Origin: Bacillota bacterium
GTDB lineage: Bacteria > Bacillota > Sulfobacillia > Sulfobacillales > Sulfobacillaceae
Length of the DNA stretch: 53,798 nucleotides
Direction: 5' to 3'
NCBI GenBank assembly: GCA_021797675.1
Contig: JAJZZH010000151.1
Span: forward strand, 1 to 53,798
Part shown: positions 1 to 53,798 of the stretch, piece after piece
Numbering within the stretch: position 1 is the stretch's first letter
How the letters are laid out: each line of letters opens with the position of its first letter
Position numbers and translations under genes: made by a program
Notes under the pieces: model-generated
What the model saw: the letters and a program-made list of their open reading frames with translations, nothing else
What the model was told of the DNA's origin: nothing
The model's database searches: none

Positions 1-502
1 ACTGCTGCCAATTTAATACAGATGCGTTGGGGTTCATTTGCACTGATGGCCACGGCGACTCCCACGAACACGGGCGGAGAGGAATTCAGAGCGTGAGGCG
101 GTTTAGTCGGCGCCAGACTGGCGCCGGTTTCGGCCCCCCTGAAAACGGCTTTCCATATGCGTTCGATGCGTCAGTCCTGGACCTCAGGGTGATATGATGA
201 CAGGCCCCCTGAGCCCCGCACTGGGCTTGCACTGTGGGTTCTGTGGTGTGCTGCTTCTCCACATCGTACATGTCCACGAATGCGGTCTTGGAAGCCATCC
301 ATAGCCTGGATCCAATCCGCCAAAGTGCAGGCCCGTGGTTGCCGGCACGTACACTATTGTATTCGTGTCATCTATACTGATGGCTGATTCCTGCCACGTC
401 TTTCACGTGGCGCTGTAGGCCGAGTGGGCACCCCATCGCAGTCTAGAGAGGAGGGAGGCGTGGTGGTCTCGTGATGCAGCGAGGCTGACCGCGCCGTGTT
501 GG
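1..502. other. Gene-free left edge
   Basis: No convincing gene is visible; the short reading frames here have no recognisable product. The only clear structure is a perfect 8-bp stem with a 3-base loop at 108-126 (CGGCGCCA / TGGCGCCG), which has no T-tract on either side. A purine-rich AGGAGGGAGG run at 449-458 looks like a ribosome binding site, but the ATG after it (474) opens only a four-codon frame, so it does not obviously serve the sulfatase beginning at 503. Confidence 0.5.
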
Positions 503-1984
503 ATGCCGCCAAACATTGTGGCCATGGTTGTGGACCAGATGCGGGGAGATAGTTGGGGAGGCGAGGGCCACCCGGTGGTGGAAACGCCGAACCTGGATAA
601 TTTAGCCCGCCAGGGCGTGGTATTCCGCTATGCCTACTCTGCGGCGCCCAGTTGTATTCCGGCGCGCGCCAGCATTTTCACCGGCATGTCGCCGGCATCT
701 CACGGGCGGGTGGGCTATCAGGACCACGTTCCGTGGCACTACGACCGCCTCTTGGCCAGCGAGCTGGCGCAAGGCGGGTATCACACCCAGGCGGTGGGTA
801 AGCTGCACGTCTATCCGACACGGAGTTTGATGGGTTTTCACAACGTGGTTTTGCACGACGGGTATATGCATTTTAGCCGAAAGAAGGAAGAACCCTGGGC
901 AGCATCCTGGGACGCGACCGATGACTATCTGCCTTGGCTGCGCCAGCGCGCTGGGGCCGAGGTAGATCTCCTGGACTTGGGTTTGGACTGCAATTCGGCG
1001 ACGACAACCCGGCCCTGGGCGCTATCCGAAGTTTTGCACCCTACCAACTGGGTGGTTACGCAATCCATTGACTTTTTGCGCCGTCGAGATCGTGAGCGAC
1101 CGTTTTTTCTCTGGATGTCATTTGTCCGCCCACACCCTCCGTTTGATCCCCCTCCGGCCTATCTTGACTGGTACTTGGGACAAGCTTTGCCGGCGCCAGC
1201 GCTGGGCGATTGGGTGGATGTGGGGGGATTCATGGAGGGCGGCATGAATCCAGTAACCCGCCGTGGCGTCATTGCCGAGCCCCGGCGCCAGCGGGCGCAG
1301 GCCGCCTATTACGCGTTGATTAGCCACCTCGACGCGCAAATCGGCCGTTTTCTGCAAGCTTTGTATGAATATGGGGTGTTGCACAACACGCTGATTGTTT
1401 TTGTCTCCGACCACGGAGAGATGTTGGGGGATCACCTCTGGTTCGCCAAAGCCCTGCCCTATGAGGGCAGTGCTCATATCCCCCTGGTGCTATCGGATCC
1501 CGGCGGTCAACTCGGTCTCCGGCGGGGGACGGTAGCGTCTGGGGTGGTGGAATTACGCGACATTATGCCCACTCTACTGGACGTCGCCGACCTTCCGATT
1601 CCCTCGACGGTTGAAGGAAAGAGCCTTATTCCCCTGGCACGGGGGGAGGCCCAGGCCGTTCGGGATTACCTGCACGGAGAGCACGCATACGGGCGCGAGT
1701 CCAATCACTATGTCACCGACGGCCGAGAAAAATATATCTGGTGGTCGCAAACCGGAGTCGAGCAATTCTTCGATTTAACGCAAGATCCGAAGGAAGAACG
1801 CGACTTGGCCCGTGATCCGCGCTACCGTGCCACGATTGCGGACTGGCGCCGACGATTGATAGAGGAGTTGGCCTCGCGGGAAGAAGGATATGCTGACGGT
1901 GAGCAACTGATAGCCGGAAGACCGCCGAAGGCCTGTTTGTCCCATGTGCTTGGCGCGTCAGGCGGCAGCCCGGATCGTACGTGA
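503..1984 (+). CDS. Sulfatase, formylglycine-dependent (Cys-type)
   Basis: Alkaline-phosphatase-superfamily sulfatase of 493 residues, predicted to hydrolyse sulfate esters of sugars or aryl compounds. The N-terminus NIVAMVVDQMRGD carries the first metal-binding Asp (D11). The maturation motif C-x-P-x-R is seen as CIPAR at residues 51-55, where Cys51 would be oxidised to formylglycine. A second metal motif, SDHGEMLGDH, lies near residue 300. There is no signal peptide, so the enzyme is probably cytoplasmic. The ATG at 503 fits the usual family start, but the ribosome binding site in front is weak. No formylglycine-generating enzyme or anaerobic maturase is encoded in this window. The substrate cannot be told from sequence. 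Confidence 0.9.
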   Translation: MPPNIVAMVVDQMRGDSWGGEGHPVVETPNLDNLARQGVVFRYAYSAAPSCIPARASIFTGMSPASHGRVGYQDHVPWHYDRLLASELAQGGYHTQAVGKLHVYPTRSLMGFHNVVLHDGYMHFSRKKEEPWAASWDATDDYLPWLRQRAGAEVDLLDLGLDCNSATTTRPWALSEVLHPTNWVVTQSIDFLRRRDRERPFFLWMSFVRPHPPFDPPPAYLDWYLGQALPAPALGDWVDVGGFMEGGMNPVTRRGVIAEPRRQRAQAAYYALISHLDAQIGRFLQALYEYGVLHNTLIVFVSDHGEMLGDHLWFAKALPYEGSAHIPLVLSDPGGQLGLRRGTVASGVVELRDIMPTLLDVADLPIPSTVEGKSLIPLARGEAQAVRDYLHGEHAYGRESNHYVTDGREKYIWWSQTGVEQFFDLTQDPKEERDLARDPRYRATIADWRRRLIEELASREEGYADGEQLIAGRPPKACLSHVLGASGGSPDRT

Positions 1985-1987
1985 AGC

Positions 1988-2497
1988 CTATCGAAAGTCC
2001 CAGCCGTCGGCGTGCGGGCTGGGCGAACCGCCTTCGCCTCGGATGGCTAGAGTCTGCTCCTGCGGATTCAGCGTCAAGGCGAGTTGATTGTCGATGAAAA
2101 AGCGTAAACCGAACAGGCCGGGACCGCTATACGCGGGGTCGACCACACAGGCGACGGCGGGAAACCGTCGAGGGCTGAGCAGGATATCCACTTGACTCTG
2201 GTAAGCCTTGACCGAGCCGCCGATCCCACCGATGGGCAGTGGCCCGAGGTTGGGCAGTCCCAGCCTGCTAGCCAGGTCAGGCGGCAGCAGCATTTCGAAC
2301 GCGCCAGTATCCAAGATGAAAAAAGGCGTCTCCCGGCCCAACGGCCCGACCACCGGCAGGCTAAATACGAAGGCATCAGAGACAATGTGACCACGAACGG
2401 TGAAATCCAGGTTGTGCCCTCGGGGACGGCGAGTGGGGGAACCGAGGGCTCCACCGATCAGCTGGCACAATAACCAACGAATTGTGGTCGGATTCAT
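1988..2497 (-). CDS. Retropepsin-like aspartic protease domain protein
   Basis: Protein of 169 residues with a single pepsin/retropepsin-type half: the hydrophobic-Asp-Thr-Gly motif ILDTGAFEMLLP starts at residue 61 (catalytic D63), followed by a flap-like Gly-rich stretch (GGIGGSVKAYQ) and a LFGLRFFID segment. Such single-domain clan AA proteins act as dimers. The start is the ATG at 2497, preceded by GGGAGGTG at good spacing; an upstream in-frame ATG lacks a site. It is convergent with the sulfatase, whose stop lies 3 bases away. No signal peptide or membrane anchor is seen. Substrate unknown; it could be an inactive family member. Confidence 0.7.
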   Translation of the reverse strand: MNPTTIRWLLCQLIGGALGSPTRRPRGHNLDFTVRGHIVSDAFVFSLPVVGPLGRETPFFILDTGAFEMLLPPDLASRLGLPNLGPLPIGGIGGSVKAYQSQVDILLSPRRFPAVACVVDPAYSGPGLFGLRFFIDNQLALTLNPQEQTLAIRGEGGSPSPHADGWDFR

Positions 2498-2891
2498 GGT
2501 GTCACCTCCCAGCGCTTTCCACCTTTCCACCTTATGCGGGGAACGGCAGAAGGTGAGCACGAGACCCTGCTGGGCACACTGGGAAGTAGGGAGCCAGGAG
2601 ATGGCACGACGTGTCGTGGCGCACAGGAAAAAAGCGTACGCCGGAGGCGGTCATCGGGCGCCGGGCGCACGGTACCCCAGGGGGGCGCGCCTCCGGCCAT
2701 GGCTAGGATCTAATCATTACCAATATCTTTTGGCGAGTTGAGCGGCATGGTTTCCGACGGGTAAACCATCGAAGCGGGCCGCTCGCCTGACTCATGACCC
2801 ATTGCCCCGAAAATATCCGGGTAGCGTCATCCGCTTTCCGCCCCGAAATGCCGCCGGGGGGAGGCGGTTCCGCAGATGACTCCGTTCAAGA

Positions 2892-3230
2892 TCAGAGCGA
2901 GGCTTCGTCCTCCTCGGGGCTGCCGTACCATTTATTGGCCCAGCTTTGTACGGCGTCCATTACCGGCTCGAGATCCCGTCCCTTGGGGGTCAACACGTAC
3001 TCCACGCGAACGGGCACATCGGGATACACGGACCGTTTGACGATGCCGACCGCTTCAAGCTCTTTCAACCGTTCGGCCAGCATGCGATCACTGAGCGAGG
3101 GAACCGTTGCCACGATCTCTGAAAACCGGTGTTGGCCGAGCAACATGGCTCGAAGAATTAATCCCGTCCAGCGCTTGCCCAGCAGGGCGAAAGCGGCACT
3201 GAATTTTGGGCACATCTTGACATTGGGCAT
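2892..3230 (-). CDS. HxlR-family transcriptional regulator
   Basis: Winged-helix MarR/HxlR-type DNA-binding protein of 112 residues. It begins with a Cys-containing N-terminus (MPNVKMCPKF) leading into FALLGKRWTGLILRAML, the family hallmark, followed by the recognition region SLSDRMLAERLKELEAVGIV and the wing YVLTPKGRDLEPVM. Cys7 is where redox- or electrophile-sensing members such as YodB and HypR carry their sensing residue (family knowledge; inference here). The start at 3230 is chosen because GGGGAG lies 5 bases upstream; the longer frame from 3275 has no site. No co-directional target gene is adjacent, so its regulon is unknown. Confidence 0.85.
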   Translation of the reverse strand: MPNVKMCPKFSAAFALLGKRWTGLILRAMLLGQHRFSEIVATVPSLSDRMLAERLKELEAVGIVKRSVYPDVPVRVEYVLTPKGRDLEPVMDAVQSWANKWYGSPEEDEASL

Positions 3231-3639
3231 CAAACTCCCCCTTATACACACTAAGTTTAGCATAGTTCTTGACATTAGATAAGTAGGGGTACCCTAGTGA
3301 CTCAATTACTGAAACTTATGGATCGTAACTGAATTTCTGGCGTGGTGGGGCGGCATCCGGCTGCTTGATCACGTTGGGGCGTCGCCAAACCCCATGGTCA
3401 GCCGTTGGCATTCTCTGTCGGTGGATGCCGCAGGCGAAATCAAAGGGCTTTTTTGCGGAGGATATCGAACCCTCGAACGCCGCCTATCTATCCTTCCGAA
3501 CGTCCGCCTGAAAGAGCCACACCCATCCGGATGCTCCTGGCGGGGATAGAGCAGCGCTCTCCGCGAATGTCGCAACATTGCGAAAACCCGCGGTGATCCT
3601 CAGATTGCAGGACGACTGAGACGAATAATGTACTCGAGG
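3231..3639. other. Intergenic region between divergent genes
   Basis: About 410 bases with no supported gene. The AT-rich first 70 bases (3231-3300) upstream of the HxlR gene probably hold its promoter and operator, but I could not assign -35/-10 boxes with confidence. A TTGACA-like hexamer is present around 3268 on the plus strand without a good -10 partner. Confidence 0.4.
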
Positions 3640-3645
3640 TATACT
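3616..3645 (+). promoter_or_regulatory. Candidate promoter of the solute-binding protein gene
   Basis: A -10-like TATACT lies at 3640-3645, with CTGAGA (four of six matches to TTGACA) at 3616-3621, spacing 18. It is 40 bases upstream of the ATG at 3685. The -10 is good and the -35 poor, so this is tentative. Confidence 0.35.
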
Positions 3646-3684
3646 ATTGGGCTCATGGGTGTAGCAGAAACGGGGGGATTTTGA

Positions 3685-5031
3685 ATGCGGATGTGGTCGG
3701 CGCGGCGACGGGGGGCACTTCAGGCTGGGACGGCAGGGTTGGCGGCGGCCTTGCTGGCTGCGGGACTCGGGAGCACGGTGGCCGCGGCACCGATACCGAT
3801 GGCGAGGAAGCCGATGACCTTTTGGTTTATGGGCATCACGCTGCAGCAGGCCAGGATTGTGGACAATCTTCTCAGACCCTGGGCGCTGGCCCATCACACG
3901 CGGGTCAGCGTGACACCGGTGTCCGCCAGTGACTTTACCACCCAGGTCGACACGGCGATTGCGAGCGGCTCATTGCCCAATGTGATGGTGACCTCGCAGG
4001 GCTATCCAGATATCTATGCGTTCGACCATCTCGGGGTGGATATTTCTCGGTATAACCCGAAGTTTGCCGCCTATATCAAGAAAGAAGAACCGCCTTTGCT
4101 GGCGGCCGGTAATACGGTGTTCCACGGGCAGGTCTGGGGTGCACTGGAATCCGCGTCGCCCGAGGTTGCCTACGTTAACACGCGGGTCTTTCGCCAACTC
4201 CACCTCCAACCTCCTACGCGATGGTGGCAACTGGATCATGAGACGCTTCCGGTGCTCTTAAAGCACAAACTTCACTACGCGGGACCAGGGAACTCCGAAT
4301 GGTTCTGGTACGCCGTCCTGTTTTCCTATGGAGGCCGAGTTTACTCTCCCGATGGCAATAAGGTTATTATGGCCTCGCCGGCCGGTCAAGCCGCGGTGAA
4401 GGCCTATCTGGCACCGTACATCCAGGACAAGATCTCGACCAGCACGGGCTCGGCCCAGACGATGGCGGATCTGTTTGCCAAGGGAAGCTATCCTTACATC
4501 CTCAATGGGTCCCAATTCCTCTCCAATATTGCCGCCGTGCCCAACTTTCCGACCAAGGACTGGACGGTGGCGCCATATCCTGGCGGGCCCAAGGGGGATT
4601 ACACCTGGACCGGGGGGACCGCAGTGGCGGCCTTTAACCATGGGACGTTGATCAATCGCGAAGAGGTCGGCCTGATGCAGTTCTTCTGGAAGGCCAACGT
4701 GCAGCGGGCCCTCACCGAACGCTTCGCTCGACAGACCCAGACATTGTATACGACAGCCAACATGGCGGCCTGGCAGGGCCTGCGGGTGAAGGGATTGACG
4801 CCCCACGACCTAACCGTCATGCGGAAAATGGTGGCCGACAGCGTTGGCGTGCAGTCCCACACGCGCGTGACCAAAGCCCAGGTCCTGGGGATGGGGAATA
4901 CCTGGCAGGCGATTCAAAACGAGTTTACGCGGATGACCACGGCGAAGCATGCGACCTTGGCGGCAACGACCCTGCTTCTCAAGCAGGCGGCTGCGATTCT
5001 GCAGAGAGGTCTGCGCCAGGCTGGAGGCTAG
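3685..5031 (+). CDS. Extracellular solute-binding protein, ABC sugar type
   Basis: Family 1 solute-binding protein of 448 residues. A basic N-terminus and hydrophobic stretch (about residues 10-34) ending in STVAAAPIP form a Sec signal peptide with a signal peptidase I-type AXA site. No lipobox Cys is visible, so it is not an obvious lipoprotein. The mature part has the usual pattern (IASGSLPNVMVTSQGYPDIY, YVNTRVFRQLHLQPPTRWWQL, GAYPYI-like hinge segments). GGGGGGA precedes the ATG. No permease or ATPase genes flank it, so it must work with a transporter elsewhere, or it is the remnant of a dismantled operon. The ligand is probably an oligosaccharide or polyol (inference). Confidence 0.85.
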   Translation: MRMWSARRRGALQAGTAGLAAALLAAGLGSTVAAAPIPMARKPMTFWFMGITLQQARIVDNLLRPWALAHHTRVSVTPVSASDFTTQVDTAIASGSLPNVMVTSQGYPDIYAFDHLGVDISRYNPKFAAYIKKEEPPLLAAGNTVFHGQVWGALESASPEVAYVNTRVFRQLHLQPPTRWWQLDHETLPVLLKHKLHYAGPGNSEWFWYAVLFSYGGRVYSPDGNKVIMASPAGQAAVKAYLAPYIQDKISTSTGSAQTMADLFAKGSYPYILNGSQFLSNIAAVPNFPTKDWTVAPYPGGPKGDYTWTGGTAVAAFNHGTLINREEVGLMQFFWKANVQRALTERFARQTQTLYTTANMAAWQGLRVKGLTPHDLTVMRKMVADSVGVQSHTRVTKAQVLGMGNTWQAIQNEFTRMTTAKHATLAATTLLLKQAAAILQRGLRQAGG

Positions 5032-5124
5032 GCGCTCCTGCCAGCGAAGTTGCGGGGGAGAAGCCGCAACCCCCGTGGCGGCAACCAATTTTGATCCCAG
5101 GATCATCTGGACAGGGCACGAAAA

Positions 5125-5288
5125 TTGGTGAGTATACGCGAAGCTGTGCAATTTCTGGCCGTCGCCGCTGCGACGTTGCGCCGACGGTCGGTGGAGGAGG
5201 TGCGCATGATTCTGGCCCACAAGATTGCCCTCAGGACTGCGGGTCGCAGGAACCGAGAAAACCCTCACCAACTCTGGCACAACGCAAT
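5125..5288 (+). pseudogene. IS607-type remnant: TnpA HTH fused to TnpB start
   Basis: The frame opening at 5125 reads SIREAVQFLAVAAATLRR, the MerR-like helix-turn-helix that begins IS607 serine recombinases (TnpA). After a few residues it continues at 5206 with MILAHKIAL, the characteristic beginning of the TnpB partner, preceded by GGAGGAGG. The recombinase catalytic domain is missing, so a deletion appears to have joined the two N-termini. The TnpB part then loses similarity. This is a fossil, not a functional gene. Confidence 0.55.
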
Positions 5289-5592
5289 CGTGGCTTCTCT
5301 GCTACCTGGTGGGGATAGTTCGCGTTCGCGCAGCGAGACCAGCTTGATGTCATCGGCTAGCGAGGGCACGGAGGGGCTCCTGGACGCGTACGATCTCCTC
5401 GTCGCCAAGGCCTCGCTGGGCCAGACAGGACTGCTTGACCGAATCGGCGCGGTGGATTGCGCAGATGCAGAGCGAACCCAGGCCATGCAGCAAATCCACC
5501 GCGATTTTCTTTGGATCGACGGCGCCGGTCCTTGATCGGCGCTCGTAGCCGCGCACTGCGATCATCCCCGGAATGCGAGCTCCCGAGCTGAT
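5289..5592. other. Decayed stretch after IS607 remnant
   Basis: Open frames exist on both strands but none resembles a protein I recognise and none has a good ribosome binding site. It probably belongs to the same decayed insertion as 5125-5288. Confidence 0.35.
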
Positions 5593-7419
5593 CTACTCTC
5601 CCGAGGGTCCCGGCGGTGGCTCGGCGGCCTGCCAGTCGGCCCGTAACCAGGCCTGATAGCAGGCGGTTTGGGTCTCGTTGGCGTCTTTCAGCGGTACGAT
5701 TTTCACGGTGTCGGGCGGCGCGGCGGCCAGGGTGATGGTAGCCGAGGTGAGCAGTCCCCGCCGGAAGAAGGTGATTTCAACCACCTCGCCAATCGTGTGA
5801 TCCAGGCTGATCCGCTCTTTGAGTGATGCCTCGGTTGCGATCTCATAGCCGTTCAGCGCGACCAGGCGGTCGCCGGGATTTAGCCTCTCGGCGGCCGGAC
5901 CATTGGTATAGGATACCTTGACGGTAAGTTCGTGGCCGTTTTTGACCTCGGTGTCGATGCCGAGCCACGGCAACGGGGCGTCAAGTGTGCGCTGGCCGGG
6001 ATCGCCATCGTTGTCTTCCGCAGCGGGATTCTTGTACGTCCGCTCGAGACTGAGCCCCGCGTAATTCAGGAATTGTTCGAAGGGGACAGGGTCGGTGCCG
6101 TCGATGTAACGGCGGAAGAAGTCCTCGAAGGAGCAGTCGGCCACCTCTTCCACCGTCTCCTGATAGACAGACTCGGGAAAACCGATTCCGCGGGACCCGT
6201 AGCGGTCGTACAGACGGCGGAGCACTTCCACCAAAGAACCTTGATTGGCCGTGTGGTGCCGAAGGGCCAAATCGAGGCACATCCCGACCAAATCGCCCTT
6301 CAAGTAGTACGAAATCGTCCGATTGGGCGAATCGCTGTCCGATTTGTAGAACTTGATCCAGGTGTCGAAGCTCGACTCGGACAGGCTCTGGACCAGGCGG
6401 CCGGGGAGGGTTTCATAGCGCTTAATGCGATCCGCCAATGTCTTCAGATATTCCTGAGGGGTGAATCGCTCGGCATAGCGGAGCGACAGATCCCCGAAAT
6501 AATCGGTGAACCCTTCCATCGCCCACAACAGGTGCGTATAGACTTCGCGCTGGTAGTCGAACGGGCCCAGCATCTCGGGGTGAATCCGCTTCACATTCCA
6601 AAGATGAAAGAATTCGTGCGCAATCAATTGTAGCACGCGGCGGTACTTTTTGCGGGGGCGGTAGGCGAAACGCTCGGTCCCGCACGTGGTCGAGTTCAAG
6701 TGCTCCAGTCCGCCGGTTGCCCGATCGGACAGATGCAGGATGAACGTATAGTGGTCGTAGGGCAACCCGCCGAATAGGTCGCGTTGCGCCTTGACGATGG
6801 TCTCGATGTCGGCGACCAGCCTATCCGGATCCTCGTTGCCGTGGCCCCAGATGGCGACATGGTGCGGTTTTTGGTCAACCTGGAAGGTGTATACACGGTG
6901 GGTTCCGACTTCTACTGGGGAGTCGATCAGGATGTCGTAATTAGCCGCGCGGTAGTGATAGGGGTTGTTCTCGACCCGCTCCAAGCCGGTTGCTACCTGC
7001 CATTCAGGGGGTGCCTGGATGGCGATATCCCACGGTGCCGTTCGGTAGTCATCCACCAAAAAGAAGAGCTGGGCACCGTTGAAGTAGGCGTGCGACTGAT
7101 CGAGGTGACTCGTGTCGACTCCGAGCTCGAAGGCGTACACTTGATAGTGCACGGTCACCTCGGCCATATCTGCCGTGGTCGCGAAGGTCCACTGATTCTT
7201 GCTCTGGTGATCGACAGCGAGCGGCACGGATCCCGCGGCCACCCGGAGATTGAAGACGTGGCGGGAAAAATCCTGCACTTCGTACGCGCCGGGCGTCCAG
7301 ACGGGGAGAGTCAAGGTGTGATCGCCGAACGGCAGCCCGACGATGTTTAGCGTCATGTGATATACGTGAGAGCCGGGATGGCGGCAGTCGACCGTAAAGT
7401 GAAAGATAGGTGTTGACAT
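5593..7419 (-). CDS. M61 family glycyl aminopeptidase with PDZ domain
   Basis: Zinc metallopeptidase of 608 residues. The zinc site HEFFHLWNVKRIHPE sits near residues 268-282, and the third ligand is the Glu of the conserved MEGFTDYFGDL segment about 35 residues later. An N-terminal beta-rich domain (residues 1-180) and a C-terminal PDZ domain (about 490-570, PWLGIDTEV...NPGDRLVALNGYEI) match the M61 architecture. No signal peptide is seen, consistent with cytoplasmic members. The ATG at 7419 is preceded by GAGGG. The family removes N-terminal Gly or Ala from peptides; the exact specificity here is inferred. It is a monocistronic gene, divergent from the ammonium transporter. Confidence 0.92.
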   Translation of the reverse strand: MSTPIFHFTVDCRHPGSHVYHMTLNIVGLPFGDHTLTLPVWTPGAYEVQDFSRHVFNLRVAAGSVPLAVDHQSKNQWTFATTADMAEVTVHYQVYAFELGVDTSHLDQSHAYFNGAQLFFLVDDYRTAPWDIAIQAPPEWQVATGLERVENNPYHYRAANYDILIDSPVEVGTHRVYTFQVDQKPHHVAIWGHGNEDPDRLVADIETIVKAQRDLFGGLPYDHYTFILHLSDRATGGLEHLNSTTCGTERFAYRPRKKYRRVLQLIAHEFFHLWNVKRIHPEMLGPFDYQREVYTHLLWAMEGFTDYFGDLSLRYAERFTPQEYLKTLADRIKRYETLPGRLVQSLSESSFDTWIKFYKSDSDSPNRTISYYLKGDLVGMCLDLALRHHTANQGSLVEVLRRLYDRYGSRGIGFPESVYQETVEEVADCSFEDFFRRYIDGTDPVPFEQFLNYAGLSLERTYKNPAAEDNDGDPGQRTLDAPLPWLGIDTEVKNGHELTVKVSYTNGPAAERLNPGDRLVALNGYEIATEASLKERISLDHTIGEVVEITFFRRGLLTSATITLAAAPPDTVKIVPLKDANETQTACYQAWLRADWQAAEPPPGPSGE

Positions 7420-7701
7420 GTTTTCCCTCGCATCGTTGTGGATAGTGGATCGTCTTTGTCCTGCGCTAGCTTGACGGCCTGCCGAATAGGCTGCCGCAAA
7501 TGCTAAATTCTAGACATCCGGCTCAAATCCTCTTTCCCGAAGGGGAGCTCAGCCGACCGTTGGATCTCAAATGGCTGCGGCCCGGATGCCCGTTCGATCG
7601 GTATTGGAGCATAACTAACAAGATGTCCCCGATAGCCAGAAACATCCTACATTTCTTGTTCGCGACCCCCTTAACTTTTGTTACGTTATACGGTATCTCA
7701 C

Positions 7702-7730
7702 TTGATCGATCGTCCGATGTCGGATATAAT
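7702..7730 (+). promoter_or_regulatory. Sigma-A-like promoter of the ammonium transporter
   Basis: TTGATC at 7702-7707, a 17-base spacer, and a perfect TATAAT at 7725-7730, 63 bases before the amt ATG. The spacer contains the near-palindromic GATCGATCGTCCGATGTCGG region, which might be an operator (inference). Confidence 0.7.
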
Positions 7731-7793
7731 GTGACAAACGCCAATCAAATCTAACACAATCACCAGGGGTTTAGGAATTTGAAGGGAGATTAC

Positions 7794-9272
7794 ATGCTCA
7801 CCCCGTCACCCAGTTTTGTGAACGCCGGAGATACGGCATGGCAACTTATTGCGGCGACCTTGGTCGGGCTGATGTCCATTCCTGGACTTGCGGTGCTCTA
7901 TGGCGGGTTGGTCAAACGCAAATTTGCGATCAACTCGGCTCTCATGGTTCTCTACGCGTTTGCGGCCGTGCTTCTGGTATGGGTGCTGTGGGGTTATCAA
8001 CTGGGCTTCGGAGAGCCGTGGAAACTAGGACCGGGGATTTGGTCCAATTTGATTGGGACGCCGGGGTCGGCGCTTGGCCATTTGAGCGAAGAGGCGAGGG
8101 CGCGAATTCCACTGTTGGCCGGCAGCATGCCCGCCTTGAAAATGCCAGGGTCCTCCTTAGTCTATTTTCAGTTTGTGTTCGCCGCGATTGCGCCTGCCCT
8201 CCTGGCGGGAGCCGTGCTGGGCCGCATGAATTTCAAAGCCTGGATTCTCTTCGTGCCCCTGTGGTCCACGCTCGTCTATAGCGTCAATGCATTTTGGATG
8301 TGGGGGGGCGGCTGGCTAGCCCAACTGGGCGCGGTCGACTACAGCGGGGGGTACGTGATTCACGTCGCGGCCGGAATTTCCGGGTTCGTGCTGGCCTGGA
8401 CCATCGGACCGCGGCTCAAGCGCGACCGGGATCACTTCCCGGCGAACAACCTGTTGTTTGCCCTCATCGGAGCGGGCATCCTCTGGTTAGGCTGGAACGG
8501 ATTCAACGGCGGAGACCCGTACTTCGCCAACGCCGATGCATCGGCGGCGGTGATTAACACCAACATCGCCGCGGCCGCCGCAATGTTGGTATGGATGGTG
8601 TTTGACCTGTTTGCGCACGACAAGGTGAAATTGAGCGGCGCGATTAACGGGATTATCTCGGGGTTGGTGGCCATTACGCCGGCGGCGGGTTTTGTCAATG
8701 GAACGGGTGCGATTTTCATCGGACTGGCCGCGGGCGCGATTCCGTGGTTGACCATGAATCTTCTCGGCTCTCGCGGGATTTTTAAGCGGGTCGACGACAC
8801 CCTGGGCGTCTTTCACACGCACGCGATTGCGGGTGCCATCGGAGGACTGATGACCGGACTGTTGGCGGATCCCCACATGATTGAGTATTTTGGCACCAAA
8901 ACCGCCGCCAGTGTGAAAGTGACGGGATGGTTATACGGAAATCCCCATCAGTTCTTGGTGCAGGCGGTCGCCTTGCTGGTTATCGTCGGTTATGATGCGG
9001 TGGCGACCTGGGGGGTGACCAAACTCGTCGGATTGGTGGTTCCCTTGAGACTTTCGGCGGCAGCGCTGGAGGCTGGCGATGGCGTTATTCATGGGGAAGT
9101 CGCCTACGATGATGGGGTGGACGACGACGAAAAACGGCTGGGTCAGGTTGCGATGGGCTGGCTATTGCGCGCCGAGGCCGAACGGGCGCAAACGGCCCTG
9201 ATGGAAGAAGAAGAGTCTGAGGACATGGATACGGACGATGCGGAACTCGTGGAAGCCGAGGCTGACGCGTAA
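7794..9272 (+). CDS. amt: Ammonium transporter AmtB/Mep/Rh family
   Basis: Integral membrane ammonium channel of 492 residues with 11 expected membrane helices. Conserved features include GLAVLYGGLVKRKFAINS near the N-terminus, the pore twin histidines in VIHVAAGISG (about residue 189) and VFHTHAIAG (about 340), and the NLLFALIGAGILWLGWNGFNGG segment. The start is the ATG at 7794 after GAAGGGAGA; an upstream in-frame TTG at 7779 precedes that site and is unlikely. The cytoplasmic C-terminus is extended by about 60 residues and ends in a strongly acidic tail: about 13 of the last 23 residues are Asp or Glu. No glnK (PII) gene adjoins, although amt is often paired with it. Confidence 0.95.
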   Translation: MLTPSPSFVNAGDTAWQLIAATLVGLMSIPGLAVLYGGLVKRKFAINSALMVLYAFAAVLLVWVLWGYQLGFGEPWKLGPGIWSNLIGTPGSALGHLSEEARARIPLLAGSMPALKMPGSSLVYFQFVFAAIAPALLAGAVLGRMNFKAWILFVPLWSTLVYSVNAFWMWGGGWLAQLGAVDYSGGYVIHVAAGISGFVLAWTIGPRLKRDRDHFPANNLLFALIGAGILWLGWNGFNGGDPYFANADASAAVINTNIAAAAAMLVWMVFDLFAHDKVKLSGAINGIISGLVAITPAAGFVNGTGAIFIGLAAGAIPWLTMNLLGSRGIFKRVDDTLGVFHTHAIAGAIGGLMTGLLADPHMIEYFGTKTAASVKVTGWLYGNPHQFLVQAVALLVIVGYDAVATWGVTKLVGLVVPLRLSAAALEAGDGVIHGEVAYDDGVDDDEKRLGQVAMGWLLRAEAERAQTALMEEEESEDMDTDDAELVEAEADA

Positions 9273-9323
9273 TCTGGGTCGGGTTTCGAGCAGCCTCTTG
9301 AAGCGTAATCCCTGCCACCGGGC

Positions 9324-9926
9324 TTAAGGAATGAAGACCTGGCCAAAAGGTTCGGAGGTTGCCCGGTACCGGCTGGCTGGGCGAATCGGGGTGACGGAGG
9401 GCCGAATGCGCTCGATGTCGCCCTGATGGTAAGCAACCCAGATTTGCGCTTCTTCTTTACTGATGCAAGTTGACAGCGGCCGACTTCGCAGGGAGGCTTC
9501 GGCTGCCGCTAGCGCCTTCGCCTCGTGCCGCAGTATCCCCAGAATCACGGGGTGCGTGGGACGCACGCCCGTCCAAGCTACGAATGCCGACGGCAACGCA
9601 TTATTGCGACTGTGGTTGCAGGCACGGCAGGCTACGACACAATTATCCAAGGAGGTGCGCCCGCCCCAGCAAATAGGCAACACATGTTCCAACGTTGAAC
9701 CCGGTTCTCCGCACCACCCGCAGGTTAGCCCGTCGCGGCGCCGAACTCTGTGATAAATCCGGCGGTAGGCCAGAGGACGGTAATTTAGCCGCAGCACTCC
9801 TTCATGCCAGATGGCCAGTCCGTCGTTCAGGTTTTGCTGCGCCTTTTCCAGGGTGCACGGACTCAGCGGACGTCCGTCAAGATCGACGACCGGCACCGTC
9901 TCGTGCACGATGATGTCATTGATCAT
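9324..9926 (-). CDS. HNH endonuclease
   Basis: Protein of 200 residues. The N-terminal part (VVDLDGRPLSPCTLEKAQ, AYRRIYHRVRRRDG) resembles the leader of stand-alone HNH nucleases. The nuclease core is CGWCG, then LEHVLPICWGGRTSLDNCVV, then CRACNHSRNNA. These supply two Cys pairs for structural zinc, the catalytic His of LEHV and the Asn/His finger. The start at 9926 is set by AAGGAG seven bases upstream; the frame is open further upstream without a site. Likely a homing- or mobile-element-type nuclease or a restriction relative; the target is unknown. It sits at the edge of a region full of transposon debris. Confidence 0.82.
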   Translation of the reverse strand: MINDIIVHETVPVVDLDGRPLSPCTLEKAQQNLNDGLAIWHEGVLRLNYRPLAYRRIYHRVRRRDGLTCGWCGEPGSTLEHVLPICWGGRTSLDNCVVACRACNHSRNNALPSAFVAWTGVRPTHPVILGILRHEAKALAAAEASLRSRPLSTCISKEEAQIWVAYHQGDIERIRPSVTPIRPASRYRATSEPFGQVFIP

Positions 9927-10142
9927 TCGTACTCCTTGCAGCCAAGTTTCGAACCTTGGGGAAGCCTTAGCCAACTCGCATGATGGCGTGGCGGACGACC
10001 AGAACCACCTCCAGCATAACCTGAATGTCATCGGCGCGCAAAGCGAAAAAGCTTACGAATTGGTGAAATTTTGGAAGCGACGTCAGGAAGCGCCATCATG
10101 CTATGGTTGGAGGGGTTGCCGTATTGGCAAATTGCTGGGGCA

Positions 10143-10407
10143 GAATCAGGCCTCTGATCGAGGAGATCGGCCTCTTGCGAGGCCGACCCCTCAATAACGG
10201 TGCGTGTGACTTTCCCGCACACCGCTCTGACTGTTCTTGGCACCCCGTCGACCTCGGATATCCTGATACGGGGTCATCAAGAGCTTTCGGCGGGTCCCCC
10301 CCTGGGCTATGATGCACATGTCTCCCCCTCCGCGTATCGACCGCATGTCCCGTTGTCGGGGTACAGGACTGCCTACCTGGCCTCGCAGGGGGGGTCGAGG
10401 CGGTCAC
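10143..10407 (-). mobile_element. Possible group II intron fragment
   Basis: Read on the minus strand, this stretch has a hairpin of the type seen near the reverse-transcriptase gene in bacterial group II introns (GAGCGGTGTGCGGGAAAG then TCACACGCACCG, 10198-10227). It is followed by a run ending GAGGGGTCGG and a perfect 6-bp stem GGCCTC/GAGGCC at 10168-10183. No reverse transcriptase or domain V is recognisable. The assignment is by resemblance only. Confidence 0.3.
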
Positions 10408-10601
10408 CCGTTAGGCGCCCCGTCGCTCCGCCGAGGTCGCAGCGTCTCCCGTTCATCCCGCCGCATCGGCATTCAGCATCCGCTTTTAACCTGCACATCT
10501 GGGGTGGGGACCTCGCGGCACTCCCTCTCTCCTTCGCCACGTGCCTCACGGTCGCGCCCCAGACGTATCGTTTGCGACATGGACCACGATGTCGTACCGA
10601 A
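10408..10601. other. Decayed accessory DNA
   Basis: No protein is recognisable in any frame. Base composition and position between mobile-element fragments suggest debris. The last dozen bases before the IS21-like end at 10602 weakly resemble the corresponding flank at 53671-53682. Confidence 0.3.
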
Positions 10602-10700
10602 TGTCTATGGCCAAAGAGACACGGCCAGTTTGGCCATTAACAATTCCCCACCATGGCCACTAAAAAGCTGGCACGGTCCTCACCCTTGTCGGATGATCAA
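10602..10700 (+). mobile_element. IS21-like left-end terminal repeats (orphan copy)
   Basis: Begins TGTCTATGGCCAAA and contains repeated GGCCA / TTCCCCAC units, typical of the multiple terminal repeats of IS21-family ends. It finishes GTCCTCACCCTTGTCGGATGA. The same arrangement and orientation recur at 53683-53798. No istA follows, so this is a solo end left by deletion. Confidence 0.6.
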
Positions 10701-10764
10701 CAGGGGGTCACCGATCCCCATCGCTAGAGTGCAGCGCGCCCTGCGTTCCAGGCCTCGATGCGCC

Positions 10765-11253
10765 TTACTTGGATAGCGGCCTGTGCAGTTGTATTTCGAA
10801 CCCTGGCCGGGAGACATACGCGCAATAATCGACTTTCCCACGGTAATCCAAGTACGCCTGGTACTGCATGCGGACCGCAGGTTCCGAAATCCAGTCCAGC
10901 ACCTTATCCTTAGCGACCCAACGACTGGCGGGGGTTTCGTCGGAAGTGCGTAAAGCTCCGCCCAATGGCCTGCACCCGAACGTCAGCAGGGTTTTCGTTG
11001 GAAGCTTCGTCATTCCGTCATGCGCTTGATATACCGCCGTGTTGGAATACACGCCGATCAAGTAATCCACCACCGTATCGATGCCGCTTTCCTCTTGGAT
11101 CTCCCGCCGCAAGGCTTCGATGAGGTTCTCACCGGCTTCCACCTTGCCACCCGGGGGGACCCACTCTCCATTACGGGTCCGTACCAACAGGATTTGTCCT
11201 TGGGTGTCTTCTACCATTCCGTATACGGCGATAATATGAGTCGGTATCACCAT
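10765..11253 (-). CDS. Nudix hydrolase
   Basis: Protein of 162 residues with a canonical Nudix box at about residues 36-58 (GKVEAGENLIEALRREIQEE, then SG), which binds Mg2+ and cleaves nucleoside diphosphates linked to another moiety. Preceding strands IIAVYGMVEDTQGQILLVRT and WVPPGG match the fold. Of the two ATGs (11259 and 11253), the second lies seven bases after GGAGGG and is preferred; the first abuts the site. The substrate cannot be deduced; housecleaning of oxidised nucleotides or an ADP-sugar is possible. It is isolated between IS debris with no operon partners. Confidence 0.9.
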   Translation of the reverse strand: MVIPTHIIAVYGMVEDTQGQILLVRTRNGEWVPPGGKVEAGENLIEALRREIQEESGIDTVVDYLIGVYSNTAVYQAHDGMTKLPTKTLLTFGCRPLGGALRTSDETPASRWVAKDKVLDWISEPAVRMQYQAYLDYRGKVDYCAYVSRPGFEIQLHRPLSK

Positions 11254-11438
11254 CGGCATTCCCTCCGCGTGTCCACGATGTCCGCCAGGTGCGTTGTGGG
11301 GACTTTGTCGTGAGTTCTTCGCCGTCTAAGTTGTACCGGTAGGGGAGATCGTTTCCGCGCTCCTCAATACCCCGGCACCCGCACGGTGGCTCGGCAGTGT
11401 GCGCCGGCATAGACCCGAAACTCGGTGAATCCTCGGGA

Positions 11439-11546
11439 TCAATCCACCGGAATCAGGCGTCCTTCGCGTTCCCACTTCCGGAATCCGTCGATGCTCATAC
11501 CGAACATCTTGGCTGCTCTGCCAATATTCACAAATTGATCGTCCAT
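11439..11546 (-). pseudogene. Truncated IS607 TnpA N-terminus
   Basis: A 35-codon frame beginning MDDQFVNIGRAAKMFGMS and continuing through a FRKWEREGRLIPV segment matches the MerR-like DNA-binding region of IS607-family serine recombinases. It stops exactly where the family continues into the linker before the resolvase domain. No catalytic domain follows. It is a second IS607 fossil, in the opposite orientation to those at 5.1 and 24.2 kb. Whether the short HTH peptide is still made is unknown. Confidence 0.6.
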
Positions 11547-11617
11547 CCTATTTTATCTCCAGATACTCTACGATCAATTATGATGCTTTACACGCAATTA
11601 TCAGATGCGTCGTAAAA

Positions 11618-11637
11618 CTCCGCCGTTCAGAGCGGAG
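11618..11637 (-). terminator. Hairpin with T-run on minus strand
   Basis: Stem CTCCGC / GCGGAG with an 8-base loop. On the minus strand it is followed by TTTTACG, giving a short intrinsic-terminator shape. It lies between the decayed frame at 11.7-12.2 kb and the IS607 fragment. Confidence 0.4.
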
Positions 11638-11689
11638 ATATAAGGCGTTGCCGTCAGGCAAATCTCTTGCTGAAATACACAGGTTCGTT

Positions 11690-12200
11690 CTTTGACAACT
11701 GGATACATTCGTGCGGTTGTCTCCCGCAATCGTGGGGGGCACGGCTTTAACGACTTTGGCTATGAGCGGTGCCTTGGGGCCGCCCCACGATCTAACCGAA
11801 AAGGTTTTAGCCACCAAGCCGGAAATTCCATGTACTTGAGCGTTTTCTACCGTCAAGCTTATCGTGTACGATTGGCCAGCAGTAAGCGCTGCCGGATCGC
11901 CTATCCCCTCAACGGTACGGTCAGCGGCACTGACGGACTTCTTATTCAGCGGCAGTTTCGAAGGGAGTTTTGGGAAGACCTCATTGATGAGGAGTGCTTC
12001 GCACCTTTATCGAAAAATCCATTGCAAGCCACGTATTGCCATTTATGCAACCCGGTCCCTCACCAACCTTAGGTGGCCCCACCAGCAGGGATTTAACGTT
12101 GTTCTGCGGGCCTGCCGCTTCCGGTCTTGGCACAACACGTATTGCAACGGCGCTGCTGCTCAGAAAAACGCTGACCCCATGAACGAGCCGGATAGATGCC
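11690..12200 (-). pseudogene. Decayed secreted-type protein gene (unrecognised)
   Basis: On the minus strand one frame gives a hydrophobic leader-like segment (VSVFLSSSAVAIRVV) and continues for some 75 codons to a stop near 11990. Another frame continues with beta-sandwich-like sequence (ALTAGQSYTISLTVENAQ). This looks like one frameshifted gene for an exported protein. I cannot name a family, and the joining of the two pieces is inference. The surrounding 11254-12412 interval has no intact gene. Confidence 0.25.
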
Positions 12201-12373
12201 AGATAACGAGGAGTTAAGCGAGCGTGGCAAACTCCGTGTCATCCGCCTTGCGGCCCCTTCTTGGATCCAGGGCGACGGCGATCTCCGCGGACGGATAGGA
12301 GCACCGCCTTCCAGATCGTTGTCTGATCGAAGGTCCATCGTGGCACGGGGGTTCATGGGGGTTTCTTCTTTCT

Positions 12374-12404
12374 CGCGGATCGCCGTGAAACGCACGGCTC
12401 CGCG
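12374..12404 (-). terminator. Strong stem-loop after the ABC operon
   Basis: Nested stem of 12 pairs: CGCGGA/TCCGCG outside and GCCGTG/CACGGC inside, with a 2-base bulge and a 5-base loop. It starts nine bases beyond the stop of the last permease gene. No U-tract follows on the minus strand, so it may be a 3' protective structure or a Rho-assisted terminator. Confidence 0.5.
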
Positions 12405-12412
12405 GCAGGCAG

Positions 12413-13312
12413 CTATCCCTTAATTCCGGTGAGGTTGATGCCTTGGATAAAGGTGCGCTGGGTTAGGAAGAAGAGCAAGATCATCGGCAGGGTCGCCACC
12501 GTCGACGCCGCCATCAAGAGACCCCACTGTGTGCCATAGGCACTGAGAAAGGACTGCAGGCCCAGGGAAATGGTGTAGAGGGACTGACGGTTGATATAGA
12601 TCAAAGGGCCCAGAAAGTCGTTCCACGCGTACATGAATTGAAACAGGGCCACCGTGGCCAATGCAGGCTTGGCCAGCGGCAAGATGATTCGGTAGTAAAT
12701 GGCGAATTCACTGGCGCCATCGATGCGTGCGGCGTCTGACAGCGTCTGCGGGATGGTGAGAAAGAACTGTCGTAGCAGAAACGTGCTGAATACGCTGCTG
12801 CCAAAAAAGGTGGGGATGATTAACGGCTTGAAGGACCCAACCCAGCCGAGGGCATGGAATAGGATAAAGAGCGGGATCATGATGACCTGGAACGGAATCA
12901 TCATGGTGGCGATCATGATCATGAAGACCGTCTGCCGACCTCGCCATCGTACCCGGGCAAATCCATAGGCGACCAGGCTGCTCGACAGCAACACGCCGAG
13001 AACGGTCGCCACGCCGTAGTAGAGCGTGTTGAGCAGGTAGCGAAAGAACGGAATGAATCCGAGAGCCTTGGGATAATTGAACCAGGCGAAGGGATTGGGA
13101 AGCCATACCGGAGGCCACACAAAGATCTGGCTCGGAAGTTTCAAAGAGGTCGACACCATCCAAAAGAACGGCAAGATAAATAGCAGGGCCAACACGATCA
13201 ATACCCCGTGCCGGACTCCGATGCCCGCCAGGCGTCGCAACCGAGGAGGCTTTCGCACCACGGGCCTCGATGGGGTGTGGGCTACCGAAATGCTTTGGCG
13301 AGGAAGATCCAT
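12413..13312 (-). CDS. Carbohydrate ABC transporter permease (MalG type)
   Basis: Inner-membrane permease of 299 residues with about six helices (first at about residues 30-52). The ATPase-docking EAA loop is seen as DGASEFAIYYRIILPLAKPA near residues 198-218. The C-terminus QGINLTGIKG is typical of MalG/UgpE-type sugar permeases. AGGAG lies 10 bases before the ATG. It is the third gene of a three-gene operon on the minus strand, 67 bases after the binding protein. No ATP-binding subunit is encoded in the operon, so a shared MsmX/MsmK-like ATPase elsewhere is likely (family knowledge). Confidence 0.93.
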   Translation of the reverse strand: MDLPRQSISVAHTPSRPVVRKPPRLRRLAGIGVRHGVLIVLALLFILPFFWMVSTSLKLPSQIFVWPPVWLPNPFAWFNYPKALGFIPFFRYLLNTLYYGVATVLGVLLSSSLVAYGFARVRWRGRQTVFMIMIATMMIPFQVIMIPLFILFHALGWVGSFKPLIIPTFFGSSVFSTFLLRQFFLTIPQTLSDAARIDGASEFAIYYRIILPLAKPALATVALFQFMYAWNDFLGPLIYINRQSLYTISLGLQSFLSAYGTQWGLLMAASTVATLPMILLFFLTQRTFIQGINLTGIKG

Positions 13313-13379
13313 CGTGTGCGCGCTCCTTTCGTTGATCTCGGGCCGGAGAGCAATCGCCTCCGGCCCCTTTGCAAAGTCC

Positions 13380-14735
13380 TTACGGGGCCTGGGTGCCCAC
13401 CAATTGCTGATTGGTCACGGTTTGCACATGGCGCAGCGCCGCAATGGGTTTTTCCCTCCCCTCGAGCACACCATCGACGGCATTGGTCATCTTGGTCTCG
13501 AAGTATTGTTCTACGGGCGTAACCGGGGTTACACGGTCAAAGCGGTTGGCTAACGCGGCCACGAAGTATTTGCGCCAGGGATTGGCGTTAACGAATTTTT
13601 TGTAGGCTGGTTGCTTGGTCACGGCAGGCGACGGAGGCAGCCACCCCCCCAAGGGGTCGTGGGAAGCCGCCCAGCGGACGTTGTGATATCCCGCCAGCCA
13701 GGCGATGAATGTCCACGCTGCACGGGGATATTTGGCGCCGCGGGGAATGATGTTGTAGTTGCCGTTAATCCAGGATGCGCCGTAATGGCCTCCGGGTGGA
13801 GCGGGTAAGGGGGCTACGCCATATTGGAGTTTAGGGTCGTTTTGCTGAATTTGCGGGATCTCCCACATGCCGTTGATGTAAAAGCCCGCTTTGCCCATAT
13901 CGAAAGGATCCTCACCGCCGCCCGCCGCCGCGCTGAAGGCTGATGCAAATCCGCCGACTTTGGCGAACGGGTATTTCCGGTATTCGGCGATGAACTTCAT
14001 CTCCTTAATCGCGTTCGGCGTAAGCAGGTTGTATTTGCCGTGGATGACGTCGTTGACGTTGAAGACGCCGGTAAGCGCATCCCAGGTGTCCGCATAAAAT
14101 CCCATTTGTTTGATCGAGCCACCCTTGCCGTACTTCCACATCTTGGCTTGATCGCTCGTCAATTGGGCCATCGTTTTGGGAGGGCGGTGGGGATTGAGTC
14201 CCGCCTGTTTCATCATCGTCTTGTTGTAAAAGAGCAACAGGTCGTTCATCGTCCACGGGAGCCCATAGAGCTTGCCCCTGTAGGTCGAGAACTTCAGGCT
14301 GACTGGGTAAAACCATGACCGCATCCCCCGGTAAGGTCCCTTCATGAACCGATTCAGACTCAGGATTGAATGATTTTGGGCGAAGGAGCCGATCGAAGGA
14401 TTCCACTCGGTAAACACATCCGGGGGATTGCCGGCGGCAATCGCCGTAAGCAGCTTGGCGTCGCCGGACGCTGAGGGTACCGCGAGCGTTTTGACCTGAA
14501 TCCCGGGATGCGTCCGATTAAAGTCCGCCACCATGTTCTTCACCAAGGTTTCCCATCGTCCCGACCACATGTTCCAGTAGATCAGGTGAATGACTCTTCT
14601 GGGGTGGGCAGGTCCCCGACGCGCTGCTTGCACGAAAGACGGAACGAGGCTGTTGGCTCCGACCAGCGCGGCGACGAAGGTGACGGTTACCCACCCTATG
14701 CGCGACGATTGCTTAACATCTTTCATCACATCCAT
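13380..14735 (-). CDS. Sugar ABC transporter substrate-binding protein
   Basis: Solute-binding protein of 451 residues. Residues 1-38 form a Sec-type signal (basic start, hydrophobic VTVTFVAALVGANSLV, possible AXA cleavage at FVQAA). No lipobox Cys is present. The mature sequence has IHLIYWNMWSGRWETLVKNM, FNRTHPGIQVKTL, AIAAGNPPDVFTEW and YRGKLYGLPWTMND, all standard for family 1 sugar-binding proteins. It sits between the two permease genes, an unusual position since the binding protein is usually first. The ATG at 14735 follows AAAGGA. The ligand is probably an oligosaccharide (inference). Confidence 0.93.
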   Translation of the reverse strand: MDVMKDVKQSSRIGWVTVTFVAALVGANSLVPSFVQAARRGPAHPRRVIHLIYWNMWSGRWETLVKNMVADFNRTHPGIQVKTLAVPSASGDAKLLTAIAAGNPPDVFTEWNPSIGSFAQNHSILSLNRFMKGPYRGMRSWFYPVSLKFSTYRGKLYGLPWTMNDLLLFYNKTMMKQAGLNPHRPPKTMAQLTSDQAKMWKYGKGGSIKQMGFYADTWDALTGVFNVNDVIHGKYNLLTPNAIKEMKFIAEYRKYPFAKVGGFASAFSAAAGGGEDPFDMGKAGFYINGMWEIPQIQQNDPKLQYGVAPLPAPPGGHYGASWINGNYNIIPRGAKYPRAAWTFIAWLAGYHNVRWAASHDPLGGWLPPSPAVTKQPAYKKFVNANPWRKYFVAALANRFDRVTPVTPVEQYFETKMTNAVDGVLEGREKPIAALRHVQTVTNQQLVGTQAP

Positions 14736-14804
14736 CCATCCTTTCTTCCCTTTCTTCGATCAGGGTCGGCCAGGTTTCCAATTCTTCGCAAACGCCGCTA
14801 GGCG

Positions 14805-15710
14805 TCACTCTCCGCCGTAATAGACCCAGCGTGCGGACGAGCGAAAGATGAGCAGGGTGGCGAGCAAGATCAAGATAAAGAGAATCCACGCCATGGCGGA
14901 GGCGTAGCCCATATGCAGAAACTGAAACGCCTGCTGGTACATGTACAGAGAATAGAACAGGGTTGAGTTGGACGGGCCACCCGAGGTCATGACATAGGCC
15001 TGGGTAAAGTACTGAAAGGACCCAATAATGCCGAGAATCGTGTTGAACAAGATCACGGGACTGATAAACGGCAGCGTGATATACCGGATCTTGTGGATCC
15101 CGGTGGCTCCCTCGATGCTGGCCGCCTCATAGAGTTCCGTGGGTACGCCCTGCAGCGCAGCCAAATAAATCACCATCGGCGCGCCTAACCCCCAGAGTCC
15201 CATCAGGATCAAAGCGGGCTTGGCCCAGACCACCGAGAAGGTCCAGCCCGGCCCAGGAATGCCGACGTCACGCAAGATGGAGTCGATGAGTCCAAATGAG
15301 GGGTTGAAAAGCCAGAGCCAGAGGATCGACGCAGCTACCGCGGGAACCACCGCCGGCAGGTAAAAGATGGTGCGGTAAATGGCGAGACCGCGGACATTCA
15401 TGTTGAGCAGGATGGCAATCCCGATGGCCAACACCGTCGACAACGGCACGGAAATCGCGGTGAAATAGAGCGTGTTGTACAGCGAGGTCCAAAATAACGA
15501 GTCATGCACCAAGGCTTGGTAATTGGCGAGGCCAATCCAGCGGGCCGGGGTCAGGATATTGTAATTGGTGAAACTGTAATACAGCGAAGCTACGAACGGA
15601 AACAGGCTAAACGCCAAAAAGCCGATAATCCACGGCGAGATGAACAGCCATCCCTGATAACTCTTTTGTAACCCCGAGGATCCCCGAGGCCCCGCAGCAG
15701 CGGTTAACAT
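14805..15710 (-). CDS. Carbohydrate ABC transporter permease (MalF type)
   Basis: Permease of 301 residues with six expected membrane helices. The EAA loop is seen as EAASIEGATGIHKIRYITLP. The early WLFISPWIIGFLAFSLFPFV helix and the FTNYN segment are typical of MalF/UgpA partners. The start at 15710 is preceded by a perfect AGGAGG seven bases upstream; a longer frame to 15788 lacks a site. It is the first gene of the operon and pairs with the permease at 12413-13312 to form the membrane channel. Confidence 0.93.
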   Translation of the reverse strand: MLTAAAGPRGSSGLQKSYQGWLFISPWIIGFLAFSLFPFVASLYYSFTNYNILTPARWIGLANYQALVHDSLFWTSLYNTLYFTAISVPLSTVLAIGIAILLNMNVRGLAIYRTIFYLPAVVPAVAASILWLWLFNPSFGLIDSILRDVGIPGPGWTFSVVWAKPALILMGLWGLGAPMVIYLAALQGVPTELYEAASIEGATGIHKIRYITLPFISPVILFNTILGIIGSFQYFTQAYVMTSGGPSNSTLFYSLYMYQQAFQFLHMGYASAMAWILFILILLATLLIFRSSARWVYYGGE

Positions 15711-15816
15711 GAGTTCCGCCTCCTTAAGAGGGCCCAACCGTGCGCAACCCTGAACATCCTTGTGATTAGATCGTTCCAATTCTAGCACTCGTCACCAATA
15801 GGAGGCAAGTAACAGC

Positions 15817-15847
15817 CTCATAATGTCCATATTCAACAAAGTGTCAA
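15817..15847 (-). promoter_or_regulatory. Candidate promoter of the sugar ABC operon
   Basis: On the minus strand a consensus TTGACA (complement of 15842-15847) is followed after 19 bases by TATGAG (complement of 15817-15822), about 105 bases upstream of the first permease start. The spacing is long, so this is tentative. Confidence 0.35.
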
Positions 15848-16013
15848 ACATAAGCAATGGCTGCTTGGCCTGACGATAGGGTGGTCTTTTCTTATCCGGT
15901 GACCGGCCTTCGTCCGGGGTGGTGAGTATGAAATCGCTCGGGGCAAATGCCGCCCGAATCCGAGAATGCATCCGCGGCGTGGTTAGTGGCTTCATTAAGG
16001 CATGTTGCACCCG

Positions 16014-16128
16014 CTAACTCTCGCCGTCGAAGATCAACGAGTACCCGTGATGGGCCAGGCGATCCATCATCGCCGCGGTCATCTGGTCGTGCGTAAAGAC
16101 CGTGCCCCAGTGGTTATGAGTACTTAAT
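16014..16128 (-). pseudogene. istB: IS21 istB 3' remnant
   Basis: The minus-strand frame ends STHNHWGTVFTHDQMTAAMM and then DRLAHHGYSLIFDGES before a TAG at 16014-16016. This matches the conserved C-terminus of the IS21 helper ATPase IstB (consensus WGEVF...DRLLHH...GESYR). The frame is cut at the left boundary of the IS91-like element (16129), where a stop appears within two codons. The rest of istB is not found on the far side of that element. The flank at 15848-16013 would be the old IS21 right end. Confidence 0.65.
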
Positions 16129-16281
16129 TATTGGACTAAACCGCTGCGCGGTGGTTAAAAACCTTCCCTCTTCTCGATCCGAATTGGCTCTACGTCTTTC
16201 GCAATGACGGTGGGGGATCGTACACTGGAATGCGACGGGGTTTCGTCCTCTCGAACGCACCCCGGATGAAGGAGGCCCATC

Positions 16282-17157
16282 GTGGAACATTCCCCCTACG
16301 CGGACATCTTGCGGCGCATGCGCGACGATCTGATTCTGCGCAAGCTTTCGCCGCATACCGTGGCCAGCTATCTTACGCACGCCCGCCTGTTTTTGGCGTG
16401 GTGCGCCCGCCCGGCGGACGCGCTCGACACCGACGACATTCGCCGCTTTCTCGTCGCCTTGATCACCGAATACCACCTGGCTGCGTCCACCGTCAACGTC
16501 TATAGCGCGGCCATCCGCTTTCTGTTTGCCGTCACCTTGAATCGTTCGCTCAATTATCTGCAGATTCCGCGGCAAAAGGAGCCCCAGACCTTACCCGTGG
16601 TGTTACATCGAACGGAGGTGGCCGCCATCCTGGGCCAGGCTGTCGCCCCCAAACATCGGGCCCTGTTGACGCTCCTCTACGGGTCGGGACTGCGCATCAG
16701 CGAAGCCGCCGCCATGAAAGTGCCGCACATTGATTCCGCCACCATGCGGGTCCTGGTGGTGGGCGGCAAAGGGCAGAAGGATCGGTATACCCTCCTGTCG
16801 AAGGCCGCGTTGACCGCCTTACGCGACTATTGGCGGGCGTGCCGCCCGCACCATCCGGACGGCTGGCTGTTCCCGGGCTCCAACCCCTCGGGGCATATGA
16901 CCCCGGCGGGGATTCGGTTCGCTTTTGATCACGCCGTGGCCCGGGCGCAGATCGTCCGTCCGGTGACGGTGCATACTTTGCGCCATGGTTTCGCCACGCA
17001 TTTGCTGGAAGACGGGGCCACGCTCCTGCAGATTAAGGAGTTACTCGGCCACCGCAGTATTCCGTCCACGACCGTGTATCTGCATCTCGCCCATCTAACG
17101 GGGGGCTTGCAGAGTCCGCTGGACGCCTTCGTCGAACAGGTGGCCCATGGCGGTTGA
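16282..17157 (+). CDS. Tyrosine recombinase of the IS91-like element
   Basis: XerC/D-like integrase of 291 residues. The N-terminal SAM-like core-binding domain covers residues 1-95 (MRDDLILRKLSPHTVASYLT). The catalytic domain shows the first Arg in GSGLRISEA (about 140), Lys in GGKGQKDRY, HTLRHGFATHL (about 231-241), the second His in ELLGHRS, and the nucleophile Tyr in TTVYLHLA (about 267). The complete R-K-H-R-H-Y set suggests activity. The GTG start at 16282 follows GAAGGAGG. Its 3' end overlaps the transposase start by 11 bases, implying coupled translation. In IS91 the equivalent gene is often shortened; here it is full length. Confidence 0.9.
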   Translation: MEHSPYADILRRMRDDLILRKLSPHTVASYLTHARLFLAWCARPADALDTDDIRRFLVALITEYHLAASTVNVYSAAIRFLFAVTLNRSLNYLQIPRQKEPQTLPVVLHRTEVAAILGQAVAPKHRALLTLLYGSGLRISEAAAMKVPHIDSATMRVLVVGGKGQKDRYTLLSKAALTALRDYWRACRPHHPDGWLFPGSNPSGHMTPAGIRFAFDHAVARAQIVRPVTVHTLRHGFATHLLEDGATLLQIKELLGHRSIPSTTVYLHLAHLTGGLQSPLDAFVEQVAHGG

Positions 17158-18286
17158 AGTCCAAGATATCTTTGTCCAATATGGTCCGGCCTACCAGCAG
17201 ACGCATTCCCTGACGCGCGAGCAACGGCAAGTGCTCGAGGCCCTTCAGACGTGTCGGACGGCCGCCTTAGGCGGCCATGTCGACGTCTGCGACACCTGCG
17301 GGGTCCTTCAGATCTCCTACAACTCCTGCCGCAATCGCCACTGTCCCAAGTGTCAAGCCCTACGCCAAGCCCGGTGGGTGGCCGCGCGGACGGAGGATCT
17401 GCTGAATGTGGGGTACTTTCACGTCGTCTTCACCCTCCCGGAGGCCCTGCATCCCGTGGCGTTACAGAACCCTCGGGTGGTCTATGGTCTGTTGTTTCGC
17501 GCGGCGGCGGACACCCTCACCGAGTTGGCCGCCGATCCGACCTATTTGGGGGCCCGCATCGGGATGACCGCCGTCTTGCACACGTGGGGCCAAAACCTGA
17601 TGTACCATCCCCATCTGCATGTGATCGTCCCCGGCGGGGGCCTGACCCCCACCGGCACGTGGCAGCCCTCGCGGAAAAAGTTCTTTCTTCCGGTCAAAGT
17701 GCTGAGCCGCGTGTTTCGGGGCAAGTTTCTCGCCTATTTGCAGGAGGCGCAGCTCGAATTTCACGGGGCCGTCGAAGCTCTCCGCGATCCCGGGGCGTTT
17801 GCCGCTTGGCTTACGCCGCTGTACGCGAAGGAGTGGGTCGTGTACTGCAAACCGCCCTTTGCCAATGCCCGCCGGGTGGTCGCCTATCTGGGGCGCTACA
17901 CCCATCGAGTGGCCATCTCGAACGCGCGCATCCTGCGCCTGGAAGCGGGGCAGGTGACGTTTCGGTGGCGGGACTACCGGGATGGGAATCGGCAGAAGGA
18001 GAGGACCGTGTCGGCGGAGGAATTTATCCGGCGCTTTCTGTTACACGTGTTGCCTCCGGGGTTGACGCGGATTCGCCATTATGGCTTCTTAAGTCCGCGC
18101 AACAAGCCCACCCAGCTCAAGCAGTGTCAACGCCTGACGCAGACGCTGCCGCCGATCGACGTGCCTCGCACCACCCTGGAGCTCTTGCAACAGCTCCTCG
18201 GCCGGGATGTGACCGTCTGTCTCGCCTGTGGGGTCGGCCATCTCCGACGCCTGCGGGCGTCCCCGGCGGACCTCTTAACTGCATAG
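17147..18286 (+). CDS. IS91-family HUH (Y2) transposase
   Basis: Rolling-circle transposase of 379 residues. An N-terminal zinc-binding region (about residues 45-68) has Cys pairs in CDTCG, CRNRHCPKCQ. The HUH metal site is MYHPHLHVIVPGGG (about residues 152-165), and the paired catalytic tyrosines lie in AYLGRYTHRVAIS (Y-x-x-x-Y, about 247-251). A zinc-knuckle-like CLACG is near the C-terminus. These are the hallmarks of IS91-type enzymes, which nick one strand and transpose by rolling circle. The gene is intact and coupled to the recombinase upstream. Confidence 0.93.
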   Translation: MAVEVQDIFVQYGPAYQQTHSLTREQRQVLEALQTCRTAALGGHVDVCDTCGVLQISYNSCRNRHCPKCQALRQARWVAARTEDLLNVGYFHVVFTLPEALHPVALQNPRVVYGLLFRAAADTLTELAADPTYLGARIGMTAVLHTWGQNLMYHPHLHVIVPGGGLTPTGTWQPSRKKFFLPVKVLSRVFRGKFLAYLQEAQLEFHGAVEALRDPGAFAAWLTPLYAKEWVVYCKPPFANARRVVAYLGRYTHRVAISNARILRLEAGQVTFRWRDYRDGNRQKERTVSAEEFIRRFLLHVLPPGLTRIRHYGFLSPRNKPTQLKQCQRLTQTLPPIDVPRTTLELLQQLLGRDVTVCLACGVGHLRRLRASPADLLTA

Positions 18287-18474
18287 CGGGTCTCCCGGTC
18301 GTAGCCCCTTCGGTGGGGAGGGGGAACCTGTCGCGTCCGATGGCGCTGACCTCGGGTCGCACCCTCGGCGGGGCCCGCATCGCCGGGCAAAGTGCCCTGC
18401 CGTCGCCGTCGATGGAGGGGGTCCGGAAGATTGATTGCCCATAGGGCGCTCGACCGACCGCGGTGTAGTCCAAT

Positions 18475-18545
18475 AGAGTTATCGCAAGTCCTTGGCAGTG
18501 CCTCGTCAGGGACCTTTTTTGTTCCTCAGGACTTCCGATAACTCT
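18475..18545. repeat. 71-bp imperfect palindrome abutting the IS91-like element
   Basis: Outer arms AGAGTTATCGCAAGTCC (18475-18491) and its complement with one mismatch (18529-18545) flank a 37-base centre that contains a terminator-shaped hairpin. The arms may be the ends of a small non-autonomous element, or two IS ends joined by internal deletion. They share one base with the IS91-like right boundary. Confidence 0.6.
18488..18520 (+). terminator. Intrinsic terminator inside the palindrome
   Basis: GTCCTTG pairs with CAGGGAC (one G-T pair) around a 12-base loop, followed by CTTTTTT. It would stop transcripts leaving the IS91-like transposase gene. Confidence 0.6.
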
Positions 18546-18890
18546 CTATTTAGTATGCCTATTGACCGAGGATTGGTGTGGGATCCATCGGGCTAACGGC
18601 CCCAATAAATTCCACAAATTCTCGTTTCCTGACTTGCGGAACTTGGGTTGCAAGGGCTTTGTTGGTGCTGGACGCACCTGGTGCCCGCGCGGTAAGTTCG
18701 GGTTTGCGGTGATTCCCGTCGCATTTTGCGACGGGCTATTGGCGTGCGCTCAATGCGCCTCCAAGAGACGGTTCCTTGCAGCTGGCATCAGTCGTGAGAG
18801 CGTTGCCCTAAACCCTTCAGACATAGTCGCCTCATACGATCGTAATATATGGGGGCTAATGGGTAAGGATTAGGGCTTTAGCCGTGGGGT
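18546..18890. other. Gene-free gap with a perfect hairpin
   Basis: No supported gene. A perfect 9-bp stem with a 3-base loop lies near 18714-18736 (CCCGTCGCA / TGCGACGGG), without a T-tract. An open frame of about 100 codons at 18562-18873 has no ribosome binding site and no recognisable features. Confidence 0.4.
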
Positions 18891-19874
18891 CTATGACCGG
18901 CGATCAAAAACCTGAGCCCGAACGTCTTCGGGCAACCTCGCCTTGACCCATTCAGCGTCCGTAGGCTCATACAAGCCGGTCGATAGATATCGTTCTCCCG
19001 CGTCGGCAAAAATGAGCACCATATGTCGGCCTGCATACTCACCAGTTTTGGCCAACTCTTCGGCGGCGTGGTACACGGCGCCGGAAGAGATGCCCACCAA
19101 CACTCCTTCTTGCCGGGGCAACATCCTTGCCGCTGACCAGGCCGCATCATCAGTGACGGACACCACCCGGTCGACGACCTGGGGGTCATAGACGGCAGGG
19201 ATGAACCCAGCACCAATCCCTTGAATCTTATGAGGCCCGGGCTGACGGCCGGACAGCACCGACGAACCCGCCGGCTCGACCGCCACAACCTCTATCGACG
19301 GATTCATCCGCTTCAGGTAGCGGCCTGTGCCAGCGATGGTGCCTCCGGTGCCTACTCCGGCAACAAGCACGTCGATGCGGCCGTCAGTATCCTGCCACAG
19401 TTCAGGACCGGTGGTTTCTTCATGCACCCGGGGATTGGCCGGGTTTTCGTGCTGCCGTAACATTAACCCTTCATCCATGGCTTGAGCCGCCGCCTTGGCG
19501 CGTTCGATGGCGCCTCGGGTGCCCTCGCTCTGCGGCGTCTCAATGACGGTGGCGCCATAGGCCCAAAAAAGCTGTTTGCGCTCCACACTCTGCCCCGCCG
19601 GCATAAAAATGATCAGCCGCAGCCGAAGCTCTGCGCAGACCATGGCCAGGGCAACGCCTGTGTTTCCGGACGTCGCCTCGATAATCACCGTGTCGGCGTG
19701 GATCAATCCGCGATCGCGCGCATCTTGGATCAACGACCAAGCGGTCCGATCCTTGATCGACCCTCCCGGATTAAATCCTTCCAGCTTAGCCGCCACGTTG
19801 AGGGCATACCGATTCGAGATACTGGTCAAGCGCACCAACGGAGTGCGTCCAATCAAACGTTCCAATTCTGCCAT
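18891..19874 (-). CDS. cysK: Cysteine synthase (O-acetylserine sulfhydrylase)
   Basis: PLP-dependent fold-type II enzyme of 327 residues making cysteine from O-acetylserine and sulfide. The N-terminal LIGRTPLVRLTSI is diagnostic. The PLP lysine is K41 in NPGGSIKDR, the substrate loop is EATSGNTGVAL (about 67-77), and the phosphate-binding loop is VGTGGTIAGTG (about 173-183). GISSGA near residue 268 contacts the PLP pyridine. The length is normal. A CysM or cystathionine beta-synthase-like role cannot be excluded by eye. The serine acetyltransferase that would supply its substrate is encoded 27 kb away at 46440. The gene stands alone, upstream neighbour tatA being co-directional. Confidence 0.9.
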   Translation of the reverse strand: MAELERLIGRTPLVRLTSISNRYALNVAAKLEGFNPGGSIKDRTAWSLIQDARDRGLIHADTVIIEATSGNTGVALAMVCAELRLRLIIFMPAGQSVERKQLFWAYGATVIETPQSEGTRGAIERAKAAAQAMDEGLMLRQHENPANPRVHEETTGPELWQDTDGRIDVLVAGVGTGGTIAGTGRYLKRMNPSIEVVAVEPAGSSVLSGRQPGPHKIQGIGAGFIPAVYDPQVVDRVVSVTDDAAWSAARMLPRQEGVLVGISSGAVYHAAEELAKTGEYAGRHMVLIFADAGERYLSTGLYEPTDAEWVKARLPEDVRAQVFDRRS

Positions 19875-19919
19875 AGCCCGTCCTTCACGTTGGGACGCGT
19901 GAGCGCCAACTGAATATGA

Positions 19920-20132
19920 TTATACCGTATCTCTAGGACTCTGGTCGACGTCCTCTCCATCCTTTGTCGACGCGAGGTTCTCCGAAACTATACCGACCAT
20001 TGCCTGTCGAAATTCCCGTATGCTGCGACCGAGGCCGGCACCGATTTCCGGCAGTTTCTTGGGACCAAACAAGAGCAGTGCGACAATCAGCAATAGAATG
20101 ATGTGGACCGGATTCAGCAAATCAAATCCCAT
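19920..20132 (-). CDS. tatA: Sec-independent translocase TatA/E
   Basis: Protein of 70 residues with one N-terminal membrane helix (HIILLLIVALLLFGPKKLP) whose FGPKKLPEIG hinge leads into the amphipathic helix GLGRSIREFRQAM and a short polar tail. This is the classic TatA/E layout; it oligomerises with TatC to export folded proteins bearing twin-Arg signals. The start at 20132 is preceded by GGGAG at five bases; the much longer open frame upstream is not real. No tatC lies in the window. It is 98 bases downstream of the gatD-like gene and may share its transcript. Confidence 0.92.
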   Translation of the reverse strand: MGFDLLNPVHIILLLIVALLLFGPKKLPEIGAGLGRSIREFRQAMVGIVSENLASTKDGEDVDQSPRDTV

Positions 20133-20230
20133 CGATACTCCCTGCCTTTCCGCGTGTTTCCCTCTGCTCCCTTGATTGGCTGATGCCTTCGTGGCAACGC
20201 GGCCAATGACGCGGTGCGAATTGGCGTCCG

Positions 20231-20998
20231 CTATCGGTTTCCCCGCAACCGACCATACCGCGCAATGACATCCGTGTGCGCCAGGTACTCCCAGTGGTCT
20301 CCAAGGGGCTCGAGCCGGATTCCAGAGGCTTTGTAAGCCAATGTCCACTCCAAGAAGCGATCGGCCAGCTGCGGATTTTTGGGCAACAGCGATCCATGGA
20401 GGTAGGTGCCGATGACGTGATTGCGGATGGCACCTTCCGTGCAGTCGGTGCCATTATTGCCAGATCCCTTGCCGACGCTTGCTAGTGGGGTCGCTCGGGG
20501 GCCCAAAAAGGTCCTCCCCCCATGGTTCTCAAATCCCACCAACGTCTTCGGCGTGATGTCAATAACTCCAACCTCGGCCACCACGTTGCCGATTTGTCGC
20601 CGGTGACTCCCGGCTTCCGTACGCACATCTAAAAATCCTGCCCCAGATAAGGTACGACCATCGGCTGTCACATATTCCTGCCCCAGCAGCTGGTATGCCC
20701 CGCAAATCGCCAACATGGGCAGACCCCGCTCCAGCCGGGGAACGATGGCTTCTGCGCGGTGCAGAAAATCATCGGCAATCCGCACCTGGTGCGAATCTTC
20801 ACCGCCGCCCATAAACAGCAGGTCGATAGCATCCCAATCGACCAGGCTGCCAGGTTCAATGGGCACCACCTCGACTCCCATGCCCCGCCACTGCAGTCTT
20901 CGGATAAGCGCCAGCACATTGCCGCGGTCACCGTAAAGACTCATCTCAGCCGGATAGAGGTGGCCCACTCTTACCGTAACGTCCACGCCCACCTTCAT
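20231..20998 (-). CDS. gatD: Lipid II isoglutaminyl synthase glutaminase subunit
   Basis: Class I (CobB/CobQ-like) glutamine amidotransferase of 255 residues without a synthetase domain. Matches to GatD are close: GHLYPAEMSLYGDRGN, MGGGEDSHQVRIADD, nucleophile Cys99 in LAICGAYQLLG, GFENHGGRTFLG, GNNGTDCTEGA and GTYLHGSLLPKNPQLAD with the catalytic His. GatD with MurT amidates glutamate of lipid II in Gram-positive walls. MurT normally lies next to it but is absent here. Instead the upstream neighbour (52 bases) is a CbiB-like membrane protein. A role in cobamide amidation is a less likely alternative. Confidence 0.85.
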   Translation of the reverse strand: MKVGVDVTVRVGHLYPAEMSLYGDRGNVLALIRRLQWRGMGVEVVPIEPGSLVDWDAIDLLFMGGGEDSHQVRIADDFLHRAEAIVPRLERGLPMLAICGAYQLLGQEYVTADGRTLSGAGFLDVRTEAGSHRRQIGNVVAEVGVIDITPKTLVGFENHGGRTFLGPRATPLASVGKGSGNNGTDCTEGAIRNHVIGTYLHGSLLPKNPQLADRFLEWTLAYKASGIRLEPLGDHWEYLAHTDVIARYGRLRGNR

Positions 20999-21050
20999 CC
21001 TTCGCTTCTATCAGGTGTCGGCGACAACTTCCTCGTGGCGAAGAAATCTT

Positions 21051-22031
21051 TTACAGCCATCGCCCGGTAATCATCACTAAAAGGATTCCGCCCACAATAC
21101 TGACCAGCACCGTAACCCTGATCATTAAGCTTACCGCCATCAGGATCATCGAGGGGTCCAGATTTCGCTCCGTGCGCCCCACGGGTCTCGCCAAAGCCAA
21201 GACACCGTTCGTCATCCGTGCACCCCCAAGGCGAATTCCCAGCGCTCCCGCCATCGCTGCCTGCGAGTGACCAAATCGCCAAACCGAACCTGGTGACGGG
21301 CTGGACCGCACCGACTCCCAGGTAGACCAAAAACGTCCTTCGGTCGCCGCCACGGCCATGATGGCCCAACTGGTCAACGCCTCCGGCAGCGCCCGGGTCA
21401 CCTGGTGCACGGCGTGAGCAATACGATAGGGGTATTCGCCCCTGCGATGACCCTTCTCGGCCACCCCGTCCAAGGCGGCAATCGCCTTGTAGAGCCATAA
21501 GAAGGCGGGGCCCCCAATCAAGGCAAAGAATAATGGTGCAACAATCGCCTGGCCCAAGTTGTCCGCCACTGATTCTACGGTCGTTTTGATCAGATCCCGT
21601 GGCGACAAGGTGCCCGTCGGGCGGCCGGCCACCCTCGATAATTCTTCCCGCGACTCGTTCGTCCGGCCAATGACCAAATTGTGGTACACGGCCAACGACT
21701 TTAGCACCACGCTGCGAATCGGCAGGCCCCAGAACGTAAACACCACGATTCCCGCCCGAAATAACCAGACCGAAAGCCAATCCATCGTCACCAGCAGGGC
21801 CGTGATGGTCCCGAACACCGTCAGCGATACCACCGATAACCAAAACACTGAGGCCAGCGGCCCCCGCTCACGAATCGGGTTGCATAATCGCTCTGCCCCG
21901 AACGAAACTAAGTTCAGCGGATGGTACCGCCAAAACGGGTCGCCCAGAACAAGATCCAGCACCGCCCCTAAAAGAATCCACGCAGGTTGATCGAATCCGG
22001 ACCACACCGCCCCTATTCGACTCGCCCACAT
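21051..22031 (-). CDS. CbiB/CobD-like membrane protein, divergent
   Basis: Polytopic membrane protein of 326 residues homologous to adenosylcobinamide-phosphate synthase. Recognisable blocks are LDLVLGDPFWRYHPLN, TTVESVADNLGQAIVAPLFFALIGG (split here), LYKAIAALD and QAAMAGALGIRLGG. Several usually invariant positions differ: ESVAENxxDG reads ESVADNLGQA, the LDSM-GYKN segment reads LDGVAEKGHR, and the RLDD motif region reads HAVHQV. Function as a true cobamide enzyme is therefore uncertain. The ATG at 22031 follows AGGTGA six bases upstream; a longer frame to 22115 lacks support. No other cobalamin gene or B12 riboswitch is visible nearby. Confidence 0.65.
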   Translation of the reverse strand: MWASRIGAVWSGFDQPAWILLGAVLDLVLGDPFWRYHPLNLVSFGAERLCNPIRERGPLASVFWLSVVSLTVFGTITALLVTMDWLSVWLFRAGIVVFTFWGLPIRSVVLKSLAVYHNLVIGRTNESREELSRVAGRPTGTLSPRDLIKTTVESVADNLGQAIVAPLFFALIGGPAFLWLYKAIAALDGVAEKGHRRGEYPYRIAHAVHQVTRALPEALTSWAIMAVAATEGRFWSTWESVRSSPSPGSVWRFGHSQAAMAGALGIRLGGARMTNGVLALARPVGRTERNLDPSMILMAVSLMIRVTVLVSIVGGILLVMITGRWL

Positions 22032-22462
22032 CACCGACTCACCTCTTCGTGTTCCGCAAATCATGCGCTTCAGATTGGGTGACGGGACCGACCGAACAAT
22101 GGCACTGACCGCCATGATCGTAGACTCCCCAATCCTCTAACCCAACCGCTCAATGTCTAACCCCATGTTCGCGATCAGCTTAGCACATTCTGGGTCGACT
22201 GAGGATCGGTCAAACGCCCCGGTGGCCGCCTGACCGAACACATTTAACCGGAACCGAAACGAGCGTCTCGGTGCGGGAATATGCACCTGCGGTTAGGTCC
22301 AAACGTTGGCACATTGTCTGTGCAAGGATGATCCAACGCGAAGCAGCCTCCGGCTTCGATAGCTAGTCGATTCCGGGGGCCACCTTGCTGAGCAGGTTCT
22401 CTATCCGCGCAACCTAAAATGGTGATAGGTCAATGGCACCGACCATCGAGGCTCCCCACCCC
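22032..22462. other. Intergenic region, nothing recognised
   Basis: Between the CbiB-like gene start and the end of the basic lipoprotein gene. I searched the minus strand for a cobalamin riboswitch and a promoter for the CbiB-like gene and found neither in a convincing form. Confidence 0.35.
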
Positions 22463-22951
22463 CTAGTGAGTTGGTGTATAGCGAGAGCTGAAAGGAGCCA
22501 TCGCCGTCATGGACACCGTCACCGGGCGGGTCCGGGTCGTCTTGCCCAGCCGAGCCCGAGACTGGGCCGAGCCACGAATCTTCTTGGCGTGTTTTTTCAC
22601 CCGACGATCATTGACCGCTGGCGAATTTCCTCGTGTCCGCTTTCCGCCGCGGCCAACCTGATGCTTGGTCCGCCGAGCAAACCGTATCGCCTTGCGACCA
22701 GCCTTTTTGACCGCCCGCTTCCCGCGTTTGGTCGCCTTGGCCCCCAATCTCTGGCTCCGCTTAGCTGCGGTCTTGAGCCCCTGCTTGCCTTTGGCGGTGC
22801 CGCTTTGCACATTGTGCCCACCCTCGCGCATCCCAGCGATTGTCTTATTACCAGCCCGGTGGACATTCGGGCCCAAGGCCGCCGCCCCGCACCCAGCCGT
22901 CAACATGAGTGCGGCCAAGGCCCCGACCGTCCAGTATTTCACGTGCGGCAT
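22463..22951 (-). CDS. Lipoprotein with histone H1-like basic tail
   Basis: Protein of 162 residues starting with a lipoprotein signal: basic start, hydrophobic helix and the lipobox LTAG-Cys at position 21. The mature part is extremely basic and Ala/Gly-rich, with about 39 Lys/Arg and only two Asp/Glu in about 142 residues. KR and KK pairs are spaced through it (for example KATKRGKRAVKKAGRKAIRF), resembling histone H1 or HU tails. GGGGGAG lies five bases before the ATG, supporting a real gene. I know no family with this combination. It could bind DNA, anionic wall polymer or acidic polysaccharide outside the cell (inference). Confidence 0.6.
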   Translation of the reverse strand: MPHVKYWTVGALAALMLTAGCGAAALGPNVHRAGNKTIAGMREGGHNVQSGTAKGKQGLKTAAKRSQRLGAKATKRGKRAVKKAGRKAIRFARRTKHQVGRGGKRTRGNSPAVNDRRVKKHAKKIRGSAQSRARLGKTTRTRPVTVSMTAMAPFSSRYTPTH

Positions 22952-23126
22952 CAGAACTCCCCCTTATTCAGTTTGCCTACAGCATTCCCAGCCGGGCGCC
23001 ACCTATCCGTTCATTCCGGCCGGGCGCCCACCGTGTCCGCGATTGGCCGGCCCATTGTCTTCAAAAAGGTTCCACGGCTGGCGCGAGGCAGTCCCTGCCG
23101 TGGTCGCCCGGAGCCTTCCAAGTGGG

Positions 23127-23132
23127 TATAAT
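23127..23132 (+). promoter_or_regulatory. Perfect -10 box before the unknown gene
   Basis: TATAAT at 23127-23132, 37 bases upstream of the GTG start at 23170. No good -35 hexamer is present at 16-18 bases, so an activator may be needed or this is chance. Confidence 0.35.
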
Positions 23133-23169
23133 AAGGCACGTAATTTCTTGCTCGGAAGGAGTGCTGCAT

Positions 23170-23739
23170 GTGGAGACGCCAACCATAGGCGGCGATCTCG
23201 GTCGGCGCCTGCGCGAACAGATCGAGCAAACGTACCTCACCCAAGGACAGCTGTTTGGCATGGTTCCCCAATCCGCCCTGACCGTTGAAGAGCGCCAGCA
23301 ATTGCTCACGGCCGGGTGGACGTCACGGAACTTTGTCGATGCACCCATGATGGAACCGCCGATGCTGGAAATTCGCTGGCCCGATCTCAAGAGCCGGCAT
23401 CGTGACGCCACCATTCACCGCGTCTATCACCGGGTTCCGGCGCAGACACCCTGGATCGGGAACCGTGCCGAGATTTTGGAGGAGATGCTGGGATCCGCCT
23501 GGGAGGCTAAGGAAGACGAGCTGAGGACGGTGCTCAGCGCGTGGTGTTATGCATCAGCCTGGACGACGCCGACAGTAGAACTCGAATCCACCCAGCCGGT
23601 GGAATCGTCCGAGGTCTTTTTTTTCTACACGGAGGCTATGCGTACGGCCACATTGCGCATTTTGAAAAAAGGCACCGGTGCTCCGAATGAAACCGACACC
23701 TTCTGGGATTTGCTCGACGCCCTAATCAAGGACGAATGA
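23170..23739 (+). CDS. Uncharacterised protein, 189 residues
   Basis: I do not recognise a family. The protein is soluble, mildly acidic, with no signal or membrane helix. Features are an N-terminal helical segment (RRLREQIEQTYLTQGQ), a Pro-rich patch (DAPMMEPPMLEIRWPDLK) and a C-terminal region with VFFFYTEAMRTATLRILKK followed by an acidic end (FWDLLDALIKDE). The GTG at 23170 is chosen because GGAAGGAG lies eight bases upstream; the open frame extends 87 codons further without a site. It diverges from the basic lipoprotein gene, sharing a 218-base intergenic region. Confidence 0.6.
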   Translation: METPTIGGDLGRRLREQIEQTYLTQGQLFGMVPQSALTVEERQQLLTAGWTSRNFVDAPMMEPPMLEIRWPDLKSRHRDATIHRVYHRVPAQTPWIGNRAEILEEMLGSAWEAKEDELRTVLSAWCYASAWTTPTVELESTQPVESSEVFFFYTEAMRTATLRILKKGTGAPNETDTFWDLLDALIKDE

Positions 23740-23852
23740 ACTGCCCGGTCCCTCAGTTCTCGGGCTGATCCGTCGGTATCAAAGGGGCAATCTCGGACTC
23801 GCCAGCGGAGGCATGCAGTCTGATTCTCCCGCTCCTACCATTTTGTACACTC

Positions 23853-23877
23853 GGTTCGCCGTCGCATGCGGCGAACC
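23853..23877 (+). terminator. Perfect 9-bp hairpin after the unknown gene
   Basis: GGTTCGCCG / CGGCGAACC with a 7-base loop, about 115 bases past the stop at 23739. Only weak T content follows, so termination is uncertain. Confidence 0.4.
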
Positions 23878-23884
23878 ATTTCTG

Positions 23885-24189
23885 AACCCCTCCCCACGGC
23901 TAAAGCCACGCGGACCATCGCTTGGGCACGCGTCGCCGCAGACACCGGTTTGCGATAAGGCCGTCGTCCAGGGGTTGAATTCGACCACTGCCGGCGCTTT
24001 CAGCCTTGCTGGTCTCAATGGTCAGAAACACGTTGGGATCCCGAACGCTGAAGGGATCGGCCAAAACGCTTTGGGAAAGCCTGGGGGCTCAACCCCTCGC
24101 TTTGGATCGTGGTGTCCCCGGCGAGGATCTGATGGCAGATACAATCGACGGTAGGACGGATTCGCCCAATCGCAGGGGGGGACGGGCCA
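23885..24189 (+). mobile_element. IS200/IS605/IS607-type debris
   Basis: The motif CCCCACGGCTAAAGCC at 23888-23903 resembles the end hairpins of TnpB-bearing elements, but its second arm is degenerate. The following 200 bases contain no gene and lead directly into the TnpA and TnpB fragments. Assignment by resemblance and position. Confidence 0.35.
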
Positions 24190-24273
24190 ATGGCCCTAAA
24201 AGGCCGTGGCGCGGCAGGAACTTTGATTGTGGCCTATAAAGATCGCGTGACCCGGTTTGCCTTGGATGGCTAG
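24190..24273 (+). pseudogene. IS607 TnpA internal fragment
   Basis: A 27-codon frame contains GTLIVAYKDRVTRFALDG, matching the conserved VAYKDRLTRFGF segment of IS607-family serine recombinases. It ends in a stop right after it. Neither the HTH nor the catalytic Ser region is recognisable upstream. Confidence 0.55.
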
Positions 24274-24274
24274 C

Positions 24275-24452
24275 GTGTGGACTTGTCCATCCTGCGGAGT
24301 GACCAGTAACCTGGGAACGCAACATCAACGCGACGATTGATCTCAAACAACTGGCGGTCCGAACTGCCCCACCCATCGCGTCGACTTCGGCAACAATGCC
24401 GACGGTTCCGTTCTCCAAGGACGTAATCGCATGGGAAAGTCACGCCGGTTAG
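24275..24452 (+). pseudogene. TnpB C-terminal fragment
   Basis: One frame gives WTCPSCGVT, the first half of the TnpB zinc ribbon. After a frameshift near 24310 a second frame reads ERNINATIDLKQLAVRTAPP and runs 45 codons to a TAG at 24450-24452, matching the end of TnpB (consensus RDxNAAxNL). The second Cys pair is missing, so this RNA-guided nuclease relative is dead. The TnpA fragment directly upstream keeps the IS607 gene order. Confidence 0.65.
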
Positions 24453-24754
24453 ATACGAAGCGAGACCCGCCGGCTTGCCAGCGGCTTCGGCGCAGGCAGG
24501 ATTTGGTGGTCCTCAAAGACCACCGAATTTGCAGCAAAAAAGATGGGCAGACGAATCATTGACGAAAAGGTTCCGCGCGACTAGACTGCCAATAACTGAC
24601 CCAGTCCCGCATGACCCGTAGGATGAGCCGTTTGCCCAGGGGGCGTAAACCGCTTCCGCCATCGGTCGCTCGGCGGATTCAGTCCCCAAGCAGGGAGACG
24701 AGACAGGCCCCGGGTTCCGTGGCATTAGACACCCGTAGAAGAAAGGCGGCAGCC
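24453..24754. other. Gap before proC
   Basis: About 300 bases without a gene. It probably includes the old right end of the IS607 fossil. No clear proC promoter was found. Confidence 0.35.
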
Positions 24755-25570
24755 ATGCAGCACGTTATCGTGATGGGAGCGGGCAATCTAGCCCGCGCAC
24801 TCGTGAAGGGCTGGCTTGACCAGACCCCTTTGGGCATGAAACTTTCCATATTGACCCGTTCCAACGCCTACCAAGAGCGCGGCTGGGTCGTCGACGATCG
24901 GGCTATCCCCACCTACGACCCCGAAATTCTGACCACGGCGGACATTATCGTCCTCGCCGTCAAGCCCAAAGATGTCGGTGCAGCCCTGACCACCGTCCAC
25001 ACCTATGCCCCGGCAGAGGCTTTGTTGCTTTCTTGTGTGGCGGGCGTAACCCTGCGAACGTTGACCGGGGCTCTGCCGCAACGGTCGATCGTCCGCTCCA
25101 TGCCCAATATCGCCGTTGCCGTGCACGACGGTACCGTGGTGGTGGCTGACGGCAACGGCCTTGAGCACGCGCTGTGGCCGATCCTCAAATCGTACCTAGC
25201 TTGCCTCGGCCATGTGGCGGTGGTTTCCGAGGTGTGGCTCGATCCCGCCACCGCCGTGTCCGGCAGTGGTCCAGCCTACGCCTATGTCCTGCTGCAGGCC
25301 CTATTGGAAGCCGGCAGCCAAATGGGCCTGCCTGACTCCTTGGCCAGGGAATTGGCCGCGCATGCATTGCGCGGAGCGGCCGAACTTGCCCTCGCGTTTC
25401 CGGAGCGGACATTTTCGGAGTTGACACGCTGGGTCGCTTCCCCCGGGGGGACGACCGAAGCAGCCCTTGCCGTTTTGAAGCGCACGGAGGTGGAAGACAC
25501 GCTGCGTCGGGCGATTGTTGCCGCGGGCAGCCAGGCCGCGCGCCTGGGGCAAACGGGACCGCAGGCCTGA
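24755..25570 (+). CDS. proC: Pyrroline-5-carboxylate reductase
   Basis: Enzyme of 271 residues for the last step of proline synthesis, reducing pyrroline-5-carboxylate with NAD(P)H. The Rossmann motif VMGAGNLARALVKGW is at residues 5-19, followed by LAVKPKDV (about 67-74). SMPNIAVAVHDG and the P5CR signature region SGSGPAYAYVLLQALLEAG (about 170-188) are present, as is the C-terminal VASPGGTTEAAL helix. The length is typical. The ATG at 24755 follows GAAAGGCGG; an open frame extends upstream without support. It stands alone, convergent with the sod gene across a shared hairpin. Confidence 0.95.
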   Translation: MQHVIVMGAGNLARALVKGWLDQTPLGMKLSILTRSNAYQERGWVVDDRAIPTYDPEILTTADIIVLAVKPKDVGAALTTVHTYAPAEALLLSCVAGVTLRTLTGALPQRSIVRSMPNIAVAVHDGTVVVADGNGLEHALWPILKSYLACLGHVAVVSEVWLDPATAVSGSGPAYAYVLLQALLEAGSQMGLPDSLARELAAHALRGAAELALAFPERTFSELTRWVASPGGTTEAALAVLKRTEVEDTLRRAIVAAGSQAARLGQTGPQA

Positions 25571-25578
25571 CCGTGGCG

Positions 25579-25609
25579 CAAGCCCTCCCCTACGAAGCAG
25601 GAGGGCTTG
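25579..25609. terminator. Bidirectional hairpin between proC and sod
   Basis: Perfect 10-bp stem CAAGCCCTCC / GGAGGGCTTG with an 11-base loop, lying between the converging stops of proC (25570) and the sod gene (25634). No long T-tract is present. Confidence 0.6.
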
Positions 25610-25633
25610 CCGGGATATCGGTTGGGTTACGCG

Positions 25634-26233
25634 TTACAGGTGGAACTTTTCCAAACGCCGGTTGACGCTATCCCAGTCAATGTTGCGCATAAACGCGTCT
25701 ATGTAGGGAGCGCGTTTGACTCCATAGTCAATGCCGTACGCGTGTTCGTACACATCCAAAATAAGCAGCGGATAGGCTCCCCAGGGTACCCCGACGTTGT
25801 GGGCATCCTGGCCGAAATTGTGCAACTTGCCCCCGTCGAGCTCATAGGCCAACACGACCCATCCGCGGACCGCCAGCCCGGTTGCTTTAAACTCCGTCTC
25901 CCATTTGGCATACGACCCGAAATCCCGGTCGATCAGCTCGCGAATCCGTCCATGGGCTTCGCCGCCCTTGCCGCCTAGATTGTCGAAATACCACTCATGC
26001 AGCAGCGACCCGTTGAGGCAAAACGTCTCCTCAGTCTTCATGGCCCTCAGGTCGCTATAGGACTGGTTAGCCGCAGCATAATCCACCGTGCCAAGCTTAC
26101 CGCGGATTTCGTTCAGTTTGGCAACGTAGCCCTTATAGAGAATGCCGTAGTGTTGATCCACTTCCTCCTTGCTGATGCCATTCATCGTCAAGCAACTCTC
26201 TTTTATCGGCTTGGTTTCCCGTTGCGTTGCCAT
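25634..26233 (-). CDS. sodA: Superoxide dismutase, Fe/Mn family
   Basis: Protein of 199 residues. The four metal ligands are visible: His in EVDQHYGILYKGYV, His in NGSLLHEWYFDNLGG, and Asp plus His in LLILDVYEHAYGIDYGVKR. The C-terminal AFMRNIDWDSVNRRLE is typical. The DVYEHAYxIDYG form resembles archaeal and thermophile-type enzymes more than the DVWEHAYY consensus. Mn versus Fe preference cannot be told. The ATG at 26233 has AGGAGG six bases upstream; the longer frame to 26314 is rejected. Cytoplasmic, single gene. Confidence 0.93.
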   Translation of the reverse strand: MATQRETKPIKESCLTMNGISKEEVDQHYGILYKGYVAKLNEIRGKLGTVDYAAANQSYSDLRAMKTEETFCLNGSLLHEWYFDNLGGKGGEAHGRIRELIDRDFGSYAKWETEFKATGLAVRGWVVLAYELDGGKLHNFGQDAHNVGVPWGAYPLLILDVYEHAYGIDYGVKRAPYIDAFMRNIDWDSVNRRLEKFHL

Positions 26234-26545
26234 ATGCGGCCTCCTTGTATCTGAAATTCCACCATACAGGGTGGTTAGCGCTTCATCTGCTAGTATAGCA
26301 AATCTTGCCGACAAGAATCCGCAAATTCCCTGGGGGGATAGGCCTTATGAACTAGGCGGCGCCTGGCCGCAGTTTCGGGGCGAGAACGCGCGGCACCCGA
26401 GGTCAAGGCGCGTGACATCCTTCGATGCCGCTCCCGTCCCTAGCCCATTCGAAGGAGATGTGCCCGGTAACCGACTGGCCCGCGAGTGCGTCTGGCGTTG
26501 GAGCCCCCTCCCCGGACGCGTCTCGGTCGGAGACGGCGCACAATC
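26234..26545. other. Divergent sod-his intergenic region
   Basis: Gene-free. It contains a TATACT -10-like box (complement of 26292-26297) about 58 bases upstream of sodA without a good -35. I looked for a T-box or a His-codon attenuator before hisC and found none. Confidence 0.4.
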
Positions 26546-26574
26546 TTTACGCGGATCTGGCTGGCGGGTATGCT
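26546..26574 (+). promoter_or_regulatory. Candidate promoter of the his operon
   Basis: TTTACG at 26546-26551, a 17-base spacer and TATGCT at 26569-26574. Each box matches four of six consensus bases. It lies 57 bases upstream of hisC. Confidence 0.4.
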
Positions 26575-26630
26575 AACGATATTGATGATCCTGGGGGGAA
26601 TACATCACCTGGAGGGGAGCATAAAGTCCT

Positions 26631-27725
26631 ATGGTTGAACCACGCCCCGAAATTCTCAGCATGCCCGAATACACGCCCGGCCGGTCGGTAGCTGCCGTTG
26701 AACGCGAACTGGGAGTGCATGGGGTGATCAAGCTGGCCTCCAACGAAAGTCTGTGGGGAACGTCGCCCGCGGTGATCCACGCCGCCGCGGAGAGCCTGCA
26801 ACGGCTCAACGTATATCCGGAAGTCATTCCCACCGACTTGGTAGAGGCGTTGGCTCGTCACTCCGGGTTTGCAGCCGACGCGATTTTGGTCGGTAACGGG
26901 GCCGATGAACTCCTGCGCCTGTTGGCCACTGCCTACGTCCGCCCCGGCGACACCGTGCTCTATCCTCACCCGAGTTTCGCGGCCTATCCCTATGCAGCCC
27001 GACTCATGGGCGGAACCCCGGTGGCGGTGCCGCTTCACCCCGAAGGTTACGTCGACCTGGAAGCCACGGCCGACCGGGTGGACGCATCGACTCGGCTGAT
27101 TTACCTGTGCAGCCCCAACAGCCCGACCGGGGGGATCTTCACCCAATCGCAATGGACGCTTTTTCTCGAGCGCGTCGGGACCCAAGCCCTGCTCGTCATC
27201 GACCAAGCCTACCGCGAATTCGTTGACGACCCCGGCTATGCCCGCATCGAGGACGCCATCCGACAGGGTCTTCCCGTGGTCATGGTCCGCACGTTTTCGA
27301 AACTATATGGTCTAGCCGGCGCGCGAGTCGGATGGCTCGTGGCCGACCCGCCCACCGTGAGCCTTTTGCACCGCGTCCGCGAACCTTTTTCGGTCAACCG
27401 GGTGGCGCTAAGCGCGGCCGCCGCGGCGCTCGCCGACCCGCCCTATTTTGAGCGCGTCCGCCGAGAGACGCTCGTCCTTCGCCGCTGGCTCACCGCCGAA
27501 CTCAGAGGCCGGGGATTTTCCGTGTTGGAAAGCCAAGCCAACTTCGTTGCCTTCGACTGCCGGCGAGATGCCGTCGAGTTCACCCGCCGCCTTGAATTCC
27601 ACGGCGTGGTGGTTCGGCCGGGAACGAGCTTCGGACTGCCAACCCACTGTCGCGTCACCGTTGCTCCCCAGCCCGCCCTGGCGCGATTCTTCGAAGCGCT
27701 CGACGCGGTGACCCAACAGCCCTAG
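26631..27725 (+). CDS. hisC: Histidinol-phosphate aminotransferase
   Basis: Fold-type I PLP aminotransferase of 364 residues, converting imidazole-acetol phosphate to histidinol phosphate. Matches include KLASNESLWGTSPAV, the VGNGADELLRLL cofactor segment, CSPNSPTGG (about 160-168), DQAYREF, and the PLP lysine in TFSKLYGLAGARVGW (about residue 223). Context confirms HisC over other class I enzymes: it is the first gene of an unbroken histidine operon. GGAGGGGAG lies about 12 bases before the ATG, a longer spacing than in the genes downstream. Confidence 0.95.
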   Translation: MVEPRPEILSMPEYTPGRSVAAVERELGVHGVIKLASNESLWGTSPAVIHAAAESLQRLNVYPEVIPTDLVEALARHSGFAADAILVGNGADELLRLLATAYVRPGDTVLYPHPSFAAYPYAARLMGGTPVAVPLHPEGYVDLEATADRVDASTRLIYLCSPNSPTGGIFTQSQWTLFLERVGTQALLVIDQAYREFVDDPGYARIEDAIRQGLPVVMVRTFSKLYGLAGARVGWLVADPPTVSLLHRVREPFSVNRVALSAAAAALADPPYFERVRRETLVLRRWLTAELRGRGFSVLESQANFVAFDCRRDAVEFTRRLEFHGVVVRPGTSFGLPTHCRVTVAPQPALARFFEALDAVTQQP

Positions 27726-27793
27726 CGGGTCGCACGGGAATTGCCCGCAGTCCGACAATCGGCTATCATGATTTTAATCACGCGAATGCGTCA

Positions 27794-28627
27794 GTGAGGT
27801 GGATCGTGGAATCCTGGTTGCGAGCGGAGTCGGAGCAGATTCGTCAGACCAGCGCCCTTATCGGCGACCTGGTCGACTTGGGTTTTAGCCCAATTATCAC
27901 CTCCCCTACCCACGACAGCGCGGTGCGACGTGACCACACGCTGGCCATCATCGAGCGACTGTCCTCGTGGTCGCGGGCCTCTCTCCGATTTCCCTTCAAG
28001 ATCTTCTCATCGGGCCCCGTGTTTGAACGCGGACGCTGGGCCGAGAGTCTTGATGTGGAAGTGCTCGAAGATGCCGTCGGACCGTCTGAAACCATCATTT
28101 TCGACGTGCTCACCAAGCTCATCACGGAGCGCAGCCAGCTCACTTCAGCAGACAATCTGGTTTTCGTGGTCGGACATCTTGGACTCCTCCGCGATCTCTT
28201 GGGGCAATGCGGTCTGTCCGAGGAGGAGGTGGCTGCGGTCGAAACCGCTTTTGCGCACGGGAATTGGGCGCGGGGAGAGCAGATGATTGCCCACGCCGAC
28301 GCGGCCCTGCTCCCCCTCTTCCGACCGGCAACCGTCGAATCGGCTTCAGCCGCGCTGGACGATGTGGCCCGCCGACTACCCCATCTCCACTGGAAGGCCT
28401 GGCATTCCGAATTGCCGCGCCAGTTGGCGCCCGTGCCATCGGTTCGTTGGGATTTGAGTTTAACGGGCTCCTGGCCGTATTACTCCGGGCCGGTATTTGC
28501 CCTCTATGCGCGCGGCCAGGGCGACGCGCTGCTCAAGGGAGGGCGCTTTTCCGTGCATTACCAGGACCGCGACTGGCATGGCGTCGGCTTTACCATCTCG
28601 TTGCCGCAGTGGTTTGGGCGGCGCTAA
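27794..28627 (+). CDS. hisZ: ATP phosphoribosyltransferase regulatory subunit
   Basis: HisZ, a catalytically inert relative of histidyl-tRNA synthetase that forms a hetero-octamer with short HisG and brings histidine feedback. The 277-residue protein shows FGFSPIITSPTHDS-like motif 1, a divergent motif 2 (FPFKIFSSGPVFERG) and the GPVFALYARGQGDALLKGGR end region. It is shorter than common HisZ (about 380) and the N-terminal region is trimmed. The start is uncertain: GTG at 27794 or the in-frame GTG at 27806. The pairing with a 211-residue HisG immediately downstream supports the call. Confidence 0.85.
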   Translation: MRWIVESWLRAESEQIRQTSALIGDLVDLGFSPIITSPTHDSAVRRDHTLAIIERLSSWSRASLRFPFKIFSSGPVFERGRWAESLDVEVLEDAVGPSETIIFDVLTKLITERSQLTSADNLVFVVGHLGLLRDLLGQCGLSEEEVAAVETAFAHGNWARGEQMIAHADAALLPLFRPATVESASAALDDVARRLPHLHWKAWHSELPRQLAPVPSVRWDLSLTGSWPYYSGPVFALYARGQGDALLKGGRFSVHYQDRDWHGVGFTISLPQWFGRR

Positions 28628-28721
28628 GCCTGAACGGCAAGTCGGGCCAACCAGCACGCCCACGCCGTGGCTTGGCGTGGGGCAGGGTTGGAATAGCGAT
28701 TGGAGATTGGGAGGAATACGA

Positions 28722-29357
28722 GTGACCGCGCCACCGCGCTTTGAGGACGTTCGAATCGCCATCGCCAAGGGCAGGATTTTAGAACAGGTCGTCCCCCGCT
28801 GGCAATCGGCAGGGTTGGTATGGCCGTTGGCGGCCGAAAGCCGCCAACTCTGGTTCGAGGGAACCCCAGGGGGTCCGGGCGGACTCATCGTGCGCGGCCC
28901 CGACGTGCCGGTGCTGGTGGCGCGGGGAGCGGCAGACCTCGGCATTGTTGGCGCGGACTTGCTTGAGGAGCAGGGCCCCATCGATGTGCTTGAGGTCGCT
29001 GACCTCGACCTGGCGGTCTGCCGGGTCGTGCTGGCCGGTATCAAACCCGAGCTTCCCGATGGACCGTTTGTGGTAGCCAGCAAGTACCGCCGGATTACCG
29101 AGCGGTACCTCGAGCGTAGACATTTCCAAGCGGATATCGTGCGCCTTTCCGGAAGCTTGGAACTCGCTCCGCTGATTGGACTGGCTTCGTATATTATCGA
29201 TATTGTGGAGACTGGGGAGACGCTTCGCCAGCACCGTCTTCGCGAAATCGAAACGGTCATGCCGTCGCACGCCCGGTTGATCGCCAATCCGGCCCACTGG
29301 CGCTCCAAACCCGAAGTGGTGGTCATTCGCGATCGGCTGATGCGTCACATGGCCTAG
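28722..29357 (+). CDS. hisG: ATP phosphoribosyltransferase, short form
   Basis: First committed enzyme of histidine synthesis, joining ATP and PRPP. It has 211 residues, the short form that lacks the C-terminal regulatory domain and depends on HisZ. Motifs are VRIAIAKGRILEQVVP at the N-terminus, DVPVLVARGAADLGIVGADL, VASKYRRITERYLE and SGSLELAPLIGLASYIIDIV near the C-terminus. The GTG start at 28722 follows GGAGG at seven bases; upstream open frame is discarded. It starts 94 bases after hisZ. Confidence 0.95.
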   Translation: MTAPPRFEDVRIAIAKGRILEQVVPRWQSAGLVWPLAAESRQLWFEGTPGGPGGLIVRGPDVPVLVARGAADLGIVGADLLEEQGPIDVLEVADLDLAVCRVVLAGIKPELPDGPFVVASKYRRITERYLERRHFQADIVRLSGSLELAPLIGLASYIIDIVETGETLRQHRLREIETVMPSHARLIANPAHWRSKPEVVVIRDRLMRHMA

Positions 29358-29512
29358 TGGCTCTTGTCCATTTCTTCGACCAGGAACCGCAATACAAGAT
29401 TTGTGGTATTGCTAGCCCTATTTGGTTGTAGCACTGATCGTAGGGAATTGAATTTATGGAAGGGCTAGGCAGTCCGCATGCGGCCATCAAGAATATGGAG
29501 AGGAGCCTTCGT

Positions 29513-30751
29513 ATGACCGACGTCAGAGCAATTCTCGACCAGGTGCGCGAACGTGGCCGCGACGCGGTGCTGACATTTACCGAACGCTTCGACGGCGTCC
29601 GGCTGACCGCGGACCAGTTAATTTACGACCCTCGGGACGTCGACGCTGAGGAGCCGAGGGCAGCCATCCGCGAGGCGATTGATACCGCCATCCGCCGTAT
29701 CCGTGCCTTTCACCGTCAAACGCGCCCGGCATCGACGGGCAACCTAACGGCCGAGGCAGGCCTCGAATTGCGAGAACGCTGGGTCCCATTGCGGCGCGTA
29801 GGGGTCTATGCGCCGAACGGTCAGTACCCTTTGATCTCAAGTCTTTTGATGACCGCCATCCCCGCCCAGGAAGCGGGGGTAGACCGGATCGTGGTGGCGA
29901 TTGCGCCGCGCAATCATGCACGCACCGACCCGGCATGGACTTACGCGCTGCGCCAACTGGGTCTGCATGAGGTGCTTGCCACTGGAGGCGCCCAGGCCAT
30001 CGCTGCGATGGCCTATGGCATCGAAGGCCTCGATCCCGTCGATCTGATCGCCGGTCCCGGCAACCGGTATGTCACCACCGCCAAGCAGCAACTCTTCAGC
30101 GACGGCGTGGTGGGCATTGACCTCATCGCAGGACCATCTGAGGTGCTAATTATCGCCGATAGTACGGCTAATCCGCATTGGATTGCGCTCGACCTGCTCT
30201 CCCAGGCGGAGCACGCGGCCGATGCCAGCGCCGTACTCGTTAGCTGGGACGCCGATCTGCTCGGCGCGGTCGAGACTGTTGTCGAGGCTGAACGCCACGC
30301 TGACCCCTCGCGCATCGTGGGCCGGATCACCTATAAACCCGTCGACAGTCCCCAAGCGGCCCTCAGCTTTTTAAACCAGACCGCCCCCGAACACGCGGGA
30401 CTCGTGGGCGAAGCAGCCGAGGCGCTAGCCCCGGGCGTGCGCACGGCGGGCGCTCTCTTTATTGGAGCCATGGCCAGTCAGGCTCTGGGCGACTATCTGG
30501 CAGGTCCCAGCCATGTTCTGCCAACGCATCGCAGTGCGCGATTTCTCTCGGGGCTCTCAACCCGGACGTTCATGCGGCGGATGTCAGTGATTCGAGCAGG
30601 GGCCGATCTCTCCGCCAATTTGTTGCAAAAGGGGGCCATCCTGGCCGACCTGGAAGGCCTGATCTTTCACCGTCGGGCGCTGACCGACCGTCTGCGCGGC
30701 GAGAACGACCGCGTTGCGCTCAAGGAGGACCGCGATGAACCGCACGGCTAG
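29513..30751 (+). CDS. hisD: Histidinol dehydrogenase
   Basis: Zinc enzyme of about 412 residues catalysing the two NAD-dependent oxidations of histidinol to histidine. Visible blocks are TFTERFDGV, RVGVYAPNGQYPLISSLLM (the VGLYVPGG region with Asn for Gly), GLHEVLATGGAQAIAAMAYG, DLIAGPGNRYVTTAKQQLF, GIDLIAGPSEVLIIAD, LDLLSQAEHAADA and GPSHVLPTHRSARF. The start is chosen at 29513, where AGGAG lies eight bases upstream. The frame also has an ATG at 29456 with a weak site, giving 431 residues; HisD homologues often have those extra residues, so both remain possible. The 155-base gap from hisG is the largest in the operon. Confidence 0.95.
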   Translation: MTDVRAILDQVRERGRDAVLTFTERFDGVRLTADQLIYDPRDVDAEEPRAAIREAIDTAIRRIRAFHRQTRPASTGNLTAEAGLELRERWVPLRRVGVYAPNGQYPLISSLLMTAIPAQEAGVDRIVVAIAPRNHARTDPAWTYALRQLGLHEVLATGGAQAIAAMAYGIEGLDPVDLIAGPGNRYVTTAKQQLFSDGVVGIDLIAGPSEVLIIADSTANPHWIALDLLSQAEHAADASAVLVSWDADLLGAVETVVEAERHADPSRIVGRITYKPVDSPQAALSFLNQTAPEHAGLVGEAAEALAPGVRTAGALFIGAMASQALGDYLAGPSHVLPTHRSARFLSGLSTRTFMRRMSVIRAGADLSANLLQKGAILADLEGLIFHRRALTDRLRGENDRVALKEDRDEPHG

Positions 30752-31322
30752 CCTGCATCGCACAACGAACGAGACGGATATCCGGCTCGAACTGGATCTC
30801 GACGGAGGATCTACGGATAGCCTGATCGAGACCGGCCTGCCGCTGTTCGACCATTTTCTCACCGCCTTAGCGCGTCACAGCGGATACGGAGTTCGTCTAG
30901 GCGCGCGGGGCGACCTCGCCGTGGATCCCCATCACTTGGTGGAAGACGTAGGCATCGTCTTTGGCGACGCCCTGACCCGTGCCCTGGGCGATGCCAAGGG
31001 CATTCATCGCTACGGCCAACGCTACCTCCCCATGGACGAAGCCCTGGTCCTGGTGGTGGTGGACATTTCGGGACGCGGCCAGTGTTTTTGGACCGGCGCC
31101 TTTCCGGACCGGCCGATCAACGGGGTGGCCAGCGAAGTCTGGCCGGAATTCTTCAAGGGCTTTGCTGGGCACGCGCGGACAACCGTACACGTCGTCTGTC
31201 AAGCCGGCACCAATGCGCACCACGTGATCGAGGCCGCATTCAAAGGACTCGGGCAGGCCCTGGCCGAAGCCACCCGGATCACCGGCGAGGCCACCGTTCC
31301 TTCCACCAAAGGCGTGCTCTGA
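30735..31322 (+). CDS. hisB: Imidazoleglycerol-phosphate dehydratase
   Basis: Mn-dependent dehydratase of 195 residues, the monofunctional form without a phosphatase domain. Conserved segments are TGLPLFDHFLTALARHSG, HHLVEDVGIVFGDALTRALG (with the metal-binding HHxxED) and AGTNAHHVIEAAFKGLGQAL with the second NAHHxxE. The ATG at 30735 has AAGGAGG six bases upstream and overlaps the end of hisD by 17 bases. Because HisB is monofunctional and no hisK or hisN lies in the operon, histidinol-phosphate phosphatase must be encoded elsewhere. Confidence 0.96.
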   Translation: MNRTASLHRTTNETDIRLELDLDGGSTDSLIETGLPLFDHFLTALARHSGYGVRLGARGDLAVDPHHLVEDVGIVFGDALTRALGDAKGIHRYGQRYLPMDEALVLVVVDISGRGQCFWTGAFPDRPINGVASEVWPEFFKGFAGHARTTVHVVCQAGTNAHHVIEAAFKGLGQALAEATRITGEATVPSTKGVL

Positions 31323-31368
31323 CGCTTTGCCGACGGGTAAGGGTAAAGGTAAGGAGGTTGCCGGATTC

Positions 31369-31971
31369 ATGCAAGTAGCCATTGTCGATTACGCCATGGG
31401 CAATTTGGGCAGTCTGCAGGCGTTGGCGGCCCGCATTGCACAAACCGCCGTGATTTGGCGACAGGGTGAGCTCCCCCACGGTACCGACTGGATCATCCTG
31501 CCGGGGGTGGGCTCCCTAGTCAACGCCGTCACCGAACTTCACCGGCGCGGGCTGGCCAACCCTCTGGAACGAGCGTATCGCGACCAGATTCCGATTCTGG
31601 GCATCTGTCTCGGCGTTCAGCTCTTCTTCGAATCCGGGGAGGAGGGTGGCCACGGGCTGGGCTGGCTCCGGGGGCAGGTCCCCAAACTGGCCGCGCCGAA
31701 AACGCCCCACATGGGCTGGAACACCGTTGCCTTTCGCCCCGGAACGCCCTTGGCGGATCAGTTCGCCAGCGAGCCCGCCTTTTACTTTGTCCACAGCTAT
31801 TCGGTCTTGCCGGCCGATCCGGAAGTGATTTGGGGTGAGACGGAATACGGTCAGCGGTTTGCCAGTGTGGTCGGCCAGGGTGCGCTGGTGGGCGCTCAGT
31901 TCCATCCTGAATTGAGCGGTGCTCAGGGACGCCGTTTTATTGAAACATTCGTCCGCAGGGTCGTCGCATGA
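31369..31971 (+). CDS. hisH: Imidazole glycerol phosphate synthase, glutaminase subunit
   Basis: Class I amidotransferase of 200 residues supplying ammonia to HisF. The nucleophile Cys is in PILGICLGVQLFFESGEE (about residue 80); the catalytic His and Glu are in GAQFHPELSGAQG. The N-terminus VAIVDYAMGNLGSLQ is diagnostic. The start at 31369 lies about 11 bases after AGGAGG, which itself ends an unusual run of GGGTAA-like repeats (31336-31358). Overlaps hisA by four bases (ATGA), indicating coupled translation. Confidence 0.95.
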   Translation: MQVAIVDYAMGNLGSLQALAARIAQTAVIWRQGELPHGTDWIILPGVGSLVNAVTELHRRGLANPLERAYRDQIPILGICLGVQLFFESGEEGGHGLGWLRGQVPKLAAPKTPHMGWNTVAFRPGTPLADQFASEPAFYFVHSYSVLPADPEVIWGETEYGQRFASVVGQGALVGAQFHPELSGAQGRRFIETFVRRVVA

Positions 31972-32693
31972 GGACGATCGAGGTGTGGCCGGCCGTCGAC
32001 CTGCTGGATGGCCAGGTAGCTAGGCTTCACCAGGGGGATTACGCTACTGCCCACCGCTACCGGCTGCAGCCGATCGATGCCTTCAATCGGTTGTTGGACC
32101 ACGGCGTGCCGCGCTTGCACTTAGTGGACTTGAGCGGAGCCGAGTCGGGCACCTTCGACGCCTGGTCGGCGCTGGCTCAGGCCGTGCGCCTCGGGCTTCG
32201 GGTGGAAGCCGGCGGAGGCTTCCGCACGCCAGAAGCGGTTGCCCGCGCGCTGGCAGAAGGCGCTCAGCGCGTGGTGGTGGGAACCGGACTGATCGAATCC
32301 CCAGCCTTCGCTGACACCCTGCTTGAGCGCTTTGGCGCGGATGCCATCGTCGCCGCCGTCGACGTGCAAGATGGCCGGGCCAAGGTGCGGGGATGGACAA
32401 CGGACGGGGAGGACGATGCCTTTTCTCTGTGGGAGCGGCTGTACGCGCGGGGATTTCGGCGCGTCAACGTGACCGATATTCAGCAAGACGGTAGCCTCGC
32501 GGGCATTCGCGAAGCGTTTTGGCGGGCTTGGAGCCGCCAGCCGGGCGAATGCGGAGCGGGCGGTGGCATCCGATCGCCGGCCGACCTGACTACCCTGGCG
32601 GAACTGGGCATTGCCCGCGCCGTCGTCGGCAAGGCATGGCTGGAAGAAGAAGGCTGGATTGACCTGGCGTCTTTGTCCGAGGAGGAGTTGTAG
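31968..32693 (+). CDS. hisA: ProFAR isomerase
   Basis: TIM-barrel isomerase of 241 residues (N'-5'-phosphoribosylformimino-AICAR isomerase). The first catalytic Asp is in VWPAVDLLDGQVARLHQGDY (about residue 11), the second lies in the VTDIQQDGSLAG strand (about 172-183). Half-barrel phosphate loops appear as EAGGGFRTPEAV and GAGGGIRSPADL. It differs from HisF by the LLDGQ start. The ATG overlaps the hisH stop; its own stop shares a base with the hisF start. Confidence 0.95.
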   Translation: MRTIEVWPAVDLLDGQVARLHQGDYATAHRYRLQPIDAFNRLLDHGVPRLHLVDLSGAESGTFDAWSALAQAVRLGLRVEAGGGFRTPEAVARALAEGAQRVVVGTGLIESPAFADTLLERFGADAIVAAVDVQDGRAKVRGWTTDGEDDAFSLWERLYARGFRRVNVTDIQQDGSLAGIREAFWRAWSRQPGECGAGGGIRSPADLTTLAELGIARAVVGKAWLEEEGWIDLASLSEEEL

Positions 32694-33451
32694 TGTATCT
32701 GCCGCGCATCATTCCCTGCCTGGATGTTCGCCACGGTCGCGTCGTCAAAGGCGTCAAGTTTCTCGACCTAATCGACAGCGGTGACCCCGTCGAGCTCGCC
32801 GAGCACTATGCCGCGACGGGTGCCGACGAGTTGGTGTGGCTCGACATCGTTGCCACCATCGAAGATCTCCAATTGGCCACCGACCTGATTTTCAAGGCCC
32901 GCCGGCGGATTGACATTCCGCTGACCGTAGGCGGTGGCATCCGCACCATCGAGCAAGTGGAGGCGTTGCTCACGGCGGGCGCCGACAAGGTTTCGATCAA
33001 CAGCCAAGCCCTGGCTGAACCCGCCCTGGTTTCCAAGGTTGCCAGGCGTTTCGGCAGCCAGTGCATGGTGGTGGCGGTCGACGCCCGCCGCGAAGGAGAC
33101 CATTGGCAGGTCTTTCGCCACGGCGGGCGAACCCGCACCGACTGGGAATTAGGAGCGTGGTTGCGACAGGCAGAGGACGAGGGCGCTGGTGAATTCTTGC
33201 TGACCAGCATGGATGCCGACGGGACACAGCAAGGCTATGATCTTCCCATGCTGGATTTCGCGCATCAGCACATTCACCGGCCCTTAATTGCCTCGGGCGG
33301 AGCGGGCAGCGTAGACGACTTGGAGCAGGCCCTGCGTCACGGCGAGGACGCATTGCTGCTAGCTTCTCTGCTGCATCAGGGCAGTATCAGTATCCCAGGG
33401 TTAAAAGCCGAACTCATCCGACGGGGGGTCCCAGTGCGATGGCCAATCTAG
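32693..33451 (+). CDS. hisF: Imidazole glycerol phosphate synthase, cyclase subunit
   Basis: TIM-barrel cyclase of 252 residues partnered with HisH. Diagnostic are IIPCLDVRHGRVVKGVKF with catalytic Asp11, VGGGIRTIEQVEALLTAGADKVSINS, and LLTSMDADGTQQGYDLPML with the second catalytic Asp. ASGGAGSVDDL is the second phosphate loop. The start is a GTG that overlaps the hisA TAG by one base, with GAGGAG just upstream. Confidence 0.97.
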   Translation: MYLPRIIPCLDVRHGRVVKGVKFLDLIDSGDPVELAEHYAATGADELVWLDIVATIEDLQLATDLIFKARRRIDIPLTVGGGIRTIEQVEALLTAGADKVSINSQALAEPALVSKVARRFGSQCMVVAVDARREGDHWQVFRHGGRTRTDWELGAWLRQAEDEGAGEFLLTSMDADGTQQGYDLPMLDFAHQHIHRPLIASGGAGSVDDLEQALRHGEDALLLASLLHQGSISIPGLKAELIRRGVPVRWPI

Positions 33452-34059
33452 TGGAATTTGATCGGGAACTTTATCCCGTGGTGGTGCAAGACCGAACCAG
33501 CGGCCGGGTATTAATGTCGGCCTTCGCCGATCAGGAGGCCTTGGACAGAACGCGGGCGACCGGGCTGGCCCATTTCTATTCCCGAAGCCGGCGCACCCTG
33601 TGGCAAAAGGGAGAAACCTCAGGGCATATTTTGCCGGTGGTAGAGGTGGTGGCCGACTGTGATCAGGACAGCTACCTCTATCTGGCAGACCCCATCCACC
33701 CGGTTTGCCATCGCAACACCCCCGGATGTTTTGACCGCGCGCCCGACCGCTTCGGCATGGTGGAGACGGTCCACGGCTGGATCGCCGAACGTCGCGCCGG
33801 CCCACCTGATCCAGAGTCCTATGCGCAGCGCCAGTTGGGGGCCCCCATCGACCGCCTGCTGAAAAAAATCGGCGAAGAGGCGAGCGAAGTCATCATTGCC
33901 GCGTTAGCCGAAGAGGGGCGACGCGACCGTGAAGTCATCTGGGAGAGCGCCGACCTCCTCTTTCATCTGGCGCTGGTCTGGGAATGGCTCGGGATTTCCC
34001 CGGCCGACGTCACCCGCGAACTCGTCCGCCGACATCGACCAGAGCCCCCGAACACCTAG
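33439..34059 (+). CDS. hisIE: HisIE: PR-AMP cyclohydrolase / PR-ATP pyrophosphatase
   Basis: Bifunctional protein of 206 residues performing steps two and three of the pathway. The HisI half (1-105) has HFYSRSRRTLWQKGETSGH, the metal motif DCDQD and zinc Cys residues in HPVCHRNTPGCF; this last motif departs from the common GxACHTGxxSCF. The HisE half (about 118-200) shows LLKKIGEEASEVIIAAL and ESADLLFHLALVWEWLG, with the acidic residues of the MazG-like fold. It overlaps hisF by 13 bases and closes the operon. Confidence 0.95.
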   Translation: MANLVEFDRELYPVVVQDRTSGRVLMSAFADQEALDRTRATGLAHFYSRSRRTLWQKGETSGHILPVVEVVADCDQDSYLYLADPIHPVCHRNTPGCFDRAPDRFGMVETVHGWIAERRAGPPDPESYAQRQLGAPIDRLLKKIGEEASEVIIAALAEEGRRDREVIWESADLLFHLALVWEWLGISPADVTRELVRRHRPEPPNT

Positions 34060-34165
34060 CCGTTTTGCTCCAAACATGATAATACTAGTAGTGGGCGGTT
34101 GTCGCATCGTTAGGTTGGAGGCGATGGCCGCGTTCCCAGCCGACCACCGAGTAAGGAGGCTAAGC

Positions 34166-34570
34166 ATGCCAGCAGTACCCTATCGCCGTTCTTGGGGCTA
34201 CGCGCCCGGGCGCTCCCTGACCTATTACCAAGAACAAACCCTGAACCGTTGGCTGGAAAAATACCACAATGTGCAGCACGTCAACTTTGTGGATGAACTT
34301 GAGGTGACCAAGACGGTCCTGGGCAAATCCGTGCCGTTCAGCGAACTCACGGTGACCGAGGCCAACCGCGTCATCGCCCACCTCGATGTTCGTATCGTGC
34401 TGCACACGTATTTTGCCGACGTGTTGCCCGACCCGCCGGCCGATTTCGCGCATGAAATCGATGTCTTATGGACCAATCGGCGGTTAACCAATCGCGTCGT
34501 TGCGCGCGCCGGCTGGGACACGGCCGAATACTTTTTCTCCCCCCATCCCAAGGTCCGTGAAGTCCCATGA
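34166..34570 (+). CDS. Small uncharacterised protein coupled to a two-component system
   Basis: Protein of 134 residues I cannot assign. It is soluble, with an aromatic N-terminal segment (YRRSWGYAPGRSLTYYQEQ), a central VDELEVTKTVLGKSVPFSEL and a C-terminal basic region RRLTNRVVARAGW. No signal peptide, Cys pair or known motif is seen. The ATG at 34166 has AAGGAGG six bases upstream, so translation is well supported. Its stop overlaps the response regulator start as ATGA, implying co-translation with the two-component system and possibly a role as accessory factor (inference). Confidence 0.7.
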   Translation: MPAVPYRRSWGYAPGRSLTYYQEQTLNRWLEKYHNVQHVNFVDELEVTKTVLGKSVPFSELTVTEANRVIAHLDVRIVLHTYFADVLPDPPADFAHEIDVLWTNRRLTNRVVARAGWDTAEYFFSPHPKVREVP

Positions 34571-35244
34571 TCGATGCCAAGCCCAGAATCTTAATCGTTG
34601 ACGACGAAGAAAGCATCCGCGACCTGTTGGTCATGGGCTTAAGCCACCGCGGATTCGACACCGAAGCCTACGCCTCCGCCGAAGAGGCCTGGCAGGAAGT
34701 TGGCCGCTATGCCCCCCATGCCGCGGTCGTCGACATCATGCTGCCGGGAGAAGACGGTCTGCAGCTCACCCGCAAGCTGCGCCAGGACCCCGAGCTTTAC
34801 ATCTTGATTTTGACGGCGCGCGACGCCACCGCCGATCTGGTGCAGGGGCTCGAGGGCGGGGCAGACGATTACTTGGCGAAACCGTTCGAACTCGACGAGT
34901 TGATTGCGCGCCTCCGGGCAGGACTTCGCCGCGTCCAAGGCGAGATTGCCAGCGAGGCGGAATACGGTTCACTGCGCCTGGATGACACTGCCCACCGGGT
35001 TACCGCGGGGGATACCGAAGTGACGCTGACGGCCAAAGAATATGAACTCTTACGCTATTTGATGAAAAATCCCGGCCGGGTGCTGTCCAAGAGCCAAATT
35101 TTGACGCGCGTCTGGGGTTATGACTACCCCGGCGACGACAATTTGGTCGAGGTGCATATTTCAAGCCTGAGGGAGAAAATTGGCGATAGCCAAAAACGCT
35201 TAATCCAAACCATTCGCGGTTTTGGCTATCGCCTGGGGGACTAG
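34567..35244 (+). CDS. Response regulator, OmpR/PhoB family
   Basis: DNA-binding response regulator of 225 residues. The receiver domain (about 5-120) has the acidic pocket VDDEE, phosphoacceptor Asp56 in VVDIMLPGEDGLQL, and the conserved Lys in YLAKPFELDELIARL. A winged-helix Trans_Reg_C domain (about 130-223) ends SLREKIGDSQKRLIQTIRGF and a GYRLGD tail. Overlaps the small gene upstream by four bases and lies four bases from the kinase start. Its target genes and signal are unknown. Confidence 0.96.
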   Translation: MIDAKPRILIVDDEESIRDLLVMGLSHRGFDTEAYASAEEAWQEVGRYAPHAAVVDIMLPGEDGLQLTRKLRQDPELYILILTARDATADLVQGLEGGADDYLAKPFELDELIARLRAGLRRVQGEIASEAEYGSLRLDDTAHRVTAGDTEVTLTAKEYELLRYLMKNPGRVLSKSQILTRVWGYDYPGDDNLVEVHISSLREKIGDSQKRLIQTIRGFGYRLGD

Positions 35245-35248
35245 GCAT

Positions 35249-36718
35249 TTGTTTAGCCGTAGGCTGGGGTCCCTCCTTATTGTCCGCCAGCTGGTGTTGC
35301 TGGCCACCGTGCTCGCCATCATCGGGGTAAGTCAGTGGCTGATTTTGCGCAATGTGCTCTATCAGACCATAGCCCACACGCTGAAGGCATCGGCCGGGGT
35401 CCTGACATCGTTCGCGCGTCATGTCCTCATTGACCGCCTCATCGCACAAAATTTGCCCACCACGGCACCCGGGGTGCACATTTTGCATATCACTCAAGTG
35501 CTGAATCATCGGATTTTTTCCCATTTGAAATCTCCAGGCACTCAGGTCGTCGTCGCTGACATGAAGGGCCACGTGGTCTTGCGCTCGCCGGGACTCCCCC
35601 AGCACCCGCCGCTGACTCCATCTGCCGAGTTTTACCTGTGGAATCACCGGGTCGTGATTACCGAGACGCTGGGCCGCGGCAAGCTGGCTCTCGGCCATCT
35701 ATGGATTATGGCCAGCGTTACCGCCATGAAGCACATCCTGGTCGCTGATACAGAAATTTTTGGATTGGTTTGCCTCGCGGTGCTCGTCATGTTTGCCATC
35801 TTAGGCACCTGGTCGGTGCGAAACTCGCTGACCCCCCTGGGACCCGTGGTCGATAATACCCTCAAAATCGCTAGCGGCGATTACGGCCATACGGTCCCCG
35901 TGCCGGCGCAGCCCACGGAACTGCGTGAACTCAGCCAAGCGGTCAACGCCATGTCAATTCGTATCCACCAGGCGTTCGCCAAGGAGCGCGCCATCTCGGA
36001 GCAAATGCGCCGCTTTATCGCCGACGCCTCGCATGAATTGCGCACGCCGCTGACGGCAATCAACGGATTTCTGGAGCTGATCGGAACCGGAGAACTCAAT
36101 TCGGAAGAGACAGCCCACGGGCTTCGGGCAATTCGCCGTGAAAGTCAACGTATGGCGCGTCTGGTCAACCAGTTGCTGGTGCTCTCACGCCTGGACAACG
36201 CGCCCCAGCATCACGTCCAGCTTGCCGCGGTGGATATTGGCCACTGGATTGCCGACCTCCTGCCAGCGCTCTCCGCAATGAGTGCGCAGCATCGGCTGAG
36301 TGTGGGTGAGGACGGCATCATGCCATCCCGTCCCCCGGTTATCATTCTTGCCGACCGCGACCGGCTCAGCGAAATGTTGTTCAATCTGGTGGAGAATGCC
36401 GTCCGCCATACTCCCCCCGACACGCCGATCCACATCCGTTGGGGCACCGCGGACGACTTCGGCTGGATCCGCGTGCGCGATGAAGGTCCGGGATTTCCCG
36501 AAGACGCCTTGGACCGCGTGTTCCACCGCTTTTTCCGGGGGGATCGGGCGCGCTCGGGAGGCGGTAGCGGACTCGGACTGTCCATCGTCGAAGGCTTGGT
36601 GACCGCGCAAGGTGGTCGCGCCGAGGCGGGCAATGTCCCGCCTCCCGGACACGGGGCCATGGTAACCCTCTATTTTCCGTTGGCGAGGGGAAATCACGAC
36701 CTGGGGACGGTCCCATAG
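35249..36718 (+). CDS. Sensor histidine kinase
   Basis: Membrane kinase of 489 residues. Two helices (about 10-32 and 165-188) bracket an extracytoplasmic sensor domain of roughly 130 residues with no obvious fold. A HAMP linker follows, then HisKA with phosphoacceptor His in DASHELRTPLTAINGFLELI (about 262), and HATPase_c with NLVENAVRHTPPD, DEGPGFPEDALDRVFHRFF and GGSGLGLSIVEGLV. The TTG at 35249 is taken as start because GGGGGA lies eight bases upstream; an earlier in-frame TTG (35222) lies inside the regulator gene. Partner of the regulator directly upstream. Confidence 0.93.
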   Translation: MFSRRLGSLLIVRQLVLLATVLAIIGVSQWLILRNVLYQTIAHTLKASAGVLTSFARHVLIDRLIAQNLPTTAPGVHILHITQVLNHRIFSHLKSPGTQVVVADMKGHVVLRSPGLPQHPPLTPSAEFYLWNHRVVITETLGRGKLALGHLWIMASVTAMKHILVADTEIFGLVCLAVLVMFAILGTWSVRNSLTPLGPVVDNTLKIASGDYGHTVPVPAQPTELRELSQAVNAMSIRIHQAFAKERAISEQMRRFIADASHELRTPLTAINGFLELIGTGELNSEETAHGLRAIRRESQRMARLVNQLLVLSRLDNAPQHHVQLAAVDIGHWIADLLPALSAMSAQHRLSVGEDGIMPSRPPVIILADRDRLSEMLFNLVENAVRHTPPDTPIHIRWGTADDFGWIRVRDEGPGFPEDALDRVFHRFFRGDRARSGGGSGLGLSIVEGLVTAQGGRAEAGNVPPPGHGAMVTLYFPLARGNHDLGTVP

Positions 36719-37173
36719 GCGTGCAACGCCTTTGCCGACGGTCGAGCGATTGAAGCGTTGGGTTATGTGCTTCTCATGGCCGCCCCGCGCTACAGTTCTT
36801 CGAACCACGTCTACGCAGCGCACCTTGAAATGCCCGACCGCCGAACTCCTCCGGCATCCAGCAGCCATGCAGACCCAGGCGCAGCTCGATGGGACCCCAA
36901 CCCGTATCGTTGCCAAAACGGTTTCAGGCGACCGGAGGCGCTCCGCTCAGCCGAGGGATGGGACTCTCATCCCCCACTTCCCTGGGATCTCGATGGTCCA
37001 CTCCGATCGGTCGACCAAGCATCCTGATTTGGGTCGGTTCGCGTCTGGAGTACAATTACCAGGCTGGCCAACCGGGTCCGCGGTCATCGGACTGCGCCAC
37101 GCTTGGGATGCAAGACGGCTTGCCACGCATTGTCCCGGTTCGCGTTCACAGGCCTCGGCGTCAGCCGTGGGGG
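36719..37173. other. Converging intergenic region, nothing recognised
   Basis: About 455 bases between the kinase and the converging GH4 gene. A plus-strand frame runs through it but has no ribosome binding site or recognisable sequence. Possible old insertion; not assignable. Confidence 0.35.
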
Positions 37174-38478
37174 CTATGACGATTGAAATCGCGGCAAGTA
37201 TGCGCGATGCCTGCGGAGAATATCCGCCAAGATTGCCTGCGCACACGTCGCCGTGGGAACTAGGGGGTTGTTGATCAGCGCGGCCAACGCCAGATCGCGA
37301 TTGCCCGTCATGGCCGCTTCGATAGTCATGCGTTCGTAAGTCTTGACCTGCTGGACGAGTCCGCGCACGGTCATCGGCATGGGTTCCTGCACCAACGGTC
37401 GAGCACCTCGGCCATCGACCAGGCAGGACACTTCCACCGCGGCGTCGGGCGGAAGTTCGGCCAGGGTCGTCCCGTTGCGAACATTGACGACCATTTCCTG
37501 GGGGCGGTCGGTGGCCAAGCTCACCATGGTTGCCACGGCCACCTCGCTGTACAGAGCTCCTCCGCGCATCGACAGTTCCGCCGGTTTTTCCGTCAGCGAC
37601 GGATCCCGGTATTTTTCAAAGAGGCTCGCTTCAACCGCCATCACTTCGGTTGCGCGGGTGCCCTTACCCGCGGCATGGGCCTCGCGTTGGCGGTCCAACA
37701 TCTCCTGGGTCAGCCAATAGTACTTCAAGTAGTCGTTGGGAATGAGGCCGATGGCGCGTATCAATTTTGCCGAAAACGGTTGCTCGGGAAGATGGGGCCA
37801 ATGTTGCTCAATGTCGGCCAGCCAAGCTGGCCATAGGTCGCGCCCCCGACACCAAATTCGGCGTACAAACGACAGATGATTGAGGCCGAACATCTCGAGC
37901 CGGATCGTGTCCGCCTCCGCGTCGATCACCCGAGCGATCGCGGCCTGCAGGTTGATGGGGACGTTGCAGAGTCCGATCGTGCGCACCGGGGAATAGTTGA
38001 GCAGGGCCTCGGTCACCATCCCGGAAGGGTTGGTAAAATTGATAATCCACGCACCGGGATTGACCTCGGCTACTTCTTCCGCCATCTCCACCGCCACCGG
38101 CACCGTGCGCAACGCCTTGGCGAATCCGCCTGCCCCGACCGTTTCCTGGCCGATGGCCCCGTGGGCGAGGGCAATCTGCTCATCGATCTCCCGGGCCGGG
38201 AGCCCTCCCACCCGAAACTGAAAGCAGACAAAATCGGCCCCGGCTAAGGCCGATCTCCGCTCAAGCGTCCAGTCCAAGGTGGTGGTCAACCCCGCCCGCG
38301 CCAGCATTCGCCGGCCCAATTCTCCCACCACCTGCATCTTGTCCGCACCTGGCGGCACGTCGACCAGCGTAATCCGTTCCACGGGCAGGTCGGCTGCATG
38401 CCGAATGAACCCGTCAATCAATTCGGGGGTGTATGAGCTACCCCCGCCAATTACCACGATGCGCACTCCTGTCCTCAT
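37174..38478 (-). CDS. Family 4 glycoside hydrolase (6-phospho-beta-glucosidase-like)
   Basis: NAD- and Mn-dependent glycosidase of 434 residues. The dinucleotide site is RIVVIGGGSSYTPELIDGFI (residues 5-24). NFTNPSGMVTEALL and the metal Cys-His pair in GLCNVPINLQ and EMFGLNHLSF are family hallmarks, as is the late MRGGALYSEVAVAT. GH4 enzymes act through oxidation and elimination on phosphorylated or uronic sugars; the precise sugar is not certain. AGGAG lies seven bases before the ATG. It is 110 bases downstream of an alcohol dehydrogenase-like gene and may share its transcript. Confidence 0.92.
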   Translation of the reverse strand: MRTGVRIVVIGGGSSYTPELIDGFIRHAADLPVERITLVDVPPGADKMQVVGELGRRMLARAGLTTTLDWTLERRSALAGADFVCFQFRVGGLPAREIDEQIALAHGAIGQETVGAGGFAKALRTVPVAVEMAEEVAEVNPGAWIINFTNPSGMVTEALLNYSPVRTIGLCNVPINLQAAIARVIDAEADTIRLEMFGLNHLSFVRRIWCRGRDLWPAWLADIEQHWPHLPEQPFSAKLIRAIGLIPNDYLKYYWLTQEMLDRQREAHAAGKGTRATEVMAVEASLFEKYRDPSLTEKPAELSMRGGALYSEVAVATMVSLATDRPQEMVVNVRNGTTLAELPPDAAVEVSCLVDGRGARPLVQEPMPMTVRGLVQQVKTYERMTIEAAMTGNRDLALAALINNPLVPTATCAQAILADILRRHRAYLPRFQSS

Positions 38479-38588
38479 CGCCGAACTCCTCTCCCGTCAA
38501 TGCGTGGTGGATCGACAAACCGACCGCTCATCGGGTTGGCGGATGGCGCGCTGCACGGACCTGCAAGCCGAGTGAGGGGCTGCTCGAC

Positions 38589-39605
38589 TCAGACCTCCAA
38601 GACCACCTTGCCGACTACATCGCCGCGTTCCAGTTGCTCGTGCGCCTGATCGGCCTGTTCGAGGGGATAGACGTGGTCGATGACAGGCATCAACTGTCCA
38701 CGGGCAAACAGGGGCAAAATTCGCGGTAAGATCGCCGCACTGCCCATGAAGGCACCGATCACGGAAATTCGGCGGCGGAAGATCTCCGCAAGGTTGACGT
38801 CCACCTGACCGCCGGTGGTGGCGCCCACCGTGATCACCAATCCGCCGCGATGGACCATCGTCAGCGAGAGTCCAAAGCTCGCCTTGCCCAGCGAGTCGAG
38901 GACAACGTCGGCTCCCCGGCCCGCCGTCAGGTCCTTGATCTCCCCTTCCAGCGGGCGCGCGGGATCCCATACGACTACTTCGTCACTGTGGAGTTTTCTT
39001 AGGGCCTCGACCTTGGTTGAACGGCGGGTCACCGCAATCACCCTCGCCCCCCGCAACTTGCCCAACTGCACGGCTGCGGTGCCCAAGCCTCCGCTTGCCC
39101 CAAACACTACCACCGTTTGACCTGGCAGCACCCCCGCCGCTTGCCAGGCGGCCTCGGCGGTCACAAAGGGCACCCCTATTGAGGCAGCCTCGGCAAACGT
39201 TAGCCCAGTTGGCATAGGCACCACGTTGCTTTGGGGTACAATGACATGTTCCGCGTAGGTACCTTCTACCAGGCGGTAGGCTGCACAAGCCGGATGGTCT
39301 CCCGCCAGGCAGGCGGCGCACTTTCCGCAAAAGACGCCCGGATTAATCACCACCCGGAGCCCCGCCTCCAAACTCCCATCCACCCCGTCGCCGAGCGCGT
39401 CGATTTCGCCCGCGGCGTCCGAACCCGGGATATAGGGATAGGACGCCCCGCCCACGGTGCCCTGACGCACCCAGATCTCGCGGTGATTGACTCCTGCCGC
39501 ATGCACCTTGACCCGCACCATGCCGGGTCCCGGGGTCGGCGTGGGTACCTCCCGGTAACGGAGTACCTCCGGCCCGCCCGCTTGGTCGACTTGTATAGCT
39601 TGCAT
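38589..39605 (-). CDS. Zinc-type medium-chain alcohol dehydrogenase / quinone reductase
   Basis: MDR-superfamily oxidoreductase of 338 residues. The structural-zinc Cys cluster is CGKCAACLAGDHPAC (about 95-109). The catalytic-domain start is GVNHREIWVRQG, with His where catalytic-zinc members have Cys. The Rossmann motif is VFGASGGLGTAAVQLGKLRG (about 170-189). The mixture (structural zinc kept, catalytic Cys absent) places it with quinone oxidoreductase-like members. GAGGGGG precedes the ATG at 39605. Substrate unknown. Confidence 0.88.
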   Translation of the reverse strand: MQAIQVDQAGGPEVLRYREVPTPTPGPGMVRVKVHAAGVNHREIWVRQGTVGGASYPYIPGSDAAGEIDALGDGVDGSLEAGLRVVINPGVFCGKCAACLAGDHPACAAYRLVEGTYAEHVIVPQSNVVPMPTGLTFAEAASIGVPFVTAEAAWQAAGVLPGQTVVVFGASGGLGTAAVQLGKLRGARVIAVTRRSTKVEALRKLHSDEVVVWDPARPLEGEIKDLTAGRGADVVLDSLGKASFGLSLTMVHRGGLVITVGATTGGQVDVNLAEIFRRRISVIGAFMGSAAILPRILPLFARGQLMPVIDHVYPLEQADQAHEQLERGDVVGKVVLEV

Positions 39606-39704
39606 CAACTTTCCCCCTCGCGCTGATGTGCCGCCCCATCGATCAACGATCTGGCCGGCTGGTCGAACCGCCAGCCTCACGGCCCGCGGTCAAAACGCTT
39701 GGCA

Positions 39705-41066
39705 TCATTCCAGCGATTTCCATTGAACGGGAGCGAGCGTCCAAGCCATCCGGCGCGTCTCCTCCCACAGCCGGTAGGGTCGAAAGTCGGGCGCAAAGAC
39801 CGGCCAATTCCAGTGCAGCCGGGAAGGGTCTTTGACGTAACTCAAAAACGTCAGCGGCAGCCGGTCTGCCCGAGGTCCGAACAGGTGCTGGCTAGCGGCA
39901 CCGGCCCAATCTTCGATCCGTGCCCCATCGGACGGGCAGGCCGTGGGAAGTGCCTGCTCTTGCGCCACCCCGTATAGGATAGCTTCGGCGCCTGCTTCCA
40001 CCACGGCCGACGACATGGCTTCGGTCGTCGGCGCCTGACCGGCAACCCACTGCGTCGGCGCGCCGACCCAGGGCACGACCGCCGCATCCGCCTGAGGATG
40101 GCGCGTAAAATAGGCCAGCGCCCAGACCAACTGGGCCGCGGACAGCGTTCCCGTCTCGGCGCGACGACTGGGGCCCAACCCCGTCTCGGCCAGGGCACGG
40201 GCCAACTGACCGCGGCGGACATTCGCCGGTCCCCGCGGAACCACACGTTCGGCCAGCGTGAGGATATCCACCCACTGGATGCCCCGTTCCCCCAGCCGCC
40301 GAGCCGCCTGCCAATACGTGTCGAGCGCCTTCATGGCCCTGTCCCGGTCGTTCAGACTGCGTAGCGGGGCCGCGGTCAGCGGGCAGCGCGTCCGGCCGCC
40401 GCCAAAGTTCACCACATCCCAAAACTGCGCGGTAACCAGTTCGGTAGGATGCGTCATGATGGTGAACGCGCCCCCGTCGGGAATCGTTGCTGGGACGTCT
40501 TCCAACCGTTGCATCGCTTGGTCGAGAGTCTGCGGCAGGCCGAGCAAAAACGGCGCTGGCTGAGGCACCGGCAAGGAAAAGTGCAGCACCTGGCCGCACC
40601 ACACCGGCTCTGCCAGTTCCACCAGGTAGCTGTTCCAGGACTCACTGAACATAATCGACATGCCCAAACGGGGCAAAGCGTCCAAGGCGGAAGGCACCCA
40701 ATTGCCCCCTGGCTGGGTAAAGTAGCGAGGCGGGGAGACGAGTCGGGAAACCGCCTGCACCCCGGGTCGCTCACGATCGATGAAGCGCTCCACGCTGTCG
40801 GGATACGCCCGATCCGCCAAGTCTTCGGCCAACGTGGGATGGCGACTGTGATCGCGCGAATGAAATCCCAGCGCCGATTTTTCGGCGAGGCGACGCAGAA
40901 GGTCCTGCCGACCGTGCCGAAATAACGCCTCCGCCTTTTCGCCCACCACCCCGAACGAGGCGGGCAATCGATGGCGATCCAGTTGATCGAGCATGACCTC
41001 CAGACCGTCGTCCGACTCCGGGGTAACGTAGTCTTCAATGTCCAAGCGAATTAATCCGTACCGCAC
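39705..41066 (-). CDS. Polysaccharide deacetylase-like protein
   Basis: Protein of 453 residues. Its N-terminal 250 residues resemble a NodB-type deacetylase barrel: LIRLDIEDYVTPESDDG with Asp residues, a His pair in LGFHSRDHSRHPTLAEDL and a later FTIMTHPTEL. The C-terminal half (about 280-453) is unfamiliar. The GTG at 41066 lies five bases after GGAGG, which overlaps the stop of the glycosyltransferase gene; the gap is two bases, so the genes are coupled. Probably acts on a cell-surface or secondary glycan made by its partner. No signal peptide is seen, hence cytoplasmic (inference). Confidence 0.7.
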   Translation of the reverse strand: MRYGLIRLDIEDYVTPESDDGLEVMLDQLDRHRLPASFGVVGEKAEALFRHGRQDLLRRLAEKSALGFHSRDHSRHPTLAEDLADRAYPDSVERFIDRERPGVQAVSRLVSPPRYFTQPGGNWVPSALDALPRLGMSIMFSESWNSYLVELAEPVWCGQVLHFSLPVPQPAPFLLGLPQTLDQAMQRLEDVPATIPDGGAFTIMTHPTELVTAQFWDVVNFGGGRTRCPLTAAPLRSLNDRDRAMKALDTYWQAARRLGERGIQWVDILTLAERVVPRGPANVRRGQLARALAETGLGPSRRAETGTLSAAQLVWALAYFTRHPQADAAVVPWVGAPTQWVAGQAPTTEAMSSAVVEAGAEAILYGVAQEQALPTACPSDGARIEDWAGAASQHLFGPRADRLPLTFLSYVKDPSRLHWNWPVFAPDFRPYRLWEETRRMAWTLAPVQWKSLE

Positions 41067-41068
41067 CG

Positions 41069-42085
41069 CTACCTCCAGCACACACAGCCGATGCACCGCT
41101 CGTAGAGCGCCCGGTAGGCTGCTGACTCCTTGACCAGGTTGTGCCGTTCCAAAATTAACTGCCGGGCCCGGGATCGCAAGGGTCGGCCCCTCGCCGGGGT
41201 GTTCACATAGCCTTTTACGCGCCCGACAAACTCCTCGACGCTGCCGAACAGCACGCCCGTCCGCTCATGTTCGATCAGGGAGCGGTTTCCCGGAATATCC
41301 GTCGCGGCCACCAGGGCGCCGCATGCCATTGCCTCCATCAGCGCGTTGGATACCCCCTCCACCTCCGAACAGTTGAGGACCAGGGTCGCCGCCCGGTACC
41401 ATTGTCCCATCTCGTGCTTGGGGACTTCTCCCAGCAATCGAACCCAAGGCCGGGCAGCCGCTTTTTCCACCACCCGCTCTCCTTCCCCCCGCTCACGCAC
41501 GGGACCGGCAATGGCTAGCCGAATATCCGTCCCGGTTGCCTCGCGCAGGGCCTCGACCAAGTCAATGGCCCAAGCCGACCGCTTCACCGGCCGAATCCCG
41601 CCGGCCACCAAGATTAGCGGGTGTGGTGCAAGGGCCACCAAGCCATACGCGCTGAAGGCTTCAACGTCCACGGAAGGGGGAATCACCTCGATGCGATCCG
41701 CCCATTCCGGCGCTCGTGTCAGCAGCAACCGGCGAGCATCTTCGGTGAACACGACTTGAACGCGCACCGCCTCCAATGCCTGGTGAATAGTTTCGGAATG
41801 GTTTACCCAGTCTTGCCACAAATCGGTTCCCGTCCAGGTGACCACGATCGAGGAGGCGGGAACGCCGCGGGCCACCAATTCCACACCCACCCGCACGGCA
41901 TTCCACGCATGATAGATCCGGGCTTCCGGTAACGCCAAGGGATCGTAGCGCGCCACCTGGGCAGTAATTCCGATTCGCGCCAAACCTTCCTGCACCCGTT
42001 CCGCAGAAATCTGATTTCCGCCCGTATGCGGGGTATCCCCGGGAATCAACATCTGCACGTCAAGCACGTGATAGCTCCTTTCCAT
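41069..42085 (-). CDS. Glycosyltransferase, GT4 type
   Basis: GT-B fold glycosyltransferase of 338 residues. Typical segments are TPHTGGNQISAERVQEGL, VTWTGTDLWQDW, the IEVIPPSVDVEAF linker, ILVAGGIRPVKRSAWAIDL, and the nucleotide-sugar site SEVEGVSNALMEAMACGALV with the E-x7-E motif. The ATG at 42085 is preceded by AAAGGAG. It is upstream of and coupled to the deacetylase-like gene, suggesting joint glycan modification. Donor and acceptor sugars are unknown. Confidence 0.9.
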   Translation of the reverse strand: MERSYHVLDVQMLIPGDTPHTGGNQISAERVQEGLARIGITAQVARYDPLALPEARIYHAWNAVRVGVELVARGVPASSIVVTWTGTDLWQDWVNHSETIHQALEAVRVQVVFTEDARRLLLTRAPEWADRIEVIPPSVDVEAFSAYGLVALAPHPLILVAGGIRPVKRSAWAIDLVEALREATGTDIRLAIAGPVRERGEGERVVEKAAARPWVRLLGEVPKHEMGQWYRAATLVLNCSEVEGVSNALMEAMACGALVAATDIPGNRSLIEHERTGVLFGSVEEFVGRVKGYVNTPARGRPLRSRARQLILERHNLVKESAAYRALYERCIGCVCWR

Positions 42086-42153
42086 TTAGGGCGGGGTGAT
42101 GGACTCTGCGAGCGCTCCTCCAACCACCACGAGCAAGCTCCTCCCCCGATCGT

Positions 42154-43434
42154 TCAAGGTCGGATCCATCGATCGAGCTGAAGGCTCAGTTGGGAATTCC
42201 CCGTCACCTCTTCCGGCAAGAAAATTCTTCGCGCCGTCCGCTGGGTTTCTTGCGCCATGGCTCGAATCGGCTCGGAAATTTGTGACATCTCGGTTAACGC
42301 ACCCGATGCTTCGTCCCATAAAAACAGACCGTCTCCATGCACGCCTTTTTGTGCTCCCAAGTAGTAATCATAATAAACCGTACCGATTTCGTCGATGGTA
42401 CAGTAATACGCTGGGTCGAACCCAGCGCCCCGCACCAGGTCCTTGACCGCCGAGAGCCGCTCGTCGCTTAGCGGCGCGCCGAGTTCACGATATTTGGGTA
42501 GATGGCGATCCAGAAAGCGCCGGCTGAGATCGGCGAGCACGCCATCCGGGTGATCTCGCCAACCGTGCATCGCTGCCAGCAGGAGCGAGTCGTCGACGCC
42601 CAGATAATCCGCGACGCCGTAGTCGGCGGCAAGCAGCCGGTTTAGCGCCGAAAATGGCGAAATCTCCCGGGCCCCATCCTCAACCAGCGCTTTCGCCCGC
42701 GCGAGCAGGTTCTTGAGGAGCACTTCGGCGGCACGGCATACGGGATGAAAATACACCTGCCAGTACATAAAATACCGCGCCAGCAGGTATGCCTCCACGG
42801 TATGCTGCCCGCTTTGCCGGGCGACCAGGCGATCGTCTTTGGGGAGGAGAATCCGTACAATCCGCGGCAGATCGAATTTGCCGTAGTCGACCCCGGTCAT
42901 CACGGCGTCGCGCATCAGGTAATCCAAACGGTCGCCATCCAGTTGGCTCGACACCAACGATACGATGATCCGGCGCGGATAACGCTTGCCGAGGACATCG
43001 CCAACCTGGGCGGGAAAATCAGAAGCGACGCGCGCCAGCACTTGGTGCACTTCGGTCTCCGGATGACGGATGATTTGTTCCGACCACTCCTCGTGGCGGG
43101 TATTCAGCACCGATTCCAAGGCGTGCGAAAACGGCGCATGCCCAATGTCATGCAGGAGCCCGGCGGCATACGCCAGGCGCCGGTCCTCGGTGGGCCATCG
43201 GTAGCCGTTGCGCTCAAAATGGGATAGGACTTGGCGAATGACTTCATAAACCCCGAGCGAGTGGGCAAACCGGCTGTGTTCGCCGCCGGGATAGGTTAAA
43301 TACGCGGTTCCCAGTTGGCGGATGCGGCGCAGTCGTTGCATTTCGCGGGTGTTGAGCAAATCCCAGATCACCGGGTCATGGACGTAAATATACCCGTGCA
43401 CCGGGTCTTTGATCACTTTCTCCTGCTCGCGCAC
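42154..43434 (-). CDS. HD-domain phosphohydrolase (YwfO/dGTPase-like)
   Basis: HD-superfamily enzyme of 426 residues, close to YwfO and dNTP triphosphohydrolases. It starts VIKDPVHGYIYVHDPVIWDL. Metal-binding residues are in HSRFAHSLGVYEV, the LLHDIGHAPFSHALE motif (HD pair, about 93-107) and SSQLDGDRLDYLMRDAVMTG with the distal Asp. The GTG at 43434 follows AAGGAGG at six bases. Likely hydrolyses nucleotides; the exact substrate is not determined. It is separated from the glycosyltransferase by 68 bases. Confidence 0.92.
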   Translation of the reverse strand: MREQEKVIKDPVHGYIYVHDPVIWDLLNTREMQRLRRIRQLGTAYLTYPGGEHSRFAHSLGVYEVIRQVLSHFERNGYRWPTEDRRLAYAAGLLHDIGHAPFSHALESVLNTRHEEWSEQIIRHPETEVHQVLARVASDFPAQVGDVLGKRYPRRIIVSLVSSQLDGDRLDYLMRDAVMTGVDYGKFDLPRIVRILLPKDDRLVARQSGQHTVEAYLLARYFMYWQVYFHPVCRAAEVLLKNLLARAKALVEDGAREISPFSALNRLLAADYGVADYLGVDDSLLLAAMHGWRDHPDGVLADLSRRFLDRHLPKYRELGAPLSDERLSAVKDLVRGAGFDPAYYCTIDEIGTVYYDYYLGAQKGVHGDGLFLWDEASGALTEMSQISEPIRAMAQETQRTARRIFLPEEVTGNSQLSLQLDRWIRP

Positions 43435-43711
43435 CGCTGTCCTCCTTCGCTTGGCCCGACCATCCGGCTCTGTCCGCGATGTCCTCGGTCCTGCGATTAT
43501 CCTCCGCCCCGTCTAGCCTCTCGCCCGCCTCGGGCTCGAGATCAGGGGTCACGCCGCTAATAGCCAGCATCTGCTTAAGCAATTCTCACTTCGTCCGCCG
43601 ATTTCCTGCTGACCGGCCTGCGGCGCCAAAAGATTGCGCTCCCGGTCCGGGAGGTTCACCCGGCCAGCCGCCGCCACATACTATGACCCTGCAACGAAAG
43701 GAGCCACCAGG

Positions 43712-44959
43712 GTGGAGCCGATAAGAATTCCCGAATCGCCGGTTCGCTCCCCAGCGTCGGCCTTTTCCCGCAAGATGGCCTTTCTGTCCGTTATCGGGCC
43801 GGGTGTCTTGGGATTGGCCGCGGACAACGATGCCGGGGGCATTCTGTCGTACGTCGTCACCGGAGCCACGCGCCACCTGTTGTGGTTCATCCCGGCATTG
43901 CTGGTTATGGCGCCGGTGACCTATTTTATTCAAGAGTTGGCACTTCGGGTAGCCATTGCCACCGAAAAACCGTTTGTCACCCTGATCACCCAGCATTTCG
44001 GCCGCTGGCCAGCCCGTCTCAACGCAGGCGTGCTGCATGCGCTGAACCTGTTGACCCTAACCAGCGAATTCGTCGGCATGACGCTTTCCCTCTCCTGGCT
44101 GGGCATTCCCTGGCGGATCGGGTTGGGCGCGTCCTTGACCCTGGTTATCTTGGTCACCCGCCTGAGGGATTATCGCCGGGTCGAACGTCTCTTATTGCTC
44201 TGCGCCGGCCTCACCTTCGCCCTGGTGCCCGTCTGCCTGCTGCTCCATCCCTCGCCCGCGCGGTTGGCGCTGACTTTCGGTTCCCTCCTCCAACCCGGCG
44301 CCCAAACGCCTTTTCTGCTGCTTGCCCTCGCCGGCAACGCGGTGGCGCCTTGGATGATCTATTGGCAGCAGAGTGCCACCTGGGCAGACAGGACGGTGAC
44401 ACTCACCCGCGGACGCGCCGACATTCGCCTCGGGATCGCAGTACAAACGATCATGGCCATCCTAGCCCTCGCTATCGGCGCGCTGGCAGGCCCCGGCCCT
44501 CGGCCCCAGGCCGTGCCGATTATTGTCCTCACCCGGGTGGCCGGGCCCGCCGGCCGACTGTTATTCGCCGCCGCCCTATTTGACGCCGGGTTCATTGCCG
44601 CAGTTACCATAGGGCTCTCCTCGTCCTGGATGATTCGCGAGCTGATCACCGCCTCCGGGATAGCGGATCGCCAGCGCACCCCCACCGAGGGCAACACGGG
44701 ACGCATTCATCTCGCCACCCTGGGAGTATCCGCCGGACTCGTCGCTTTGCCGCATCTGGCGTCGGCCGCGGTCGCGCTCTGGGCCCAGGCCGCCAGCGGC
44801 CTCCTCATGCCGGTGAGCCTGTATTTTCTGGTTTGGGTTGCCATCCGCAATCGCCGCATGGGGGCAATGCGCATGCACCGGCGGCGCACGCTCTTGTTCA
44901 TCATCATTATCGCCGGCTTCGCCGCCCTCAGCCTGTGGACCGTCAGCGGAGCCGTTTGA
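43712..44959 (+). CDS. Nramp-related divalent metal transporter
   Basis: Membrane protein of 415 residues with about 11 helices. The unwound first helix reads GPGVLGLAADNDAGGILSYV, where classical Nramp proteins have DPGN. The sixth-helix motif reads LAGNAVAPWMIYWQQSA, lacking the MPH metal-coordinating Met. These changes define bacterial Nramp-related clades, including Mg2+ carriers (NRMT; family knowledge), so transport of Mn or Fe should not be assumed. The GTG at 43712 lies eight bases after AAAGGAG. Single gene, divergent from the HD hydrolase. Confidence 0.85.
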   Translation: MEPIRIPESPVRSPASAFSRKMAFLSVIGPGVLGLAADNDAGGILSYVVTGATRHLLWFIPALLVMAPVTYFIQELALRVAIATEKPFVTLITQHFGRWPARLNAGVLHALNLLTLTSEFVGMTLSLSWLGIPWRIGLGASLTLVILVTRLRDYRRVERLLLLCAGLTFALVPVCLLLHPSPARLALTFGSLLQPGAQTPFLLLALAGNAVAPWMIYWQQSATWADRTVTLTRGRADIRLGIAVQTIMAILALAIGALAGPGPRPQAVPIIVLTRVAGPAGRLLFAAALFDAGFIAAVTIGLSSSWMIRELITASGIADRQRTPTEGNTGRIHLATLGVSAGLVALPHLASAAVALWAQAASGLLMPVSLYFLVWVAIRNRRMGAMRMHRRRTLLFIIIIAGFAALSLWTVSGAV

Positions 44960-45036
44960 TTGCCCCCTGAGGCGTCTAGCGCAAGGGTAGCGCTTTCGTT
45001 ATGATATGGGCAGGATCGAAAACTGGAGGCTCATCC

Positions 45037-46443
45037 ATGCCAACGTTGACCGCAGTATGGGATTATTTGGCCCGTAATCATACGCGCCATGTGGAGGAAC
45101 TGGTGGACTTTCTTCGGATTCCCAGCATCTCCGCATTGCCCGCACATGCTCCCGACGTGCGGCGGGCGGCGGTTTGGCTTGCCGACCGACTCACCCAGGC
45201 CGGGCTCGCGATGGCCAGGGTCCACGAAACCGGCGGACATCCCGCCGTCACCGCCGAGTATGGAAACGATCCGGCCAAACCCACCGCCCTGGTCTACGGG
45301 CATTTTGACGTTCAGCCCATCGACCCCGAGGCCGCTTGGGTTCATCCGCCGTTTGCCCCCACCATCGTTGATGACGCGATCTACGCCCGCGGGGCGAGTG
45401 ATGACAAGGGCCAGGTCCTGATGCAGATCGCCGCGTTGGAGGCGTGGTTGAACACGGCCCACGAGGTACCCGTGAACGTGCGTATGCTGTTTGAGGGCGA
45501 AGAGGAGATCGGGAGTGTGCATCTGGAGGCGTTCATTCGCCGGCATGCCCGTGATCTCGACGGCGATTTCGCGGTGATCTCGGACACTCCCATGTTCGCC
45601 CGCGACGTCCCATCCATCTGTTACGGACTCCGGGGATTGGCCTCGCTGGACGTTACGGTGCACGGACCGTATCAAGATTTGCATTCGGGCGTCTACGGCG
45701 GGGCGGTGGCCAACCCCGCCCATGCGCTCGCGCATCTGATAGATTCCCTGCACGACTCTTACGGGCGGGTGGCCGTCGACCACTTTTACGACGGGGTGGC
45801 GGATCTCACGGAGGAGGAACGACGAGCGTTTTCGGAACTCCCCTTCGATGAGTCGGCCCTGGCTGAACAGTTGAAGGTGCCCCGCCTGGTGGGGGAAGAC
45901 GGATTTACCGCGCTTGAACGCACGTGGGTACGCCCCACGCTAGAAGTTAACGGGATGTGGTCCGGATTTATCGGGGAGGGGCGCAAGACGATTATTCCGG
46001 CAACCGCCCAGGCCAAGATCACATGCCGCCTGGTTCCTGGGCAACATCCGCAAGCGGTTCTGAGGGCGCTGGTCGACCACCTGCGCGCCTTTTGCCCGCC
46101 GGGCGTGGAATTGTCCGTGCAACCAGGCGAGGCAAGTCCGGCCACCCTCACGCCGCGTGACCATCCGGCGGTTATCGCGGCCACCCGGGCAACCTCCACG
46201 GTTTTCGGTCAGACACCGCGACACATCCGAATGGGAGGATCGATCCCGGTTGTGGTGACCTTGCAAGAGGTCTTAAAGATGCCTAGCGTGTTGTTGGGTT
46301 TCGCCCTGCCGGACGAAAACTTCCATGCGCCCAACGAACATTTTCACTTGTCTAATTTTGCCCGGGGAGCCCAAACGCTGGCGGCCTTTTGGGCCGAAAT
46401 CAGCGACGCGGATGTGATGGGGTATAGGGGGAACGCCTCGTGA
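45037..46443 (+). CDS. M20 family dipeptidase
   Basis: Zinc peptidase of 468 residues. The metal ligands are in LVYGHFDVQPIDPEAAW (His and catalytic Asp, about 90-106), ARGASDDKGQVLMQI (bridging Asp), EGEEEIGSVHLEAF (Glu-Glu) and DFAVISDTPM, with a late His in APNEHFHLSNF. A lid/dimerisation domain occupies roughly 200-350. It resembles the dipeptidase/CNDP group rather than ArgE. The ATG at 45037 follows GGAGG at seven bases. Its end overlaps the cysE start by four bases, so the two are co-translated; a Cys-containing dipeptide substrate is possible (inference). Confidence 0.92.
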   Translation: MPTLTAVWDYLARNHTRHVEELVDFLRIPSISALPAHAPDVRRAAVWLADRLTQAGLAMARVHETGGHPAVTAEYGNDPAKPTALVYGHFDVQPIDPEAAWVHPPFAPTIVDDAIYARGASDDKGQVLMQIAALEAWLNTAHEVPVNVRMLFEGEEEIGSVHLEAFIRRHARDLDGDFAVISDTPMFARDVPSICYGLRGLASLDVTVHGPYQDLHSGVYGGAVANPAHALAHLIDSLHDSYGRVAVDHFYDGVADLTEEERRAFSELPFDESALAEQLKVPRLVGEDGFTALERTWVRPTLEVNGMWSGFIGEGRKTIIPATAQAKITCRLVPGQHPQAVLRALVDHLRAFCPPGVELSVQPGEASPATLTPRDHPAVIAATRATSTVFGQTPRHIRMGGSIPVVVTLQEVLKMPSVLLGFALPDENFHAPNEHFHLSNFARGAQTLAAFWAEISDADVMGYRGNAS

Positions 46444-47363
46444 ACAGCCAGCCCGCAACGTTTTCAATTCCTAACTTGACGCGAATTGCGCGTCAACTGG
46501 ACTTAGCTCCGCCGGAACCGAAAACGGTGACCATGGAAAACACGTCGATTCGGCAAGGCAGCCGGGAACTGTTGGCTTACTTGGAGAGTGCGCTGTTCCC
46601 CTATCAACATCCCTGGGCAAGCGGGCAAGACGCTTCTTCGGGGCCCGGCCGCGTGGAACTTTTGGGCTCAATCGGATGGCAAGCCGCCCATCTGGTCCAT
46701 CGCACCACCGCCCACGAATGCCCACTGCTGTTTAAATCGCAAGACTGCCCGGAAATGGAGCGTGCTCTCGGCATCTCCATGCAACTGGTGGACAGCTTGC
46801 CTGCAATTCAAGCGATGCTAGAGGAAGATGCGGAATCCGCCTATCAAGGCGACCCTGCCGCCCAAAGCCGGCAGGAGGTCATTTTTACCTATCCGGGCTT
46901 TTACGCGGTGATGGTGTACCGCCTGGCGCACGTGCTTTATCTGCATCGTGCAACGCTGTTGGCCCGAGCCATGACGGAAATCGCCCATCAAGACACGGGC
47001 ATTGACATCCACCCCGGCGCCCTCATCGGTCGTCATTTTTTCATTGACCATGGAACGGGGGTGGTCGTTGGGGAAACCGCCATCATCGGCTCACGGGTAA
47101 CCCTGTACCAAGGGGTCACCCTGGGCGCGGCCAATTTTCCGCGGGACGCATCGGGAGCGATTGTTCGCGGAGAAAAACGGCATCCCACCCTAGAGGACGA
47201 CGTCGTCGTGTATTCGGGGGCGACCATTCTAGGGGGCTCGACCGTGATTGGCCGCGGCAGCGTGATTGGCGGGAACGTGTGGCTCACCGAGAGTGTGCCT
47301 CCCGGCACCAAAGTAATCGCCGAACCCAAAGTCTGGCTGAAAACCGCCGCCGACCCGTTATGA
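46440..47363 (+). CDS. cysE: Serine O-acetyltransferase
   Basis: Enzyme of 307 residues making O-acetylserine for cysteine synthesis. The C-terminal left-handed beta-helix shows hexapeptide repeats from DIHPGALIGRHFFIDHGTGV through VVGETAIIGSRVTLYQGVTLG to GRGSVIGGNVWLTE. The catalytic His is in FIDHGTG. The long alpha-helical N-terminus (about 180 residues) is of the EpsC/plant-like type. The GTG start overlaps the M20 peptidase stop. Works with CysK encoded at 18.9 kb. Confidence 0.9.
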   Translation: MNSQPATFSIPNLTRIARQLDLAPPEPKTVTMENTSIRQGSRELLAYLESALFPYQHPWASGQDASSGPGRVELLGSIGWQAAHLVHRTTAHECPLLFKSQDCPEMERALGISMQLVDSLPAIQAMLEEDAESAYQGDPAAQSRQEVIFTYPGFYAVMVYRLAHVLYLHRATLLARAMTEIAHQDTGIDIHPGALIGRHFFIDHGTGVVVGETAIIGSRVTLYQGVTLGAANFPRDASGAIVRGEKRHPTLEDDVVVYSGATILGGSTVIGRGSVIGGNVWLTESVPPGTKVIAEPKVWLKTAADPL

Positions 47364-47426
47364 CAGACCTTCGGGCCGATCAGCGGATACGGAACCCATC
47401 CTTCGCAGAGAGGCAGTGAGCAGTCT

Positions 47427-47879
47427 ATGCAGTATATTCACGATAATAAACCGCCCGTACCCTCCGGCAACACCAGTCTGTTTGTCGACTTGGTGTTCTG
47501 GCATCCCCGGGAGCCTGACACCAAGGCGCTCATCCTGTTCCTGCAGACCTACCATCTCGGTGAACGTTCGCAGACGGTAGAATGGATGCACAAGTTCACC
47601 GTCCGCCTGAGCACGTGGAAAGGGCGCTATTTTTACTTCCTTACACCCGAACAATGGCAAGAGGCCGCGGCCGACATCATTCAGTTCATCGAAGCGGTTG
47701 ACGGCGTCTATCATTGCAAGAAGATCGAATATGACACGCGGGCATTTTCCGTGGGCCTAGCCCAAAAAGTCCGTCACGAGGCCAAGCCGGTCAGCGCCAT
47801 CGTCGACGCCGAGCCGGTCAAGAACCACCCGGTATGGTGGACTTTGAAGACTTCCGCGTCCAGATCGGGAGTGCATTGA
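47427..47879 (+). CDS. Uncharacterised protein, 150 residues
   Basis: I do not recognise the family. It is a soluble protein with alternating hydrophobic strands and helices (SLFVDLVFWHPREPD, ALILFLQTYHLGERSQTVEW, KFTVRLSTWKGRYFYFL, AAADIIQFIEAVDGVYHC). No signal, metal motif or repeat is seen. It follows cysE by 63 bases on the same strand and is probably in the same transcript. The ribosome binding site (GAGAGG) is somewhat distant from the ATG. Function unknown. Confidence 0.6.
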   Translation: MQYIHDNKPPVPSGNTSLFVDLVFWHPREPDTKALILFLQTYHLGERSQTVEWMHKFTVRLSTWKGRYFYFLTPEQWQEAAADIIQFIEAVDGVYHCKKIEYDTRAFSVGLAQKVRHEAKPVSAIVDAEPVKNHPVWWTLKTSASRSGVH

Positions 47880-48000
47880 GCCCAATGCCCGCGCATTGCG
47901 CTTCTTAGCCGATAGCCAAGCAGGGGTCAAGCCGGCGGCGGCCTCGTGGCCGCCCGCAGGGCTTTGCTTTCGTTCCTGCAGATAGAACAAGCCGCGAGCG

Positions 48001-48370
48001 TGGACATTCTCCCCTGAGGCTAAAACCCGGGGCCTTCATCCGGAGACCAGTGTTCCGAGCTGCGCAAAACGCACCTTAGCGTATGGTCGGAACGGCGGGC
48101 ATAGACGGCGCCCTCGATCGGCCGCACAGCCGGTTCATTGCGGATCGCACGGCCTTGCTCCCACGAGGTGTCATCCCAGATCGTGCGCCGCCAGGCCTAG
48201 TCTTGGCGGACCTCGCAACCGGGGGTCCTCCCCAGCAAACGAGCGCCCTCATCACCGAATCACCTCGGGGGTTTCTATCGGAAAGGTTGTAGCATCCAGG
48301 AAATGAGGATGTGTGGTTTCCGAAGAAGGGCGGATAAAAAACCCCCACGGACTTTAGCCGTGGGAGCTTG
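48001..48370. mobile_element. IS200/IS605-type relic bounded by end hairpins
   Basis: The left boundary resembles a common IS200/IS605 end, CCCCTGAGGCTAAAACCC then GGGG (stem-loop 48011-48032). The right boundary has the hairpin CCCACGG / CCGTGGG. Between them about 300 bases contain no intact tnpA or tnpB. It may be a small passive derivative mobilised by a full-length relative, or a 3' remnant with its guide RNA region (inference). Confidence 0.45.
48342..48364 (-). terminator. Intrinsic terminator on the minus strand
   Basis: Stem CCCACGG / CCGTGGG with a 7-base loop. On the minus strand it is followed by GG and TTTTTT, a classical Rho-independent shape. It doubles as the end hairpin of the relic. 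Confidence 0.6.
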
Positions 48371-48988
48371 AGCTAACAGCCGGTTTCGCGCTTCGGCCGT
48401 CTTTCTGGCTGATCGACGGGACACTGCAGACTTGCGCCATTGCTCTGCGGATCAACTGACGGAACGGACCCTCAATGGAGATCGCGGCGCCGCCCAACCC
48501 TTGATGACGTCCGACGAGCAGACGGGTGATCGCCAACCCGTACCAAAAGTCCGCATCCACCACCATCGACATCACCACGATACCCCAAATTTTGCGGAAG
48601 GCAGGGCCGGAGCGGTCTGAAGTTGCACCCGGAGGAGATCGCCGAAGACGTTGGAGGTCCACGGCTTTCCGTGCAGCGGTCCGCGAGCGAGGTCAGGCGG
48701 CAGGAGAGTTCATCGACCCCTCCCCGGCCAGGACAAGTTCTTCGCGTTCGGCGTCCCGCCTCCGCAAAACCGCCGCCCCGATAACAATAGAGTAGAGAAA
48801 ATCTGTCGAAATATGTTAAGCTTCCCATAACCCCCTCAAGTTTTCCATGCCACCATATGGGGATTTGATGGATGAGGTTAGGGGCCGGGGGCCGGACGGC
48901 AGAAATCATCAGTTCGATGGTGATCCGGTGCCAGGTGGAGAACGAACGAAACGATGCGGGCTAGGGCAGCCTCGAAAGGAGTTTTGGG
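48371..48988. other. Gene-poor region upstream of the glycoside hydrolase
   Basis: About 620 bases with no convincing gene. A minus-strand frame at 48354-48662 is open but lacks recognisable sequence. An AT-rich stretch at 48785-48840 probably contains the promoter of the hydrolase, but I could not fix the boxes. Confidence 0.35.
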
Positions 48989-51586
48989 TTGGTGCCAAGA
49001 AAACATCCCTATCCATGGCTGGTTGGTCGCTTCCGCCGCTGGCTGGCGCTGTTGCTCACTGCCTGCCTCATCTTACCGACCTTTGTCTGGGGTTTTCCGG
49101 TGGATGCCTCGTCGACTCCGGCCGTGATTACCCGCCACTTCCAACATGATCATCTGCAGCCGCTGGTTCCGGTGGCCGGGCGCTGGTCGGTCGGCAACGG
49201 TGTCCTCTCGGCGGACAATTTTAACCTCAATGCGCCCTTGCCCAAGCAGTTTGCGTACGTCAACACGCATATGCGTAATGAAGTGGTCCTGGCAGAAACC
49301 ACCATCGTTGCCACTCCAGGAACCAACAACTGGCGGGTCGGAATTTTTGCCCACGGTACGGGCCAGGGCGGCAATTCGCAAAAATGGGCCCTGATTCTTC
49401 GCGGCGGCCACCTGTCCCTGTTGGATGAGAACACCGCCTGGATTGCGCAGATACCCTTTACCAGCAGTCCCGGACAGACTTATTTCATGGAGCTGGCGGT
49501 AAATGGTACGACAGTCGACGGCCGAGTCTGGCAGGCAAACCAGGCCGAACCCACGGGATGGACGATTACGGGGAAATTCCCGCCCAATGCGGCCCAGTAC
49601 GGAACCGCTGCGGGCCTGTATGTGGCCAATGCAGATGCCAATTTTTCCTCGTTTCAAGTGCGCGTGGCCCCACCCGTATTGCGGGTCACGCCCAAAGCAC
49701 CGGGCGCCATTTTTCAACAGGGTGACCCCGCCGGATATGTGGCCGCCCTGACCAACAGTTCAAACCGAGGAGCTTCCTATCGCATCGCCTATACGGTCAA
49801 CAACTTGGCGGGCAACGTGGTGGAAACCGCGAGCGTGCCGGCCAACGTCCCGCCGCTGGGGGTCACCAACCTGAGTATCCCCGTTCCGTTGCCCCGCCTG
49901 GGTTACTACACGATCGCGTTTGAACTGACCGCGGTCGATGGCTTCCCGTTGGAAACCTTGCCCGTCAGCACCCTGTCCTCCGTCCCGCCGCCTACCCAAG
50001 AGTCCTCCCTGCAAAACCCGGTGGGAATGAACGGCAATCTTACGTTCAACGCGACCTACGGCACGACCTCGCAAGTCGCCTCCGCGTTTACTGCCTTGGC
50101 CCAGCAAGGCATCGGCTGGTACCGCCTTAATCTGAACGCCAAGTCCCTGGCTATCCACGCCAGCGATCCTAATTGGCAGGCGACCGACCGCATCGTGAAA
50201 GCGGCGCGAGGTCAGCATATCCAGCTTCTGGGTCTGCTGACCGGATGGCCAACGGGCGTCGACCCGTTTGGGGCCCATCCCACCACAACCTTCACCCAGG
50301 CCCTGAAAACGTATCTCGCCTATGTACGCCGCGTGGTCAACCGATACCGCCCGGGGGGATTTTTGCCCCGCAGCAACGGGTGGACAAGTTACGGGATCTC
50401 CACCTGGGAAATCTGGAATGAACCGGTGACGCCTCAATTTTGGGGCGGCACCGCCGCCGAATACCATACCCTGGCCCAGGCCACGGCCGAGACCATTCGG
50501 TCGGTCGAACCGCACGCGACGATTCTGGCCTATGCCGATCAACCGGCAACGCTGGTTAATGCAGCGCCGCCAGGATTGTTTTCGGGGCTGTCGGTCCATT
50601 ATTATCCGGGCGCGCAGCCGCCGGATAATCCCACCTTTAGCGTTTATGGCATGGTGAAACAGGATCTCAACTGGACCAGCCAATTGGGGGGCAGTCTTTG
50701 GATTACCGAGGCGGGTTGGTCTACCCAGCGCGTGAGTCCCACTGCCGAGGCCACCAACTGGGTTGAAACCGTGCTCGACGGGCTGACCGCTGGAGCCTCC
50801 CACGTCATGCTGTTTACCCAAGTCTATCCCGGTTCGGGATTTAGCGAAGAGTACTCGAATTTGACTCCCAAGATTGCTTACCCCGTCCTGGCCGAGCTCA
50901 ATCATCGCTTGGTCGGATTTCACCCCATTGGCCGGCTCAATCTGGGTTCGTCGTTGATTGCCGACGCGTTTAGCAACGGGGGCGACACGTTAGTCGCTTT
51001 GTGGAGTCCGACCCAGTCCGGTAGCCTTACCTTGCCCTCGTCAGCTACCCCCGTGATCGCCTATGGCTGGATGGGCAACCCGATTAATCCCAATGGCCAC
51101 CGCCTCACCGTACCGATTGGGTCAACCCCCGTCTATCTCGACTTCTATGACACCAATCCCCAGACCGCGACGGGACTTTTGCACTTGGCGCAGGAAAGCA
51201 ACATTCCACCCTTTTCCTTGACGATGAGCTCCCAACCGCAGGCTTCGGCTATGCCGGCAGTTACGGTTACGGTCACCAATGTGGCCAACCGGCCCGAAGG
51301 CGGGACGCTCACGCTGACCTTGCCCAGCGGTTGGAGCGGTGTGCCTCAAGCCTCGACGACGGCTGCAGCAACCTACGCTCCGGCACTGCCGATTGGTCCG
51401 ATTCCCGTCGGCGGTCAATTCAGCGCGGTCTTCGACTTGAGTGCGCCTTACGTTCCTAAGCGCTTCAAGGTGATTGCCACCATGACGAGTTCAAACGGCG
51501 CCCCGTCGGTGAGTGTCCCCCAAACCCTCTCCAACGTTGCTCCGGGTAGCCAACCGGCCCTGATCAGACGGCACCGCCGCCAGTAG
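48989..51586 (+). CDS. Secreted clan-A glycoside hydrolase (GH39-like)
   Basis: Exported protein of 865 residues. A Sec signal covers about residues 1-40 (RRWLALLLTACLILPTFVWG). Next comes a beta-sandwich domain (about 45-240, concanavalin-like), a linker/Ig-like region to about 340, and a TIM-barrel (about 350-640). The acid/base Glu lies in STWEIWNEPVTP (about 477) and the nucleophile Glu in LWITEAGWST (about 574). A C-terminal Ig-like domain ends in a basic tail, RRHRRQ. The barrel resembles GH39 and related xylosidase or glucosidase families; the substrate is not certain. The start is TTG 48989 or GTG 48992, both after AAAGGAG. A monocistronic gene, probably cell-associated or secreted. 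Confidence 0.85.
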   Translation: MVPRKHPYPWLVGRFRRWLALLLTACLILPTFVWGFPVDASSTPAVITRHFQHDHLQPLVPVAGRWSVGNGVLSADNFNLNAPLPKQFAYVNTHMRNEVVLAETTIVATPGTNNWRVGIFAHGTGQGGNSQKWALILRGGHLSLLDENTAWIAQIPFTSSPGQTYFMELAVNGTTVDGRVWQANQAEPTGWTITGKFPPNAAQYGTAAGLYVANADANFSSFQVRVAPPVLRVTPKAPGAIFQQGDPAGYVAALTNSSNRGASYRIAYTVNNLAGNVVETASVPANVPPLGVTNLSIPVPLPRLGYYTIAFELTAVDGFPLETLPVSTLSSVPPPTQESSLQNPVGMNGNLTFNATYGTTSQVASAFTALAQQGIGWYRLNLNAKSLAIHASDPNWQATDRIVKAARGQHIQLLGLLTGWPTGVDPFGAHPTTTFTQALKTYLAYVRRVVNRYRPGGFLPRSNGWTSYGISTWEIWNEPVTPQFWGGTAAEYHTLAQATAETIRSVEPHATILAYADQPATLVNAAPPGLFSGLSVHYYPGAQPPDNPTFSVYGMVKQDLNWTSQLGGSLWITEAGWSTQRVSPTAEATNWVETVLDGLTAGASHVMLFTQVYPGSGFSEEYSNLTPKIAYPVLAELNHRLVGFHPIGRLNLGSSLIADAFSNGGDTLVALWSPTQSGSLTLPSSATPVIAYGWMGNPINPNGHRLTVPIGSTPVYLDFYDTNPQTATGLLHLAQESNIPPFSLTMSSQPQASAMPAVTVTVTNVANRPEGGTLTLTLPSGWSGVPQASTTAAATYAPALPIGPIPVGGQFSAVFDLSAPYVPKRFKVIATMTSSNGAPSVSVPQTLSNVAPGSQPALIRRHRRQ

Positions 51587-51947
51587 CCTTCGCCCGGGAA
51601 GCGCGGCGCCTCGTTCGTCGCCCTTTCCGGGCCGACTTCCTCCTCATCCCGATGACTTCAGGCATCCCTGAGAGCCGCTCCAATGACGCAGCCCACCGTG
51701 CCCATGGTGTGAACGTTTTGGGGGGACCTTCGGCGACCGCCCCCTTCCCCTGCGGGATAGCCGCCAGAGGATTATCGATCGCGCAGGCCCCGACGCGACT
51801 GCGCAGTGATCATGGCGAAACAACCCGAACGCCCACGGCACGTACCGAAATATGACATCGGTCAAGGCGCCCTGAGTGGCGGGTGGAGCCACCTTTTCGA
51901 TTCAGTAGCGTGCCTGGAATAAGGTTCAGCTTTGCGCCTCGCTTTGC
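51587..51947. other. Intergenic region, nothing recognised
   Basis: No supported gene. Palindromic GC-rich bits are present (for example near 51770-51810), but none forms a convincing terminator for the hydrolase gene. Confidence 0.35.
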
Positions 51948-51953
51948 TATACT
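51948..51953 (+). promoter_or_regulatory. Possible -10 box of purU
   Basis: TATACT at 51948-51953, 40 bases before the purU ATG. The hexamer 17 bases upstream (TTCAGC) is a poor -35. Confidence 0.3.
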
Positions 51954-51993
51954 CAACTAGAGCTTGGAATTGACCACGATTGGAGAATTCATT

Positions 51994-52863
51994 ATGACGG
52001 CTGGCGACCGCTCCCACCGATTGCGTATTCTCATCTCATGCCTGGATCGACCGGGCATCATTGCGGCAGTAACGGACGCCCTGTATCAACTTGGCGGCAA
52101 TATTGTGACTGCCGACCAGCATTCCGAGGACCCTGATCAGGGCATGTTTTTTATGCGCATTGTCGTACAAATGCCCGATGCCGCCGACCGGTCCGCGGCC
52201 CAGGTTATCGAACACCTGGCTCCCCTTAAGGAGCGTTTCCGCATGAATGTCCGCATTAGCCCGGCGAGCCGGATCAAACGGATGGCGGTCCTGGTTTCGC
52301 GGGAAGACCACTGTCTCAAAGAATTGATCTGGCAATGTGAAAGCCGCGAGATTCCTGCGCAAATCTCCCTCATCATCAGCAATCATCCCGACCTCACGGA
52401 TCGCGCCGTCGCAGCCGGCATCCCCTTCTACCACCTTCCGGTGGAGACCGACCGCAAGCAAATAGCGGAGCGCAGGGCCGCCGCGCTGATCGACGGAATG
52501 GATCTCGTTGTGCTCGCGCGCTATATGCAGATTCTCTCCTCGCCTTTTGTCGAGCCGTGGATGGGTCGGATGATCAATATTCATCACTCGTTCTTGCCAG
52601 CCTTTATCGGTCCGAATCCCTACCGGCAGGCGTTTGATCGGGGCGTTAAGCTGATTGGGGCCACCGCGCACTACGTGACCGCCGACCTCGATCAAGGTCC
52701 GATCATTGAACAAGACGTGCAACGCGTCGACCACCGGCAGCGGGTGCCCGACCTGAAGCGACTGGGCCGCCATGTTGAGCGCATGGTACTGGCCAGAGCG
52801 GTGCGCTGGCACGTTGAGGACCGGGTGATTATTCATCAAAACCGTACCGTCGTCTTTCCCTGA
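51994..52863 (+). CDS. purU: Formyltetrahydrofolate deformylase
   Basis: Enzyme of 289 residues releasing formate from 10-formyl-THF. An N-terminal ACT domain (about 8-90, ILISCLDRPGIIAAVTDALY) precedes a formyltransferase-fold domain with MINIHHSFLPAFIGPNPYRQ (the conserved Asn and His region) and ADLDQGPIIEQ with the catalytic Asp. The ACT domain and the HHSFLPAFxGxxPYxxA pattern distinguish it from PurN. The start at 51994 lies eight bases after TTGGAG. In cells this feeds formate to PurT or balances one-carbon pools. Single gene. Confidence 0.95.
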   Translation: MTAGDRSHRLRILISCLDRPGIIAAVTDALYQLGGNIVTADQHSEDPDQGMFFMRIVVQMPDAADRSAAQVIEHLAPLKERFRMNVRISPASRIKRMAVLVSREDHCLKELIWQCESREIPAQISLIISNHPDLTDRAVAAGIPFYHLPVETDRKQIAERRAAALIDGMDLVVLARYMQILSSPFVEPWMGRMINIHHSFLPAFIGPNPYRQAFDRGVKLIGATAHYVTADLDQGPIIEQDVQRVDHRQRVPDLKRLGRHVERMVLARAVRWHVEDRVIIHQNRTVVFP

Positions 52864-53178
52864 ATCATGCTACGCGTGAGTTTTGGCTTCTTTAGGCTGG
52901 AACGGTGGGGCGCAGAACCGGCCTCGGAACCCACGAAATAACCCAGGGCTTTTCTGCTTCAGAGTTGGGCACCAGCTCTCTGGCGGGCAGGGTCGACCAA
53001 TTTTTTCTGTTAAGTCTAAATCTATATGACCACAAAATGGGTCCATTATCCCATATTCGATGACCGGTATGGGTTGCTGAAAATTTGTTGTTAAAAATGG
53101 TTCTTAAAATTTGGTGTGGGTTCCTGTGTTGTGGTGCAGTGGTGGTAATACGATACTGCACGCAAGGAAGGGAAGAAA
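52864..53178. other. AT-rich gap after purU
   Basis: No gene recognised. A T6 run occurs near 53001 just after the palindrome GGTCGACC, but no proper stem-loop precedes it. Base composition becomes AT-richer from 53000, consistent with the edge of an inserted element. Confidence 0.35.
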
Positions 53179-53219
53179 GGAAACCAGGTAGTGTGTCTTG
53201 CCGACCGCACCTGGTTTCC
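53179..53219. repeat. Perfect 11-bp inverted repeat before the IS gene
   Basis: GGAAACCAGGT at 53179-53189 and ACCTGGTTTCC at 53209-53219 around a 19-base loop, ending eight bases before the DUF6431-like ATG. It would sequester any ribosome binding site (the AAGGA at 53177-53181 is partly in the stem), so it may restrain translation of the transposition gene (inference). Confidence 0.6.
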
Positions 53220-53226
53220 CCACAAC

Positions 53227-53798
53227 ATGTTTATTGTACTCACCTGGGACGCATTAGTGCAAGCCTACGAGGCGTATTGCACGAGCACGTTACCGCATCC
53301 CTGTCCACACTGCCATCGCTCCCGCCGGTACGCGGGCGGACACTGGCGATGGGTGCTGTGGGCGGCCGGCACTCGCCGACGCTTCTGGTTACGCCACGTG
53401 CGGTGCGAGACCTGCCATACCCTGGAGACGCTTTTCCCCCCGTGGCTCTTGCCCTATGAAGAATGGACGCTCATGGTCCTGCAACAGGCCCTGGACGCGG
53501 CCTTGGATGCGGGCCGGTCCTTCGCGGGGGTCGCGGCCGAGTGGGGCGTCGATCGCGAGGCCGTGGTGCGGCGCGTAGCGCGCTGGCGCGAGCAAGCTCC
53601 CGCTTTGCGCCAAATCGTGGCGCAGAAGGCGGCCGCGTGGGAGGCGGCCCCCCCGGGGAGCACGTGGCAACCCCGACCGCAGTGTATATGGCCAAATAGA
53701 AATGGACAGTTTGGCCATCGTTTTTCCCCACTTTGGCCATTAAGAATTCCCCACTTCAGCCATTGGGAATTGCCACTGTCCTCACCCTTCTCGGATGA
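53227..53798 (+). CDS. DUF6431-like IS protein, open at window edge
   Basis: A frame of at least 190 codons, open at the right edge. It begins MFIVLTWDALVQAYEAYC and has zinc-type Cys/His pairs (CPHCHRSRRY about 26-35, RCETCHTLE about 60-68). A helix-turn-helix region follows (SFAGVAAEWGVDREAVVRRV, about 99-118). This matches small IS-associated proteins (DUF6431, from memory) that precede a DDE transposase gene. From codon 153 the frame runs into the IS21-like terminal repeats without a stop, so the original C-terminus may be lost. An alternative GTG start is at 53191. Confidence 0.55.
   Translation, partial: MFIVLTWDALVQAYEAYCTSTLPHPCPHCHRSRRYAGGHWRWVLWAAGTRRRFWLRHVRCETCHTLETLFPPWLLPYEEWTLMVLQQALDAALDAGRSFAGVAAEWGVDREAVVRRVARWREQAPALRQIVAQKAAAWEAAPPGSTWQPRPQCIWPNRNGQFGHRFSPLWPLRIPHFSHWELPLSSPFSD
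53683..53798 (+). mobile_element. IS21-like left-end terminal repeats at window edge
   Basis: Starts TGTATATGGCCAAA, contains repeated TTTGGCCA and TTCCCCACTT units, and ends GTCCTCACCCTTCTCGGATGA. It is the longer counterpart of 10602-10700, with one extra repeat unit. istA would be expected just beyond the window. Confidence 0.6.

Follow-up and report, generated by a model that had tools for sequence, protein, structure and literature searches.

Comparison of the natural copies of an IS91-like element suggests that its tyrosine recombinase guides insertion to the recombination sites that bound other mobile elements, versus the plain four-letter target used by relatives that lack a recombinase. 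The insertion sites give a direct and testable answer to the question of what the recombinase does, in the form of a dif-like, bipartite target that is absent in IS1294. We favor, with a probability of roughly one-half, a divided labor in which the HUH transposase would handle the donor ends and the recombinase would select, and perhaps catalyze, integration at recombinase core sites. The element lies in the window, by which we mean the whole 53,798-nucleotide stretch of DNA that was analyzed, in a draft assembly of about 4.06 Mb in 242 contigs; the host's relatives that share the element belong to the same family.

Genes and family membership

The element encodes a Xer/IntI-like tyrosine recombinase of 291 residues (16282..17157, + strand, GTG start; catalytic R138, K163, H231, R234, H257, and Y266), with AAGGAGG at 16269..16275 (+ strand) as its likely ribosome-binding site, and an HUH/Y2 transposase of 379 residues (17147..18286, + strand; HPHLH at 154-158, Y247/Y251). 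Both reading frames are intact and overlap by 11 bp, and Pfam finds Phage_integrase in the first and Y2_Tnp (230 bits) with Zn_Tnp_IS91 (112 bits) in the second, bearing out the first-pass annotation of a complete recombinase overlapping a complete transposase in an IS91-type element. The transposase also matches the NCBIfam model transpos_IS91 at 468.8 bits (cut-off 125), and the catalytic residues of both enzymes are unchanged in the two nearest relatives. The 11-bp overlap recurs in a Sulfobacillus locus of genome G008 (L019, identical to L048; 2345 versus 2355), and a gap of 7-8 nt separates the genes in rhizobial copies; the overlap makes translational coupling plausible. The window's own Y2 transposase gene is the only one in the assembly. 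Because right-end pieces 98% identical to the window element lie at the ends of contigs C116 and C119, more copies may be collapsed in the assembly.

Judged by its sequence, we classify the element as a member of the IS91 family that carries an integron-integrase-like recombinase. It has unlike left (ter) and right (ori) ends with the right end beside the preferred target, as the family requires, and its insertions are free of target-site duplication. It departs from the family trait of lacking terminal inverted repeats, in that a repeat is terminal on the left only and subterminal on the right; this arrangement is a trait of the subgroup and no reason for exclusion from the family.

Pairing and selection of the two genes

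A scan of one genome per species by transposase alignment gave 80 best loci at 46-71% identity, which are the most similar relatives and do not represent the IS91 family as a whole; they come from Firmicutes, Deltaproteobacteria, Nitrospirae, Planctomycetes, an archaeon, and others. The recombinase gene lies directly upstream of the transposase gene on the same strand in 76 of the 80. Among the remaining loci, L055, L072, and L075 gave no recombinase match and L126 only a weak remnant. In close pairs, dN/dS ranges over 0.057-0.138 in the recombinase and 0.065-0.124 in the transposase; the recombinase is under the same purifying selection as its partner. Given this pairing and this constraint, both enzymes appear to be needed, as had been surmised from the window alone. 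The same figures speak against the recombinase being a passenger or expression partner with no part in mobility, which we consider very improbable; in its favor, miniature elements without either gene persist, though these are mobilizable in trans.

Borders and terminal structures

The element spans 2422 bp (16131..18552, + strand). Its ends had been placed at 16129 and 18475, with the proviso that a conserved region reaching past the inverted repeats would speak against this placement, and on the right the conserved region does extend to 18552. Alignments of the copies, and of miniature elements 352-365 bp long, from the host's own genome and its relatives put the left border at 16131 and the right border at 18552, 77 bp past 18475 and after a hairpin. 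The TA at 16129-16130 is flank and lies outside the element. On the left, the flank at 16112..16130 (+ strand) is identical to a terminal repeat of a RIT element, a type with three tyrosine recombinases, elsewhere in the genome, and the two diverge exactly at 16131 apart from two T residues common by chance to the element and the RIT repeat. On the right, homology to loci in the related genome G014 starts exactly at 18553. Since the RIT repeats and the G014 loci break precisely at these positions, the two borders are fixed independently, and the pair 16129-18475 was discarded on the evidence of the copies, the miniature elements, and both flanks. We likewise rejected the base to the left of TTGG as part of the element, as near-identical left ends in Sulfobacillus show A, G, C, or T there. 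With correct borders, such elements and their miniature relatives can be annotated.

The ter-like left end (16131..16154, + strand) consists of TTGGACTAAACCGC and a small hairpin, ACCGC/GCGGT; it is near-invariant in those copies whose flanks diverge just before TTGG. An inverted copy of this end, GCGGTGTAGTCCAA, lies subterminally on the right (18460..18473, - strand). It is followed by a long hairpin with a run of T in its loop (18475..18545, + strand; arms 18475-18492 and 18528-18545), which is kept in the miniature elements, and by the right terminus CTATTTA (18546..18552, + strand), a candidate HUH nick motif whose tail is common to IS1294 (CCTATACG^T, the caret marking the border). The recurrent features across the set are ACTAAACCGC with the small hairpin, a subterminal GCGGTTTmGT, the long hairpin, and a terminal TA-rich hexamer; in the subfamily, most recombinase genes are preceded by ACTAAACCGC at a distance of 100-170 nt.

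The 15-of-16 inverted repeat noted at first (16129-16144 with 18460-18475) is real and exceeds chance, but its right arm is subterminal and does not form the outer end. Counted from the true left end, 13 of the first 14 bases match, a value reached by 0 of 2000 right-end shuffles, whereas IS1294 fails the same test (9/14, p ~0.2). The two arms also covary across 44 loci, with 35 pairs at position 1 (16.3 shuffled), 35 at position 3 (21.4 shuffled), and 39 at position 5 (16.8 shuffled), although shuffle statistics here and below ignore kinship among the copies.

The miniature elements carry both element ends and a conserved middle, in family members without a full transposase gene. In the host assembly (G000) they occur on contigs C227, C161, C212, C138, C188, C230, and C235 (L004, L006, and L009-L018), giving eight left ends in addition to the full copy, and they are also present in the relatives G001, G006, G014, G018, G020, and G030. 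A conserved small reading frame ending in IDCP and a stop codon did not hold up across them (8-51 codons). At L007, L024, L035, L008, and L038 the right-end hairpin stands alone, lacking all other parts of the element; L038 has TAAGTAGAGAGTTATC, an extended palindrome, on either side. At L006/L183 (G000:C227:50592-51170), the right flank of the miniature is inverted relative to the left, in comparison with the same repeat at L173, L174, L175, and L176 of other genomes. Two loci contain repeated units: in Candidatus Argoarchaeum ethanivorans (L121, 5472-8617), two identical 1515-bp units directly follow the element at a G^TTGAAC junction, with extra transposase matches, and look like a head-to-tail array; in Peptococcaceae BRH_c8a (L066), 2183 identical bases recur with a period of 3979, as in a tandem copy or an assembled small circle.

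The target site

The 48 junctions that we assembled reveal a bipartite target of dif-like form, CATAA-N6-TTATG, in which insertion takes place at the right edge of the spacer. At least four of the five bases of TTATG adjoin the right border in 25 of the 48, compared with at most 5 at any other offset, although the tail motif served to set several of the right borders; the base immediately past the border is therefore partly circular, but the left arm and the arm complementarity are unaffected. In 15 of the 48, a CATAA-like left arm (at least 4/5) is separated from the border by exactly 6 nt; any other offset accounts for at most 4. Within single targets the arms are complementary only at a spacer of 6 (3.98/8, versus 3.18 shuffled, maximum 3.77), so the target has the two inverted arms and 6-bp spacer of a Xer dif-type core. 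Examples, written as left flank and right flank of the insertion, are GGCACATAA-TCGCAT and TTATGTGG in NGR234, GGTATAA-GTGCCT and TTATGCC in R. johnstonii, and TTTGCATAA-CCCTTT and TAATGTAAAG at the Sulfobacillus locus L048. Many Sulfobacillus copies have poor left arms.

Uninterrupted sites bear out the anatomy of the junctions. The R. johnstonii site (L146) has uninterrupted counterparts, L187 and L190, that run contiguously through the joint with the six-base spacer and no duplication, and comparison of L006 with the uninterrupted Sulfobacillus site L177 likewise reveals no target duplication. S. meliloti 2011 (L188) provides a further uninterrupted site. The joined flanks of L148 have no single contiguous empty site; L188 supplies the left side together with the right side of L147. 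A target duplication, considered for the Desulfosporosinus clade where the same hexamers lie on both sides, was rejected on account of the duplication-free rhizobial empty sites and of hexamers that elsewhere differ from one side to the other, and we read the matching hexamers as identity between spacer and tail. Most copies of the Desulfosporosinus/Clostridium clade have a target spacer identical to the last six bases of the element (TAGACA, TATGGA, TAAGAA, and TATGAA), and over all copies the N6 on the left is identical to the last six bases at 147 of 288 positions, versus 102.6 after shuffling (maximum 124, 5000 shuffles).

We take the targets to be recombinase att sites, mostly those of other mobile elements. 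Tyrosine recombinase genes of other elements adjoin several rhizobial and Paraburkholderia copies. For the window element the target is one end sequence of the RIT type: its left flank, GGTTATGAGTACTTAATTA, is the same, base for base, as either terminal repeat of the RIT element L218 on contig C165 (G000:C165:3144-6651), which comprises three adjacent tyrosine recombinase genes between terminal inverted repeats GGTTATGAGTACTTAATTATTATGGAAAGTC; the 14-mer TTATGAGTACTTAA occurs exactly three times in the genome, and the last six bases of the flank, TAATTA, form the spacer of the target core site. The left flank also holds a fragment of IS21 istB, and the right flank from 18553 encodes a protein end, PIDRGLVWDPSG followed by a stop codon, corresponding to the 3′ terminus of a gene that G014 carries in many copies; the flanks are thus not two halves of one locus. 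As the RIT interior is absent to the right of the element, we infer that this side has been rearranged since insertion. The right flanks at L145, L146, L148, L019, L034, L041, and L205 often form a complete palindrome, TTATG(N8-10)CATAA, in many cases with AAAGG after it; this palindrome is probably a mark of recombinase-element ends that serve as hotspots.

Proposed roles of the two enzymes

IS1294, an IS91-family member that lacks the recombinase, served as a control, with 10 independent sites. They show only a right-side TGAAC/TCAAG, in agreement with the GTTC/CTTG target described for IS1294 (PMC6052338), and no left arm. The left-arm score is 0.28 for IS1294, equal to background, versus 0.567 for the recombinase group, and none of 20,000 draws of 10-site subsamples from that group was as low as 0.28; the comparison is a correlation, as the transposases of the two groups differ too. 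Both sides share the tail CTATnCR^T, with CCTATACG^T ending IS1294 and CTATTCA^T on the recombinase-bearing side. Because the recombinase-free element ends in the same tail, this motif goes with the HUH enzyme, and it is parsimonious to regard the tail as the HUH nick motif and to assign the target's left arm and spacer to the recombinase. The elements thus resemble IS91 and IS1294 in their Y2_Tnp transposase, a right end beside the preferred target, the absence of target duplication, and the tail, and differ from IS1294, which has no recombinase and is described as lacking terminal inverted repeats (PMC6052338), in their left/right-subterminal inverted repeat and bipartite dif-like target.

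The shared tail would also fit a scheme in which the HUH transposase does everything in the manner of IS91, preferring stem-loop targets in single-stranded DNA, and the recombinase is accessory. CATAA-N6-TTATG can fold into such a structure, with CATAA/TTATG as the stem and N6 as the loop, a further palindrome, TTATGnnnnnnnnCATAA, is often present in the targets, and HUH enzymes commonly act at hairpins. A point against divided labor is that donor and target carry matching N6, as would fit an HUH enzyme that cuts one motif twice. We nevertheless regard an HUH-only reaction as possible but rather unlikely: the recombinase-free IS1294 lacks the left arm, insertion takes place at established recombinase sites, RIT ends among them, and selection constrains the two enzymes equally.

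Under the divided labor that we favor, the HUH/Y2 transposase would nick the donor at the right end, after the hairpin and CTATTTA, yielding a displaced or circular strand that ends at the left terminus, TTGGACTAAACC. The Xer/IntI-like recombinase would recognize the dif-like target core, about CATAA-N6-TTATG, and would direct, and probably catalyze, a duplication-free joining at precisely the right-hand edge of the 6-nt spacer. We infer the action of the recombinase on the target, and which enzyme cuts which end. The first-pass annotation had instead raised the possibility that the recombinase resolves a circular intermediate. Nothing that we found points there, and the natural insertion sites indicate target recognition and integration at core sites. 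More broadly, Xer-like enzymes resolve dimers, and the inverted repeat at the element ends could be a putative recombinase binding site for resolving multimers or circular rolling-circle products, as a cointegrate resolvase does, with target choice incidental; the core-like sites with a 6-nt spacer, however, lie in the targets, an unsystematic reading of the element brought no such two-arm core to notice in its interior, and we hold this explanation to be quite improbable.

Relationship to integrons and other known systems

The best solved relative of the recombinase is the integron integrase 2a3v (8.6e-28), followed by XerA and XerD, and its best NCBIfam model is integron integrase (TIGR02249; 176.6 bits, under the cut-off of 265), ahead of XerC (161.5) and XerD (149). 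In a midpoint-rooted tree with IntI1, two host Xer proteins, and RIT recombinases, IntI1, the single and long-branched IntI, joins the IS91-linked recombinases with support of 99/98, and these cohere at 96/91. The I2 alpha-helix insertion is absent, with 18 residues versus 57 in 2a3v between matched blocks (HMM alignment breaks 186/205). Integrases need this insertion for single-strand attC recombination (PMC7790495), and Smyshlyaev et al. found it not fully conserved in their integron-like subgroup (PMC8138268). The ends also bear boxes that resemble those of attC. In an attC site, R' (GTTRRRY) and R'' (RYYYAAC) come together in a folded hairpin and the cut falls at G^TT. In the window, GTCCAAT at 18468-18474, within the right subterminal repeat, resembles an attC R'' box, making the element's own boxes GTCCAAT and ATTGGAC. 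The left end is exactly TTRRRY in 19 of 44 members, at least six of the seven R'' bases are present in 20 of 44, and in 10 of 44 a left TTGRAC and a right GTYCAAY both match TTRRRY and RYYYAAC exactly. When the ends are joined, R^TTGRAC, formed by tail and left end, would be able to pair with GTYCAAY in the layout of attC R' and R''.

These attC-like boxes and the IntI relationship suggest an integron-like single-strand route, and the missing I2 and differing spacers argue against a close match. The elements resemble integrons (IntI with attC/attI) in a recombinase that groups with IntI1, a junction at R^TT, and, in 10 of 44 members, end boxes that match those of attC, and differ from them in lacking I2, in their box spacers, and in an HUH enzyme that has no integron counterpart. 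We consider it unlikely that they are self-mobile integron cassettes, that is, HUH-made single-stranded circles that would fold like attC and be inserted at dif/attI-like sites by an I2-less sister of IntI; if true, the system that gave rise to integrons would have living relatives in these elements. The IntI grouping and the attC-like ends bear on integron origin. Like CTX phage and other IMEX, which use Xer at dif, the elements insert at a dif-like core and may do so from a folded single-stranded substrate; unlike them, they encode their own recombinase and target mostly the att sites of other mobile elements, not chromosomal dif.

Tyrosine recombinases also accompany IS91-family entries of ISfinder such as ISWz1 and ISShvi3. 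Pairing of IS91 with XerD has been documented before, as 245 "IS91 - XerD" couples in 15 phyla (PMC9208149); these are the same gene pair and include the group of the window element, the XerD is treated there as a neighbor gene, and we found in that paper no description of the present borders or target. Copies of ISwz1 form circular intermediates (PMC11322121), and the IS91-like ISShvi3 has been described next to an attC site (PMC9229058), in keeping with our observations. Our search of the open literature, with ISfinder and subscription papers outside it, returned no report of these borders, of the dif-like bipartite target, of insertion at RIT ends, or of split, attC-like ends, and no stated role for the recombinase of the widespread IS91/recombinase pairs. 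On plasmid p11J360-1 of Acinetobacter nosocomialis, a "xerD-like" recombinase between ISVsa3 and tet(X3) (L223) groups with the IS91-linked recombinases, and the gene may be a remnant of an IS91/recombinase element.
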